NCBI GenBank assembly: GCA_009602725.1
Contig: WELB01000035.1
Location: forward strand, 504,430-568,429
Direction of reading: 5' to 3'
DNA length: 64,000 nt
Source: Spirogloea muscicola
Lineage: Eukaryota > Streptophyta > Zygnematophyceae > Spirogloeales > Spirogloeaceae
Part shown: positions 1 to 64,000 of the stretch, in pieces
Layout: each line of letters begins with the position of its first letter
How positions within the stretch are numbered: position 1 is the stretch's first letter
The notes under the pieces: generated by a model
What the model saw: only the letters and a program-made list of their open reading frames with translations
The model's database searches: none
Told to the model about the DNA's origin: nothing
Position numbers and translations under genes: made by a program

Positions 1-1993
1 GCCGCCGCCGCGGGCCCATCGCCGCGACCCATCGCCACAGCCGGGCGGCGGCGGGTCTGACTCGGGGGCCGGCGAGGTCCGCCAGGAAGCCCTGCGAGCT
101 GCTGGACGTGCGCGCGGTGCTGCGCGACGGCGTGCAGGCGGTGCGGCGCTTCTCGGGTGGCGGCACCGTGGTGGTGGACGGCGGCACGGCGCTGGTGACG
201 CTGGTGGCGCGCGCCGGCGACGTGCCGGGCCTGCCCGCGGCGCCGCGGCCCGTCATGGCCTGGACCGAGGCCCTGTACCGCCCCGTCTTCGCCGCCGCGC
301 CGGGCTTCGCGCTGCGGGAGCACGGTGCGCAAAACCCCAGTCCCCTTAAACCCTCAAACCCTAACCCTAAACCCGACCTAACCGTAAGTCCAAATTAAAC
401 CCCTAATACACAATACTCAACCCCAAAACCCTGATCCACTCAAACCCGAAGCCCTAACCCTAAATCCGACTTAACCGTAACCTTTGAACCCTAAATTTAA
501 TCTGGAGCCCTAAACCACAATACTCAAAACCTTAAACTCCAAACTCAAGTCCCAATGGACGCCGACCTCAGCGGTCCTCGTGTACCCACATCGGTTCCGT
601 CAACACTTATCAGCTCTGACCATCACTTAAGCCCCTAACCTCTGGTTCCGGCAGCACTTGTCAGCCCTGACCATCACCGAAGCCTAACCTCTGGCAGCTC
701 GTCAATTACGGTGGGACTGCATTTGCCTAGTCCCACCCGGAAAGCTACAGAAGCCCTGGAAAATTGCGGAAATACCCCCTGGTAGTGAAACCAGCACTCA
801 GGCTCTCATCGAGCGTCCACGGCCTAAGTGATGGACCACCTCTGCGAGTCAGTCCATTGGAGCAAACCGGCAGAGCTATTAATGCCGTAAGTGCCAGAAG
901 TCCATGCCCGAGACCAGAAAGATACCTCAGCACTAAAACCATGACAGACGTAAGCCTGACCATGAGAATCCCTTACTCCACACCCCAGTCTCCATGCCCT
1001 GATTCTGGGGCCCACCCTCGCATCTCCGCTATAGGCGGCTGGCGCACCGGCGCCAGATGCGCTTGAGCTTGGCATGTTGAGCCATTCAGCCTCTGAGCTC
1101 CTCAGTGAATGGCAGTCTCCACTCAAACGACTCAAAGTCGGAGACGTGGGCTTCGTGAGAGCTCTGGCACCCGAGAAATGATCCAACTTGCAGCTCTGTG
1201 ACGACGGCTTCCCCGTCGCCTCGTCGACACTGCCCTGCAGACTACGTGTTCAGCGGGCGCAAGTTCGGCGGCAACGCGCAGTCCATCACCAAGGACCGCT
1301 GGCTGCACCACACGTCCTTCTTGTGGGACTACGACCCCGTGCGCATGGCGTACCTCACAGTCCCCCACAAGGCCCCCACCTACCGCCAGGTGTTTGTCCT
1401 GCCAATCAACCCCATGTTGCCAGGCGGCCGCAGCCATGAGCCTTAAGTCATTCCGGCATCCGAACCCCTGACCTAGACTTGTGTACGTTGTCATACTCCT
1501 GTTTAGAATGGAGTCAAGAGTAGCCCTTCATGAACATCAGACTTTCTGAAGCTCAAGCCTATTAGTGTCGGACATTGTGTATTTAGCATTTCAGTAGCAG
1601 ATCTTGAGCTTCACCTTGCTCTGGTGCATGTCCTTTTGGGACTCTGAGGTTACTTGCTGCATACACGCACGTTATGCGGAGCTATCGCTGGTCAAGCCTT
1701 GCGAGTCCTCAGCTCAGCGAGACAAGAGTGTGAGGGCATAATTAGGACGACACTGGACCTTTGCTTGCTTGTGGCAGGGCCGGTCGCACCTCGACTTCAT
1801 CACGTCCATGAAGGAGCACTTCGCATCGCCGGAGGAATTCTTTTCGAAGGTCATTGCGTCGCTGGAGGACCACTTTGAGCTGCAAGAAGCCTCCTTGGCA
1901 GAGGCCGAGGAGATTGTGCAGCGCAAGCATGCTCGGTCTACACGGGTCCTCGACTTGAGAGACTCCCTGCAAAGCACTCAGCAAACATCTTAA
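1..1993 (+). CDS. Lipoate-protein ligase A-like protein (BPL/LplA family), 5'-partial
   Basis: The protein belongs to the plant-type biotin/lipoate A/B ligase family, which attaches lipoate to the E2 and H subunits of oxo-acid dehydrogenases and the glycine cleavage system. Three exons join in phase: up to 324, 1241-1389 and 1778-1993. Exon 1 carries the family motif RRFSGGGTVVVDGG. Exon 2 carries GRKFGGNAQSITKDRW followed by LHHTSFLWDYD, which are the lipoyl-AMP binding and lysine loop signatures. Exon 3 begins GRSHLDFITSMKEHF and ends at TAA 1991-1993. The phase-1 join 324/1241 restores an Asp codon (HDYVF). Intron 1 (916 bp) is full of degenerate CCCTAA motifs. The start is not visible: the frame of exon 1 is open to at least position 51, so the true N-terminus is either an upstream exon or outside the window. 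Family assignment is by remembered motifs; substrate is inferred. Confidence 0.85.
325..560 (+). repeat. Degenerate telomere-like CCCTAA motifs inside intron 1
   Basis: Within the first intron of the ligase gene, units such as AAACCCTAACCCTAAACCCG and variants (AACCCC, GAACCCTAAA, GCCCTAAACC) recur irregularly over about 230 bp. They are not a perfect tandem array. They resemble the plant telomere repeat CCCTAAA. The motif lies just after the donor site. Confidence 0.7.
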
Positions 1994-2679
1994 ATGATTA
2001 TCCAATTATTATGATGGTGTGGAGGCCTCTTCTTTGCTATGTGACGGTCAACCTTGTCGAAACTCTGAGACTCGACTCGTGTAGGAGCCTGTGCTACACC
2101 GCGTCCTATGCTGGTCATGACAGCGAGGACCAAGAGCAGCCTAAGTGTTGCGTGGCACAAGAGGTATAAGGACACTACTGAAGAATGCACTACTACCAGA
2201 TACTACTAGATAATGTAGGTCAGCCTTTTGAAGAGTCTTTCAAGCAGTGCCTTTTACTTTAGAGGGGTATGCAATATTAGTGCTTGATTTAGAAAGGGGG
2301 ACAGATGCTATTGCGAGGTCGTAGTTGACCATGAAATGCAGTGGACAGGCATTTTAGAGGTACTCTTGGTGAAAATCAGACGAGGCATAGCGCAAGATGA
2401 GATCAGGTGGCAAAGGATGACCAAGCATCCAAGAGAGACCTGGGAGCCACAAGCGGCCAGGTTGTCCAGAAGTAAATGAACAATCTAACAATTCGACACT
2501 CTATTTTTGTGCGCACCACAGCTCTTCTCCCGTCCTTGTCACGTTTGCCTTCAAAATTGCTTGCTTGTCATCAGTCAGGATCTGCTTTGTTGACAAGGTG
2601 GCAAAAGAAAAGGGGAGGAACAAGTATCCAGAAGCCCGGCATCAATAGCCATTCCGACATGGCAGATGGTTGCTGGCAG
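1994..2679. other. Intergenic interval, no gene seen
   Basis: This stretch separates two genes whose 3' ends converge (ligase + and FKBP -). It is AT-richer than the exons, carries only short unrelated open frames and presumably holds both 3' UTRs. No RNA gene or mobile element was recognised. Confidence 0.5.
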
Positions 2680-3518
2680 CTAGGGCTCAGTCACCTTCAC
2701 AAGCTCCACTTCAACAAGGATGGGTTTACCCAAGACGTTGCGCAGTCTCCGCGCCGCTGCGCTTGAGCTCGGTGGCGGCTGGATGCTGCTGTCCACCCAG
2801 CCCAATTTAGGCCGCACAAGGATCCGCCGCTTTCCGCCAACTCGCATCCCGGCCATGCCCACCTCCATGGCCCTTGGAGTCTGTTTCATCAACTTGCAAC
2901 GTGAGGCTCACTGGGCAGACACTGGGGTTAAGGGCAGAGCGACCGATCCTCCCTCAGGATTTTCTTCGCAGCAGTCAGACACATGCTCCACTGACAATAT
3001 CAGCTGCATGGCTATGTCATTGGACTGTTGTATATCATTACAGTTGCAACGCTGAGTTTGACGCAGTAGCCTCTGTCTTGCTAGGTAGACTTCTCATTGT
3101 TGGCCTACTCTTCAGTAAGAAGCTTTACTCCGCTGGAATTGTCATCCTGGGACTTGGGACTTGCCTGGCCAGCACCATATTGGAAGTTGAAGGTTTCACC
3201 GACATCCTCCTTCCCTTCATTGCCATATCCTACAGAGTCCAAGTAGAAGCTGGTGACGACACAGACAACAGTCAATAATATCAGGGTCGTATCCACCTTA
3301 TATACATATGACGCGCTTGGAAGAATGTTACATCGATCAAGCATCGTCTTTATGTCTCTGTTGAGAATGCCCAACTGTTCATGTCTGTCAGGCAAGAGGA
3401 GCTAATAGAAGTGCGACACTTGAAGGCTGACCCATTGAGACGGTAGATGGTGTAGTACACCCGAACAAGATCCCCTGGTTGCACCAATTCGCCTGCACCA
3501 ACTGCCAACTCTCGGTAC
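2680..3518 (-). CDS. FKBP-type peptidyl-prolyl cis-trans isomerase, plastid-type, N-terminus unresolved
   Basis: The protein is an FKBP-fold prolyl isomerase of the plant plastid (probably thylakoid-lumen) group. Three exons on the minus strand join in phase: 3518 down to about 3412, 3249-3165 and 2880-2680. They read YRELAVGAGELVQPGD and VRVYYTIYRLNGSAF, then FYLDSVGYGNEGKEDVGETF, then AMEVGMAGMRVGGKRRILVR and ending LVEVELVKVTEP. The segment MRVGGKRRI.VRP.LGW is the usual FKBP core. The second intron uses a GC donor (CAG|GCAAGT), required by phase. A transit peptide exon should lie above 3518. An open minus-strand frame at 3815-3594 with a good donor at its GLASIR end is a candidate but could not be joined. 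Isomerase activity is inferred; several lumenal FKBPs are catalytically weak. Confidence 0.8.
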
Positions 3519-3829
3519 CTGCCAGCATTCATTTAAGCTTATTATGTCAATGTATTAAGCTGTCCCTGATTTCAAGTCACCTTATCTTTCAACTCAGCCC
3601 ATGTGCTGAGTGTTGATGCCAGCGCTAATAGTGGAGGTACTGGACACTAGCTTTGTAAGCACCGTCCAAAGTAGGCAATGCTTGTGGAGGCTCACTTTAC
3701 ACCTGATGGAAGCGAGACCAGTGGGCCTTGGGCTCGCTCCTTCTCGTCTCTCCGATGCTCGCCCACCTCCCGAGCTTCGTCCAGGTTTGTCAATGCTCTG
3801 GAGATTCAGCAGCACCCATACTTACAGGC

Positions 3830-4274
3830 GGAAGGACCAGCATGAAAACTCATGCCAGAGTCCTTATAGGGTTAACGCCTTACATTTCGGGATATTGCTA
3901 GGCAAGGTAAAGGGTTAGCACATACAATGCAATGCGTACTCTACATTACACTGCGAGCATCTCAAGTGCATGCTGAGCTGCTTAGCCCCAAGGATAGCGC
4001 CGCAGTCTATCACAGGCCAACGACGAGACCGCCGTGCAGAAGGGGCCGTGCAGAGCTTGGAGGTCGACGGCAGGGAGACTCATGTTTACAGGCTCAGCTT
4101 GGGACAGCCCAAGCTCGCAGCCTCCACGACGGCAACCAGAAGCGGCCAAGCAACGGCTTGTCTTCTGGAGACGCTCTCGACGCCCAACGTCAGAGGCCAA
4201 TGCAGGTGAGTAGATACAGGAGCACCCGTGAGCTGCATCATGTCTGACTGACAGGAGGCTATAGACGAGAGAGT
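3830..4274. other. Intergenic interval, nothing recognised
   Basis: The interval contains only short frames without family resemblance and may include the FKBP promoter and 5' exon. It ends at the tail of a truncated LINE. Confidence 0.4.
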
Positions 4275-4712
4275 AAGAGAGGAAGACACTTCCAGTAGAG
4301 GGCGATGGCTGTGATTGGCCAGCCCAGAAGGGATTGTAAACCAACTTCGAAGGGGCCAGAAATGCGTTGAAGCACACAGTGATTCAAGTGGCCACGGGGT
4401 GCATTGGATAAGAGAGTGGGTCCAAAGCTCGGCAAAATTACGTGTATTTGAGACAAACGAAGGCCAAATGGCCAAGTACAAAGGCAAGAACATCACGTAC
4501 ACAACCTACAGCAAATTGATCCGATCAGTAACCACGGGACGATACAGAAGGGTCGCTAACCGATGCCTGAATACTGGATGGCAGATAAGAAGCCCTTCTG
4601 CTACCAACTAGAGCTCGCCCAGCTTTCTGATGCAAAGCATTAGCCTGAGCACGCTGCAAACAGGCCGAAACTCGTTGTCGCATGAACGGGGTATTGTATG
4701 ATCTTGGCATAT
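4275..4712 (-). mobile_element. 5'-truncated LINE copy (subfamily 2): ORF C-terminus plus 3' UTR and hairpin tail
   Basis: The minus strand encodes a C-terminus of the form RVSACLQRAQANALHQKAGR ending SVSSRGY-stop at 4525. It then continues through a 3' UTR that recurs elsewhere (for example 14805-14890). The element ends in a hairpin tail near 4285-4330, read on the minus strand as GGGCTGGCCAATCACAGCC followed by GCCCTCTACTGGAAG. Homologous C-termini lie at 14560-14804, 18474-18677 and 49600-49790. Confidence 0.75.
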
Positions 4713-6680
4713 TGCAGGTCTTCTCATCAAATCGTCAATCATCCAGAGCTAACTCGGATGTATTTCTCATCGGCTCTTCACCTCCAACTCATCGATAACG
4801 AAGCGAGGCCGAGAGGCGAGAGGAATGCCATACCTTAGCACAGGGAACTCAACTCTGAATCTTGTGCTTAAACGGCCATACTGGAAAGTTGCACAGCACA
4901 GGCAAATGGATAGGAGAGTGAGAAGATTTATGACATTTGGTGGACCTTCTGGGCTTTGGGCTTATGCTGCTAAATAAGTCCGACATGTGGCTATAAAGTA
5001 GAGGTTACTGAGCAGCCATCCTTAGCATTCCTTGTTCACCTTCGTGCTATCTCTCCATCTTCTCTGGAACTTGTCATCCTTTCGTGGGCTGGCCCCTTGC
5101 AGCCCTCGCCTTATACTAAAGAGCTACTTTGTGAATGCTGCAAAGGCTTGACTTCAGGCTTGTTGGGTCTACTTGACCGGTCACCACCATGAAGTTGCCC
5201 TCTCGGCTTAACACTTCATATTACTGTGCACACCATATACCTTGTGTTGTAATGCATGACTACCATGCATGCATCTTCCAATCCAAAGATGTATTTGCCG
5301 AAGAGTGCATGGCAAGGATCCTTACCGGCTCCTGTATTTGACATCTGTGAGCAGGTTCTCCTTGATTTGTCGGAGCACATTGCTGAAACAGATGTTCAGG
5401 TATGCTGACTGATACAAGGCTGTCTAATAGGTACAAATTCTAACTTGTATCACTGGCTTCATTGCACTCATGTCCTATATCTGAGTAGTTGCTTCCATAT
5501 TCTAACTTAATCGCATAACAACATGCACATTCAGCAACAACCTCCAAGCATAGCCAAGACAGTTCTTGAATATAGGATGAGAGGCCTGTAGTGACAGACT
5601 CTGCTTATGTTCTCTTGCAGTAATGAAATGCGTGATGCCTTCTAAAGCTGGTGAGCAGGTAATAGAGGGTCTTTGACAATCAGCCTACTATTACAGATTT
5701 GACTGAGTGGACACCTTATCAATGTGATGTCAAGAAGCTGGAGTTGATATCAGAGGCCGTTATTACCTTTTGATGAGATGCTTGCTTGGTTGCAGCAATC
5801 AATCTTCTCTGCTAGTTGCCACCTGGCTACAGTAGTTATGTGGCAGGTTATCCAGGCTATCCAACCGCATCAATGGCCCCTCAAAGCAGCTTCAGGATCT
5901 CTTGTGCAAGAGAGTCATGACATTGATTTTTCAGCGTTGCCAGTGCAAAGTAGAGGCACTGAAATGTCTCGTGCCCAAAGGCATCACTTTGCACATATAC
6001 TCCACAATACATTGATGAACTCAAGTCCTGGGTACGACCGGAGCTTCTAAATTCGTCATACAAGCTACGCAGCCAGCAAAGACTCTCAAGTGGCAATGCC
6101 GGCAACCTTTAACAATAAGAGGAGTTACTAAAAGAATGAATTGAATACAACAAACCCGCAAGACAAGATGCACCTAGGACTGGAACCACCAATGATACCT
6201 ACAACTGTCACAGTAAGTACGTGCTTGTTGACCTCGTCAACAACACTACTTCAACAATCTGCAAAAGCAGCAAACAGGAGCTACTCTGCTTGACAGAGAG
6301 ATGGCCTTATTCTACAACTGGTTGCTTCCCACTTTCTTTCTCCTTGGTCTGAAGAACTGAGCACCAAGGTTGTCATGTAAAATCACAACACAAGGATGTG
6401 TCCCTGCTCCAACTTGCATCAGATGGGATGCCTGCTGCACACCTTCCAAACCAACACCATCCATACACTTGTCCATGGCAGTCTCGCGGCTTCTGGGCAA
6501 CATGGGTGAAGGTGAAGCTCATATGCCAATGACTGCCGTCACCAAGGCCGCGAGGAGGAAAAGCCAAAGTGGCAATACAAGCCCCGATGTATGTCAACCA
6601 GGTCCTTGCCTCCCTGACAACCATCGCACCATTCAGCAAAAGCTGTGCAAAAGGCCAGCTATGGGGTCCCGTGAAGATGA
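4713..6680. other. Long interval with no supported gene; probably partly PERK 3' UTR
   Basis: Frames up to 150 codons exist (for example 6370-6825 on + and 5881-6105 on -) but none shows a recognised domain, a splice pattern or homology known to me. The part closest to 6681 is likely 3' UTR of the receptor kinase on the minus strand. Confidence 0.4.
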
Positions 6681-9600
6681 CTACCTGGCCCTGCCCCAGC
6701 CATCATTGGCTGGACGCTGTGCTGACCCTGACCCTGGTGGAGGGGGGGGGGGCCTTGCCACAAATTCCTCGGTGTCAACAGTGCCTGATGCAGCGCCAAA
6801 GAAGCGCCGCTGGCTGCCACCATAAGGCCGTGAACCAGGGCTCTGCTCGCGGCCTGAGCCGGGGCTGTATTGCTGCCCGCCTGAGCTCCGTTGGCCAAAA
6901 GAAGAGCTCCTTGCGTCTGCTTGCGGAGAAGGCTGGCCTAGCAAACCCGCACTGCTTGGCGGCAACGAGCCATGGCTGTTTTGCTGGCCAGAGTGATCCA
7001 TGTGATTTGCAGTGTCAAGACTGCTCACAGGCACCTGCAGCAATCGAGGACACAAATCCTCAATCAGACAAAAGTCCCACTACTTACAAGGGGCACAGAT
7101 GCTTGCACAGATGCTCTGATGATGGCAAGCGAGAGAAAGACCCCTGAATATGCAGCTAAGGCAGCTTAGGCAGAGTGACATACAGAATTTTCACGTGCCT
7201 CGTACTGCTGCCGCATCTCGGCACTATACTGAGCACTGTCGTATGTGTCATTGCCGCCAAAAGGGACATCATCGTATGCTGTGCTGTAGCCTGGCCGGTT
7301 GGGGCCCTTGCCCATCTCGTTGATGTCTTGCTCCCCTTGCAGCAACCTCACCACCTGACATAGCAAATCGCCATCACCTTGGCACCTCGGTTCACACAGT
7401 AGCATTCACGACTATCCAGACTGGGGCAGCCGAGCAAATAGCAGCGACAAATACATGTGTCATCTACTATCAATCCAACCACTTGCTGCCCTTGTCTTGT
7501 GAAAGTGACAGGCCAATTGGACACAAGCCTTGGCCAGCACTCAAAGCCATAGCACTAGACACTCAAGGGACTTCTGAGCAGATGCTACTGTGTCTGCTCA
7601 GTGAGTGCAACGCGCGAACGTTGCTGGGCTGGCTACCTGGCTCATACGGGGGCGGATAGCCGCCGAGTGACGCACGCACTGTGCTGCTGTGGAGATCATT
7701 CGGTCCATCTCCTCATCATTATACAGGCCTTGGAGTTGCGGATCAATCAAACGCTCTACATCATCTCTTGCCAGGAATGGCCTTGCCTGGAAGGACATAG
7801 AAGGCATAATTCTATCAATCTGGATGTGGTCAAACATGTCAGCAAGTGCTCATTGCTCATGATCCGACTGTGCCATATCATCTTGTCTGCAGAGTCAAGA
7901 TGTCACTGTTTCTGCAGCCACTAAGTTGCAGGCTCCAGTAGGTCCACCACTGAACAACATGGTAGATTTTGGCAACTTACATTAGCTAGCAACTTCAGTC
8001 AGCAAATTACAGGGTAGTTACATACCCATTCAACCAGGCTTTCTTGCCCAGGAGCACCATTAGGGTCCACAGGCCGCTTGCCCGTAATGAGTTCAAGAAG
8101 AACCACTCCGAAGGAGTACACATCTGACTTGTCTGTGAGCTTGCCACTCATGGCATACTCTGGGGCAAGATACCTGTCATATCCGCCATGGCAAAGTCTT
8201 TTACGTCCCTCTGTCCAGTCAAGTGTTGTATACTTTTTGAATTGACGAATTATAACAATGTGGGGAGGAACATTTGCTAAGGACTCTTACCCAAAGGTGC
8301 CCATTACTCTGGTGCTGACATGGGAGAAAGTGTCCTCCGCCAATTTTGCCAGGCCAAAGTCAGCTACCTGTAGGACATGGTGTAAGGCTTTCAGTCCAGC
8401 GGGTGCTCCATCATCCAATATAAAAAGATGTCCAGGACTAGAAAGTGCAGAAGGGCTGCTCTACCAAGCAGTCTAGATTAACATGACATTCGAAAGTCCA
8501 GCAATAATCTGACCTGAGCTTCATCCATTTTGTCTAAAAGAATATTGGAGGACTTGATATCTCTGTGTATGATGCGCGGGTGGCCTGTCATGACAATTGC
8601 AAGTAGAAAGCTGATTAGCCAGACTATTACCTTTGCAGACTTCTCCGGGGTGCAATTTAGCAAAACGACAGACATGGAGATTGTTTCAGAGCAGCCCCAC
8701 CACATGAGATGGATGTCCAAGTTCAGATGCATAAAAACAAAGGGCACAACGACAATGAAAGAGACTGACAGTCTTCGTGCAGATATGCCAGGCCTTTGGC
8801 AGCCCCAACAGCTGCCTTCATTCGCATGTCCCAGCTCATTGGACCTTGTAAGCGACCTGCATACATTCACATGTCAAAGCTCTGCACTTGAGCCATGCAG
8901 CCATGCCAACCTATGCTACGTAATAACAGGCTATCCTCTCGAGACAAACCCTGTGCGTGGTGTACGACAAAAAAAGTCCAAATCATGACTTGCTCAGACT
9001 TCAGTGAGATAAAGGTCGGACATTCTGACATGAGGGGTTTGAGAGATGCACCATGCAGATTGTACTCGATCGTGCCATTTGGTACGTAGTCGTACACAAG
9101 GAGGCGCTGCTCATTGGCAATGCAGTATCCAAGTAATGTGACTAGGTGTCTGTGGTGCACCCTGCTGATGATCTCAACCTCCGCTTGGAATTCACGCTCA
9201 CCCTGGCCTCCACCTAAGGTCAGCTGCTTCACAGCTATAAGCTTGCCATCCTGCCAAAGGCCAGCAAATGTTTAGTACCTAGCCAGGCACAGCTGGAGCT
9301 CATGACAGGTCAGATTTGTCAACAACACACAATGACCTGTGTTGGAAGTATTGCGGGTATTGTAAAGACCCTACAAGGTGTTACTTCTTATACAGACAAG
9401 GTCTTGTCTTTAGAATCATGTCCGACTTGAGCAGACAGCTTGCATCCATTGTGAAGCTTGTGTCAGGTAAGAGACAAGCAAGCATCTGCTCAGAAGCAAC
9501 TGTGCGAGAGGATGCATAGTCCTGGGAGTGCCCAAATACATGAGAAAGTAGAAGCTCACTCTCAGCACGCCTTTGTAGACACGGCCAAAGCCACCTTGTC

Positions 9601-11124
9601 CGAGCACATTCTCCTCTGCAAATCCGTTGGTTGCCTCCTCGAGCTCCTCGTAACTGAAGTACGATCTGGAGTTGCCAAGGCTAGAGCCTCTCGATCCGGC
9701 AGATGCAGCAGGTGGCACCCTGGTTCGTGGAGAACCAGTGCCGGTCCCTGTCACGGGCGGGGACACCTTCTTGCCGGGCGGCATAGCAGCATAATAGCTC
9801 GCAGGTGAGCGCGGGCTGTCAGCAGCGTTGGTTGCAGTGAATGCTGCCATTGCCAACCAGAAGCAGGGACCGATTTAAATGCCAAAACATGAGCTGAAAC
9901 CAAGCTAGCAGAGGTGATCATGATAATAGCATTGGCTCATGCAGATACCTCACTGTCTGCCTCGATAAGCATGGCATCTATCTTGTACGGGCTGCTTCTG
10001 ACACCTCCAATCAAGATGAGATTTTCGCAAACTGACTGATTGACAAGCACGTGGAGTACATGCAATGGTCGTCTGCAGTGTCAGACTTAATCACCTCCTG
10101 CTCCCTTGAGTGGAGTATTCAATTTCTGCTGGCCATCCTTTGGCCCCTTCTTCTTCCTCTTGAAGCAGCAGAGCAGGAGCACCACTAGCAGTACAAGCCC
10201 TGGCACAAGAGGAAATTATAAGAACCTACAGTTGCAGCATGCAATTACTCCTGAGTTTTGGAGCCAGGCTCCGTCTAGTGATGCATCAGCAGCTGATAGA
10301 ACATCGCCAGGAAGTTCTAGTTATCCATGGCAGCTGCTTCACTAGCCGTTGCAATCTGGCGGGATTATATTGCTTGTCAGCATACCTGCAAGCGCACCAC
10401 CGGCAGCAATGCCAATGACAGCTCCAGTGCCAATACCGCCTCCCCCGGACTTACTTACGCCCCCACCGCCTGCACTCCCAGGTGGTGGAGGGTACAGGAC
10501 AGACCGGGGGGGAGGAGATGCCACGAATGGGGGAGATGCAGTAGCCCCAGGCGGAGGTGGACTGCTAGCAGCTCTTGGTGGGGGAGGAGAATTTGTGATG
10601 CCGGGCGGCGGGGGAGGGCTCGACAGGAATCCGTCAGAGACTGGTGGGGGGCTGGGCGTCCTTGCCCCAGGAGGCGGTGGTGAGGGCGGCGCTTTTGTAA
10701 CAGGTGGAGGCGGCGTGGGGGCTTGTGCAAGAGGGGGAGATGGCAGGACTACGGGAGGGGTTCCAGCTGAGGGAGCCACAGCCGGCGGAGGAGCGCCAGC
10801 GGGGGCCTTCGGAGGAGGTGGCGGCGAAGCAGCCTGAGCAGGAGCAGGCGCCGCAGCAAGCGGCGGCGGGGGACTCGGGGCCAGTGCCACGGGCGGCGGA
10901 GGACTGGGCAGAGCTGCCGGCGGTGGCGCGGAATCCGCTGGCGGTGAGGGGGCCGGCGCCTGGGCAAGCGGTGGGGAAGCCGGAGGGGGGAAGGTGTCGC
11001 TTGCCGGTGGCGATGGCGCCGGCTGAGCGCCCCCGCCGCCGACGGTGGGTGCGACGGCCGACAAGGTCGGGGGCAGCGCCACAGCGGGCCCTTGTGCCAG
11101 AATCCTGGTGGTCCGGCGGCCCAT
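6681..11124 (-). CDS. Proline-rich extensin-like receptor kinase (PERK)
   Basis: This is a plasma-membrane receptor-like Ser/Thr kinase thought to sense the cell wall. Eleven exons join in phase: 11124-10386, 10199-10095, 9843-9560, 9250-9052, 8856-8770, 8584-8514, 8367-8291, 8173-8026, 7786-7637, 7354-7184 and 7034-6681, giving about 794 residues. Residues 1 to about 225 form a Pro/Ser/Ala-rich wall domain with many SPPPP-like runs. A membrane span covers about 231-258 ([16 protein letters not shown] joined to [12 protein letters not shown]), followed by the basic stop-transfer FKRKKK. The kinase covers about 355-630, with Gly loop [12 protein letters not shown], Lys in [21 protein letters not shown] and [11 protein letters not shown]. 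The Ser/Gly-rich tail resembles PERK tails. No clear signal peptide was seen, as in several land-plant PERKs. All catalytic residues are present, so an active kinase is expected. Ligand is unknown. Confidence 0.95.
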
Positions 11125-12338
11125 CCTGGCAACTACCTGCTCGGCCTGCCGGTGCTGTTGACGACCACAGCAGATCCCGGGCTGCCGCCGCCACGCCTAC
11201 CAACGCCTCTAAGCCTGATACTTCTTCAGAAGAATCAAATGAATCAATCACTTACTTCTCTTGAGACTTCTCATTCCCTGTAACTGTTCATCAGCGCAGC
11301 GCCCCTGTGCAGTGACGATGATCTCTCAACTGCAGAGTCCGCAAGATCCTCAAAGGCTCGGTTTGTAGAGATGGAAGCGGCCGGAGCGCCTGCCAAAGGC
11401 TGATTCCACGGCGACGAGACCAAAGGTCCGGTCTTTCGGCAGACACCAGCCGCCACCGGCCCTGAGATGTCCCTCCTGACAAGTCGCTGCGGCGGTGGCG
11501 CGAGACCGGCGTGTGTCAAGGGAGCGGCAAGCGATGCCGCCTTTGCGTCCGTCGTCGGACCGCCTCGCTCCTTCCGCCTTCGCGCAGCCTATGTCGCCGC
11601 CGCCGCGCCGCAGAGCCCGCGGCCGCCGCGGCTGCAGCGGCGGCGGCGGCNCGGCGGCGACGGCGGCGGCGGCGGCGGCGCGTGTGACGAAGCCCCGTTG
11701 ACAAGAGCGGCTTGGGGAGGCGGGCCCGGGCCTGGCCAGCTGGTGGACCCAACTTGGCGCCACCGCCACATCTGGCGGGTTGCCCGGGCGGCGGGCCGCT
11801 GGGACGGTGGTGCCGCCCCGGCACGGCAAAGGCGCCGCGTTATCTGGGGGTGCCGCCAAATCTGGCGGCGCCGCCGATGGACACTCCCGCTGCCGCCCTG
11901 GCAGTTGCCGCCTTCCCCGGCAACTCTGGGCTAGCTCGGTCAGCCCGCCGTATTTCCAATTTAAAGCCGGGGCGTGCCTTGATGGACCACCCCGGACACG
12001 GCCCAAGAGCTGCCGCTGAAAGGCTTTGTATTAAGCGACCAATCGAGCATTTGGTGACGGATCTGATTTGTCCCCGCCCCCTCCAGCTCGGCGAGGCGGG
12101 TGACCGTTGACGGGGCTGGTCCGCGGGCGACCATGCGACCCCGCGCGACGCGGTCTGCGACGACCGGCGACGCCACGTAGGCTCGGACAGCTCGGCGGCG
12201 GCGCCCCCCCCCGCTGCGCGCCGGCCACGTGGGGTCAACCGGGTCCCTGCTCCTACGGACGGTGCGCCGGCCCTCCTCGGAGTCGTTGTGGGGGTTCGCG
12301 CGCCCGTCGCGATTTCCACGTCGTCTTCGACACGAAGC
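11125..12338. other. GC-rich, CpG-rich interval 5' of the PERK gene
   Basis: This interval contains a CGG/GCC-rich core (about 11590-11690) with one ambiguous base at 11651 and several overlapping open frames on both strands that reflect GC content rather than a recognised protein. It most likely holds the PERK promoter and 5' UTR. A start exon of another + strand gene cannot be excluded. Confidence 0.4.
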
Positions 12339-12672
12339 GAGCTCTTCCTTTCGGGGCTGGCTGTTCACAGCCCCTTGCCCCCCTTTTGGGCGAGCCACTT
12401 TTCTTCCAAAGGGGGCAGGGGCTGTGAATGAGAACGTGAATGGCCAGCCCAGAAAGAGTGAACAAGGTCCAAAGGGCCGGAAGGCGCCAAAGATACACTG
12501 CTATGCAAGTGACTACAGCGGATGGATGCTTAGTAACCCCGAAACAGCAGCCATTCTGACTCTTAGTTCCTGAGCGAGTACAGCTTAGCAGCATTTGATG
12601 TGCATCTGTCAGTGTGCTTACCTTTGTACTTGGCCACTCACGCCTTCCATCACTTAAAACACACTCCATTAC
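12339..12672. mobile_element. LINE tails in opposite orientation plus a LINE 3' UTR fragment
   Basis: A + strand tail (GGGCTGGCTGTTCACAGCCCC, then GGGCGAGCC) is followed at once by a minus-strand tail whose hairpin loop contains the direct repeat GTGAATG...GTGAATG. From about 12565 to 12672 the sequence matches the 3' UTR of LINE subfamily 2 (TTTGTACTTGGCCACTC). No coding part survives apart from the final codons. Confidence 0.6.
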
Positions 12673-12799
12673 GTCGCCCCCCTCCTGCTTTACCCCACTT
12701 GCAGCTGCATATTGTAGGAGTTGCTAACCAATTTTGTGGGCTGGCATTTCACCGCCCTCGTCCAATTTAAAATGAGCTGCTTCTCCGAGCAGGCACATT

Positions 12800-13015
12800 T
12801 GTAGTCTCCACGCCTTCCTGGCTCCTTCAGACCTTGTTCTCTTGTGGGCTGGCTTCTAACAGGGGTTACTGAGTGTCTCGTAGCAGCTTTGTTTCTGTTA
12901 CTTAGCGCTTCCCCTGGCCCCCTTCTCGTACTCTGTTCATTCTTTTTCGGGCTGGTTGTTCCAGCCCCTATTCTCAATGGGCGAGCACTTTCTTCTTCTT
13001 ACAGCCCCCGCCCTC
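12800..13015 (+). mobile_element. LINE tail interrupted in its hairpin loop by another truncated LINE tail
   Basis: The outer tail reads TTGTGGGCTGG at 12843-12852 and resumes as AGCCCCCGCCC after 13002. Between them lies a 134-bp insert (12861-12994) that starts with the last LINE codons AGGGGTTACTGA and ends in its own hairpin tail. The insert is bounded by CTTCTAAC (12853-12860) and CTTCTTAC (12995-13002), an 8-bp target-site duplication with one mismatch. Confidence 0.75.
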
Positions 13016-14412
13016 TTGACTGAGCTGCTGCTTCTTCTGGCTGGCAGAAGTTCCTCTCTCAGGTAACACTTTTAGAAACTAGAGGTTGCTTATTATCTAT
13101 TCGCAGTAGCCGCAGAGTATCATTCTCTTCTCTATGCTTCCAATTTGCTTTGCGTTGTCGTATTGGACGAAAACAGGGGGAAGAATGGGAAGATGGGAAA
13201 GGAACTGGAGGCGCCCCCCTTGACGTGGTCATTCATTTGGAAGAAGCCGAAAGTGCAACTTATAGAGCAATTCTGTTAGCTACTACAGCTGGCTACTCTG
13301 AGCCCAACTTACCAGCATGTCGCAATAAATAGCAGCTGAGAAGGAGACGCCCTACCAAGGGATAGCCAGCATGCAGATGCAAGGCGAGCGCCTGGAATGG
13401 CCGCAGCGAAATAGATAGATGCATGTAGTATATGAGGGCCATGAGCCTGCATCACTGAATATCTTCCTGCTCATCGTGCTACCCCTGCCACCCAGCCACC
13501 GCTCGCCGCGCAAGCTGCTGGAGGAGGCCGACGGCTCCGGTACCTTCATCATCAGAGGATATACTTGTTCCTTGCAGGATGTGGACGTGTTGAAGCTCCT
13601 GACCTTAGGCAGCTTGGCGGACCGCATGCCCTGCCGACATGGCTGAGGGGACCAAATTTGCTTCGGAAGCAACCGGTGTGGACACATCGAGAATGATGCA
13701 TGGGCCGCTGCCAGGAGTGATGCGACGAGCCTTGTGAAAGGGAGACAAGGGGACGATGCTCTTTCATGTGAGGTGGCTGGGAAGGCCAGGCCAACAGGAT
13801 GGACAAGGTCTTCAAGGAAGAGGCCGCCACCTAAGCACTCAGCACAACCTCCATCCCTGCTGCACTTGCCCCATCATTTGCAATTGTTTGCATTTTGAAT
13901 GAACTACGTCAAGGGCTCGGCTTGGCCACCCTTTCATTCATGCGCACCTCGCCCTTGCTCTCTCCATGCTGCAAGTGACTCTGACTTGCAGTTGCTTATA
14001 AGGAAGTATTAAGTGGCTCTCTCGAGCACACACTCACTTTCTGTCTGGAGGGGTCTGTCCGCTCTTTCCAGTCTCTCCCACCACAAGTTAGCCTGTCGGA
14101 TCAATATGTGCTCACTTGTGGTTGTGAAAGTGGCAATTCAGCCGGCTTCTGCATAGTCACCTTAACCCCCCTTAGCATAGAAGAAAGTGCTCGCCCATTG
14201 AGGCCCCTTAGCATAGGGCTTCGCTCTGTGCATTCCAATCTGTGCAGTAGCCTTTGCACTGAAATCGTGATGGCTTGATATGCCTCACTTCTACTTTCAG
14301 CTCACCGGGGGCCTTCCCTCTCCCTCACATCGCCTCCTACTTGGCCTCTCATTATCACGGCCTTTCGTTTGTAGCGCTGTGTCGTAACTGAAAGAGAGTC
14401 ATGAACACCCTC
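13016..14412. other. Interval without a recognised gene
   Basis: Short open frames occur (13150-13332 and 13419-13646 on +). The second includes PPSHRSPRKLLEEADGSG, which looks exon-like but could not be linked to any neighbouring exon or family. No terminal repeats were seen. Confidence 0.35.
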
Positions 14413-14980
14413 TACATTGTCCATTCTTTTTGGGCTGGCTTTGCCAGCTCTTCTTCTCTGGGCGAGCCCTTTCTTTCTTCTCTATGGGCGAGCCCTTTCT
14501 TCCTCTGGCCCCCCTTTCGACACTTTCGGCTGCTTGGGTCCTCGCTTCCATACCCTACTCGAGAACATAGCGAGTCTGGGATATGCACGACGCGAGGATA
14601 TGCTCCCAGCCCAGATGGGTATGCCGGCAGCCTATCTGTCATTTCTGCGACGTCGAGTGTCAACCTGTCTGCAACGAGCTCAGGCGTATGCTCTGCATCA
14701 GAAAGCTGGTCGAGCCTTAGCTGCTGGCACAAGAGCTAGTCAATTGCCGTCCGGTATTCGAGCGTCAGCTAGCGACCTCTATGTGCTGACTCGTGGTTAC
14801 TGAGCGGGTCAGCTTAGCAGCAGGTGACGTACATTTGTCCAATGTGCTTGCCTTTGTACTTGGCCACACATGGCCTCCCCATCTCTTAATATACACGCAT
14901 TTCCTTCTCGTACTTTGTTCATTCTATTTTGGGCTGGCTTTTCCAGCCCCTATCCTCAATGGGCGAGCCCTTCTCTCTTT
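14413..14980 (+). mobile_element. 5'-truncated LINE (subfamily 2) with complete 3' UTR and hairpin tail, preceded by an older tail
   Basis: An older tail (TTTTTGGGCTGGCTTTGCCA with two GGGCGAGCCC motifs) occupies about 14413-14500. A second copy follows: it encodes MGMPAAYLSFLRRRVSTCLQ and ends in SASDLYVLTRGY-stop at about 14804. Its 3' UTR (to 14895) then leads into a standard tail at 14900-14975, GGGCTGGCTTTTCCAGCCCC, then GGGCGAGCCC. This copy best shows the order ORF end, 3' UTR, hairpin tail. Confidence 0.8.
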
Positions 14981-15011
14981 CTTCTACATGCACCTGGCTG
15001 GCTCACACAGC

Positions 15012-15095
15012 AGAGACAGCTCGTCCATTGTAAGGCAGTGGCTGTGAAAGGCCAGCCCAAAAAAGAAAGCCCAAAGGATTGTACAAGGATTGAAG
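15012..15095 (-). mobile_element. Solitary LINE hairpin tail
   Basis: On the minus strand this reads TTTTTTGGGCTGGCCTTTCA CAGCC-type hairpin followed by a degenerate GGGCGAGCC element (ACAATGGACGAGC). It has the same architecture as the tails ending longer LINE copies nearby. It lies just 5' of the methyltransferase gene. Confidence 0.5.
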
Positions 15096-15269
15096 GTCAT
15101 CTACAACCGCTCTTTCCGTATCAGCAGCCGCGTTCTCTGAACAGCAGCTCCGATTGCACATCAAGTAGCAGACTGCCAGGCAGCGAGAGTGAGTGCGGTC
15201 TGGCCTCAAGTTGGAGGCAGTGGCGGTGGCGGAAGCGGTAGTGGTGGCTCTGGTCACAGCCGGCGTGGT

Positions 15270-17121
15270 ATGAAGGCAGCTCGGCCGCCGCCGCCTGATG
15301 CGACGGCCGCCACTGCTGCGCGCCGGCGGTGGGGCCTGCTAGCGGAGGCGGTGCGGCGTCAGCCGTCGGAGAATGGCGCCGCTGCAGTAGATGGAGTGTC
15401 ACGGCGCCCGCCCAGCAAAGCCGGCGGCGGCTTCGGCCTCATGCCCTGGCGGCTATCAGCAGAAGCTGGCCATGTCGAGGCGGAGGAGCTGGTGGAGGTA
15501 GAGTACCTGCTGCCAGGGGTCGACCGTTTGCTGCGCCTACGGTGAAGACCCACAGCCGAGCTGCCGCTGCCGCGGCAACCCTTGCTTTGGGTCTGAGCCT
15601 TGGCGCTGGCCTTGCTAGCTTGATGGCGGAGGCTGTCGTGGCTGCAGTCACCGTAAACTCCCGTTTCTAAAGTCCTTATCAAATGTAACTGAATATGTAC
15701 ATTGAGCACAGGATTCTTAATCAAGCAAGTCTTACACAATCTCTGGCAGGCAGCGGCGGCCAAGCAGCGGCAGTGCCACGTTCTTGGGCAACCTTGCGGC
15801 CGCCAATGCACACAGCATCGATGCCACTGGTCGCATTGGTGACTCCAGCTTGCGCCTCCCGAGCCCTTCTCTTGCCCTGCTGAGGCTACGGCAGCTGCTG
15901 CTGTGTACTCGGCTGGCCGCCGTTGTTGAACCTCAACTCGGCATACAATGCAGGCCTGTAGCCGGCGGAAGAGGCGCTGGCATACGTCTGCGCCAAGCAT
16001 CCCGCTGTGTTCGCGTGAGTTTGTCATGCTTATGTGCCACCACGGCGCTAAAGAGCTGAGGTTACCTGCCTGCATGCTCGCACCAGGCAGCGGCTGTGGC
16101 TCACACCGGCGGCCCTGCTGCTGTCACAGCGACAAGAGGGTGCTCGAGCTTGGCGCAGGATACGGCCTAGCGGGCATGGCCATTGCAGCCTGCTCCTCTG
16201 CTCCAGAGGTTGTGCTTACCGACGGCAACCCTGCCGTTGTTGAGGGTAAGCTGCCACCTGTGTCGCAGCTGTTGCTGTTACCATCTTCAACCTGGAATAC
16301 TTACTGTATTTCTAAGTGCTTTAAAGCACTTAGAATACAGTAAGTACGGCTGTTATTCACCCCCCTGTTGCACAGCCCATTTCTTTTGCGTTGCTGCTAC
16401 TCTCTGCCAGCCGTCTAAGTGGTGCCATGTTGGACAGCTGTCGACCAGCACTGGAGCACAACGTGCGGGCAAACAAGCATGCCTTCAAGAGCACGGCCGT
16501 AGTCGCACGGCTGCTGGACTGGCGGCAGCAGCCTGATGCAGGCAACGCGGCAGGTGGAGGAGCTTGCAGCCTTGACGCTGCAGGCTACGATGTCATCCTG
16601 GCCGCTGACTGGTATGTGGCAAAAGCGCTGGCTGGATGTGTCTCACTCTTGCCTTGGCGGCTCGTTCTTATCCCACAGAGTTGGTGCTTGCATCCACGAC
16701 TGAGGATGCTATTGTCACGTGAATGCGCAGTACGTTCTTCCGCGAGTTCCATGCCGACCTCGCTCGGTGCATTGGCGGGCTCCTGAGGCGGCCGGAGGGT
16801 GGTGTGAGGAGCCGCGCTGAGCAGATGACCGGGGAGAATTTGTGGCCACCGTGCAGTGGCGGCACCACTAGAGGTGGCGGCTTGGCGCTGCTGGCCGCGC
16901 CCTCTCGTGGCGGGTCGCTGGCGGCGTTCGCGGTGGTGGGCGAAGGCCAAGGCTTGTCAGCGGCTGTGATTGAGCAGTACAATGACGCTTTCTGGGAGGC
17001 TCACGAGGAGCTGACTGCAGCTGCGGGCACCACCAGCGGTGGCGGTGGCACCACTCGATGGCCGCACTATGACCGCGAGCAGTGCTATCCACTCCTCCTC
17101 TGCGTACGCCACGCCAAATGA
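15270..17121 (+). CDS. CAMKMT: Calmodulin-lysine N-methyltransferase
   Basis: The enzyme trimethylates a lysine of calmodulin using SAM. Exons: 15270-15541, 15750-15838, about 15970-16014, 16130-16245, about 16400-16611 and 16731-17121. Conserved pieces in order are RRRWGLLAEAVRRQ; FGLMPWRLSAEAGHVEAEEL; EYLLPGVDRLL; AEEALAYVCAKHPAVF; the SAM motif DKRVLELGAGYGLAGMAIAA; PEVVLTDGNPAVVE; LEHNVRANKHAF; DYDVILAAD-like, with the frame leading into CTFFREFHADLARCI; and the end HYDREQCYPLLLCVRHA. These correspond in order to the Arabidopsis protein as I recall it. Start chosen: ATG at 15270, first Met in frame. Two joins (15838 to exon 3, and 16245 to exon 5) do not close cleanly in phase, so a micro-exon or a sequence error is likely there. 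Intron 4 carries a near-perfect foldback (16298-16346). Confidence 0.88.
16298..16346. repeat. Long near-perfect inverted repeat in an intron
   Basis: TACTTACTGTATTTCTAAGT and its reverse complement (with a single extra T in the left arm) meet with essentially no loop at GCTTTAAAGC, giving arms of about 24 bp. It lies inside intron 4 of the calmodulin methyltransferase gene. Confidence 0.9.
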
Positions 17122-17580
17122 CAGTGCGGGGCCAGGCGAGCCCCTGATGCTCGTCTTTGCGTCTCCATGGTCACCATGACGGTCGATTGATGCCAGCCGA
17201 CCTCAAACATGACAAGCACACAACAGAGCTCCGTCAACAGCAGCAGCTATCGGCCAGTAAGCCACGCAGTTTGTGCCGCAAGGGCAGCATCCACCTTGCC
17301 ACTCCACCTGTCGACAGAGGGTCGGGACCAGCGAGCAGAACATGCTGCACTATCAGGAGGATGGGCGTCCACCACTCATGAGCCCGTGGACGCTTCGGGG
17401 GATCCCTTGTTGGTTGCTGGAAGTTGGAAGGTGATGGAGATGGGATGCTTCCGCCCTGAGTGAAGTGTATGAAATGCTCAGTATTTGTCTTCAAGGTCGC
17501 CTCTAACATACTCACTGGAGGCAATCTGCTACTTGAAGGACGAATGCCAGCAAAGCAAAGAGGGAGTAAGTAGATTGTCC
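17122..17580. other. Intergenic interval, probable 3' UTR
   Basis: No domain-bearing frame is present. The first part is probably the 3' UTR of the preceding methyltransferase gene; the region ends where LINE tails begin. Confidence 0.4.
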
Positions 17581-18420
17581 CGATCGAGACAGAGTCTCTT
17601 CCAGTAGAGGGCGATGGTTGTGATTGGCCAGCTCAGGGACCCACTTTCAGGACCCTAGCCTCTCTGATTTGCGGCTGCTTAGCAGGGGTTACGGAGTGAT
17701 TTGTAGCAGCTTTCTTTCTTTGTGTGCTTTGTTTTCTTAGCGCTTCCTCTGGCCCCCTTCTCGTACTTTGTTCATTCTTTTTTTGGGCTGGCTTTTCCAG
17801 CCCCTATCCTCAATGGGCGAGCCCTCCTTCCTTTCTGGCTGATGTCTTAGTCCTAGTCCAAAGACATGGCCCTGTAGTGTAGTTCTTTTTCGGCACCTTT
17901 TTCTTTGGCTTGGGATATTGTCCATTCTTTTTGGGCTGGCTTTGCCAGCCACTCTTGTCTGTGGGCGAGCACTTCTCTCAGGAAACGAATTGAAGGGGCC
18001 TAAATAATGTCAAAGCACACGGTGACGCAATCTGGCCACTGGGTGTTCAATACCCCCTGTTGAGCAGCTGCAGGCCCGATAACAGCCAGAAGTAGTGTAG
18101 TCATCTATCAGCAGCAGGTGATGTACGTCTGTTCAGTGTGCTTGCCTTTGTACTTGGCCATTGGCATATGTTTGTTTCAAATACACGAAATTTTCCTTCA
18201 GGCAGGGGACCCACTTCCAGGACCCTAGCATCTCTGATCTGCGGCTGCTCAGCAGGAATTACTGAGTCATTCGTAGCTGCTTTGTTTCTTCTTGTGCTTG
18301 TTTTTCTTAGCGCTTCCCCTGGCTCCCTTCTCGTACTTTGTCCATTCTTTTTTGGGCTGGCTGTTCCAGCCCCTATCCTCAATGGGCGAGCTCTTCCTCC
18401 TTCTCCTCGAGCAGGCGCAT
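17581..18420. mobile_element. Array of truncated LINE 3' ends in both orientations
   Basis: In order: a minus-strand subfamily-2 tail (CTTCCAGTAGAGGGCGATGG at about 17590); a + strand copy retaining only the last ORF codons (LRLLSRGY-like frame at 17640-17695), 3' UTR and tail to about 17830; a + tail at 17925-17970; a subfamily-2 3' UTR at about 18100-18195; and a + copy from 18196 whose frame reads THFQDPSISDLRLLSRNY-stop, ending with its tail at about 18395. None keeps more than about 25 codons. Confidence 0.7.
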
Positions 18421-18429
18421 CCAGTGCCA

Positions 18430-18690
18430 GTTCCCAACACCCTCGGTACATAACCTACAGCAGGTTGACCCGCTCAAAATCCACGGGTCAAAACATAAAG
18501 GTCGCTAACCGATGCATGAATACTAGATGTCAGGTACGAAGCCCTTCTGTCACCAACTAGAGCTCGCCCAGCTTTCTGATGCAAGGCATTAGCCTGAGCT
18601 CGCTGCAAACAGGCCGAAACTCGACGTCGCAAGAACGACAAATATGCAGCTGGCAAGCCCATTTCAGCCGGAAACACATCTGCCTGAAGG
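18430..18690 (-). mobile_element. 5'-truncated LINE copy (subfamily 2)
   Basis: The minus strand encodes MGLPAAYLSFLRRRVSACLQ, then RAQANALHQKAGRALVG, and ends VSDLYVLTRGF-stop at 18474. It is collinear with copies at 4525-4710 and 14560-14804. Its own 3' UTR is cut short at about 18430. Confidence 0.75.
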
Positions 18691-18752
18691 GGGGCCAGCT
18701 GCTGTTCTGAAGCTAGCCAGAGGTTGCAGCGAATGCCAGAAGCTGCGATAAG

Positions 18753-20798
18753 GGCGGCGGCGTAAGCGGCGCGGCAGGGACTACGGCAGAGGCGGCGCCA
18801 GTGGGGGCCGGTCTACGACGGCGGCGGCGGCAGCGGCATGCGGCGAGGAGGCCCTGCCGTCGTTCGCGGCGCTGGTCGAGCGCTTCGGCCTCTTCGGCTC
18901 CGGCGCGTGCGGCGGGCCCAGGGTGAGCGTCGCCGCCACCGCCGCCAGCCCACGTCGCCGCCGCCGCCGCCGCTGCCGCTCGGCTGACCGCCGCCGGCTT
19001 CTACAGTGAGGCGAGGCTTTGACTGCTGCCGCTTAATTGGGTTCTTGACGTGCAGGTTGGCATCGAAGCCAGCGGCGAAGTTAGCTGCGCCTGCGAAGTC
19101 TGCCGCCGCTGGCAGGCCTTCCTGCGCGGCCATGGCAGCCGGCCCCAGTACGAGGTGTTCACGGCCGAGCACGTCGCAGGCCTCGCCACTTACCTCCTGT
19201 GAGACCCAACGATTATCAGCGAGCAATACTGCGGCGCTCCAGCGGCCAGCCATTGCCGCTGAAGCCTATGCGCCGATGGTTTTGGGCCGCGCCTGGCTGC
19301 GGGCCTTGACCTGCTGCCTCGTGCCGGCAATGGCGGCGGCTGGACCAGGGACCGGGCTATCGCATACAAAATCCCATGTCTGCGTGTGCTTGAGGTACGC
19401 TGCTTCCCCGGTCTGTTGTAACCTTGCCGTGGCATCACACGCACCGCATGGCCTGCGTGGCAGTGGCTGGCTTTTACTGCACTTCGCACTGACCGAGCTG
19501 AGCGTCTTGGTGTTCAGCGGTGCCACTGGCGACCAGGTTGGCGCTGGCGATGGCCGCCTGACCTACCACCTCTGTGCAGCCCTGGCTGCCTTACCTACGA
19601 GGGTGGGCTTTCTTCCTAGCTGAAACCCCTAGTCCTGATTACTTCTAGACGCTAAGGCTAGGCCTCAGTCCCTTAAGCTTGTAAGTGTCAAAGCGTTTGC
19701 CTCGACTTTGGCCCAAATGTACCTCAGCTCACCCGCGTGGCTCACTGTTGCTCATGCGTACGTACTTTGATCAGTTGCCCGAGCTTAAATTACCGAAATA
19801 AGTACTGAAAGGGTCAAGGTTTGCTATATGAGCCAGTGAATGTGACAGGCAGCGCGCCGTACATGTGCAGGGTGGGCCATGTGTAGAGGTGACGGCCACA
19901 GACAGTGGGATCCGGGGCCTGGCTTCTGGCAGCCAGATGATGTGGCCGGCGGCGGCACTCGTGCGCACCATAGATGCCATGGCTGCAATTGCTGAGGAGC
20001 AGCCGCACCTTGTGCTTGCCTGCTGGATGGTAATCCTGAACTCAGACCCTCAGGCCTATAGTCCCCAGCGGAAGTCTTGGCCCTGAGTATTACTTTACCT
20101 TGCATCTTGTAGGAGCAGCGTCCAGGTTGTGCTCGCTTCCGCTTGCCAGGTCAGATTGCTGTTTGTGATCGTGGCTGCCGGTGCCTTGTAGCCAATGGGT
20201 GTGGACTGGACTGAGGCGATGCGGGCGTGCAACTCGGTACAGGAATATGTGCTGATTGGTGAAACGGTGAGCCACGCTCTTGAACACCACCCACATCGTC
20301 TGTGAGTCTACTTTTCTGATATCGCCTATGTATGCCTGCAGGTTGAGCTCTGATTCGAGATGTTGCATCTCAATCCTGAACAGTACAATCAGCTATCTTT
20401 AACTTTGCCTGTACCAGGACAATGGCATCTGCGGTCACCCTTGGCGGACCTGGGGGTTCCGTGGCTGTGGTGACAGCAGCGACAGTGAAGTGAGTGGCAG
20501 CACAAGCAGCAGCCACTATAGCAACGGCGATGACGACCAGGTGTGCGTCGGGAACGGAGATGACAAGACACGAGTCATACCTTCTGCAGGAGAAGAGGGG
20601 CAGAGAGGCCGGCCAGCGAAGAGGCTACGTGTGAGCCAGGAGGCGAGCGCTGCTCCGCATGTGCAGGACGGATGGGAGCGCGTCGACCTGATTGAGCTGA
20701 GCCAGCACCAGGTCTGCCGCACGGATGAGCGGTGGTCAACATGCCAGCACTCGCGCACCGTGTCCTTCCACCGCTATCCTGCAGTTGCTGCTCCGTAG
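18753..20798 (+). CDS. Conserved methyltransferase-like protein of unknown role, 5' end unresolved
   Basis: I do not have a name for this gene. Exons that join in phase: up to 18922, 19056-19198, 19518-19602, 19871-20029, 20192-20266 and 20418-20798. Exon 2 holds a short Cys motif (VSCACEVCRRWQAFLRG). Exon 3 has VGAGDGRLTYHLC, which resembles a SAM-binding Gly-rich motif I. Exon 4 has GGPCVEVTATDSGIRG, like motif II, and ends LVLACWM. Exon 5 reads PMGVDWTEAMRACNSVQEYV. Exon 6 starts DNGICGHPWRTWGF, has an acidic/Ser-rich insert with a basic cluster RPAKRLRV, and ends LIELSQHQVCRTDERWSTCQ then HSRTVSFHRYP. I recall plant proteins of unknown function with the same CSWMPMG.DW and LS..Q.CRTDE signatures. 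Methyltransferase activity is an inference. The first exon frame is open back to 18752 without an ATG. Confidence 0.7.
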
Positions 20799-21469
20799 TC
20801 CATCGGCCATTATTCAGGCATTTCAAAACGAGAAATAGGATCGCTTGATAAGCAAGCACTTAAGAAAGCTTGGCTCACTTTACTTGCAAGTGTTGACTAT
20901 TGATTAAGGTCGTGAGGAAAAAGCCACACAGTTGATTCAAGGCCATTATGAACAACAAGCACGGTAAGGATGAGTGCACTAACGCTGTGATTCTTGGCAT
21001 TCTGAGAAACTAGATCAACAAGTCTTGACCACGAGCAAGCAAGAGGCGTGCGCGGAAGCCTCAACTTGAACCAGCCTCGAATCATAACATCATCTATTCC
21101 ACTCGAATATGGCTTGGTAGACCAGTCCCACACCTTCTTCAGAGAGCTCATATGCCAAGTGCATACTTTGGCAACCTTACTGAGTGCCTTGGGCTTTGTG
21201 CTTCTGGAGTTTCAATAGTCCACTTGGCTCACCAGATCTCTTCATTTGGTGGTAGGACCCTAAGTTCTATACCCCATGCTTATTGCGTGAAGTAACCGAA
21301 GCAATGCTGCCTGACATTATTTTGTGCAATCCCTCTAAGGCCATATGCTATGACATCATAGAAGCAAGGGCAGTCAATCTCAGGGGTCATACCACTGACA
21401 GGATTGGGACGCACTCCCCTGACTGTGGGAGAGCGACTAGGCAATGTATAGACTGCACTTCCGGAAAGA
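20799..21469. other. Intergenic interval, nothing recognised
   Basis: AT-richer sequence with only short frames on both strands. It ends where LINE tails begin at about 21470. Confidence 0.4.
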
Positions 21470-22355
21470 GAGGCTCTTCCAGTAGAGGGCGATCGCCGTG
21501 ATTAGCCAGCACAGATAAATGGATTAAAGTAAGTCCGAAGGGGCCAGAAAAATTATTACAACACACACGTCAAGCACACAGCGACTCAAGTGGCCACTAG
21601 ATGCTCAATATCCCCTGTTGATTCAGGCATTTGATTAGCGACCTTTTTGTACTTACCCGTGGTTACTGAGCGGGTCAATCTGCAGTAGGTGATGTACGTC
21701 ACTGTATATGGTTGCCTTTGTACTTGGCCAGTTTGGCCTTCGTTTGTTTCAAATACACCTGAATCTGCCTGTTGAGCAGCTGCAGAAAAGCGCGGCCGAA
21801 TTGACTGGTGGCTGGGAGAAGCCAGCCCAAAAGGAATGGCTGCAGGCAGCCACTCTTCTCTATGGGCGATATCCTACGGATTGCCGTGAGTTGTGACGTT
21901 CAGAAGAAAGAGCTCGCCCATTGAGGATAGGGGCTGGAACAGCCAGCCCAAAAAAGAATGAGCAGAGTACAAGAAGCCCAAGAAGAAGGGGGGCCAGGCG
22001 AAGCACTAAGGCGAAGCACTAAGAAAGAAGCACACAATAAGAAACAAAGCAGCTACTAACTACTCAGTAACCCCTGCTAAGCAGTCGCAGGTCTGAGAGG
22101 CTATGTTCCTGGAAGGACGTCCCCTGGCCAGAGCCAGAGGCAGCAGCGAGGGCTCGGCCGGCACGCAGGTGTGACGTTCGGACCTAGCAACCAGATGTGG
22201 CAGGCGCGGCCATGTTAATGGAAGTCCTTGATCAGGAGCTGTAGCTGCTTTCTTTCTTTGTGTGCTTTGTTTTTTCTTAGCGCTTCCTCTGGCCCCCTTC
22301 TCGTACTTTGTTCATTCTTTTTTGGGCTGGCCTTTCCAGCCCCTATCCTCGCAGC
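21470..22355. mobile_element. Array of truncated LINE 3' ends in both orientations
   Basis: Contains a minus-strand subfamily-2 tail (about 21475-21515), a subfamily-2 + 3' UTR with LTRGY-like codons (about 21630-21780), a minus-strand tail with the CGCGGCCGAATTGACTGGTG sequence (about 21783-21840), a minus-strand LINE 3' end (about 22180 down to 21905) with a short tandem duplication of GCGAAGCACTAAG, and a + strand tail at about 22240-22350. Confidence 0.65.
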
Positions 22356-24345
22356 CTCCGTGTCTCGGCGGAGTGCCTCCTTCCCTGCCTCGAGCTACTC
22401 GGACCTGATGTTGCTCACTCCGGCCAAGCACTCCGACCACCCACCTGCCGACGAGTTCGTCCCCTTGGCGGTGGACGTGCACGGGGCTCTTGGGTCCCAG
22501 TGGCTTGACCTATTGGCTAGGCTTGCGCGGCGGGCTGTGTCCAGCAGACGCGGCGAGCCAGCCGACTTCAACGCCGCGGGCTCGTGGTCTCAGGTATATC
22601 GGATGCGCCTCTCTGTATCCCTGCAGCGGTCCATGGCCCACGCTCTGCATCTGCGAGCTGGCCGTGCTCTCGCTGCGGGCTCTGGCTTTCGTCAGGGTGA
22701 TAGCTTCCCGGCAGCTAGTCTGTCGGAGCTGAGGCTCCTCACTCGTACTTATTGAGTGATCCATCCTCCCCCTGTTTTACCATTGCATCCTCAGGCCCCT
22801 TTGTAGCTGCTCACGGAAGAGCGCGCCCATAGAGAAAGGGGGCCAGCAAAGCCAGCCCAGAAAAAATGGACAATGTCAAAAGCCAAAAAACACGAAAACA
22901 AAAAACACACAGCTAGGCAGCTAGATTAGAAGACACGACGAAATCACAGGAAGCTCAATACCCCCGGGTGAGCAACATCAGGTCGGAGTAGCTCGACGCA
23001 GGAAATGATGCATCCAGACGCGACCCAGAAGCAGCCACGATAGCGCGGCCCGCACGCGAGTGGACGGCATAGGCGAGGGAGCGTTGGAGGGACACGGAGA
23101 GCCGCATCCGGAAGACCTGGGCCAGGGAGCCGGCCGCGTTGAAGCCGGGCAGCCCCCCTGGCAGACCCGGCCGCCGCTCGATGGCCTGCCGGGCAAGCCG
23201 CTGGAGGAGGTCCAGCCAGCCACGGCCATAGGCCCCGTGGACATCGATGGCCAGGGCTGCGAATTCGTCGGCGGGCGGGTGATCAGCATATTTCCGTTCT
23301 TTGCCGCGGGCCGCCACAGCGACCGCATGCCCAGCGGTCGTCGCCGACTTGGAGGGGTTAGCGGAGTCGACACAGTCGGTGGTCACCACATCCGCGATGA
23401 TTCGCGGACCGCCCCCGGGCGGGATGGCGACGAGGTCAGCGCGCCGGGTGTGGATCCGGCCGTCGTCGTCGCGCAGGATGGGCATTATTGACGAGTTCTC
23501 CACGGCCACTTTGTAACCCGCCTCGAGGAAGACGCCTTGCATGCCGTCCCTGAGCAGGTCGTGGGATCCGGTCCGCTCGCCGCCGTGGGCACAACGAAGC
23601 ATGTGGGCCGCCAGCGTCGCAGGGTCAGCGTGGCGGGCACCGCACTCACATTGCGTGACACCGACGAGGCAGGGGGGGAGGAGGCCGAGAAGCCGCTGCA
23701 CCGCCGTCCTGTAGACTGCATCGGGCATTGTGAGGGCCGCGTATATGGGGAGCGCGGATACCCACGCCGCCGCCCCGGGGGAGGAGGCTGAGAGCAGCCT
23801 GGCGCGCCCGCGACTGTCTTGCGGCGGAAGGAGCTCCGCCACCTGGTCGTAGGCCGCTTTGTCCACGAGCGCATTGCAGCGGGCCTGGGCCCGCGGGTCG
23901 GGGGTGTGCGCCAGGTGGATGAACGGAACAACCTGCTGCGACATGTCGGGGTGGGCCGCCAGGAGCCCGTCGCGGGCAGCGCGGAGGGCCTCCTGGAAGG
24001 GCAGCGAGCCGCTCTCCACCTCAGCCACCGCCCGCTCTAAGGTGCGGATGCCGTGAGCTTGGAACCGCTGGCTGATGGGTGCGGCAACCTGTGCCCAGCA
24101 GCCCAGGTAGGCGGCCTCGCAGGCGCGGGCGACTGGGCGGCAGCCCAGACCGCCGCGACTAACAGGCAGGCTGGCTTGGAGCAGCGCGGCTGGCGTGGTA
24201 AGGAAGTCGGGGTGCTGTAGGAGAGCGGCAGCGCTGGCCAGGATGCCGGAGTCAACGCTCTTAAGGCCCTCTGAACCTTTGTGCATTCTTTTTGGGCTGG
24301 CTTTTCGCAGCCCTTGCCCCCATTGGGAGTGCCACTTCTCCACTC
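22356..24345 (+). mobile_element. 5'-truncated LINE copy split by an antisense LINE inserted in its 3' UTR
   Basis: The + strand encodes RLSVSLQRSMAHALHLRAGR and ends LSELRLLTRTY-stop at about 22755. The 3' UTR runs to GTAGCTGCTCAC at 22820 and resumes at about 24256 with CGCTCTTAAGGCCCTCTGAA, then the hairpin tail (GGGCTGGCTTTTCGCAGCCC) to 24345. The uninterrupted order GCTGCTCACCGCTCTTAGGC is present in the sister copy at about 52440-52460 (minus strand), which shows the split directly. Confidence 0.75.
22821..24255 (-). mobile_element. LINE copy with longest surviving ORF: RT C-terminal region, CCHC motif and endonuclease-like domain
   Basis: The minus-strand frame from about 24255 to the stop at 22955 encodes about 430 LINE residues with no internal stop; a further 70 codons upstream belong to a neighbouring tail. 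It starts in the region after the reverse transcriptase palm (GILASAAALLQHPDFLTTPA; LPVSRGGLGCRPVARACEAA). Then come SSPGAAAWVSALP; the zinc-type motif C-x-C-G...H-x3-R-C with GGERTGSH; the motif RRADLVAIPPGGGPRIIADV-VTTD, which resembles the R-x-D...D-V core of restriction-like endonucleases in R2-type LINEs; KERKYADHPPADEFAAL; and ends SYSDLMLLTRGY. The 3' UTR closes with a tail (GGGCTGGCTTTGCTGGCCCC, then GGGCGCGC) at 22821-22890. The 5' part including the RT core is missing, so it cannot move on its own. Confidence 0.85.
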
Positions 24346-24389
24346 GCGGGTACTGAGCTTCCCTAGCATGTTGTCGTGATTGGTAGAGT

Positions 24390-24660
24390 AGAAGAAAGGG
24401 CTCGCCCATTGAAAACAGAAGGTGCTCGCCCATTGAGAAGAGGGGCTGGCAAAGCCAACCCAAAAAGAATGGACAATGTTCAAAGCCAAAGAAACAGGTG
24501 CTGAAAAAGGACTACACTACAAAGTGCAAGATGGTGCAGATGCAGATGGCTGCTCAGTATCCACGTGTGAGCAACAGCAGATCAGAGTAACTCGGAGCAG
24601 GAGAAGCAAATTGAGGATTAGGGGCTGGACAAGCCAGCCCAGGTAGAGGAGTCCTGCCTC
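24390..24660 (-). mobile_element. Very short LINE 3' end (SYSDLLLLTRGY type) with tails
   Basis: Read on the minus strand, codons for PSYSDLLLLTRGY-stop lie at about 24605-24565. They are followed by a 3' UTR and a hairpin tail ending near 24395 with two successive GGGCGAGCC motifs. A further minus tail sits at 24608-24650. Confidence 0.65.
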
Positions 24661-24664
24661 GGCA

Positions 24665-24905
24665 TCTCATTCTTCGGCTTTGGACATTGTCCATTCTTTT
24701 TGGGCTGGCTTTGCCAGTGTCTCGTAGCAGCTTTGTTTCTGTTACTTAGCGCTTCCCCTGGCCCCCTTCTCGTACTCTGTTCATTCTTTTTCGGGCTGGT
24801 TGTTCCAGCCCCTATTCTCAATGGGCGAGCACTTTCTTCTTTGCCAGCCCCTCTTCTCTATGGGCGAGCCTTCTTGTTATCCTCAATGGGCGAGCCCTTC
24901 TTCTT
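24665..24905 (+). mobile_element. LINE tail with a second truncated LINE tail inserted in its hairpin loop
   Basis: The outer tail reads GGGCTGGCTTTGCCAG up to 24717. A 121-bp insert (24718-24838) starts TGTCTCGTAGCAGCTTTG and ends in its own hairpin tail. The outer tail resumes TTGCCAGCCCCTCTTCTC, then GGGCGAGCC. The 9-bp word CTTTGCCAG occurs at 24709-24717 and again at 24839-24847, a perfect target-site duplication. The insert is nearly identical to the one at 12873-12994. Confidence 0.85.
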
Positions 24906-25098
24906 CTTGATCAGGAGAAACTGCAGCTTGCAGTGCTTGCAAGGCAGCCATGACATGGCCCGAGAGCCGCCGCTCCGGCGGCAGCGACAACGTGAGGCTG
25001 CGTTGTCAGACGACGAGCCGGCGGCGGTGATGGCGGCCGGCGTGGGAGCGCCTCGTCTTCGCCGTCGTCCGACGAAGGCGGGCTGAAGGAGCCGAAGG

Positions 25099-28000
25099 AT
25101 GACGGCCAAGGTGGAGGCGCTGGCGGTGCTGCGCGCCGTGGCGCAGGGCCTGGCGGCGAAGCTCTACCGCCTGCGACGCATCATGGACGGCGGCGGCGGC
25201 GGCGGCGGCGAGCAGCAGCCGCGGGTGCCGCCGCTGGCCGTCCAGTGCGGCCTGCTGCCGGACGCGCCGCGCCTGCTGCACCACCTCGCGCGCGCCTTCC
25301 CCGACCACCCCCGCGACTGCAACCCCGAGAAGGTCAGCAAAAGCAGCCGCCGCGGCCGCTGCTGGGCTGGCTAGCGGCTGCCGTCGCCACCATTGCCGCT
25401 GCCGGCGCCCGTCTGCTGGGGCGCTCGCACGACTGCTAAGGCTTGGCTGAGGGCTTGGTCCAGCAGACGACTGACGAGCTTCTCCGCTCATGTTCACCTG
25501 GAGCTTGAGCCCTGCAATCTCAACTGAACCGAATGCCCTGATAGCCAGGAATCAATGATTGAGCAAGTGACAAGAGGAGGCTGCATCTGACCTTAATCGC
25601 AGCGTCGCCAAGTGAGCGCTGCAGTAGGGCTGCCTTATAGGTCAAAGCCGGTTGCCTGAAGGGTAGCAGCTGGGACTGGCAGCGCAAGCTTGAACAATTG
25701 AAGCGATTGACGCTGCGGCGGCACTGGCAGGTCGACCGAGAGGCGCTGGACCACCTTCAGGAGGCGGCGCAGGAGTACTACGACCTGCTGGAGCCCTGGT
25801 ATTTGGTATGCAATTGCAGCATTGTCGCGCCCAGCACTGCCAGATCCACCCAGAGCCCTGTTTCACGGCCTGTTGCCATCTTACATGGTGAAATATATGT
25901 ACAATGCCAACTTGTTAAACGCGCTCGTGTGGATGTGCCATCTTCTAGGCCTAAACTACATTGCAAGCTCCTGCATTTGTTGCTCCCAATTTGTTTGAGC
26001 TGTGCTGGTGAGGCGCACCTTGTGAGAGGATTTTGCCCCACCTTGAAGCAGCTCAAAGTGTGCGCCATTCAGGTCCTATGGGAGGCAATGAGGCTCCGGG
26101 AGCAGGCCGTACGGCTATTGTCGGCGCTTAGCAGTGGCATCACGTCAGCCTCGGTGAGTTTCCCTGGAGGTCGTGGAAGACCACCCCCCGTGGCCTGGAC
26201 CATTGTCTGCGTCACAGGCACGTCAGCTGCACCGGCTGCCCTGAATGTCTTGGAAGAGGACCAATCAGGTCCAAAAATTGGTTTAGTATTTGGGTAGACC
26301 CTAGAATTTAGGTGGTATGCCAGGATGCTGGCTGGCCCAGACTAGCAGCACCTCCTTGTCTCAAGTAGTAAGCAGAGTAAGCTGCGAGCTGCACAGCTGT
26401 CTGAGCGGAAGCAAGTGCAGGAGTCCGTATCGTCCCAGCCTCTTTGCACATGAGCAGCCTTTTGAGTCGTAGTCTGCCACGAGCCAGCTGTTATAGCTCC
26501 AGTCAGTAGATCCCCGTCAGTCAGTGGGGAACATTGAGCTATTAGAAGTGCAGTAATGTCGCCGAACACATGATAGAGACTTCCGCATACCACGTGGTTG
26601 GCACTCTGAGAGCATAATGGACGTCCCTCGCAATCGCACATGGTCAATGCTAGCTGGAGCGGCTTCATTTGTGGTCGCCCACAGAGAGGACTGTAGACAG
26701 GCAGCGGGTATATGGAAAAACCTGACAAGGACAGGCTTACGCAAACACAAGCTTGCAGACAGCCGCTGAGCCTCACCTCTGCGTGGTGTCGCAGTTTGAT
26801 GCCAACCCGCTCTTCATGCGTGCCTGCATGGGCCTCCTCTGCGACTTCGCACGCACAGTTGTCCTCGTTGCCAAGGTAGGCTCCACACCACCTGCCCATC
26901 TACCCAGCTGGGCATGGATATGCTTGTCCTAGCAGTCAACAGCGCGCCAGCTACCTAATTGTGGGGCGGCTCAGGGTTGGATTACGGCTTCAGAGCTTAG
27001 TACCAAGTTCCAAACACCAGGCAATCACTTAAGGCCAAATATAAGCACTGCTCTTGCATGAAGTCACTCGTTTGACGTCCTGCATTGCTGCCCCAGGTTG
27101 GCGCGCCAATGCTGCTGCAGGTCTATGCGCTGCTGAGTGTATATGTGACTGGCGGGAATGACCCCGCTGACTATATCAAGTATGCAATCTGCTGGTGTCA
27201 GTCATCTGACATGCTACGAGGTCTTCGCTGTGTTCGATCCACCTACCCGCAGACTGCAATGGTGCCACACTAGCCAAGTAGTCTCATTCGGCATACCACG
27301 CCCTCACCTGCAGGGTCGTGAGCTTCGCCCAAGTATGCAGTGTGCCGTTCAGGACTTTGCAGCTGGACCTGGAGAGCAGCGGGGCTCTCATCAGCGAGGT
27401 TTGAATTGAATGCTCGAGAACTTTGAAGTCATAGCTTGCTCAGATCTCTTGTAGAGTGGCTAGACTGTTTTCTGCAGGTTGAACTCCAGCTTGGGAGGGT
27501 CGTTAGTCTAATAGCAAGTTTAGGACCAGTCAACATTTTGGGCCAGCCGTCTATCATCTTGGGCAGCCAGTGTAGCAGGAAGAACCTGATGCTGAATGAC
27601 TGGAGCCCCACATCCCAAACCCTGAGTATTCGTGAATCCTAGACATGAATACAATGTCTTGCTCGTGTACCTGCAGGCACTGAGGTCTATTGTGCCAGTT
27701 ATCAACGCCACCGCTGAGATGGCGGCTTTCAAGGACGGCAGCACATTGCTGGCCCTAGTGACTGATGACCCAGCAACCACACTGGTCAGACACCACAGGC
27801 ACAACTTGCAGCAATGGAGAATGTGCAGAACTTGATATGTGACTGACGTGTACCAAGGCCCATTGCTGGATGGCCAAGAGCAAATGCACTTGGATGCAAG
27901 CCTCAATCTTGAAGCTAGCTACTGACCCTGAGTGCAAGCTGAAGTCTTCTGTGCAACTCGCCGAGCCCAGCGGCTGCAGGACCTGGCTCACACACACGAC

Positions 28001-31000
28001 TATAAGCAGTGGATGCTCCTTGGGTGTCTTATCCGGCCCTACGAGCTGCTCAGGGGTTACAAAGCCAGCACAGCTGCGGTATACTGCTTCTTGTGGACCA
28101 TCACTCATAAAGTTTCCAATCAATGGGCTCTTCTTTGCCTTGTATGTGAAGCATCAGCCCTGAATAGTGGAGCCACAGTTTGAAACTGGAAGTCCACGGG
28201 AGCTTTTCTTGCTCTTATTCTAGAAAGCATTGCCATTGACAGCTCTGCAAGTGCTTCTGCAAATGTCAGATGGGCTTGCTCTTGTGCACATAGGACTGCA
28301 CATCACCAGTGAATACTAGAGCAGTATTCACAAATTTCACTGACTTAACCCTTTGCTACGGCCTTGTGCCCTGCCCTTCGACTTCAGGCCCTCCTGCAGG
28401 AGAACTTTATCCTTCCGGTTTTTCGAGACGAGGTGTGACCCAGTCTCCCACACAGCAGCTCAAAGTCTCACAAGAAGAATAGTGCATTATAAGCATACCA
28501 ACATTTCCAGGTAGCCTATTGTAGACTGCCCGATTCATGTCAAGGCCAGGTGACAGTGCTTGCATCAATCTTTCCCATTGCCTTGCTTCAGGTCATCCTC
28601 ATACACGATGAGTACGCCCAGCACGTGCTACCCAAGGTGGCGGAGATGGGCAAGGCTGCCAAGGCCGCAAGGAGCCACAGCAAGGACATGGAGGCCCGCT
28701 ACCGGCAGGCCAAGCGCAGTCACCGCCGGATCGGGTAGTGTACTCAGCTGAGCAGATATAGCCTCCGACAATGTTCAAGGAGCAATTCGGCAAGATAGAA
28801 TGCAGTCAACCTTGTCAAGCCTGCCTTTGAGGCATGTATCAGGTCATATTAACGTACATATAAATACATTCGTACATATGATCTGAGGTGAATGGAGTCT
28901 TGCAGTCTCATGGTCTTGCTTCTTGTGGCTTGCATGGACGGAAGTCTAGCGCAACGGAGGTTGTTGCCATTCTAGCTAGCGACCCACCAAGGTGATGCTC
29001 ATTGCTGATTGTGCTGGACGGACTTCACAGGGAAGTCTACGATCTGGGCCTGAAGACCATGGCCGCCGTGCACTACCGGCAGAGAAACCTGCTGCATCAC
29101 GAGCTCAGCAATCTCCTTCTCTACTTCTCCGACAACCTTCCTTTACTACCCACGTACTTCCAGGTCAGGCATTTGTGATCACCAAGACCTGATACCAACC
29201 AAAGCTTCATCATCCGGCTCATTTCAGCGTCCACCCTTTTGGCAGCTCGAAGTAAAAACTGCGCCATGCAATCTATCGTGATTGGCTGCTCTTTACATAT
29301 TCAGTCAGTTGTGCAGATAATACTGGCTGCGCTGAGCATGGCGCATGAAGAGATCCTTTGGTACTTTGAGCATGCAGGAGTGATCACAGCCCGCGATCAT
29401 AAGACGTTGATCACCATCTCCGATCTTGTAAGAGCTCCCCTACCCACCTCACCCCCTCCCCATTCGGCTCCTCTTGACCTTGTCCATTCCTTTTGGGCTG
29501 GCTTCTCCCAGCCACCAGTCAATTCGGCCGCGCTTTCCTCTCGAACTTTTTTCATGAATGGGCATAGACACACATCTCTTAGCTCAGAAAAGGAACACAA
29601 TGGAGTTAGTTGTCAGAAAGTAACAGACAGTGAGTGCCTGCATTGCTGTGCTTGATAAAGCCACTGGCATTCCCCATTGTTGCTCAGCTCTGGGCTGAGC
29701 ATGCTCAAGAAGTCTTCAACAGTGCTTACCCAGCCATCTGGCAATGCCATCTGCATGCATCACAGTCAACATGAGCTCAGGCCTTGGGGCTCAAGTCTGA
29801 TTGCTGCACTTGCTGCACAGGAAATACCTGATCCTAGCGTGGGTTTCCTGCTTGATGTGGTGCATCAGCTGCACAGCTTGGCCCTTGAACATGCTAGCAG
29901 TAAGGACCGCCACACTCATGTTGCTAACGAGGATATGTACCTGCATTTCTCATCACTGCTTGCTGAAATCAAACCTATGCTTGCTGTGTGTGGCTGCATC
30001 GATTAAACAACCAACAACATTCCAAGGTGCTGGCTTCTGGCTGACATGTGTGCAGCGATTGCCAGCCAGTCGCAGAAGCAGCTGGTAGAGATTGGGCCAA
30101 GACTGAGGCACAAGCTCCAGTCCGAGCAGCTCTTGGCCGCCAACGTAGATCCAAGCCTCATTCGCTCTCTGGAGAGGATGTGCCAAACCCTTGAAGACGT
30201 ACCCACAAGCTGCCAAGTAAGGCACTGGCCTTCAAATTTCATTTGTAAGATAGCAAAGTTGTTATCAGCTCTTGTAGTATATGGCCAGCCTAAGATGTGT
30301 TTCTGAGCCTTAGCAACCACTTTTGCAGATATGGTAGACTGCAGGTTGGCACAACCTTTTGCTCGTGCTTCTACCTAAGGTCATTGAGCAGTCGCCAAGC
30401 AGATTGAAATATTCTCATTGTCTGCTCTTCTGACTTCTATCAAGTGTTCTGCAGGCATATAGAAAGGACTGGTTGCAGGTAAGCTTCTCACTTGCAGCCG
30501 CCAACTCGCCCATGAGCGCCCGCCAGCTGGAGGATGCGACCAAAGGCGCAGACCAGGAGGCGGGCATTATCACGAACCTGCACATATGTTATACTCTGTG
30601 CAGGTAACAGGCTCTCTGCTTTAGGCACTGATTGAGGAATAATGTGCCAAACCACAAGATATGAGACGAATTTAGACTTCTCGGAAGTAAAATATGCTCT
30701 GCAATCACTCTCCCGGTAGAAATGCTTACAAATGATAGTCCAACTAATATGCACAGCATGATGACTTCTCAAGTATCTGCTGCCAGCTGCACAATGTAGA
30801 TTGCATGGCTTGCAAGTTTGGGAAATGGACAAGTTGTGCACACGCACTTCCGTCACTAGGCGGGCTTCATCTTTCAAGCATGCAGGAATGTGGACGAGGT
30901 GAAAGAGCAGCTGACAGAGCTCGTCCCGCTGCGGATCCTTCAGTACTTCCGGCCGGAGATCACCATGGCAAGTGCATTGCTAGGAGGCTTTGACAAAGAG

Positions 31001-34000
31001 GGGTAAAGCGAAGAACAAGTGCATGAAGATTGAAAGAGTATGTTATAGTGAAGTCGTTTGGAGATGCACTGAGCTGTTTCTGCTGCGACAACTCCACGTG
31101 TTGCAGGTCTTCCGGCAGACCATGCTCGGGCCGGAAGCACAGCCGCAGCACGGCTGCGCGTGGCTGAATCTGGCCAAGTACTTCCCCTGGAACTGCTCTT
31201 TCGAGTTCCCAGAAGAGGTAAGAGCTCCCCCTTTTTGGCAATCCCTAAGAAGGCCCTACCTGTGAAATTTCCTCTTTTAGCTTAGATACTGACCCTGACC
31301 CTCACTTTGGAGGTGTTGGGACGCTTGCTCCGCCAGCTTTGTGGACAGCAGTAGAAGCGCTTGCACCTTGCCTAGCGCTCGCATCCATTTGCAAGTGCTT
31401 GAGAAACGCCCTAGCCATGAACACCTCGCGGAAGATGAGGCATCTTTGAGTCCTCAACTTAGCAGCTTTGCGGAGGACCTCACCTTACCTGTCCCTAGTT
31501 GCACAGAAGCTGGAAGCCTGCTGCCCACACAAGCATTACAAGGATTGCACTAACCACGACTTAAGTAACACGACAAATGTAACACCTCAGACTTGTGTGT
31601 TCATGGCTCCTGTTGTGATAGGAGGAGGATATTGTCAAGGTCGCAGTCAACTACACCGAGGAGGTCCTTGAGTCGTTGATGGCAGAGGTGGAGCGCCTCA
31701 TCGCCGTCCTGCAGGCTTCTCTGGGGAGCCTGGACAAGAAAGTAAAGCTCAGCCGCAAAGCTTGCACATTGAGCTCTAGTATATACTCAAGTGGAGCCAG
31801 AAGATAATAACCCTGTCCAATAGCGTATCAGGGTGAATGTCTAACAGCATGGTTTTGTCTGTGTATAGGCAGTCAGCCTTGAGAGGGCTCATGTCTATCG
31901 TCAACATTAAGTAGCCACATCCCCCATGTCCAAATCCTGGCATTGAGCTTAACTACCTGCAAAAAGTATGTCTTGTTTCGGGGTTTAGAGTAAGGATATA
32001 CTTGTGAGGTCATACTTAACCTTTGAGCTTTCACTAATTGCTTTGTATTCTAACTAGGAGGCAGCATTCGCTGCGGTTACCTGCCTGCAGCGTACCCAGG
32101 CTGAGCCGCTGCGGCTGCCCTTGTCGCGGCTCGCAGCTGCTCCCAGTGCAGGGTGCCGTGCGGCTGAATCACGCTGCCACCGTCGGGCAGCTGGCGCGGA
32201 GGGCCAACCCCGGGAAGCTCGTCAGCCTACCTCTGTCGCTGCCGCTTCCCGGCTCGGAGAGCCAGTATGCCAACCGAGCTGAGATTCAACAGTGAGGCCC
32301 TCCCACTTGCCAAAGTCTCGACCTCTGAAGTCTTGACTTTTATCTTAGTACTGTGGGCTTAAACTCAACCAGACAAGCTCACTTATGTGCGGTGTTGGGC
32401 TGTTCGCTGACACTCCATTTCTACTTCTAATCGCCAAATGAATATGCTGCTTGGCTTCGTCAGTCAGTCAACATGAGAGAAGTACTCCTGAGTCATCTGT
32501 GCACTCCTCGCAGGATGGAGAGAGCCACGGTCGGGCTCCTGGCTCTTGCCAGCAAGCTGGACACCATGGGGCCTCAGGTTGTGGCAGGCGAGGTTTTCGT
32601 TCCCCGAGAGGTTAGCTTCTTCGCTTATCTGAGAGTCGTTAGAACACCGCTGTGAGAGGCGCAATGCAACGAGAAAAGGATCTGGTTCATTGAGTGGCTG
32701 CTTTAGTTCTTGCAAGTTGTCCAGAAGATGGCAGCGCCCTGCCGATATTGCCTTTCTTCCTTGCAGCTCTCCTGCCTAACATCCGATACAGGTGCACACC
32801 TCAGGAGCAGATCCTTGACACCAGGTTGTTGCCGCCTTTGCGAGCAGTACTTGAGGCAGAGGCTCATGGGCAGCTTCCACAAGGCCCTCGAGGCAGCAGC
32901 AGTGATCGATGGAGCTGTGCAGAAGCCGTCCATGGTGGAGGCGGCCCTCAACCGGCACGCTGCCATACTGAGTATGATCGAGGAGGTAAGGCTCATTAGC
33001 CAGCACATGCTTAAGCTGACTCGACTTCAATGAACAAATTTTGCCAGACCCGGAAAGCATAGTGACGTCGCTCATTGGGCGCGTGCACCCTGTCAGCAGC
33101 TTTGTAAGATTGCCTATACCTGTCGATAATTGGAGAAGACATGCAAACAGTGTGTTGGGGCCTTCTGAGGGCTTCTCCAAGACCTCAGCTACCAAGTGCC
33201 GCTGCTTCAAACAAAGTTACTGACTCCAGAAAAATCTGTTTGAGATGGGAACTGACTCCCTTACTTCACAAAGCTTGATCACCTCGTTGACGCAGTCCAC
33301 ATCCTTGCAATTCCGTGATGCGTGGACCATGGACGACAGCGCGGCCGCTCTCAGGGATCGAATGGCCGAGTGGCTGACCGACCAGGCACTCCAGCTCGCG
33401 CAGCCGCTGAGGAAGGATCTCGTTATCTCCTCTGAGGCGTCCCTTGCTGCCGAGCTTGAGGCCTTCGTGCGTGTCTTTGGCCACGCGGGGCTGGAGGCCC
33501 TGGGCCTCAGGGCGGGTGCACTGCTGGATGCACTGCTTGCACGCCTCAACACGGTCCTGGGCCGCAACCATGCCGCGCTGGGGCTGCTTGGTGACAGTGC
33601 AGGCCCAGGCCCCTCGAGCGCAGAGAAGCGCCAGTTGGCGATGAAGGCGAGCACCTTTTGCCGACTTCACCAATCTTCATGTGTCAGAGTTGTGTCAGAG
33701 TCAGACCTAAGATTGGTTCCTCTGGGCTGCTAGTTATCTCGCTTCTGGCTGTGTCACCTCCTCTCTAGCTCAGAGGGCAGACTGCAGACTAGACCTCAAT
33801 CTGAAGACTTCCTGTGAGGTTTGCATGATATGTCATGACACATGCTGCAGTTGGTATACCTGTTATTGCAGCCAGCAGCTGAACATAAGATGTGGGCCTA
33901 AAGCCAGGGTCTGCAATTTCTACTTCACAAGTTGTAATGAAGACCTTCAACGATTTCTAGCAGCGCGTCTCTAGGCATGTCTTTACAAACTTACAGCATA

Positions 34001-35919
34001 TTGACGGCCTTGCTGATTTGGTGTGCCCCACCTTGCGCGCCCTCGCAGTCACTTGCGAGCCTGGAGCTCGGGCTGGCGCTGCTCATCGGGCTCGGTCGGT
34101 GGCTCGTCTGGCGCGATCTTGTCGCCGTGTCGGCCAGCCGCACCCTCTCAGGCTGCGCGCCGGCGCTCCACCTCCTAGTCCAGTGGGTCAACCGGCACCT
34201 GCCAGCTGGGTCGCATCCTGCAAATCTCTACCAGGACGTGCGCCTCGTTAAGCCTTTCTCCTAACTGTACAATATTGAAATCCATCTGCTCCTCCATCTG
34301 CTCTGCTCTTGTTTCAGTCCAAGGGCAAGCATGGCCACTCTCACGTGGCGCTCCAGCAACTCTGGCATGCCTCTGATAGCCTTCATGCGTGCTCTCGGCC
34401 AGAATTGACGGCCTTTGGTGGTGCAGTCAGGAGCCAGTTGGAGACTGTGGTTTCCTTTGTTACCAGCTGCGATTGATTAACTGTCGAAATGTCTGTTGGT
34501 TGCTAAGGTCTCCTGAGCAATCATAAGACCGACATGCAACGATTCTTGTGCAGGCGGTTGGTGAGCTCGGCGATGCAGTGCAGAAGCTGGCCTGCGGTGG
34601 AGCTCATCGGAGCTGGCACCTTCTGCCATACCTCTGCGGTTCAGTCTTCGCGCTTGACCTCTGGGCTGATGCGTGCATGGATGGCCACGCTCCTGCATTG
34701 ACAAGGTGGGTGCTCCACTGTGCCCGCCCCAGCCGGGCAAGTGTATCCAGGACGTTGTTGGACCCTATACTGGACCATACAATCTGATACATGCTACTTT
34801 ACTAAATCATAAATAACAACTCGAATCAAGACACAATAGACGTCTAACCTTGACCTTTGAGTCGACTCCAAGCCGATCAAAGTCAGTGTATGGCTGTGGG
34901 CCTCACTTGGTCAAAATGGAGGCTGAGATGGTGTATTATTCCACAGTGATCGGGAATGAGATAATAATGTGGTCCTCCCTGTGCATTATGGCCCTCCCTT
35001 GAGCCACACAGGGCCATGGCTGCAGTTTTGGACGTGGCGGCCTCCGGAGCCCTGCCTACGCCGCCATCGACCTCCGCAACCGCGGCGGGTGGTAGCGACG
35101 CGCCGAGTGGGGACCAGACGTGTGTGCGCATCACAGCGGTGCTGACCCTCGCCCACCGTGCCTCGAGCAGGTGGGGATGCGAGCCTGCTCGCTGGCCTGC
35201 TTCTGCGTTCATCCGCCCTCTGCCGCTGTCTTGCACGTGGTCATGGATGGCGCACTGGCGCTCCTGCCAGTCCCAGCTGACTCGCGCAGTTGGGCCGCAG
35301 GGCGGCGCTGGAGCGCCGGCTGCTCTTCCTGGGCAGGCTAGGAGAGGCGTGCCCGGGCTTCCCGCACGGCGTCCTGGAGCGGCACCTCCCGCTGGCGCTC
35401 CTCACGTCCGTACGGCAGCAGCACCAGCAGCGGGTGGCGATCATGACGGCGCCGGTGGCGGCAGCACCGACAGCCACCTCACCGCGCGCTGCGGACCTGG
35501 AGGCGATGATCGACGGCGCGTTCCAGGCCCCAGAGGTCGACAGGCTCGGCCGCAGAGGCACTCATGGCAGCGGGGCCGAGGGCGGCAATCCGTTGGCACA
35601 CGTAGGCGTGCTGCGGCCGACCAAGTCCCTAGGCAGCCACGAGCATGCTAACTGCGAAGGAGACGGTGTTGGCGATGCTGCCGGGCCGTCTGTGCTGGCC
35701 CGGAAGCTGCTGCGGTCACTCTCCATTGGCGTGGCAGCGGGAGGCGGCGGCCGGACTCGACCATCTCCGGCTGCCAGTGAGCCGGGGGACGACGATGCGG
35801 CGAGTCTCAGCCCCAACGACTCGCTTACTGGCAGCACCCCAGCCGGGAGTGGCGGCGACAAGGGCAAGCAGCGCGCACGGCGGCCGCTCGCAAGCCCCCT
35901 GAGCTTCGGGCGGCGATGA
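25099..35919 (+). CDS. NAP1: NAP1/GNARLED-type subunit (NCKAP1 family) of the SCAR/WAVE complex
   Basis: The product is a scaffold of the complex that activates ARP2/3-driven actin branching at the membrane. Exons that join in phase: 25099-25332, 25731-25805, 26073-26153, 26795-26875, 27097-27179, 27314-27398, 27677-27784, 27971-28078, 28388-28432, 28592-28734, 29031-29163, 29317-29427, 29821-29899, 30056-30216, 30455-30603, 30886-30967, 31107-31217, 31622-31741, 32137-32291, 32514-32610 and 32848-32985. Further exons lie at about 33053-33103, 33252-33645, 34049-34237, 34554-34705, 35012-35170 and 35290-35919. Collinear landmarks: AAKLYRLRRIM, MLLQVYALLSVY, YKQWMLLGCLIRPYELLR, VFRDE, IILAALSMAHEEILWYFEHA, DPSVGFLLDVV, YRKDWLQ, FRQTMLGPEAQPQHGCAWL, AELEAFVRVFGHAG and WHLLPYLCGSVF. 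Length is about 1,300 residues, near the plant protein. One intron uses a GC donor. The joins near 32985/33053 and 35170/35290 do not close in phase. The C-terminal 100 residues are low-complexity. Confidence 0.93.
29465..29555 (+). mobile_element. Solitary LINE hairpin tail in a NAP1 intron
   Basis: TTTTGGGCTGGCTTCTCCCA GCC-type hairpin followed by ACCAGTCAATTCGGCCGCGC. It matches tails on the minus strand at about 21783-21840 and 52275-52345. It lies in the intron between 29427 and 29821, in the sense direction. Confidence 0.65.
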
Positions 35920-37269
35920 CAGCCGCAGAATGATGGTGGCAGCGGCTCCTGAGGCAAGGTAAGACTTGTGCAAGTGAAGCTCCTCAGAAGGCTGACTAGC
36001 GGACGCTGCTGCTCACACCACATCGCCTTCTTTTGCCCCCATTGTCAAGAAGCTGGTGGCGCCCGCATGCACAAGCAAGCGCTTTTGGGGAGGCGGGCCA
36101 GCGCTGCACTGTGGTTGGCAATCTGCATGCAGATCTGCCTGCATCTCAGCGCAAGCAGGCTGGGCAGCTCTTGCGCACCTTGCCAGGCCATCGCACAAGG
36201 CATGCCCCACTTCTGCATTGCCTGCGTGCACTTGCCTTGCCCGTGCACCGCGTGCAAAGCGTGGGGAGTGCGTTGTCAATGGAAGGGCTGCAGCCATTCC
36301 TCTCAGGGGCCTAGATTGCATGATCCTTGTCCAGCATTGCCACCTGGCAGTGTACTGGCACCAAGCACGCATTTAGCAAGTAAATACTGGAGCCTGTTAA
36401 CTGCACCAGAGGCAGCCAGGCCCTCCCACACTGGCTTTGGCTTGCCATGCGTGTGGCCCTACTGCCTTCCTCTGTTCAGACACAGCAGGTGCAGTATAAT
36501 AAGGCAGGCAATCTCAGGAGTGTCATGCGTTCAGGTGACTAGGAGCTCCCGGAAGCAGCTACATGGATATGTTTTTAATATACAGATCAACCTGCACATG
36601 AGTGTCAAAACAGAATGAGAGCAGGAGGCGCTTGAGCAGCACCCCAATATGGCACCCGCAGATGCAATGAAGGCTTGCAAATCGCGTCCAACAGCCAGCT
36701 GTATCAACACAAGGAGCAGATGGGCTGCAAACTTGAGGGATATTACTAAAAAGTCATTGTGGGAAGCTGCGCTGTGCTATGAGCACGAGAAAAGCAACCG
36801 ACCATCAAGTACCCTGACAAAGCAAAAACGGCAACTTCTTTCAGTACTCATGAAATCTGGCCTTCTTTGAACAACATGCTCGCAGTCCACCAAAGACGAG
36901 GGCTATGACTGGCGCCTGTCCTTGCTTGAATTGCTGAAAATAGGCGCTCATCAGACATCTATATTCTTCAGCTCGACTTTTGATGGGGCCAATGTGATGC
37001 GAGCAACGAATAATGTTTGCGAGCCATTATTGTTGTCTATTCAGGTTCTTGCCTGCTCTGCTGTGTTGACTGAAATGGACCTCTGATCGAATAGTATACA
37101 CGCTCTATCTTTACAAATAATGCACAAGGGCATCAGACAAGGAGACCTGGCAACGAATAATGGCTAGATAAGATGAATAGAGAGGCAGAATAAAGAATAA
37201 ACCAAAAAAATGAATTGAAGTAAACAAAGAATAAAGGGGCATGTTGTCAGGCAAAAATGACCAGCCCCG
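35920..37269. other. Interval between NAP1 and the formyl-THF hydrolase gene
   Basis: The two flanking genes converge here. A + frame is open over 35968-36618 (216 codons, Cys-rich in the middle) but overlaps open frames on the other strand, has no recognised domain and sits where NAP1 3' UTR is expected. From about 36900 the sequence is AT-rich with no frames of note. Confidence 0.4.
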
Positions 37270-39457
37270 TCAAGACTGCAGCTGCTCCACCACAACAAGC
37301 TCCGAGGCGGGACGGACGACGCCCTCGACTTTGACAGTGGAGATGCAGAGGCGGCCGCCGTCCTCGGCCTGGATGACGAGGCCCTGGCGCGTGACCACGC
37401 CGGGCGTGCGGCTGCCCTCCATCTCCACCTGCACTCCGTCTGCGGCGGGCTCGCCTGCCAGCAACGCGTGCGAGCCATAGAGCGTGGTCATGACGCCGTT
37501 GATGACGGCCCACGCACCGAGCGCCCGATCGTTACCACGGATGAAGTTGTGCAGCGCCGCAGCAGGCTGTGCGAAGTCTACGCGTGCAAGCTTGGGGTCC
37601 TTCCAGAGTGGATCGTAGGACGCGCCCTCCTCGGGCTGAGCAATCCTGGGAGCTTCGCCCCGCACGATGAGGTCCACTGCCTCGCCCATAGCCTTCACGC
37701 CCTCTGGGAAGAGGAAGCGCTTATCTGCAACACCTATGAAGCTGGTCAATTAGTTCATGAAAAGATGATGGCGGGTGTAAGGTGTAGGCAACAAGCAAGG
37801 GGAACATCTACTTGAATATATCCGGCACATTCTCTGAAAACAATATGCAACCTCGGCTGAAGGTTTGAGTCTTGTATTGCATCGAGCATCACTTAAAAGG
37901 GTGCTGCATCAGTAGCTACATGCAGCTGCAGTAGCTTAAGATTGGGCATGGTGTTGAGGTGGACTTAATGCTGTAGAAAATTATGCCATGTATTGTAACA
38001 CACCTCACTATCTCGACTTGAGATTTCTTCATTACTTTCTCGAACGTGGTCAGCTAGCTTGCGAAGGTTGTGCCGATCAGACGACAGGTCCTTGATACCA
38101 CTGAGCCACCCTATAGCTGTTGAGAGTGTAACAAGCGGCCACTTACACAAAGAGCTGACAGTGTCGTTGGGCTCAACGTCGCACTCTTTCTGCAGCAGGA
38201 TGGGACCAGTGTCCAGGCCGTCATCGGCCCAGAACACGGTGAGGCCGGTCCTGCGGTCGCCCTCCATGAGAGTCCAGTTGATGGCCGACGCACCGCGGTG
38301 GCGCGGCAGCAGCGACGGGTGATACACGATCGACCCATGCTTGCATGCGTTCGAGATCTACACAAGCCGTGGCAAATGAAGGCAGTCAAGAGTGGGGGCT
38401 TGGCAGCTAGACAAGATACAGTCAGGATCTACAGGGTGCTGACTGCTGACTGAAGGGTTCACAAAGTCAGGTTGTATGCAACACCAAGTGAAGCTTGTAA
38501 TACACACAGGGGCCATGTGGGTGGTGGCTCTGTGCCTCACTGCTCTCAGGAGGGCACTGGCCTTCGGCATAACCCTGCATTTGCTTTGCAGGGTTTGCAG
38601 TTTGAGAAGTGTCTGCCACTGGGACTCGAGGGCACGCGAATGACAGCGAGGGCATTGAAAGAGGGACCCAAAGCAGCGGAGCTCGCACTGGGGTTGCTGC
38701 TGCTTGAGTCTCTCGGACCTTGAGGTTGGAGACGAAGAACCGTGGTCGCTTCCGGCTTATGTGATAAGGTTTAGGGCTGTGGGGTTTAGGTTTTAGGGGT
38801 TTAGGGTTTTGGGTTGAGGCTTGGCATGCGGTCACACAGCTTCAATGGGGTACAACTTTGGCGCCGCCGTGGCCTTAGCTCACACCGCTTGCGTGGCGAC
38901 GAGAGCCTCGGATGGGCACAGAGAGTTGTGCCGAGGCGGCGGACTGTACTGCACCTCCATGGGGATGAACTGGGTGGCGAAGGCGAGCACGTTGAGCTCC
39001 GCGCCGACAGAAAGGTACAGCGCCAGCACGTCCGGCAGCACGGCGCCGCCGTCCTTCTTGGCGGCGCGCCACCGCCGGATCCGGTGGACCTGCAAGAATT
39101 GTGGCTACCGATATTGTCACATGAAATCAAGAGGACATGAATCACTCTGTACTGGGCTCGCCGACGGGCCGGCCGGCGCAGCGGCGCAGGAGTTGGGCCC
39201 TCTCTGGACCTGGCACTAGGACCAGGCCAGGCGGCCATGCGAGCTGATCACCGAGCTCCGGGGTCCATGGCCGGCGGCGGCAGCGGCGGTCAGGGGTTTA
39301 GGGTTTAGGTTACCGACTAAGTGTTTTAGGGTTTAAGGTCAGGGTTAGGGTCAGGGTTAGGGTTAGCGTTTGGGGTGCCTGGCTTGGCTGCCGGCGTGGC
39401 GCACCGGGACGCCGTCGGCGGCGGCGGCGGCGGCGAGCGGGTCCTCGCGGCCGCCGG
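37270..39457 (-). CDS. 10-formyltetrahydrofolate hydrolase (N-terminal domain of ALDH1L/FDH type), 5' end in gap
   Basis: The protein matches the hydrolase half of cytosolic 10-formyl-THF dehydrogenase. Exons on the minus strand join in phase: gap edge 39457-39405, 39089-38955, 38357-38147 and 37724-37270. They read [25 protein letters not shown] and [41 protein letters not shown] and [20 protein letters not shown] then [40 protein letters not shown] and [14 protein letters not shown]. The catalytic-type segment [16 protein letters not shown] and the DDGLDTG motif are intact. The frame ends [10 protein letters not shown]-stop at 37270, just where animal ALDH1L proteins would pass to the carrier and aldehyde dehydrogenase domains. 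The gene therefore appears to encode a stand-alone hydrolase. The N-terminus lies in the assembly gap. Confidence 0.88.
38755..38820 (-). repeat. Telomere-like TTTAGGG motifs in an intron of the formyl-THF hydrolase gene
   Basis: On the + strand the unit GGTTTAGG and variants (GGGGTTTAGG, GGGGTTTAGGGTTTTGGG) recur over about 65 bp. The run lies inside the intron between exons 38955 and 38357, close to its acceptor-distal end. Confidence 0.65.
39293..39370 (-). repeat. Telomere-like TTTAGGG/TTAGGG motifs in a second intron of the same gene
   Basis: GGGGTTTAGGGTTTAGG and, further on, GGTCAGGGTTAGGGTCAGGG on the + strand, between exon 39405 and exon 39089. Read on the coding strand this run sits just inside the donor end of the intron, as in the ligase gene at 325-560. 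Confidence 0.75.
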
Positions 39458-40220
39458 NNNNNNNNNNNNNNNNNNNNNNNNNNNNNNNNNNNNNNNNNNN
39501 NNNNNNNNNNNNNNNNNNNNNNNNNNNNNNNNNNNNNNNNNNNNNNNNNNNNNNNNNNNNNNNNNNNNNNNNNNNNNNNNNNNNNNNNNNNNNNNNNNNN
39601 NNNNNNNNNNNNNNNNNNNNNNNNNNNNNNNNNNNNNNNNNNNNNNNNNNNNNNNNNNNNNNNNNNNNNNNNNNNNNNNNNNNNNNNNNNNNNNNNNNNN
39701 NNNNNNNNNNNNNNNNNNNNNNNNNNNNNNNNNNNNNNNNNNNNNNNNNNNNNNNNNNNNNNNNNNNNNNNNNNNNNNNNNNNNNNNNNNNNNNNNNNNN
39801 NNNNNNNNNNNNNNNNNNNNNNNNNNNNNNNNNNNNNNNNNNNNNNNNNNNNNNNNNNNNNNNNNNNNNNNNNNNNNNNNNNNNNNNNNNNNNNNNNNNN
39901 NNNNNNNNNNNNNNNNNNNNNNNNNNNNNNNNNNNNNNNNNNNNNNNNNNNNNNNNNNNNNNNNNNNNNNNNNNNNNNNNNNNNNNNNNNNNNNNNNNNN
40001 NNNNNNNNNNNNNNNNNNNNNNNNNNNNNNNNNNNNNNNNNNNNNNNNNNNNNNNNNNNNNNNNNNNNNNNNNNNNNNNNNNNNNNNNNNNNNNNNNNNN
40101 NNNNNNNNNNNNNNNNNNNNNNNNNNNNNNNNNNNNNNNNNNNNNNNNNNNNNNNNNNNNNNNNNNNNNNNNNNNNNNNNNNNNNNNNNNNNNNNNNNNN
40201 NNNNNNNNNNNNNNNNNNNN
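39458..40220. other. Assembly gap (763 N) abutting a 28-base poly-A
   Basis: All positions are N. The gap is followed directly by 28 A residues (40221-40248). Long frames reported across it are meaningless. It hides the 5' exons of the formyl-THF hydrolase gene and possibly the start of a + strand gene. Confidence 0.95.
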
Positions 40221-40248
<28 letters not shown>

Positions 40249-40252
<4 letters not shown>

Positions 40253-40319
40253 CGCCGCCGAGGCAGCGGCGCGCGAGGCGCGGCTGCGCGCCATCCACCG
40301 CTCGCTGGAGCTCCAGGTG

Positions 40320-40352
<33 letters not shown>

Positions 40353-40733
40353 TTCCTCACTCGCTGCGCAGCGCTTCGCCAGGCGACGGCCTTGGCGGCC
40401 CTGACGACATTGGCTGCCGGTTGTAGTAAGGAGGTTACGATAACGAGTACGTAATGTAATGAGTTTACATTAAATGTTACTGGGTGGGCGGCTGTGGCGG
40501 CGCAGGTGGACATGCGGGAGGCGGCGCAGGAGAAGCTCGGCGAGCTCCTGGCGGCCGCCGAGGCCGCCTGCGAGGCGCTGCTGTCGGAGCTGGCCACCGG
40601 CCTGCTGCACGCCCTGCCCGGCGCGCGCACGCCGCGTGCCCTCATCCGCGGCCTCACCGCCTTTGACACGCCGCCGCCGCCGACGGCCGCTGCCGCCGTC
40701 AGCTCTGCAGCAGCGATGCCGATCGTGGGCTGA
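40249..40733 (+). CDS. Possible 3' exons of an unrecognised helical protein
   Basis: Two short + strand segments join in phase: 40249-40316 (AEAAAREARLRAIHRSLELQ) and 40506-40733 (VDMREAAQEKLGELLAAAEA, then ATGLLHALPGARTPRALIRG, stop at 40731). They look like amphipathic, Ala/Leu/Glu-rich helices. Splice signals are CAG|GTGGGC and GCGCAG|GTG. The 5' part would lie in the gap. GC-rich Ala runs arise easily by chance, so this may not be a gene. It ends about 190 bp before the end of NOL6, in convergent orientation. Confidence 0.3.
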
Positions 40734-40919
40734 CTGGTGGCTTGCTCGCCACGCCTTGGCGAACAAGAGCGCCGGCGCTGGTGTATGCTTGCTAGCCATC
40801 TGCCGTCCGGTCCCTCTTTCCCTGCCTCTTCTGGCAGCACCACATCGACTTGATGTCGCTGTAAACGGAACTAAGTGTGTAAAAATTCCCCTTGTATGAT
40901 ACAAGCAGACCGCCTATAA

Positions 40920-43900
40920 TCATGCCTGCACAGCATTGACAATGAGAACGTCCCGAACGACACCCACGCCGAGTGCACGCACGTCGTCTGCCACGTCCTC
41001 GGCACTTGGAGCCGCCGGCGCCGCCAAGTCTGCGCCGCGGCTGTCCTCCCTCTCCTGCTTGCGCTTCTTTCGCGCCCCCGCATGGCTGCCGGCTGTCATG
41101 CCACGCCACATCACACCGATAGCGTCGCCGCCCAGAGCGTCGTGCCAGAAGGTCGCCGCATGGCCGAGCTGCGCTTCGAGCTCGCGCACGAGCGCCGCGA
41201 CTGGGCTGAACCCCACGAGCAGAGCCGCCCTAGCCGCCGCGCTACGACGCAGTGCCGGCGCTGGAATCCGCCGCACCCGCCGTGCCGCGGCCAATGCAGA
41301 TGCGTCCTGCTCGTCTGGCTCCTTGGACGATGCAACTGCACAAGGATGGCCCTTAGTGTCAGCCTTCCCAAAAGCAGAGGCTGTCACAACAGCGGCGCAG
41401 CTTGTGATGCACGGAGGCGCTCACTTTGTCCCAGCGCTTTCCGTGATGGAAAGGGCGCACGTGCTGGATGGGGGAGCGCGCTGCGTCGCAGCAGCACCAC
41501 AGCGTTGAAGCTTCCGGGCAGCGGCGTCCGAAACAGCGACTGCGCAATGCCAGCTGTATGTCAGTCGCAATCATAACTTGAAAGCCAGTGCAGCGCGCCA
41601 TTGCGAAGCTTCTGCTGTACGGCACTGACCTGCCACTGGCCGGCGATGGTGCCGCGATTGAGAAGGTTTGCCAAGAGTCGCGCCGAGCTTCGAGCATATG
41701 CCGCCACCCGCCGCAGCTCCTGCCAATGCCGCCGTCAACAGCGACGACAGCGACAGAGCATTGAGCTACGACTGCCAAATGGTGCATCCAGCAGCTTGAA
41801 TGCAACAGTCGCTTGGAGTTGCACCTCAGCGGTCGGCCGATCGCTGGTCCATGCGCTGGCCTCGAGGTCGTACGACGTGGCAATGGGCATCGCAGGCCGT
41901 CGCCTGCTTCCTGCACTACCAGCAGCGCTGCTGTCGAAGCGCCTCCGAACGTCCGCCCAGTCCCGTGCAAGGAACTTACCAGCGAAGTCCACGATGAGGG
42001 GCTCAGTCGCCCAACTGTGGCCGCCTAGCAATCGCAAAAACCTGCGCCTCCGACACGGCATAGTCGAGTCCAAGCTTAGTAGCGCTAGTGGCAGTCAAAG
42101 CTGGCCTTGTGCTGGCTGCCTCAAGCGGCTTGCCAGCTCATACACAGGCTCACCTTGTGCATCCTCAGGTGGATGCAGATCAGACCCATGACCCCTTGAG
42201 CACTTGCTCTTAAGTCCAACATGTAGCAGATAACGTGATTGATCTACCCCAAAGGCGACCATGACCGCTCAGCTAACCGCATCAATTAAGATGTGGCCCC
42301 CATGTGCAAATCCGCACTCGGGCTAAAGACTGGTCCTCCTTGCGGTGGCCGGCGTCGTTGAACATAGTGTAATCAGAGGCCTTATTGCAACTGGAAGCAC
42401 TGCACGCTTGCTTCCATCTCATGCGCAAGCTGCAGCCATAGATTTTCCTAGCTCCCAGGGCCCGTCCCAAAACTCTGAAGACTCACGTGATCCACAACAC
42501 AGAACTTAGCAGCACCTCAGAAAGCCGGTGATGGGTGAGCGCGGCGGAGTGAAGGGAGCGGGGTCCGTGAAGAGCGCCGCAGCCACGAGCTCGACTGCCT
42601 CCTCGCACAGCACGCCGGAGAAGAGGTGGCAGGCTACCCACCGCTTGGCCAGCCTGCCGTTGGTTCAGGCAGCCAGTGGTGCACTCAGAAGGCAGCGCTT
42701 GAGGCCAAGTTGCGCCCTGTCCTCTCAAACATGTGCTAGTGGTTTTTGGCAATCGATATAATTATCTTCCCAGATTGGTGCTTTTACAACAGACTTCTCA
42801 TGAGAGTTGATGAGCTCCTTGGCCTCCTAGAGCAATAGACCTGTCAAATGCCTGTCACTTGGCTCATGAGCTGGTTATGTGCTTCATGCTGATGGAGGTC
42901 AGCTGATGCATTTATTTATCACCTGGCGGTGGGGCCGTAGGTGGGGTGCCGTCCACTGAGGCCTGAGAGGGTGCTTGCATGCACGCTGCGCAGCAGGATG
43001 TCATCGCGCACTGCTGGAGGCTGGCGCGGGAGACGACCTGGCAGGGCCGCTGGACACACCGCACAGCTCTTGACTGCCTCAGTAAAGGTCACCAGTTGAG
43101 CGTGCAACCATGCAACCTCAGGATGTCTGTGAGGCCATCGCAAAGCCCTGACGAGCTATCAACGAGGCGAAGGTAAGAGGAGTAAGGAGAGTGTGGACTG
43201 TGCGCCCACCTTGAAGGAGAGAGGGATCGCGTTCACAGAGAATGTGAAGGCGGAAAGCGAAGCCGCCGAAGAGGATGTCCACGGCGCCCTCCGCCGCTAC
43301 GCAGTGGGCGCTGCAAATGGCCGCTAGGCTGTGGAGCACGCTCGCCCGGGCACGACCACCACTCAACCACATCAGACAAGTGCACTTTGGGCATCGTGGA
43401 AAGGATCTAGGAGTCCTGATACTGGAGCGCCTCTGCACTCTCTCGACATCAATGGACGCCGGCAAGTACAGAGAAAGCGTCTGTACATGACACCTGCTAG
43501 CAATCTGGAGGCAGAAAGCGGTCTTGGTCTTGGCAACGGCCTCCGAATTGTCAGGCCAGCTGCCCGAGCCCTCCAGCTGAACACCAGCCGCGCAGCGCAG
43601 GCGGTTAGATACAGCATAATGACATAGCAACATGACCGGCCACGCTGGACTGCAGATCAGCAGGTGAACAGAAAGCAAGGGGAAACACGGAGCGAGAGCC
43701 TGGCTGCCTGAAGTCTGCAAGTGGTTATTCCTATTTCTGGGCAGAGCAAGACTAAGCTGTTAATGAGTTATTTCACCATGTTCACCAGAGGAGATTAGAT
43801 TAGATTAGTTTTATCTCCAAAGCAGCAAACTAAGAAGAAAGGGGCACTCTCGATGCGCCAGCAGACCTGCAGCGCAATGTCTAAGGCGTCGAGGCAAGCC

Positions 43901-46900
43901 GGCAGCGTCCTGTCCAGCGGCGCCCGAGGCGCCCCACCCTCGACTGCCAATGGGTGCGGCTGCGGAGGGAACACTGCGGTGTGGCGGAATGCTGGCACAC
44001 CACCACTGACATGGGTCTTAGGATCACTTCAAGTCAATAACAGAAGAAGTCTCAAGCTTCAGCAGAGGTGTCAACCGTGTGACAGGTCATCAGGAAAGGT
44101 GGACCTCATGTGCACCCGAGCACCTGCGCTGATGGGTTGGACTCCCACGACTGTCAGCGGCAGGTCAGGGCAGGCGCGGAGATGCTTGGAAAGCCGATCC
44201 AGCCCGTCCAGGAGGGCTGGTACGCTCGCTGCTGAGTCTGCGGAAGTGACCACGTCCCCACATGAGCATATCATGTGATGACAAGTTTCCGTCATAACCA
44301 GATATATTATACAGCCACAATAAACCTTGGCTTAGTAAAATGCGTAGTCTGAACCCTCCTCACTAAGTAAGCCCTTGGCCCTGTTTGGCTCTGAACAAAC
44401 GATAGGTGAATTGCTGAACCAGTCACAGTAGGGCCTGCTCAAGTTTCTCTTCCCTGCTTCTCAAAGCTTGAATTTGGACCTAGATTCAATACATACTAAC
44501 CCTTGCCATCTTCCTGCAGCACCCAGTCGAGCTGCCCAGCTGCGACTTGCACTGCATCTGGTGGGACGTCCAGGTGCCGGCCCAGAACGTATTCGACGAT
44601 CCGGGCAATGATCAGGTGCCGCTCTGTTGGAGGGCACTCCCAGACTGCACAAGACATCCGCCAAGTAGCCTGTAGTAAGTTCCACTGCAAACACTATGAT
44701 TTGACTCCTCACTGACTGTGACAACATGAGGCTGTTGGCTTCTGCTCTGCCATTGCTCTGGTGCGTTGCATGGTGCTTAAATGTGTCACATGAGTAGCTT
44801 AAAAGGGAGGAGTAGTAGCTATTCTGGCATGGGAAAATAAGATGCAGAAAGTAGGGTCAGGCTTCAATCTCTACATGCCAAGCGTCACAGTAGTGGTCAA
44901 TAACACCATCTACTACTACGTCATTCCCAGCCCAAAGAGAATAGATCACACAAGAGACTTCTGCTAGCACTCACCAGCCGTCTCGGCAATCACGCCGTCC
45001 TTGAAGCGTCGCAGCTCTGACTTCTTGCTCCAGAAGGCCCTGAAAGCATTTGCCTGGACCACCAGCAGGGCATGAGACTGCTGCATCAATGAGCTGCTTT
45101 GAATTACCAAAAACAACCTGCCAAATGAGCATCATAGCTCTACACTGCAGACAGCATAGGTGTGAGTGCACAATGATTTGCAACGTCACTCCTGGATCAA
45201 AGCTTGACTATCAAAGCCAGCCATTGAGTGAGGCTCCAAAACAGCTGAGTAGAGATGCAACGGACAGGCAGGCATGCCAACCGCGGGCTTGTCATCCGCG
45301 GCCGGACCCTTGTCAGCCATCCGCAGTGCGACGTCGAGGTCGTTAAGCAGCACACCAGCAAGAACAGGCTGGCGTCCCAGCACCGGAAGGCCCTGACATC
45401 GAGGAGATTGTGTCACACAGCTTACACATTTTAGGACATGTATAACTTGGGCTTTGACTTCCGGGACACCAGGTCAGTATTGAGGCCTTAATAGTGCAAC
45501 TACAGTCAATCTTGCATCCTAAGCTTTGATAGCCCACCCCTAAGAGACATCAAAGTAACTATGTGCCAACCATGCCAACCAATGCAGAACAGTGACGCTC
45601 ACCTCCTCGATGCTCCAGTTGTCACCTGCGGACCGCCGGCACACGCGTACAAGAGCGGCCCGCTCTCCCATGGCCTGCTGCAGGACGGTCTCCATGCGGG
45701 CCTCCCATTGCCTCCACGGCTCCTCGTCCAGGCACGCAGCGGCGCCGCCGGCCGTGACGTCATCGCCTGCATCTTGGTCCATGGGAGTTTGAACCCTGTA
45801 AACAATGTCAACAACTCTGCCCTGAGCTCAATTTCCATTAAGGGTCACATTGCTTGACAATCAATCTCTGGCAACAACTGGCTTACTACATGCGGTGCTC
45901 AACACAATGCTCGTCATATTTCAGAAGACATGGATGACCATCAATTCCAACCTCTATCTCAATCCAGGAGCCAAAAACATCAGAGCTTGATGCGTCACTG
46001 CAGTGCAGCTTCAGTGCAATGGGGTCAGTAGGCACCTGATGACGTAGTCATATTTGGCAGCAAAATCCACAGGCGCTGCAAACAGTGCCTCAAATGCAGA
46101 CTCGCTCGGGTGCGCGAGCATTGCAAGCGCAGCTCTGGCCTCCTGCTGGACCTGCGCAACCAAGCAGCACGAGAAGGAGACCTGTAACTTGTCAAACCTA
46201 TCTCTCTATTCCAAGTAGTTCTTAAGGTGGTGTCTATTGACAAAAGCTCGTCAACAGAATCACTTTCTACGATATCAGCTTCAACAGTCATTCATATGCA
46301 TCTAAAATTGCGCTGCCTCCAGAACCATAATTTTAAGGAAGGGTCCGGTGCTTGAGATACCTCCAGCAGCGCGGTCGTTGTCACACGAGAGGCAAGGTTG
46401 ACGGCCTCAAGCGCTTCACAAATGACCACGGGGTATGCCTTCATCATCCCCTGCTTGGCCTGCGGCAGCAGATTGCAGAAGCTGAGGAAGTACAGGATGC
46501 GGCAGCCTCACAATGTGCCATCTTAAAGAAGGCATGTTGTCGAGTCTGCTAATACTCTGTATATTTCCATTGACACAAGTAAGCCTGCGAACTCACAAGG
46601 TGGTAAGTCATAGGCATTTGAGCTGTGAATGAGCAGCTATAGAAATGGATCACAGTGTCTATATAGATTGACAGACAATTCAGCTCAGCCTTGCTTGCCT
46701 ACCTGTGCCGAAATCTTGACCACCGTGCCTTCCTCAGCCTGGAGGAAGATGCCCCTGGCAAAGAATGCGGGAGAGGCTGCAAACAACAGACACTATAAGT
46801 TGCTGCCCCTGATAGATGCAGGTATACTTAATAAATCTGCTGTTGTACTGTAAGCTCTGAGTGCAGCCACAGCCACTAGTGTCTGGAAGTGGGGTTAGCA

Positions 46901-49299
46901 CTACCATTCTGTCTTGCAACTGCTGGCAGACAAGCACAATCCGAGCACAATCAAGGACTCAGCCGTACTGGCAATGGCAGCAGCAGCAGCATACCAAGAG
47001 CGTCCATGACCACGCGGAAAATCTGGGTGGCAGTCATGTGGGTGGTGACACGCGCTCCACCGGCCGTGGTCGCAAGGTGGCACGCTAACACAGAAAGGAG
47101 GAAGCCATTCAGCCCGTCTGGGGCGTCATGGAATGAGCGCTGCCTTGCCCACACCTGCCGCCCACCAGTGGTGTGCCCAAAAGATCTGGTTAGACGACAA
47201 TGATGTCTAAAATAGGGAGTAAATATTAAGCCCTGATATCCTTGGAAATCAGATTCATTACCAGTGTTGATGCCATTGCGCTTGAATATGCTCAGCTCCA
47301 TCAGAGATGAGGTCTTGATGATAACAGAACCAGAAGAGAAATCGGGATAGGGCAATGGGAAAAGGAATAGCTGGGACCTTCAGAAGCACGATGGCCTGCG
47401 CAAGAGCGGGGACGGCGTTGAGGTGCCGCCGCAGGAAGCGCGCAGGTTCGAGTAGCGCTGCGTCTTCAAGGATGGACGCATTGTAACGTGGCGTGGATGC
47501 TGCGTTGACATCTGACGATCGAGCAGTGTTCACTGCAGTGGAGAAGATGGTCAGATCCAGCTCACAGATGAAGCAGCGACACATACTGTCAGATGCAGCG
47601 AGAGTCCTTGCAGAGATTCTGCACTCATATCACACTTCTGCAGCTCAGAGCATTGCATCATAAGCATAACAAGTGTAGTAGAGAATAGTAGGCTTGAGTC
47701 CTGGTGGCATGCGAACGTGATAGGATCCAGAGGCTCAGGCTTTAGAAATTATCGGTGCATGAACCTGCACAAGACCTACTGCAAGCTGCGGCCTGGAAGC
47801 ACCACCTGCTGAAGTCAGCTGACCTTGGGCCCTGACGGCACGCACGTTGCAGCGGCCTGGCGCGAGCTTGGCGGCGTCAAACGTGGCCTGCTGGAGAGCC
47901 GGCAGCAGCTGGATCCGCACGCCCCCGCCCCCTGCTGTGAGGCAGGCGCCGCTGCAGCCACCGTCAGCAAGCAGCACCGTTTCAAACCTACTGACAGAAT
48001 CTGTGACAGAAGTGCCTGCCCCAAGGACAGCCTAAACCTTGAAACTTGAGGCCAAGAGTTAGCGTACCCCTTAACAAGGGCTTAGATATGGGCTCAATAT
48101 AGGAGCCAGTCTGACAGTCCAGCACGGGCTGCCCCTGCTACTCACCATGTGGAGGTAGCAACAGAGCTGGCTTGCGAGCATCGCCGCGGAATGTAACCCA
48201 TGCAGGCGCCACGCTGTCGCCTGCCTCGGTGAGCTGTGCGGCAAGCGCCGCAAGGTACAATGCACGCTTGGCATGGTATTGGTGGTCCAGGAAGTCCTTC
48301 TCGCGGAAGCACGCCTGGGCAGGGAAGGATCCAGCGCACAATGGGTCACGAATTCCCAATCAAGCATACGCTTTTGATGGCTTAGCAAACAGGAGACATA
48401 TTTCCACCACAGGCCCCTGAATCAGCCTCAAAGCAAGTACTAACCCTTTCCCTCAATGTTGGATGACGTATATTAGGAGCTGAGAGTGTCTAGGGGTTTG
48501 GTCCAGATGAAAGCTTAAACCCTGGAAGATCCTAAACCCTTGATAGGGCTTCAGCCCATCCTTCTTGACAACAAGAGCAGATCGTCACTATGTGAAGCCC
48601 ACTTATGTTCAAGTAAGCCCCTGGAGTTCTGACTGATTGTGCCAGCTTACTAACAACCTGCGTGCTGAGTAGGTACTGCTCGCCAGACGGCCCATCAGTA
48701 GCAAGTCCACCACAGCGACGCACCTTGGGAATCTCGACAGCAACGTCAAGGACAGCCGAGGAAGCCACCGCAATGCGCAGCGGGAGGCTGCCGATGGCCT
48801 CCACGCGCGACGGGGCTCGGAACATGAACCCCGCCTTGGCGTCGGGCACGCCGAGCGCCCGCACGAAGCCGGCAGCAGCCGCCGCGGAGACCTGCCCCCA
48901 GGCAAGGCTGCACCTCAGCAACCAGCCACTGGCGCATGCACCAAGCTCAAAGCGGACGCTCATGCCTTATGGGCTTATCCCTGCTTTGAGTATCTCGTTG
49001 GATGGCAACGAAGCAGGACTACTGGAAGTGCGGAGGTCCAGACGGGAAGCGAGGCCGCCGAGGAGATTACTGTCCTCCGGGACTCTGCTTGGACAAGAGC
49101 CGTCGCACCTCAGCGTCCGGGAGGGCCAGAAGGCGGCGCCGCAGGCGGGCCAGCGCCTCGTCCGCCGCCGCCGCCGCCGCGGGCAGCTGCGCCTCCTTCA
49201 GCATCTCCGCGACCTGGAGCTCGAAGAGGCCCGGGAAACGGCCCGCCGCGGCGGCGGGCTGGCCTCCGCCGCCGNCGTGCGGGCCTCCGGGGCGCCCAT
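40920..49299 (-). CDS. NOL6: Nucleolar protein 6 (NOL6/NRAP/UTP22 family)
   Basis: The family acts in the small-subunit processome in early 18S rRNA maturation. Twenty-three exons on the minus strand join in phase: 49299-49109, 48891-48724, 48314-48146, 47931-47824, 47532-47378, 47154-46995, 46776-46703, 46459-46361, 46151-46036, 45795-45603, 45392-45282, 45053-44975, 44644-44501, 44237-44124, 43991-43867, 43576-43494, 43328-43210, 43010-42923, 42653-42516, 42041-41825, 41719-41630, 41539-41425 and 41380-40920, about 1,105 residues. Landmarks in order: FPGLFELQVAEMLKEAQL, CFREKDFLDHQYHAKRALYL, YNASILEDAAL, VWARQRSFHD.PDGLNGFLL, LLNDLDVALRMADKGP, FWSKKSELRRFKDGVIAET, AFRHTAVFPPQPHPLA, LEGSGSWPD, HASTLSGLSGRHPTYGPTA, LAKRWVACHLFSGVLCEEA, FLRLLGGHSW, AAYARSSARLLANLL and TFWHDALGGDAIGVMWR. 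The whole nucleotidyltransferase-like NRAP core is present. In exon 1 the ATG at 49299 and the conserved frame differ across the ambiguous base at 49275. Confidence 0.93.
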
Positions 49300-49384
49300 G
49301 GCGGCGGCGGCGACGGCGGAGGAAAGCGTCGTCTGGGAGCTCGAGCCCAGCGGCCGGGGTTTGGAAAATGCGGCTGCTGGTAGT

Positions 49385-49860
49385 GAAAGAAAGGGCTCGC
49401 CCATTGAGGATAGGGGCTGGAAAAGCCAGCCCAAAAAAGAATGAACAAATTGAAGGAAGAGCGGCTGTGGAAGGGATGGAGTGTGTATTAGTGATGGAGC
49501 GGGTCAGTTTGCTGAAGGTTATGTAGGGCTAGAGATGTGCTTGCCTTTGTACTTCGCCATGGGCCCTCGTTTGTTTTCCAAATACACAAAATTGTTTGAT
49601 GGAGGGCATGTGTAGCCAAGTACAAAGGCAAGAACATTGACAGATGTAAATCACCTGCTGCTAAGCTGACCCGCTCACTAACCACGAGTCGGCCACATAG
49701 AGGTCGCTAACTGATGCCCGAATGCCGGACGGCAATTGACAAGCCCTTGTGCCACCAGCTACGGCTCGACCAGCTTTCTGATGCATGCAGATGGTGTTCG
49801 TGGACAGAAAGTGCGCGCCCATAGAGAAGGTGGGCAGGCAAAGCGTCATGACGACATTGC
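49385..49860 (-). mobile_element. LINE tails and a short subfamily-2 LINE 3' end
   Basis: A minus-strand tail (GGGCTGGCTTTTCCAGCCCC, then GGGCGAGCCC) lies at 49393-49440, immediately upstream of NOL6. At about 49505-49790 the minus strand encodes MHQKAGRAVAGGTRACQLPS and SDLYV, the C-terminus of subfamily 2, flanked by subfamily-2 3' UTR sequence in both orientations. Another degenerate tail is at 49805-49850. Confidence 0.65.
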
Positions 49861-49913
49861 GGAGCCACAGGCTAGGCAGGCAGGCATCTTTCTTCTGACA
49901 GGGCGCTGATGGT

Positions 49914-50020
49914 ACCCCGGTGTCAGCAATAGGAAGTTCAGATGAGCTGAGGGGAGGAAGACCACGTCCATGTCTCCGACGTCTTCTCCGGCTTGGTATT
50001 CCGGCCCACGCTCGAGCTCC
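49914..50020 (+). repeat. Left copy of a ~100-bp direct repeat flanking the LINE/MITE block
   Basis: TGTCAGCAATAGGAAGTTCA followed by GATGAGCTGAGGGGA and CTCCGACGTCTTCTCC recurs at 52967-53075 in the same orientation with few differences. No coding content was recognised. Confidence 0.8.
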
Positions 50021-50039
50021 TCCCCATAAAGAAACTGAG

Positions 50040-50932
50040 CAACTACGAAGCCCTCAGTAACCCCTGCTAAGCAGCCTCAGGCCAGAGATACTGGGTTCCT
50101 GGAAGCGGGGCCCCTGGCCAGAGCCAGAGGCAGCAGCGAGGGCACTTCCGGCACGCAGGTGCAGTGCGCGGGCCATAGACCTCTGCTGCGAGACGGCCAA
50201 GCGCATGCGGTACACCTGCGCTAGCGACCCGGCTGCATGGAAGTCCACTGACTCCCAATGGAAGCGGCGGACGATGACGTGACATGAGAGCTGGTTGAGC
50301 AGCTCGAGCCACCGAGCGCGCATCGCCCTGTGCGTGTTGATAGTGAGCAGGAAGAACTCGTCTTCCCGCGGGTGATCTGCGTACTTGAGCTCCTTGGCCC
50401 GAGCTGCGCAGGCTACCGCATACCAAGCCGTGGTGGCACACTGGGCTGGGTGTGAGCGGTCATGGGGGTCAGTGGTCACCACGTCCAGGGTAAGACGTGG
50501 CCCACCGGCTGGTGGGGTGGCCACAAGGTCGACGCGACGAGCGTGGAGACCGTCGGCCCGTTGCTGGAGCGGCATGACGAAGGAGTTCTCGGCTGCCATC
50601 GAGAAGCCAGCCTCCACAAGGATGCCATGCATCGTATCCCGGAGGCGGTCGTGGGCCGCTGTCCGCTCCCCGCCGTGGGAACAGCACAGAACATGGGCGG
50701 CCAGCTCCCCAGGCTCGGCCCATTGCTCGCCACATTCGCATTGACGCACACCCTGGAGACATGGCGGCGGCAGGCCCAGGAGCCGGTGGACGGCACTGCG
50801 GAATACCTCGTCCGGGAGGGTGAGGGCGTCGTTGAGGGGGAGGGCCTGGAGCCACGCCGCTGCCCCCGGGGAAGAGGCCGAGTGGAGTCGTGCGCACCCG
50901 CGCAAGTCGGCCTCTGGGAGCGGCCTCTCCAA
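50040..50932 (-). mobile_element. 5'-truncated LINE copy with intact C-terminal domain
   Basis: The minus strand is open from 50932 to the stop at 50054 (292 residues). It reads SSPGAAAWLQALP; the motif QCECGEQWAEPGELAAHVLC; GGERTAAHDRLRD; ARRVDLVATPPAGGPRLTLD-VVTTD; LKYADHPREDEFF; and ends ISGLRLLSRGY. The zinc-type ligands and the R-x-D-L...D-V core match the copy at 22955-24255. The 3' UTR is cut at about 50040. It meets the next copy head to head at about 50930. Confidence 0.85.
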
Positions 50933-51838
50933 GCGCGCTTCGCGGCCGTGATGGACAAGGCAGCCTTCACCACCGCCTTGCTGCAGCTCCTGGAGGCCGA
51001 CCTGCGCACTCCATTCGGCCTCTTCCCCGGGGGCAGCGGCGTGGCTTCAGGCCCTCCCAATCAACGACGCCCTCACGCTCTGCGACTATGTCTTTCGCAC
51101 TGCCGTCCACCGGCTCCTCGGCCTGCCGCCGCCATGTCTTCATGGTGTGCGTCAATGTGAGTGCGGCGAGCGAGGGGCCGGGCCTGGCGAGCTGGCTGCC
51201 CACGTTCTGCGCTGTTCCCACGGCGGAGAGCGGACGGCGGCCCACGACCGCCTCCGGGATGCGATGCATGGCATCCTGGTGGAGGCTGGCTACTCGGTGG
51301 CAGCAGAGCACTCCGGCGTCATGCCGCTCCAGGAAAGGGCCGACGGTCTTCACGCATGCCGTGTAGACCTTGTGGCCACCCCACAAGCCGGTGGGCCACG
51401 TCTTCTCCTGGACGTGGTGACTACCGACGCATTTGACCGCTCCCACCCCGCCCAGTGTGCCACCAAGGCTGGGTATGCGGTCGCCTGCGCCGCTCGGGCC
51501 AAGGAGCTCAAATACGCCGACCATCCGCGGGAAGACGAGTTCTTCCCGTTGGCAATTGACACCCATGGGGCGCTGGGCGCTCGTGGCTCGAGCTGCTCAA
51601 CCAGCTCGCCCACCACGCCATCGCCCGTCGCTTCCATGGGGAGCCGGCTTTCCTGCAGCCGGGTCGCTGGCGCAGGTGTACCGTATGCGCTTGCCGTCTC
51701 GCTGCAGAGGTCTATGGCCCGCGCGCTGCACCTGCGTGCCGGCAGAGCCCTCGCTGCTGCCTCTGGCTCTGGCCAAGGGGACCCGCTTCCAGGAGCCCAG
51801 CTTCTCTGACCCAAGGCTGCTTAGCAGGTGATAACTGC

Positions 51839-51979
51839 GGGATAATATACACCGGGTCGGATGGACGCACCTTGGCCTCGTATTGGCCTCGATTTAGCAA
51901 GGTCTTGACTCCGAGAGTCCATTCAGTGCGCAACACGTACCCTTCGGCCGCGACCGTCCGACCCGGTGTAAATTGGCCA
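51839..51979. mobile_element. MITE copy 1 (141 bp)
   Basis: Non-coding element with terminal inverted repeats. The left arm reads ACACCGGGTCGGATGGACGC; the right arm, reverse-complemented, ACACCGGGTCGGACGGTCGC. The left terminus is worn relative to the other two copies. It lies within the 3' UTR of the LINE copy starting at 50930. Confidence 0.75.
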
Positions 51980-52027
51980 TAAGAGTGCTTCGTAGCTGCT
52001 TTGTTTCTTCTGTGCTTGTATTTCTTA

Positions 52028-52168
52028 GGGCCACTTTACACTGGGACGGACGGACGCAAATTGGCCTCTATTTAGCCTCACTTGACAAGTACTTTGACCC
52101 AACCGCTCCATACACTGTGCGACACGTACCCCTCCGCCGCGTCCGTCCGTCCTGGTGTAAATTGGCCC
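52028..52168. mobile_element. MITE copy 2 (141 bp)
   Basis: Terminal inverted repeats of about 30 bp: left GGGCCACTTTACACTGGGAC, right (reverse complement) GGGCCAATTTACACCAGGAC, both followed by GGACGGACGC. Flanks are TTA and TCA. It interrupts the LINE 3' UTR at TTTCTTA|GCGCTTCC. No coding capacity; a transposase would have to act in trans. Confidence 0.85.
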
Positions 52169-52274
52169 TCAGTGCTTCCCCTGGCCCCCTTCTCGTACTT
52201 TGTTCATTCGTTTTTGGGCTGGCTTTTCCAGCCCCTATCCTCAATGGGCGAGCCCTTGCTTCTAACAGGGCGCT

Positions 52275-52735
52275 GATAGAGAGCAAGCGCGGCCAAATTG
52301 ACTGGTGGCTTGGAGAGGCCAGCCCGAAAGGAATGGACAAGGACAAAAGAATCCTGGGTGCTAATAAGAAGAAGTGGCACTCCCAATGGGGGCAAGGGCT
52401 GCGAAAAGCCAGCCCAAAAAGAATTCACAAAGGTTCAGAGGGGCCTAAGAGCGGTGAGCAGCTACAAAGGGGCCTGAGGATGCAATGGTAAAACAGGGGG
52501 AGGATGGATCACTCAATAAGTACGAGTGAGGAGCCTCAGATCCGACAGACTAGCTGCCGGGAAGCTATCACCCTGACGAAAGCCAGAGCCCGCAGCGAGA
52601 GCACGGCCAGCTCGCAGATGCAGAGCGTGGGCCATGGACCGCTGCAGGGATACAGAGAGGCGCATCCGATATACCTGAGCCCACGAGCCCGCGGCGTTGA
52701 AGTCGGCTGGCTCGCCGCGTCTGCGTCGTAATAAG
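52275..52735 (-). mobile_element. LINE tails and a 5'-truncated LINE copy nearly identical to the one at 22.5 kb
   Basis: A minus tail lies at 52275-52345. From 52735 down to about 52380 the minus strand carries a LINE 3' end encoding RLSVSLQRSMAHALHLRAGR and ending ELRLLTRTY-stop at about 52512, with uninterrupted 3' UTR and the tail GGGCTGGCTTTTCGCAGCCC. Over about 270 bp it differs from the + copy at 22545-22815 at only a few positions. Confidence 0.8.
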
Positions 52736-52767
52736 TACTAAGACAGCAAGCAGCAAGGGGACTCTCA

Positions 52768-52908
52768 GGGCCACTTTACACTTGCCCGGTCGGTCACCTA
52801 TTAGCCGCATTTTGGCCTCAATTTGGCAAGTATTTGACCACGAGCGCCCATACAACGCACGACACGTATCCTCCAACAGTGACCGACCGGACAAGTGTGA
52901 ATTGGCCC
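52768..52908. mobile_element. MITE copy 3 (141 bp) with 3-bp target duplication
   Basis: Left arm GGGCCACTTTACACTTGCCC then GGTCGGTCAC; right arm (reverse complement) GGGCCAATTCACACTTGTCC then GGTCGGTCAC. It is flanked on both sides by TCA (52765-52767 and 52909-52911). The middle shares TTTGGCCTCAATTTGGCAAG-like sequence with the other two copies. Confidence 0.85.
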
Positions 52909-52966
52909 TCAGTATCCTCTAATCAGTAGATGCAAGTCTGAATTGCTAGACGGCGGAAAGACGATA

Positions 52967-53075
52967 GTACCCCTGTGTCAGCAATAGGAAGTTCAGATGA
53001 GCTGAGGGGATGTCGACCACGTCCACGTCTCCGACGTCTTCTCCCGCTTGGTGTTCCGGCCACGCTCGCGCTCCC
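52967..53075 (+). repeat. Right copy of the ~100-bp direct repeat
   Basis: Repeats 49914-50020 in the same orientation. Together they bracket 2.9 kb of LINE and MITE sequence. Confidence 0.8.
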
Positions 53076-54129
53076 CCCCGACGGCCCTCGTCGGGCTAAG
53101 CGCCGCCGCGACGTCCCAAGCCCGTCTCGGTGCCCCCGTTATCCGACGGCGCCGCCCCGTTATCCGACGCTCTCGTCTCCGCCCAGCCCCACAGCGCGCG
53201 CGCGGAAGTGCGGATTCGAACATTTTGTGGTGGCGGGCGATGGCGAAAAGGGAGGCCTCTGCATGTAGAGCAGAGCGGCTGATGGGGAGGGGGAGAAGAG
53301 GGGGAATGGGATCACAAAAAGGGAGGCGCGCCCATGGAAGCGAGAGTGGGTGGCGGGGAGGGAGGGTGGTGGAGGGAGGAGGAGCTGGGAACTAGCGTCC
53401 TCCCGCCATTGCTGCGCCACAGGCCCCACCGCCGCCGCCGCCGCCCGCCGCCGCGACGCGGGCCGCAAGCTCCGCCGCCGCCGCCGTCGGGCCTGCCAGC
53501 CTGCGGCGCCGCGGCTGCGCGAGGAGCCCGTGTCCTCCGCCGCCATTGCAGCCTCGGTTGCGTAGCGTCCGCCTGCAACTGCCGCTCTCCTCTCTCGGCC
53601 ACCAGCGCCAGGGGCCGTCAAGAGACGAGAGCTAAGCTGCGGCATGTGATCAGTAGCCTAAGGCTTCTCTGCGAGCTCGTAGGGAGCAGCTGTGAGGGTA
53701 TATCGACCAGCTCATGGGCTACATGAGCTGGTCGATACACCTGTCTGGCCAGTGCCTTCGCACACAGGGAGGCGGATGGGGTTCACCTCGTTGCCCCAGC
53801 TCAGACAAAGACAACAGCAGGCGATGAGTCAGCTTCTTCACGATAGGGACCTTCCACATTACGGCTTCTAGGGCAACAAAGGACTTGGAAGCAGATGACG
53901 ATGGAAGATCCCTTGCTTCCAGTAGAAGTAGATGAAGGACTGGAGATGAAGAAGAGGCCACAAAATGGTGAAGAGAGGAGGTAGGGCAATTCCAGGATTA
54001 TATCAGTCAACATTTGCCCTGCTATGAAACAGAATGAAGCTCTCTGCTAGCTAGGCTTGCTAGTACTGGAGTTCCATCACGTACTCCAAGCCCTGACCCT
54101 ATGATTTGTAAACTGCACGATGCAGCCAG
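53076..54129. other. GC-rich to mixed interval 5' of FAS1; promoter and unresolved first exons
   Basis: The stretch 53080-53640 is rich in GCC/CCG and CpG and contains overlapping open frames with no recognised domain, like the head regions of other genes in the window. From 53640 it becomes AT-richer and includes a perfect hairpin (53701-53737). First exons of the FAS1 gene must lie here but were not identified. Confidence 0.45.
53701..53737. repeat. Perfect 16-bp inverted repeat with 5-nt loop
   Basis: TATCGACCAGCTCATG, loop GGCTA, then CATGAGCTGGTCGATA. There is no T-run after it. It lies upstream of the first identified FAS1 exon. Confidence 0.95.
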
Positions 54130-57100
54130 GCGAAGAGGTTACGAGGAGCTGAGAAGCAGGCCAAGGGGGAAGAGAGGCAGCAGCTGCGTCGACAAAAGTT
54201 GGCCGAGAAGTTGGCTGAGAAGGACAGGTTGCTGCAGGTGAGACCTTGTCTAGCATAGCCTTTGGGATATCTTGGTCAGTACCTGATCTCAGGACGCCTT
54301 TCACCGGGAATTCTGTTGGTGAGCAGGCTATTTTCAGCCCCTGAGTTGCGTCGTACTGCTGCTTTCCTTTGTCTTTCGAAACATCAGGGGAAGTTGCGAG
54401 CAAAGGCTGAAAAAGAGGCAGCAAAGGAGGCTGCACGGAAGGACAAAGAGGAACATCAGCTGGTATACTTCCGTGAATCATGAAGATTAGGCGCCACAAC
54501 TGACTGTGCACAAACTGCCTAGCCCTGAGAGCACTGTTTCATCCACATGTTGACAAGAGCACCCGGAGACAGTATCCAGGCCTGACAATGTGGCATGGCA
54601 AAAAAGTCTGAGCACTGAGTCTCAGACCAAGTTTCTGACAAGCAGGAGAAGCAAAAAGAGAAGGCAATCCACGAGGCGGAGAAAGAGAGAATTCGAGCTG
54701 AGAAAGAAGCTCAGCGGCTGGTTAGTTACCCTGAATTGCAAGCTATTTTCCATTCAACTAGCCTAGCAGCTGCAATGTGGGTTGCAATATCTGGTATTGC
54801 TGGCCTCCTCCATGCGGAAAGTAAATGAGATCGTACGTGAGCTGCTCCTTTGGACTGCCTGCCGTCATCACTATCCTAGAATGAGCACCAATTCCATTTG
54901 GATTCAGTAATGTAATGTTGTATCTGCTGGTGCAGGAGAAGGAAGAGCGAAGGTTGAACGAGGTTGCAGAGAAGGAACAGAAGAAGAGGGAAAAGGAGGA
55001 GAACGAGCAAAAGCAAGAAGCCATTGCAAAGCGACAGGCTCGACTCTTGGCGCAGTTCTTGACAACACCATCACCAGCCTCTAGATATGCATCGCAATCG
55101 CCGTCAACATTTACTCGACGGTGCCAGGGTACACCACCAACATCGAAATGTTGGAAGCATGGTGGCGCTCTGGACAATCAAGAGATGGCCTACATGGACT
55201 CCCAACTCGCCACTGAGACAATGTCTGCCGCAACAGACCTGCTAAGGTTGACAGCCCCACATTGTCTCCAAGCTATGGCGAAGTCATTCCTGCATTCGCA
55301 AGGAGCAGGGTGTTGCTGAAGATCTGCTGCTATCTTCTGCTTCTTTTCTACTTCACAAGATAATTGAGCTCATTGACCCAAGGAATGTACACTTAGCTAG
55401 GTGCTAAATGTGTAGTGACACTTTGGGCACAAGTGTGCTGATCAGGATAATGAAGGAAGCTCGGCTTCAACTGTGGAAGCAGCAAAGGCAGCGGAGGTTG
55501 CTCAGGTGGGGAGCACGGCGGACACCAAAGGCACAGGCCGTAGAAGAGCTTCATTTGAGTGGGAGCAAGAACCCCCTTCACCAGGCAAGCAGTCCCTGTG
55601 AAGTCCTGCTCATAAGGAAGTTCAAAAGGTCAGGGTGTCAGGGACATTGCAAAGATGCTTGCTTCTTGCCTCTTATGCTATAGTAAGATATGACTGCCTG
55701 TCCGTGGTCCTGATGCTGGGGGCCAGCAAGTTGTGCAGGGGCTTTGTTCTTCCGCCCACGTTGTTGGTGATGCGGCAGAGAGGGGATCACAAGGTGCTGT
55801 GACTCATATAGAAGAATCAACACCAAGCAAGAGAGAGGGCTTCGAGTCTCTGAAGTGAGTGGTGCCAGATTTCTGATTACCGTGCTAGTCATACTATGGG
55901 TAGTTGGTTGCGTGGTGTCCTATTCGTCCTTCCACATTGAGTTTCTAAAGAAGTACTGAACTTGTAAATGCTGAAGTAGTTGAATTCTCACACAGTCCAC
56001 AGCTGACCTGCCATGTCTGTGCTATGATCTCTTACTGTGCTTAGGGAGTCTCCAGCAAAATCAACACCAGATGGAGCTTCAACACCATCTATGGCTGGGC
56101 AGAGTTCTTTCACTCAAGAAGAAGCCCTGCGACCCAGACACAGAAAATTTATTCAGTTTCACGATAACACTCGACCTGCATTTTTTGGCAGCTTCTCAAA
56201 GCACAGGTTCAATCCTCTACCTCTGAAATGCATTGCCCACCTTTGGAGCTGGTGAAAGTTGCTAACTGTCCCTGGCCATACCACATGGTCCATAACGGCA
56301 GATGTTGTGGCGCTCACCTCTAACATGCGTAATATATCAGATGCGCATATGTAAAACACCGAGTCAGTCAAGTCCCTGTGAGAGAGCCTCTGTGCTCTTG
56401 AGCTAGGAGGCCAACAGGCATTGAAGTGTCCTTCCTAGTCATGTGCAGCTCCTTCATTGGACCTCGGCATCCGCTGGTCAAGGATGAAGCACTGGATTAT
56501 ACAGTTGACAGTGATGATGAGTGGGAGGAGGTAATGACTTATATCCTTCAAAGAACACTTTAAGCGGATAGGTACACCTGATAAAAGTTAGTTTTGAGAT
56601 CAAGCTTACTTGTAATAACCAAGGTAAGACTCCAATACTAAGCTGGTATCAGAAGAGGAGCTGGACCTACCCTGAATTGTTGGCAGTTTGTGTTATGCAT
56701 GCTGTCCAAAGTTCTCCAGAATTCGTGCTACCAGATGCAGATGCCTGTCCTATCATTCATGTTAATAGCATTGCACTAGTCACGCAGTCAACAGGCATGC
56801 TTGTTGTCTCATCCAACAGGAAGAGCCAGGAGAAAGCCTGTCAGAGTCTGAGAAAGATGAGGACAAAGATGACAAGGGAGATGCTACTGAGGACGAAGCA
56901 GACGGATTCATGGTACCAGATGGCTATTTGTCAGAGGATGAGGTGTGCTCCTTCATCCTCAGCTTATAGCAGCACGATACGACGACGACAAATGAAACAA
57001 CGGGGGCAAATGTGGTTCATTGAGGTGGAATTCTCTTTGCCAGATTGTTGCGTGTATATTTATGTTAGCGTGGCATGATTCAGGGCAACCTGGTCGCAGA

Positions 57101-58379
57101 AGACCTAGAGAGTGACCAAGACGAAGACGAAGATGGCAGCTGCACATTTACTGAAGGAGGTCCGGCGCTTGCAAGGGCAGAAGATACAGCAAGGCGGAGG
57201 CATTACTTGGACAAGCTACATAAAGTTCTTGTAGCTGCCACAGAGCAAGCATTGAGGAGCAGCCCGCTTCTCATCTGCAACTTCTTGCAAGTGCAGACCA
57301 AGCAGGAAGAAGGTACCTCAACACATAGCCAATCTGTACACCCACGTGATCCTGTGATACTTCCCAGTAAGTCGGAGTCAGCAATTATGGAGGTAAGCAG
57401 CTTGTAACAACAAGACCTTATTGCATGGGGAGATGCTGCGTGACTGATACTCTCTAATCTGTGTGCTGTGCTTTGGAATGCATGCAGAATTTGCCACTTG
57501 GAGAACTCTTGCAGATATTTGAATGAGCTGCAAGCAGCAGGACATGTAGCAAAGGCGACTATCCTGCAAATAGAGAGCCTTCAAGGGTGCAATTGCAAGG
57601 TGCATAACATGGCTCACTGTTGCACATTCTTGTGGCAGGCGCTCTCCATCAGAGTGCTTCAACCCCAAGTGTCCATTGAAGTACCGAGCACATCTGATGT
57701 GGGCCCAGAGACAGGGCATTCTGAAGGCAGGCAAGGCAAGGCTGGTCGCTCGTTTCCCAGAGACTGCCTACCCACTCTGGTAAAGAATGCCCGTGAACAC
57801 AATGTCAAGCTCGGTGGATGAGGTTGAGCTAGAAACACATGGTCAGCACTGACCATAATGCAAGCATGCTTTTGCTTTACAAGTATGCAATTTTGGTCAC
57901 AAACTGTGCCCATCACCTGCTGCCAATACTCAATCAAACTATTGCTGTGGCCCCTTCTAGGTGAAAGCTGTGGTCACTTCACCACCTGGGAGCAAGAAGT
58001 TGCTGCAGTCATTGGGCACCCTATTTCCAGGCGTGGCCAAAAGGCACATCAAACAGCAGCTGCAGGATATAGCAGACCTTACCAACAACCAATGGCAGGT
58101 TGTTGCAAAGCGCCACCTTCTGCATGTGTTGCCTTGTCTCTTGATGTGAACTGAAGTTGCAAATTGTCCACTAGTGAGTTACTTGTTACAGCTGCACTTA
58201 GGAAGCATCTCCTTCAACAGGATGACTTGCAATCGCCAATGCTTACAAATCTACAGGGCAAGCTTGTCTGGCAGGTCAAGCCAGAGGTGCTCAAGCAGTT
58301 GCAGATTGACATCAGCGATCTTCCATTACCAGGTGTGGACCTGCATGCATATACTTGTTTGCAACGTGAGACGATTTAA
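54130..58379 (+). CDS. FAS1: Chromatin assembly factor 1 large subunit (FAS1/CHAF1A), N-terminus unresolved
   Basis: The CAF-1 complex deposits H3-H4 on newly replicated DNA. Exons: 54130-54237, 54388-54462, 54646-54720, 54936 to about 55226, 56045-56206, 56449-56530, 56820-56942, 57084-57392, 57639-57779, 57961-58098 and 58275-58379. The first four form the charged K/E/R coiled-coil (AEKLAEKDRLLQ; EKEAAKEAARKDKEEHQL) and end in the PCNA-peptide-like KRQARLLAQFLTTP. Exon 56045 has RKFIQFHDNTRPAFFGSFS. The next has GPRHPLVKDEALDYTVDSDD-EWEE, then EEPGESLSESEKDEDKDD and FMVPDGYLSEDE, the CAF-1 p150 signature block. The end has AKRHIKQQLQDIADLTNNQW and VKPEVLKQL, the C-terminal winged-helix-type region. 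Exons between 55226 and 56045 were not settled, and the N-terminal exons are missing from the model. Most joins are phase 0. Confidence 0.9.
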
Positions 58380-59074
58380 TCGCTTCTTGGCAGCGCAATC
58401 GTGGCAAGCATCCTTCTCCTTTAGAGCTTGGGAGTCTGAGGACATGAGAATCCTGTACATTGCAGATGCACCGCTGCCCTTGCCCCAAGTGAAGCCCATC
58501 ACCAATTTCTTTCGCAAGTTATCGGCCTAGGATCGCTAGCAAAGAAGAGAGCTAGGGAGACAAGAAGGTAGGCGGACCATTCAGACACTATCCACAAAGT
58601 TATTACTTGAAATGAGCATTGTGCCCCTCTCGATGTGAGTAGTCGCCTGCCTAAAAGCTGCCCTGGCCAAGCTCAATTTAGCTGGTCAGCAGGCTTGGGC
58701 TTGCAATTCATGGCGCAGGAACCTCTGACAAACATGCCACAGTGCCTGTCATAGACTACAGGCGTCTTGTGAGCTCTTGCCAGTCCACCATAGACCGTGG
58801 CCGTGACTTCAACTTCGCAAAGTACAATCTCCACTTTGAGACGTTTGTCATGGTCGGTCAAGGCAGCAGAAGCCTCTGGAAATGCTACAATGAATTGCTA
58901 CGATATCCAGAAATCTGAGAAGTTGCTGAATTTAGTACACCATCTCGAGATTCGTTAAGCGGTTTATGACAAGCTCTTGGTAAATGAGAAGACGTGTCCT
59001 GGGAGCTTGATAAATGAAATGTACTGCGGATGGGAGCGGTGGAGCTGTCAACTAAGGCTCCAACAGTAAGTATG
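58380..59074. other. Interval without a recognised gene
   Basis: Includes the expected FAS1 3' UTR. A minus-strand frame at 58673-58861 (VEIVLCEVEVTATVYGGLAR) is unremarkable and matched nothing I know. Confidence 0.35.
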
Positions 59075-59420
59075 CATGAAAGCTTGTTCATGTCAAGGCG
59101 ATGGCAGTGAGAAGCCAGCCCATAAGAAATGGACAAGGTCCGAAAGGGCCGGAAGGTGCAAAAAAACAGAACTACTCTCCATGACTTCTGCTTATGGACG
59201 CTCGATAAACTCTAGTCAACAAATGCAGATCCGATCGAAAGAGGGGGTCGCTCTGATGAAACCAGGAGGCAGCAGTGCAGGTGCGGCATGCATGCGAGTG
59301 CACGCAAATGGCAAGGAACGCTTCAGAGAGAACTGGCAAGGCGCATCCTGTACACCTGAGCAAGCGACCCGTCGGCGTGGAAGCCGGGCCGCTCGCTCTG
59401 CTACCCTTGACGGCGGGTAA
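59075..59420 (-). mobile_element. Truncated LINE 3' end with hairpin tail
   Basis: The minus strand encodes PGFHADGSLAQVYRMRLASS at about 59395-59335, the same segment as DFHAAGSLAQVYRMRLAVS in the copy at 50054-50932. The tail (TGGGCTGGCTTCTCACTGCC with GGACCTTGTCCATTTC before it) is at about 59090-59150. The coding part is degraded. Confidence 0.65.
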
Positions 59421-59726
59421 GATTAGCATGCATGCATGCATGCACCAACAGATTGTTGATCTTACACTGGACAGGTGTAGGACACGAAATTCCACTGGAC
59501 AGGCTTTATCGGACCTTTTGACCTTCAAACGCAAGCCGCCATCCTGTCGGAGTGCGGGCTAGGACGACTTGACTTCGTCGAACCCCAGTAGACATTCTCC
59601 TAGACTCCTCGGCGTCGTGCTTTCTTAAGCACATACATCCAGAGGGTCTTAAACCCTCCGTATGCACCTGGCCGGCTTTTAATCAGCCGCATTCTCTTAA
59701 ACCCTGGACTCCAGGTGTTCGAGTTC
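59421..59726. other. Short interval 5' of PDCD2
   Basis: Contains a short GCAT tandem run (about 59427-59445) and a few TTAAACCCT motifs just before the start codon. No gene seen. Confidence 0.4.
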
Positions 59727-62700
59727 ATGGTCAGCCTCGCCGCGGCCGCCATGGCCGTCGCGGAGGACGAGGGCGGGCTCGGCGCCGGCGCCGGCGCCGC
59801 CGGCGCCGCCGTGACGTNGACGAGCCGGTGCTCCTGGGGCTCACGCGGCCGCCGGCCACGCCGGCGGCGCTGGCGCGCCAGTACTTCCCGTCCAAGGCCG
59901 GCGGGGCGCCGGCGTGGCTGGACCCCGACGCCGTGCCCGGCGGACGCCGGGTGAGCGCCGGCGACATCCAGGGTTCAGGGTCAGGGTTCAGGATTCTCCT
60001 TGCTGCTGTCGTCGCCGCCGACATAGAAGCGGAGCCTGCGGCGCCTCATGCGGCGTCGGCGGCGGCGGGGGCGGCGCTGCGGCAACGCCTTTGGTTTGGC
60101 CTTGCAGGCGGAGTGTGGGTTCTGCGGGCGGCCGATGCGCTTCCTGGCGCAGGTGTACGCGCCGGGCGACGGCGGCGAGCAGGCCGCGGCGTTCCACCGC
60201 ACGGTCTTCGTCTTCGTCTGCCCCAGGTGCAGCTGGCGACGCCCTTGCCGCCGCCCTCTCTCAAGCGCCGGCGCGATGTGGACCCCATGTCTTGAACGCC
60301 TGACAATGACGTAACTCGGACCTCTCGAGCCTAAAGCCTACACCGCAAACCCTGGATCCTAGATCTTGACCTCGTTAACCGACCGTTGAACCTTGGCCGG
60401 TGATGCTTACGGTGACTCAAAAGCTGTGACTTCGTCCGCAGTCCGTGGATTCGAGACGTTGAACCGTAGATTGTAAGCCTTGGGGCTGTTGTGCCTGCTG
60501 CAAGCCTGCATACCTGGGCGGCAACGGGGCGTGACCTCCTACCGAGCTCGCCGACAGGGATTGCTCGGGCACTGACTCCGCACGCAAGACCTTAAGTTCA
60601 GAATCTCAGACCCCGACTTGGAGTCCTCCGCCGCTGGCAGGGTTCGCGGATGGGGAGCCCCAGCTGCACTGCTCCTGGCCCTGACACAAAATCCTGTCCA
60701 TGTCAGAAACCCAGCCTGCACCAATCTTCGCTTGAAACTTGGCCAAGCCCCTGCTGCTGTTCTGTGCCTTCTGAAGTTCTCACTCTGGTGTTGTCATATT
60801 CTGCCAATGTATGCCAGGACGTTGGCTCCTGCTTCCAATTTAGTCTCAGGGCTCAGGATCGACTCTATGTCGAGCTTGGGATACACCATATAGTTTGACA
60901 CATGATAAAGGGTAAGGAGAACCTTGAACTGGTTATCTTAGTACAGCAACTTCACAGTGTTACCACTGCACTTGGTTGGTCTGCCTGACACGAGTGTGGA
61001 GCGGCTGTGCGGCCTTTGTTCGGCATGCAGCATGGCGTGCCTGAGGCAGGACCAGCGCCAGCAGCAGAAGGATCCCTCCATAGCGCGTGGCGGTGACGGC
61101 GGCCTGCCCTGCCGCAGCGTGAGGGCGTTCCGTAGCCAGCTGCCGCGGGACAACGTGCACTACGCCTACGATCCCCCGCAGTCCCATGGCTTGGAGCTGC
61201 CACGGCAAGTCCAGACCCACAACCCCAAAATCTTAAAGCCCTCACTTTACAGTCTCTGGACCTGACGGAGTTCCTATCATTCGATGCCTATTGCTCTTGC
61301 CATTGCTCTTGGGCATTCGTCAAGATTTCCAACTTTAGGCTTTTACTATAGGGGTATCCTACTCATTTGTATGATAAGTGTTTGGATTCTTGGAGTTGTT
61401 CAGAGCCGCACTTCCAACAAGAGAGGACTGAGGCTCCTTGCTGGGAAATGCACAACGGCGTGCGCAGGACGGCCGGTGCCATACTGTGCACGTGGTGCGC
61501 AACGTGGCGCGGCAGCCAGCGTTGCGGAGGCTGCCACCAGGCGCACTACTGCTCCCGTGCCCACCAGGTCGCTACTAGCCTCTGCGCTTGCTCCTTCCAG
61601 GCTGCTATCTACGACATATTACTTACTTATCTGAAAACTTGGTGGTGAGCTGAGCTCCTTCTGTCGTCTTACAGTCGTACATGAGTGCACAGACTGCAAC
61701 TTCTTGCTGGTCGCTTGCATCAGTGCGCGGCAGGAGTGTTGACCTTGCGTGAGGTAGCCGAACGAATCTCATTGCTGGCAAGTCGGTTGCATTGGCGGCG
61801 GCAGAGTGAGCATTGGAAGGCATCCCACGCAGCAATCTGCCGGCAGGTCCAGAGCGAGCTGGGGTCCGTGCCAGGGAGGGGCTCTCGGACGGCAGCGGAA
61901 CGGCCTTCGCCTGGTAGCGATGGCGCCGGCCCTGCTACTGTCACTGCACCCTCGCTTGGCAGCGCCGCTGTCAGCACATCAGCTGCGCTGCCTCTGACAC
62001 CGTTGGAGGATTCCCCAGGACAGACGCGCGCACCTGACAGCGGTCCTGCTAGATTGGTCGTGCCAGGTGAACTGCCATCTTTCACAACGACTTTCCACTC
62101 TTTTGCATGGCCAATTTTTACAAGGTGGTACTTTGTGGTCTGATTTGGTCAATCTACCAGTGACCTTGGACCTCACCATATATCATCTGGGGTGTGGGGA
62201 GAAGCAGGCATTGTACCCGCACAGTGCCCGCAGCTCTGGCCGGAGCTTGAGCTGTTTGTCGAGGACGAGGCCGAGTGCGAGGTGGACCTCCAAGAGACTG
62301 GGGGTTCTGGGGTAGGAGACCGTGCCAAGCAGCTGCTGGAGGAGTACCACGGCGCTGTGAGGCGGCGGAATGAGGTTGCTTGCAGCGGCAGCGATGACCA
62401 TGACGACCTGGAGGAGGCCGGCGACGCTGACAAGGAGCATTGGGCCTCATTCCAGGCACGGCTGTCTAGGAAACCCACTCAGGTCCTGAGGTAAGCTTGG
62501 GGGTGTCACACAATCATTGGTGTGAGACCACCAGATGGTGCAGCGCATGTGGACGGGGCTCAGCAACTGCATGGGCCCTGAGTATCATCGAGACTTTACA
62601 TTATCATCCTGAATAGTAAACCTTATGACCCTTAGCAGACTACCATATGCTGCGCTGGTAACCATGCTCTACTGTGTTATCAGGGTACCACTTTAATGAA

Positions 62701-63086
62701 CTCATTGCAACACAACGATCTGCTTTTATTGAGCCTCTCTTCCTACCCCGTCTAACAGGTATTGCAGGTCCGAAAGGGCTCGCATACTTTGGCCAAGACT
62801 AGAGAGCAGGCCAACAAGCGACCAGGTCCCTTACTGCCTGCGCTGCGGTAGTGCCCGAACTTTTGAGTTCCAGATCCTTCCACAGATTCTTTACTTCCTC
62901 AAGACTGATACAGAGTTAGACGATGCTCTTGATTTCGGGACGCTTGCTGTGTACACATGCCTAAGATCTTGCACCACAGTGCAAGACGGTAATTGCACTG
63001 AGGAGTATGTGTGGGTGCAGCTCCACCATGATATTTGTGCCTCACATTTGTCGCAGTTTGCTGCACCTCAAGAATGCATCTTGTGA
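59727..63086 (+). CDS. PDCD2: PDCD2 family protein with MYND zinc finger
   Basis: PDCD2 proteins chaperone ribosomal protein uS5 (RPS2) in small-subunit assembly. Exons: 59727-59950, 60108-60226, 61031-61208, MYND exon to 61567, 61805-62066, 62208-62490 and 62759-63086. Landmarks: VLLGLTRPPATPAALARQYF, PSKAGGAPAWLDPDAVP; ECGFCGRPMRFLAQVYAPGD and FHRTVFVFVCP; MACLRQDQ and VRAFRSQLPRDNVHYAYDPP; the MYND finger LCTWCATWRGSQRCGGCHQA-HYCSRAHQ completed by SEHWKASHAAIC; LWPELELFVEDEAECEVD; and the PDCD2_C domain QVPYCLRCGSARTFEFQILP, LDFGTLAVYTCLRSC, EEYVWVQ. All MYND Cys/His ligands appear present. The start of the MYND exon could not be fixed in phase. The ATG at 59727 and the conserved frame are on different frames across the ambiguous base at 59818. 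A basic-poor linker of about 70 residues separates MYND from the C-terminal domain. Confidence 0.92.
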
Positions 63087-64000
63087 TGCTGGTTGTGACC
63101 ATCATGAGCAAGTTAGAGCGGGGTACTGAGTGCAGATCCCCAGAATGTTCTTGTTGTTTACCTTCACTTTTTTCGCGGTCCTTACTGTGGAAGTTATGCT
63201 AGGTAAAGGGAAGTAGTATGGTGTCTAGGAGCACATATCTAGCTGTTCTGCTGTTACATGGATGGTTTAGCCGCAGCTTCGACTCATCCGTCGCCCATAA
63301 GCACGTCAATGATGGGATTGATGATTGGAATTCGTGTATCAAAGCTGCATGAAGAGCCACAGTGGACGGTCGTGGAAGGCTGCAGTCAGGCCTTGGTCTT
63401 GACTTCATCATTGGCTTACTCTTGCCCTTTCCTCAATGCTTGCCTGAATGGGAATGACTCCCTGATTGCCTGTGAGTCTCTACCTTTAAGTTTACGGCTT
63501 GGGTCATCTGAATGAGGTGCAAGATGACATCACATTTTCTCACCAAAGCTCGTGTCATCTGCTTCAGTAAGCCAGGAGGGCTCCACGTCGCCCTCTCACT
63601 GTGGCAAAGTCAGGCTACACTCTTGTACAGACCGTTTCGGCTGGCAAATCCGGTGCTGCACCTTGCATTTCTCCATTGCTGTCGACTTACAGAGCCTTGT
63701 AATTTCAAAACCCACAAACGGCTTGAATATCTATGCAGGCATCCAAACAAGCACTAGGCTGCCTCTCATGTACTGATTGCACTATCTGCATTTAATTGCA
63801 TAAGTAAGACATAAGTACGGGACCCAGCATACATAATGGGACGCGTGCTACATCAAATGGAAGTACTTAACCTTCCTGGTTGGACACGAGGCTTTCTTGG
63901 TTGGTTGGCTCTCAGGTTGTTGAAATTCTCAAGCTAGCGTAAGCATAAGTTTCTATGCTACATTTGGAGCCAAATAGCGACTCAGCCTTGTCAAAGGTCC
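63087..64000. other. 3' flank of PDCD2; no gene recognised
   Basis: Open frames of 60-85 codons occur on both strands at 63199-63776, with no recognised domain or splice pattern. It probably holds the PDCD2 3' UTR. Confidence 0.4.

Follow-up and report, generated by a model that had tools for sequence, protein, structure and literature searches.

Two LINE 3' ends inserted at the same base of the tail hairpins of other LINE copies in a 64-kb stretch of Spirogloea muscicola DNA

The window, by which we mean the whole stretch of DNA that was analysed (64 kb of presumably nuclear DNA, 766 N, GC content 44-66% per 2 kb), contains LINE families whose 3' ends have a common hairpin, GGGCTGG...CCAGCCC, and finish in approximately CTTTCTTC(T). 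A profile of 12 tails gave 31 matches at E < 0.001 in the window, the 12 included. The exact sequence GGGCTGG was found 55 times, 23 times after a T-rich stretch, and 22 of these 23 were tail-like by eye. For the statistics 29 tail 3' ends were listed, two of which are both units of one tail and three of which are fragments; the 27 hairpin sites and the island borders were counted by hand. B-type tails with two terminal units (about 26 nt, ...WATGGGCGAGCCCTTTCTT) were seen at 14449-14501, 24417-24391 (minus) and 24844-24901, and A-type tails have one unit. The tail starts at 22858 and 59121 (minus), without a matching 3' arm, were considered as insertions and rejected, the arm having diverged instead. 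The features on which the main observation is built are the following.

24680-24901, plus strand: host B-type tail, recognised by nhmmer and by the rejoin score; halves at 24680-24717 and 24839-24870; further terminal unit behind them at 24878-24901
24709-24717, plus strand: left copy of the target duplication of event a, CTTTGCCAG, in the loop and 3' arm of the host hairpin
24718-24838, plus strand: event a, an inserted 5'-truncated A' LINE 3' end (121 bp) that carries a hairpin and tail of its own
24839-24847, plus strand: right copy of the target duplication of event a, CTTTGCCAG
12853-12862, plus strand: left duplication of event b, CTTCTAACAG, immediately 3' of GGGCTGG (12846-12852)
12863-12994, plus strand: event b, a second A' copy of 132 bp, its last 121 bp the same as event a
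12995-13004, plus strand: right duplication of event b, CTTCTTACAG, with one mismatch to the left copy, then CCCCC of the host arm

An earlier, sequence-only reading had described an outer tail split within its hairpin by a LINE 3' end at 24718-24838, with a perfect 9-bp target duplication, and both sequence and coordinates were correct to the base. The host tail starts GGGCTGGCTTTGCCAG at 24702 and resumes as CTTTGCCAGCCCC after the insert. With these boundaries the duplication was exact at 9 bp, and failed at 8 and 10 bp. Among random boundary pairs 121 bp apart, 8 of 390,634 had an exact 9-bp repeat; when a slack of +-3 bp was allowed, such repeats were found in 45 of 58,634 trials in the window and in 14 of 60,000 in the repeat islands. 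The insert was identical at 121 of 121 positions to the last 121 bases of 12863-12994, which bears out its description as a LINE 3' end. When the flanks were rejoined they formed one complete tail of 64.4 bits, compared to 32.2 and 26.3 bits for the halves alone (model of 11 tails, without the host tail and the insert, but with the near-identical A' copy at 12949). The duplication and the rejoined host tail support the proposed target-primed insertion into the tail of a sister element. The duplication places the bottom-strand cut directly behind GGGCTGG, one bp ahead of the TTT loop, and the top-strand cut within the 3' arm (CCAG^CCCC; ^, cut). Because the cut positions are given by the duplication, the insertion site consists of the loop and the 3' arm and not of the loop alone; the earlier placement in the hairpin was thus right, and its restriction to the loop was not.

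Event b is a second insertion, independent of event a. It lies in the hairpin of another family, at GGGCTGG^CTTCT(A/T)ACAG, with a 10-bp duplication. When a model built on the C, D, E, F, G, H and K tails was used, the rejoined host reached 27.8 bits (11.4 and 7.6 bits for the sides alone), and 2 of 588 random control joins exceeded this score. With the A/B tail model the join gave only 10.8 bits, and the host is therefore not of the A/B kind. The unjoined right side outscored the join (36.0 bits with the A/B model, 26.7 with the all-tails model), because the own end of the A' insert lies in it. A 10-mer with one mismatch, as in event b, was found with slack in 171 of 58,634 random trials in the window and in 249 of 60,000 in the islands. 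Events a and b have different hosts, 5' ends and duplication lengths, but their cut points relative to the hairpin arms are the same. Their common 3' end together with unlike 5' ends is the pattern of 5' truncation known for LINEs. At nearly the same place of the hairpin, the E-type tail at 12450 (minus) showed a 12-bp tandem duplication, CATTCACGTTCT, right after GGGCTGGC, which could be slippage or a minute insertion. We did not keep it as a third hairpin insertion, as slippage suffices.

To resolve further insertions, the right flanks of the 29 tail ends were searched and the boundaries were read by eye. Together with events a and b, the following insertions made up a set of ten.

22239-24905, plus strand: chimeric insertion of an A-tail fragment (22239-22350) and a 5'-truncated LINE B(+) (from 22351), with later insertions inside; 12-bp duplications CTTGATCAGGAG at 22227-22238 and 24906-24917
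22421-24340, plus strand: LINE D, interrupting the coding end of B(+) and in turn split by B(-); duplication CACTC at 22416-22420 and 24341-24345
22815-24251, minus strand: 5'-truncated LINE B(-), within the D 3'UTR and some 40 bp ahead of the D hairpin; nearly blunt, ends approximate
24389-24641, minus strand: another A-tail/B chimera, within the B(+) 3'UTR; 7-bp duplication CTCTACC at 24648-24642 and 24388-24382
21902-22169, minus strand: A-type insertion, not in a hairpin; 10-bp duplication GAACGTCACA
21786-21838, minus strand: C-type tail of 53 bp, inserted into the remnant of a K/B-like tail; duplication CTGCAGC of 7 bp
14181-14203, minus strand: insertion of just the last bases of a tail, 23 bp; 13-bp duplication CTATGCTAAGGGG
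49911-52264, plus strand: head-to-head LINE pair, a minus piece and then A(+); 13-bp duplications ACAGGGCGCTGAT

Nine of the insertions have repeats of 5-13 bp, one of these with a mismatch, and one further insertion is nearly blunt. The latter, B(-), was counted because a paralogue without the insertion exists (near 52454). Copies at 14931, 49414 (minus) and 14432, with possible weaker duplications by eye, were excluded. The island around event a was thus founded by a chimeric insertion, and it then received D, B(-) inside D, the second chimera and A'. The joined flanks of D read ...SYSDLMLLTRGY-stop and put D nested in B, so D and B(+) were dropped as template-jump partners. The C-type insertion at 21786-21838 was likewise dropped as an antisense hairpin hit, its host remnant being without the normal 5' arm. 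The pair at 49911-52264 adjoins the end of a C tail and resembles a 5' inversion, but its template regions overlap.

In both A-tail/B chimeras the A part stops at ...TCCTC, shortly beyond the hairpin; one junction is ambiguous by 3 bases. Such nearly equal end points may be due to template jumping or to an older fused element. In the available text of the cited work, chimeric LINE insertions inside one pair of target duplications are described in Magnaporthe (PMC2104539), and template jumping in vitro is described for the R2 reverse transcriptase (PMC8857657). Here too two RNA-derived parts are fused between one duplication pair; as a difference to the Magnaporthe chimeras described there, both parts are LINE ends and the A part ends at the same place in both. 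The chimera junctions are at 22350 (plus) and 24613 (minus), and the 23-bp insertion 14203-14181 starts with CCTC, which could point to a recurrent break, stop or jump point in the RNA. Since each of the two chimeras carries an A tail and a B end inside one duplication pair, the tail-on-tail order has a second cause, and the chimeras account in part for the tail-on-tail islands, for which self-targeting had earlier been proposed.

Some other arrangements were observed in the islands. A K-type LINE 3'UTR is followed by a same-orientation A-type element at three places (14903 and 18203, plus; 49449, minus), either as an old K-A fusion or by repeated insertion. Sequences of approximately 140 bp that are related to one another (74-77% similarity) are located at 51848-51991, 52023-52178 and 52763-52913; by eye, the copy near 52032-52167 starts with GGGCCACTTTACAC, ends with GTGTAAATTGGCCC and resembles a small DNA transposon with inverted repeats, lying within a LINE 3'UTR.

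The enzyme was addressed through three LINE coding ends from the window, which were aligned; the modelled stretch (23223-23593) belongs to the coding end of B(-).

22958-23839, minus strand: coding end of LINE B(-), with a restriction-like endonuclease-like domain

The model made from the three sequences has a predicted restriction-like endonuclease fold (pLDDT 62), and a longer model of 294 residues (pLDDT 38) was too poor for use. In a fold search against the PDB the two best matches were R2 retrotransposon proteins, both weak (E 0.016, with TM 0.34, and E 0.021), and none reached 0.001. The motif KX2KY, which in the part of the source available is placed in the second helix of LINE restriction-like endonucleases (PMC5678591), was present as KERKY or KELKY in all three coding ends. 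Pfam gave only sub-cutoff matches for the three ends, with no reverse transcriptase match; no reverse transcriptase was matched by Pfam in six frames of 49300-53100 either, the copies scanned being 5'-truncated. NCBIfam gave one match far below the cut-off (E 0.11), and a PDB sequence search gave none at E 1. The predicted fold, the motif and the weak R2 match support a restriction-like endonuclease, the enzyme type named in the earlier reading, and the LINE group of the window looks R2-like.

The tail sequence is conserved, and an RNA structure of the tail is plausible. When folded as RNA, four whole tails formed the hairpin plus a lower stem (GUYCAUU/AAUGGGC), with z values between -1.9 and -4.4; the interrupted half-tail had z -1.2. 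RNAalifold predicted only the inner hairpin of 6 pairs, with no pair changed on both sides. A two-stem structure that we named ourselves was 87.6% paired versus 36-52% in slid versions; 489 of 500 shuffles did equally well, and no pair was changed on both sides. An Rfam search gave nothing at gathering scores. The tail patterns had no match in viral_contigs; 6 stretches there fitted the pattern of the LINE coding end, and tblastn found no relative of it. In genome_contigs the tail pattern had 3 matches, in bacterial or MAG contigs, about the chance expectation from the pattern length.

Hairpins were the target of two of the ten resolved insertions; the remaining eight were divided equally between LINE copies outside the hairpin and other DNA. 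LINE sequence was thus the target in 6 of 10 cases versus 17% of the window (P 0.003), such cases being easier to resolve. Target duplications started with CT in 6 of 9 cases versus 7.3% of background positions (P 1e-5), with the caveat that a duplication can be lengthened where tail end and target happen to have bases in common. We compared the hairpin hits with four null models, namely all window positions, all island positions, CT sites in the window and CT sites in the islands. For the final statistics one was added to each CT-site count of GGGCTGGCT (20 and 18); in the 58-bp host tail of event a, the other CT sites number seven. For the 29 tail ends the expected numbers of exact hairpin hits were 0.006, 0.036, 0.065 and 0.34 in this order, and the P values for at least two hits were 1.8e-5, 6e-4, 0.002 and 0.046. 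With the ten resolved insertions the same P values were 2e-6, 7e-5, 2e-4 and 0.006. The chance of one more hit given event a, which is the fairer figure because event a defined the site, was 0.006, 0.034, 0.061 and 0.28 for the 29 ends. The evidence for hairpin targeting as the rule depends on the null, with P from 1.8e-5 to 0.046 for the 29 tail ends, and at least two exact hits are marginal against the island CT sites. We concluded that the case for the hairpin as a target is suggestive rather than established and that a loose CT preference inside nests accounts for most of it. The elements may favour their own tails, on the basis of one 64-kb window.

The explanation that we favour, and hold to be somewhat more likely than not, is one of target-primed insertions with a loose ^CT preference, into nests that also grow by two-end insertions. 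Nests of 5'-truncated copies from several related LINE families are present in the window. For event a, an older B-type tail would be nicked by the putative restriction-like endonuclease of the element, on its bottom strand and directly 3' of GGGCTGG, and the freed DNA end, terminating in AG, could prime the copying of an A' RNA that ends ...CUUUCUU(CU). Copying would halt after 121 bases, and staggered cuts would leave the 9-bp repeat. The enzyme would loosely prefer sites read as ^CT; because the CTTT of the hairpin meets this preference, tails would be usable targets, though not the sole ones. Repeated insertion into older copies, and insertions that bring two element ends together, would enlarge the nests. 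Support comes from the perfect duplication with the rejoined host tail, from event b, the CT starts and the chimeras, from the predicted endonuclease fold with its motif, and from the resolved insertions elsewhere in LINE bodies, for example D in the coding end of B. Against it, the CT preference rests on nine duplications, two hits at one hairpin base somewhat exceed what a loose preference predicts (P 0.006 for ten insertions and 0.046 for 29 ends, island CT sites), the R2 fold match is weak, and in the parts scanned no reverse transcriptase was seen.

A stricter preference was also considered, in which the endonuclease of the A' subfamily, or of the whole group, recognises the LINE tail hairpin as sequence or as extruded cruciform and cuts one strand at GGGCTGG^ and the opposite strand at CAG^CCC, so that each insertion creates a new target. 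We regard this as possible, but on the unlikely side. Both resolved A' insertions lie at the same base of hairpins from different families, and both strand cuts hold their place relative to the arms despite duplications of 9 and 10 bp. Such coincidence is hardly expected from the window or island positions alone (0.006 and 0.036 expected exact hits for the 29 tail ends). Single-stranded DNA of the hairpins folds stably (-9.2 and -5.8 kcal/mol), and the R2 endonuclease is, in the accessible part of the source, similar to Holliday-junction resolvases (PMC3636483). However, 8 of the 10 resolved insertions lie elsewhere, one more hit after event a has a chance of 0.28 under the island CT-site null, and both hits come from one subfamily at a site defined by the first hit. 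The earlier suggestion that the family uses its own 3' hairpin as target thus gained a further case in event b, but does not describe most of the resolved insertions. In its widest form, a LINE lineage with a resolvase-like endonuclease would use the palindromic 3' tail hairpin of its own and sister copies as DNA target, one short sequence being both RNA signal and landing site; each insertion would make a new target, and nests would expand with genes unharmed. This version appears doubtful.

An absence of any preference, with random insertions in a repeat-rich region of which two share a base by chance, seems improbable. The islands are indeed dense in old copies and other elements, and the 6 of 10 resolved insertions in LINE sequence fall where nesting is easier to resolve; nevertheless two exact hits have a P of 1.8e-5 (window) or 6e-4 (islands) for the 29 tail ends, and 6 of 9 duplications start with CT. 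Recombination, gene conversion or misassembly between similar tails, with no insertion, is very improbable, for although the tails are alike and chimeras are present in the window, the left junction joins a B hairpin to an unrelated A' 3'UTR, an exact duplication flanks the insert, and the same element has different flanks and a different 5' end in event b.

The closest precedent is given by the Zepp and ZeppL LINEs of green algae, which in the available text of the sources show nested insertion targeting existing copies, frequent 5' truncation and clusters of mostly 3' ends (PMC8226300, PMC3446292). Nested insertion into existing copies was likewise found in the window. In the same partial sources Zepp is placed in the L1 group, whereas the coding ends here resemble a restriction-like endonuclease; a further difference is the tail here, a hairpin and CTTTCTTC, and Zepp forms one cluster per chromosome, whereas several families are mixed in small islands of this single 64-kb window. 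With R2-type LINEs, including Utopia and other target-specific groups (PMC5678591, PMC4640811; seen in part), the elements have in common the predicted endonuclease fold, KX2KY and a C-terminal position after a Cys/His motif. They differ in the spacing of this motif, CX1CX12HX3C here, which departs from the zinc knuckle CX2-3CX7-8HX4C published there, and in their mixed targets; the window gave no match to an rRNA or snRNA gene. The stringent-type LINEs ZfL2 and UnaL2 also have a conserved 3' stem-loop followed by short repeats (PMC4176376, available text). Their stem-loops are RNA signals for the protein, whereas here the same sequence as DNA also took insertions. By analogy with ZfL2, the tail hairpin may have a role in recognition by the protein of the element. 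In the accessible parts of the open-access literature searched, no report of a LINE targeting its own tail hairpin was found.

The initial observation was thus confirmed and a second case was added, and its interpretation was partly supported. On the modest reading, the window provides a base-resolved order of events, a target preference open to test, and chimera formation in an R2-looking LINE group. If hairpin targeting were true genome-wide, the elements would bring their own safe harbour, with one signal acting as both RNA recognition element and DNA target. The formation of LINE nests, for example of the Zepp clusters that are thought to mark algal centromeres, would then have a mechanism at the level of sequence.
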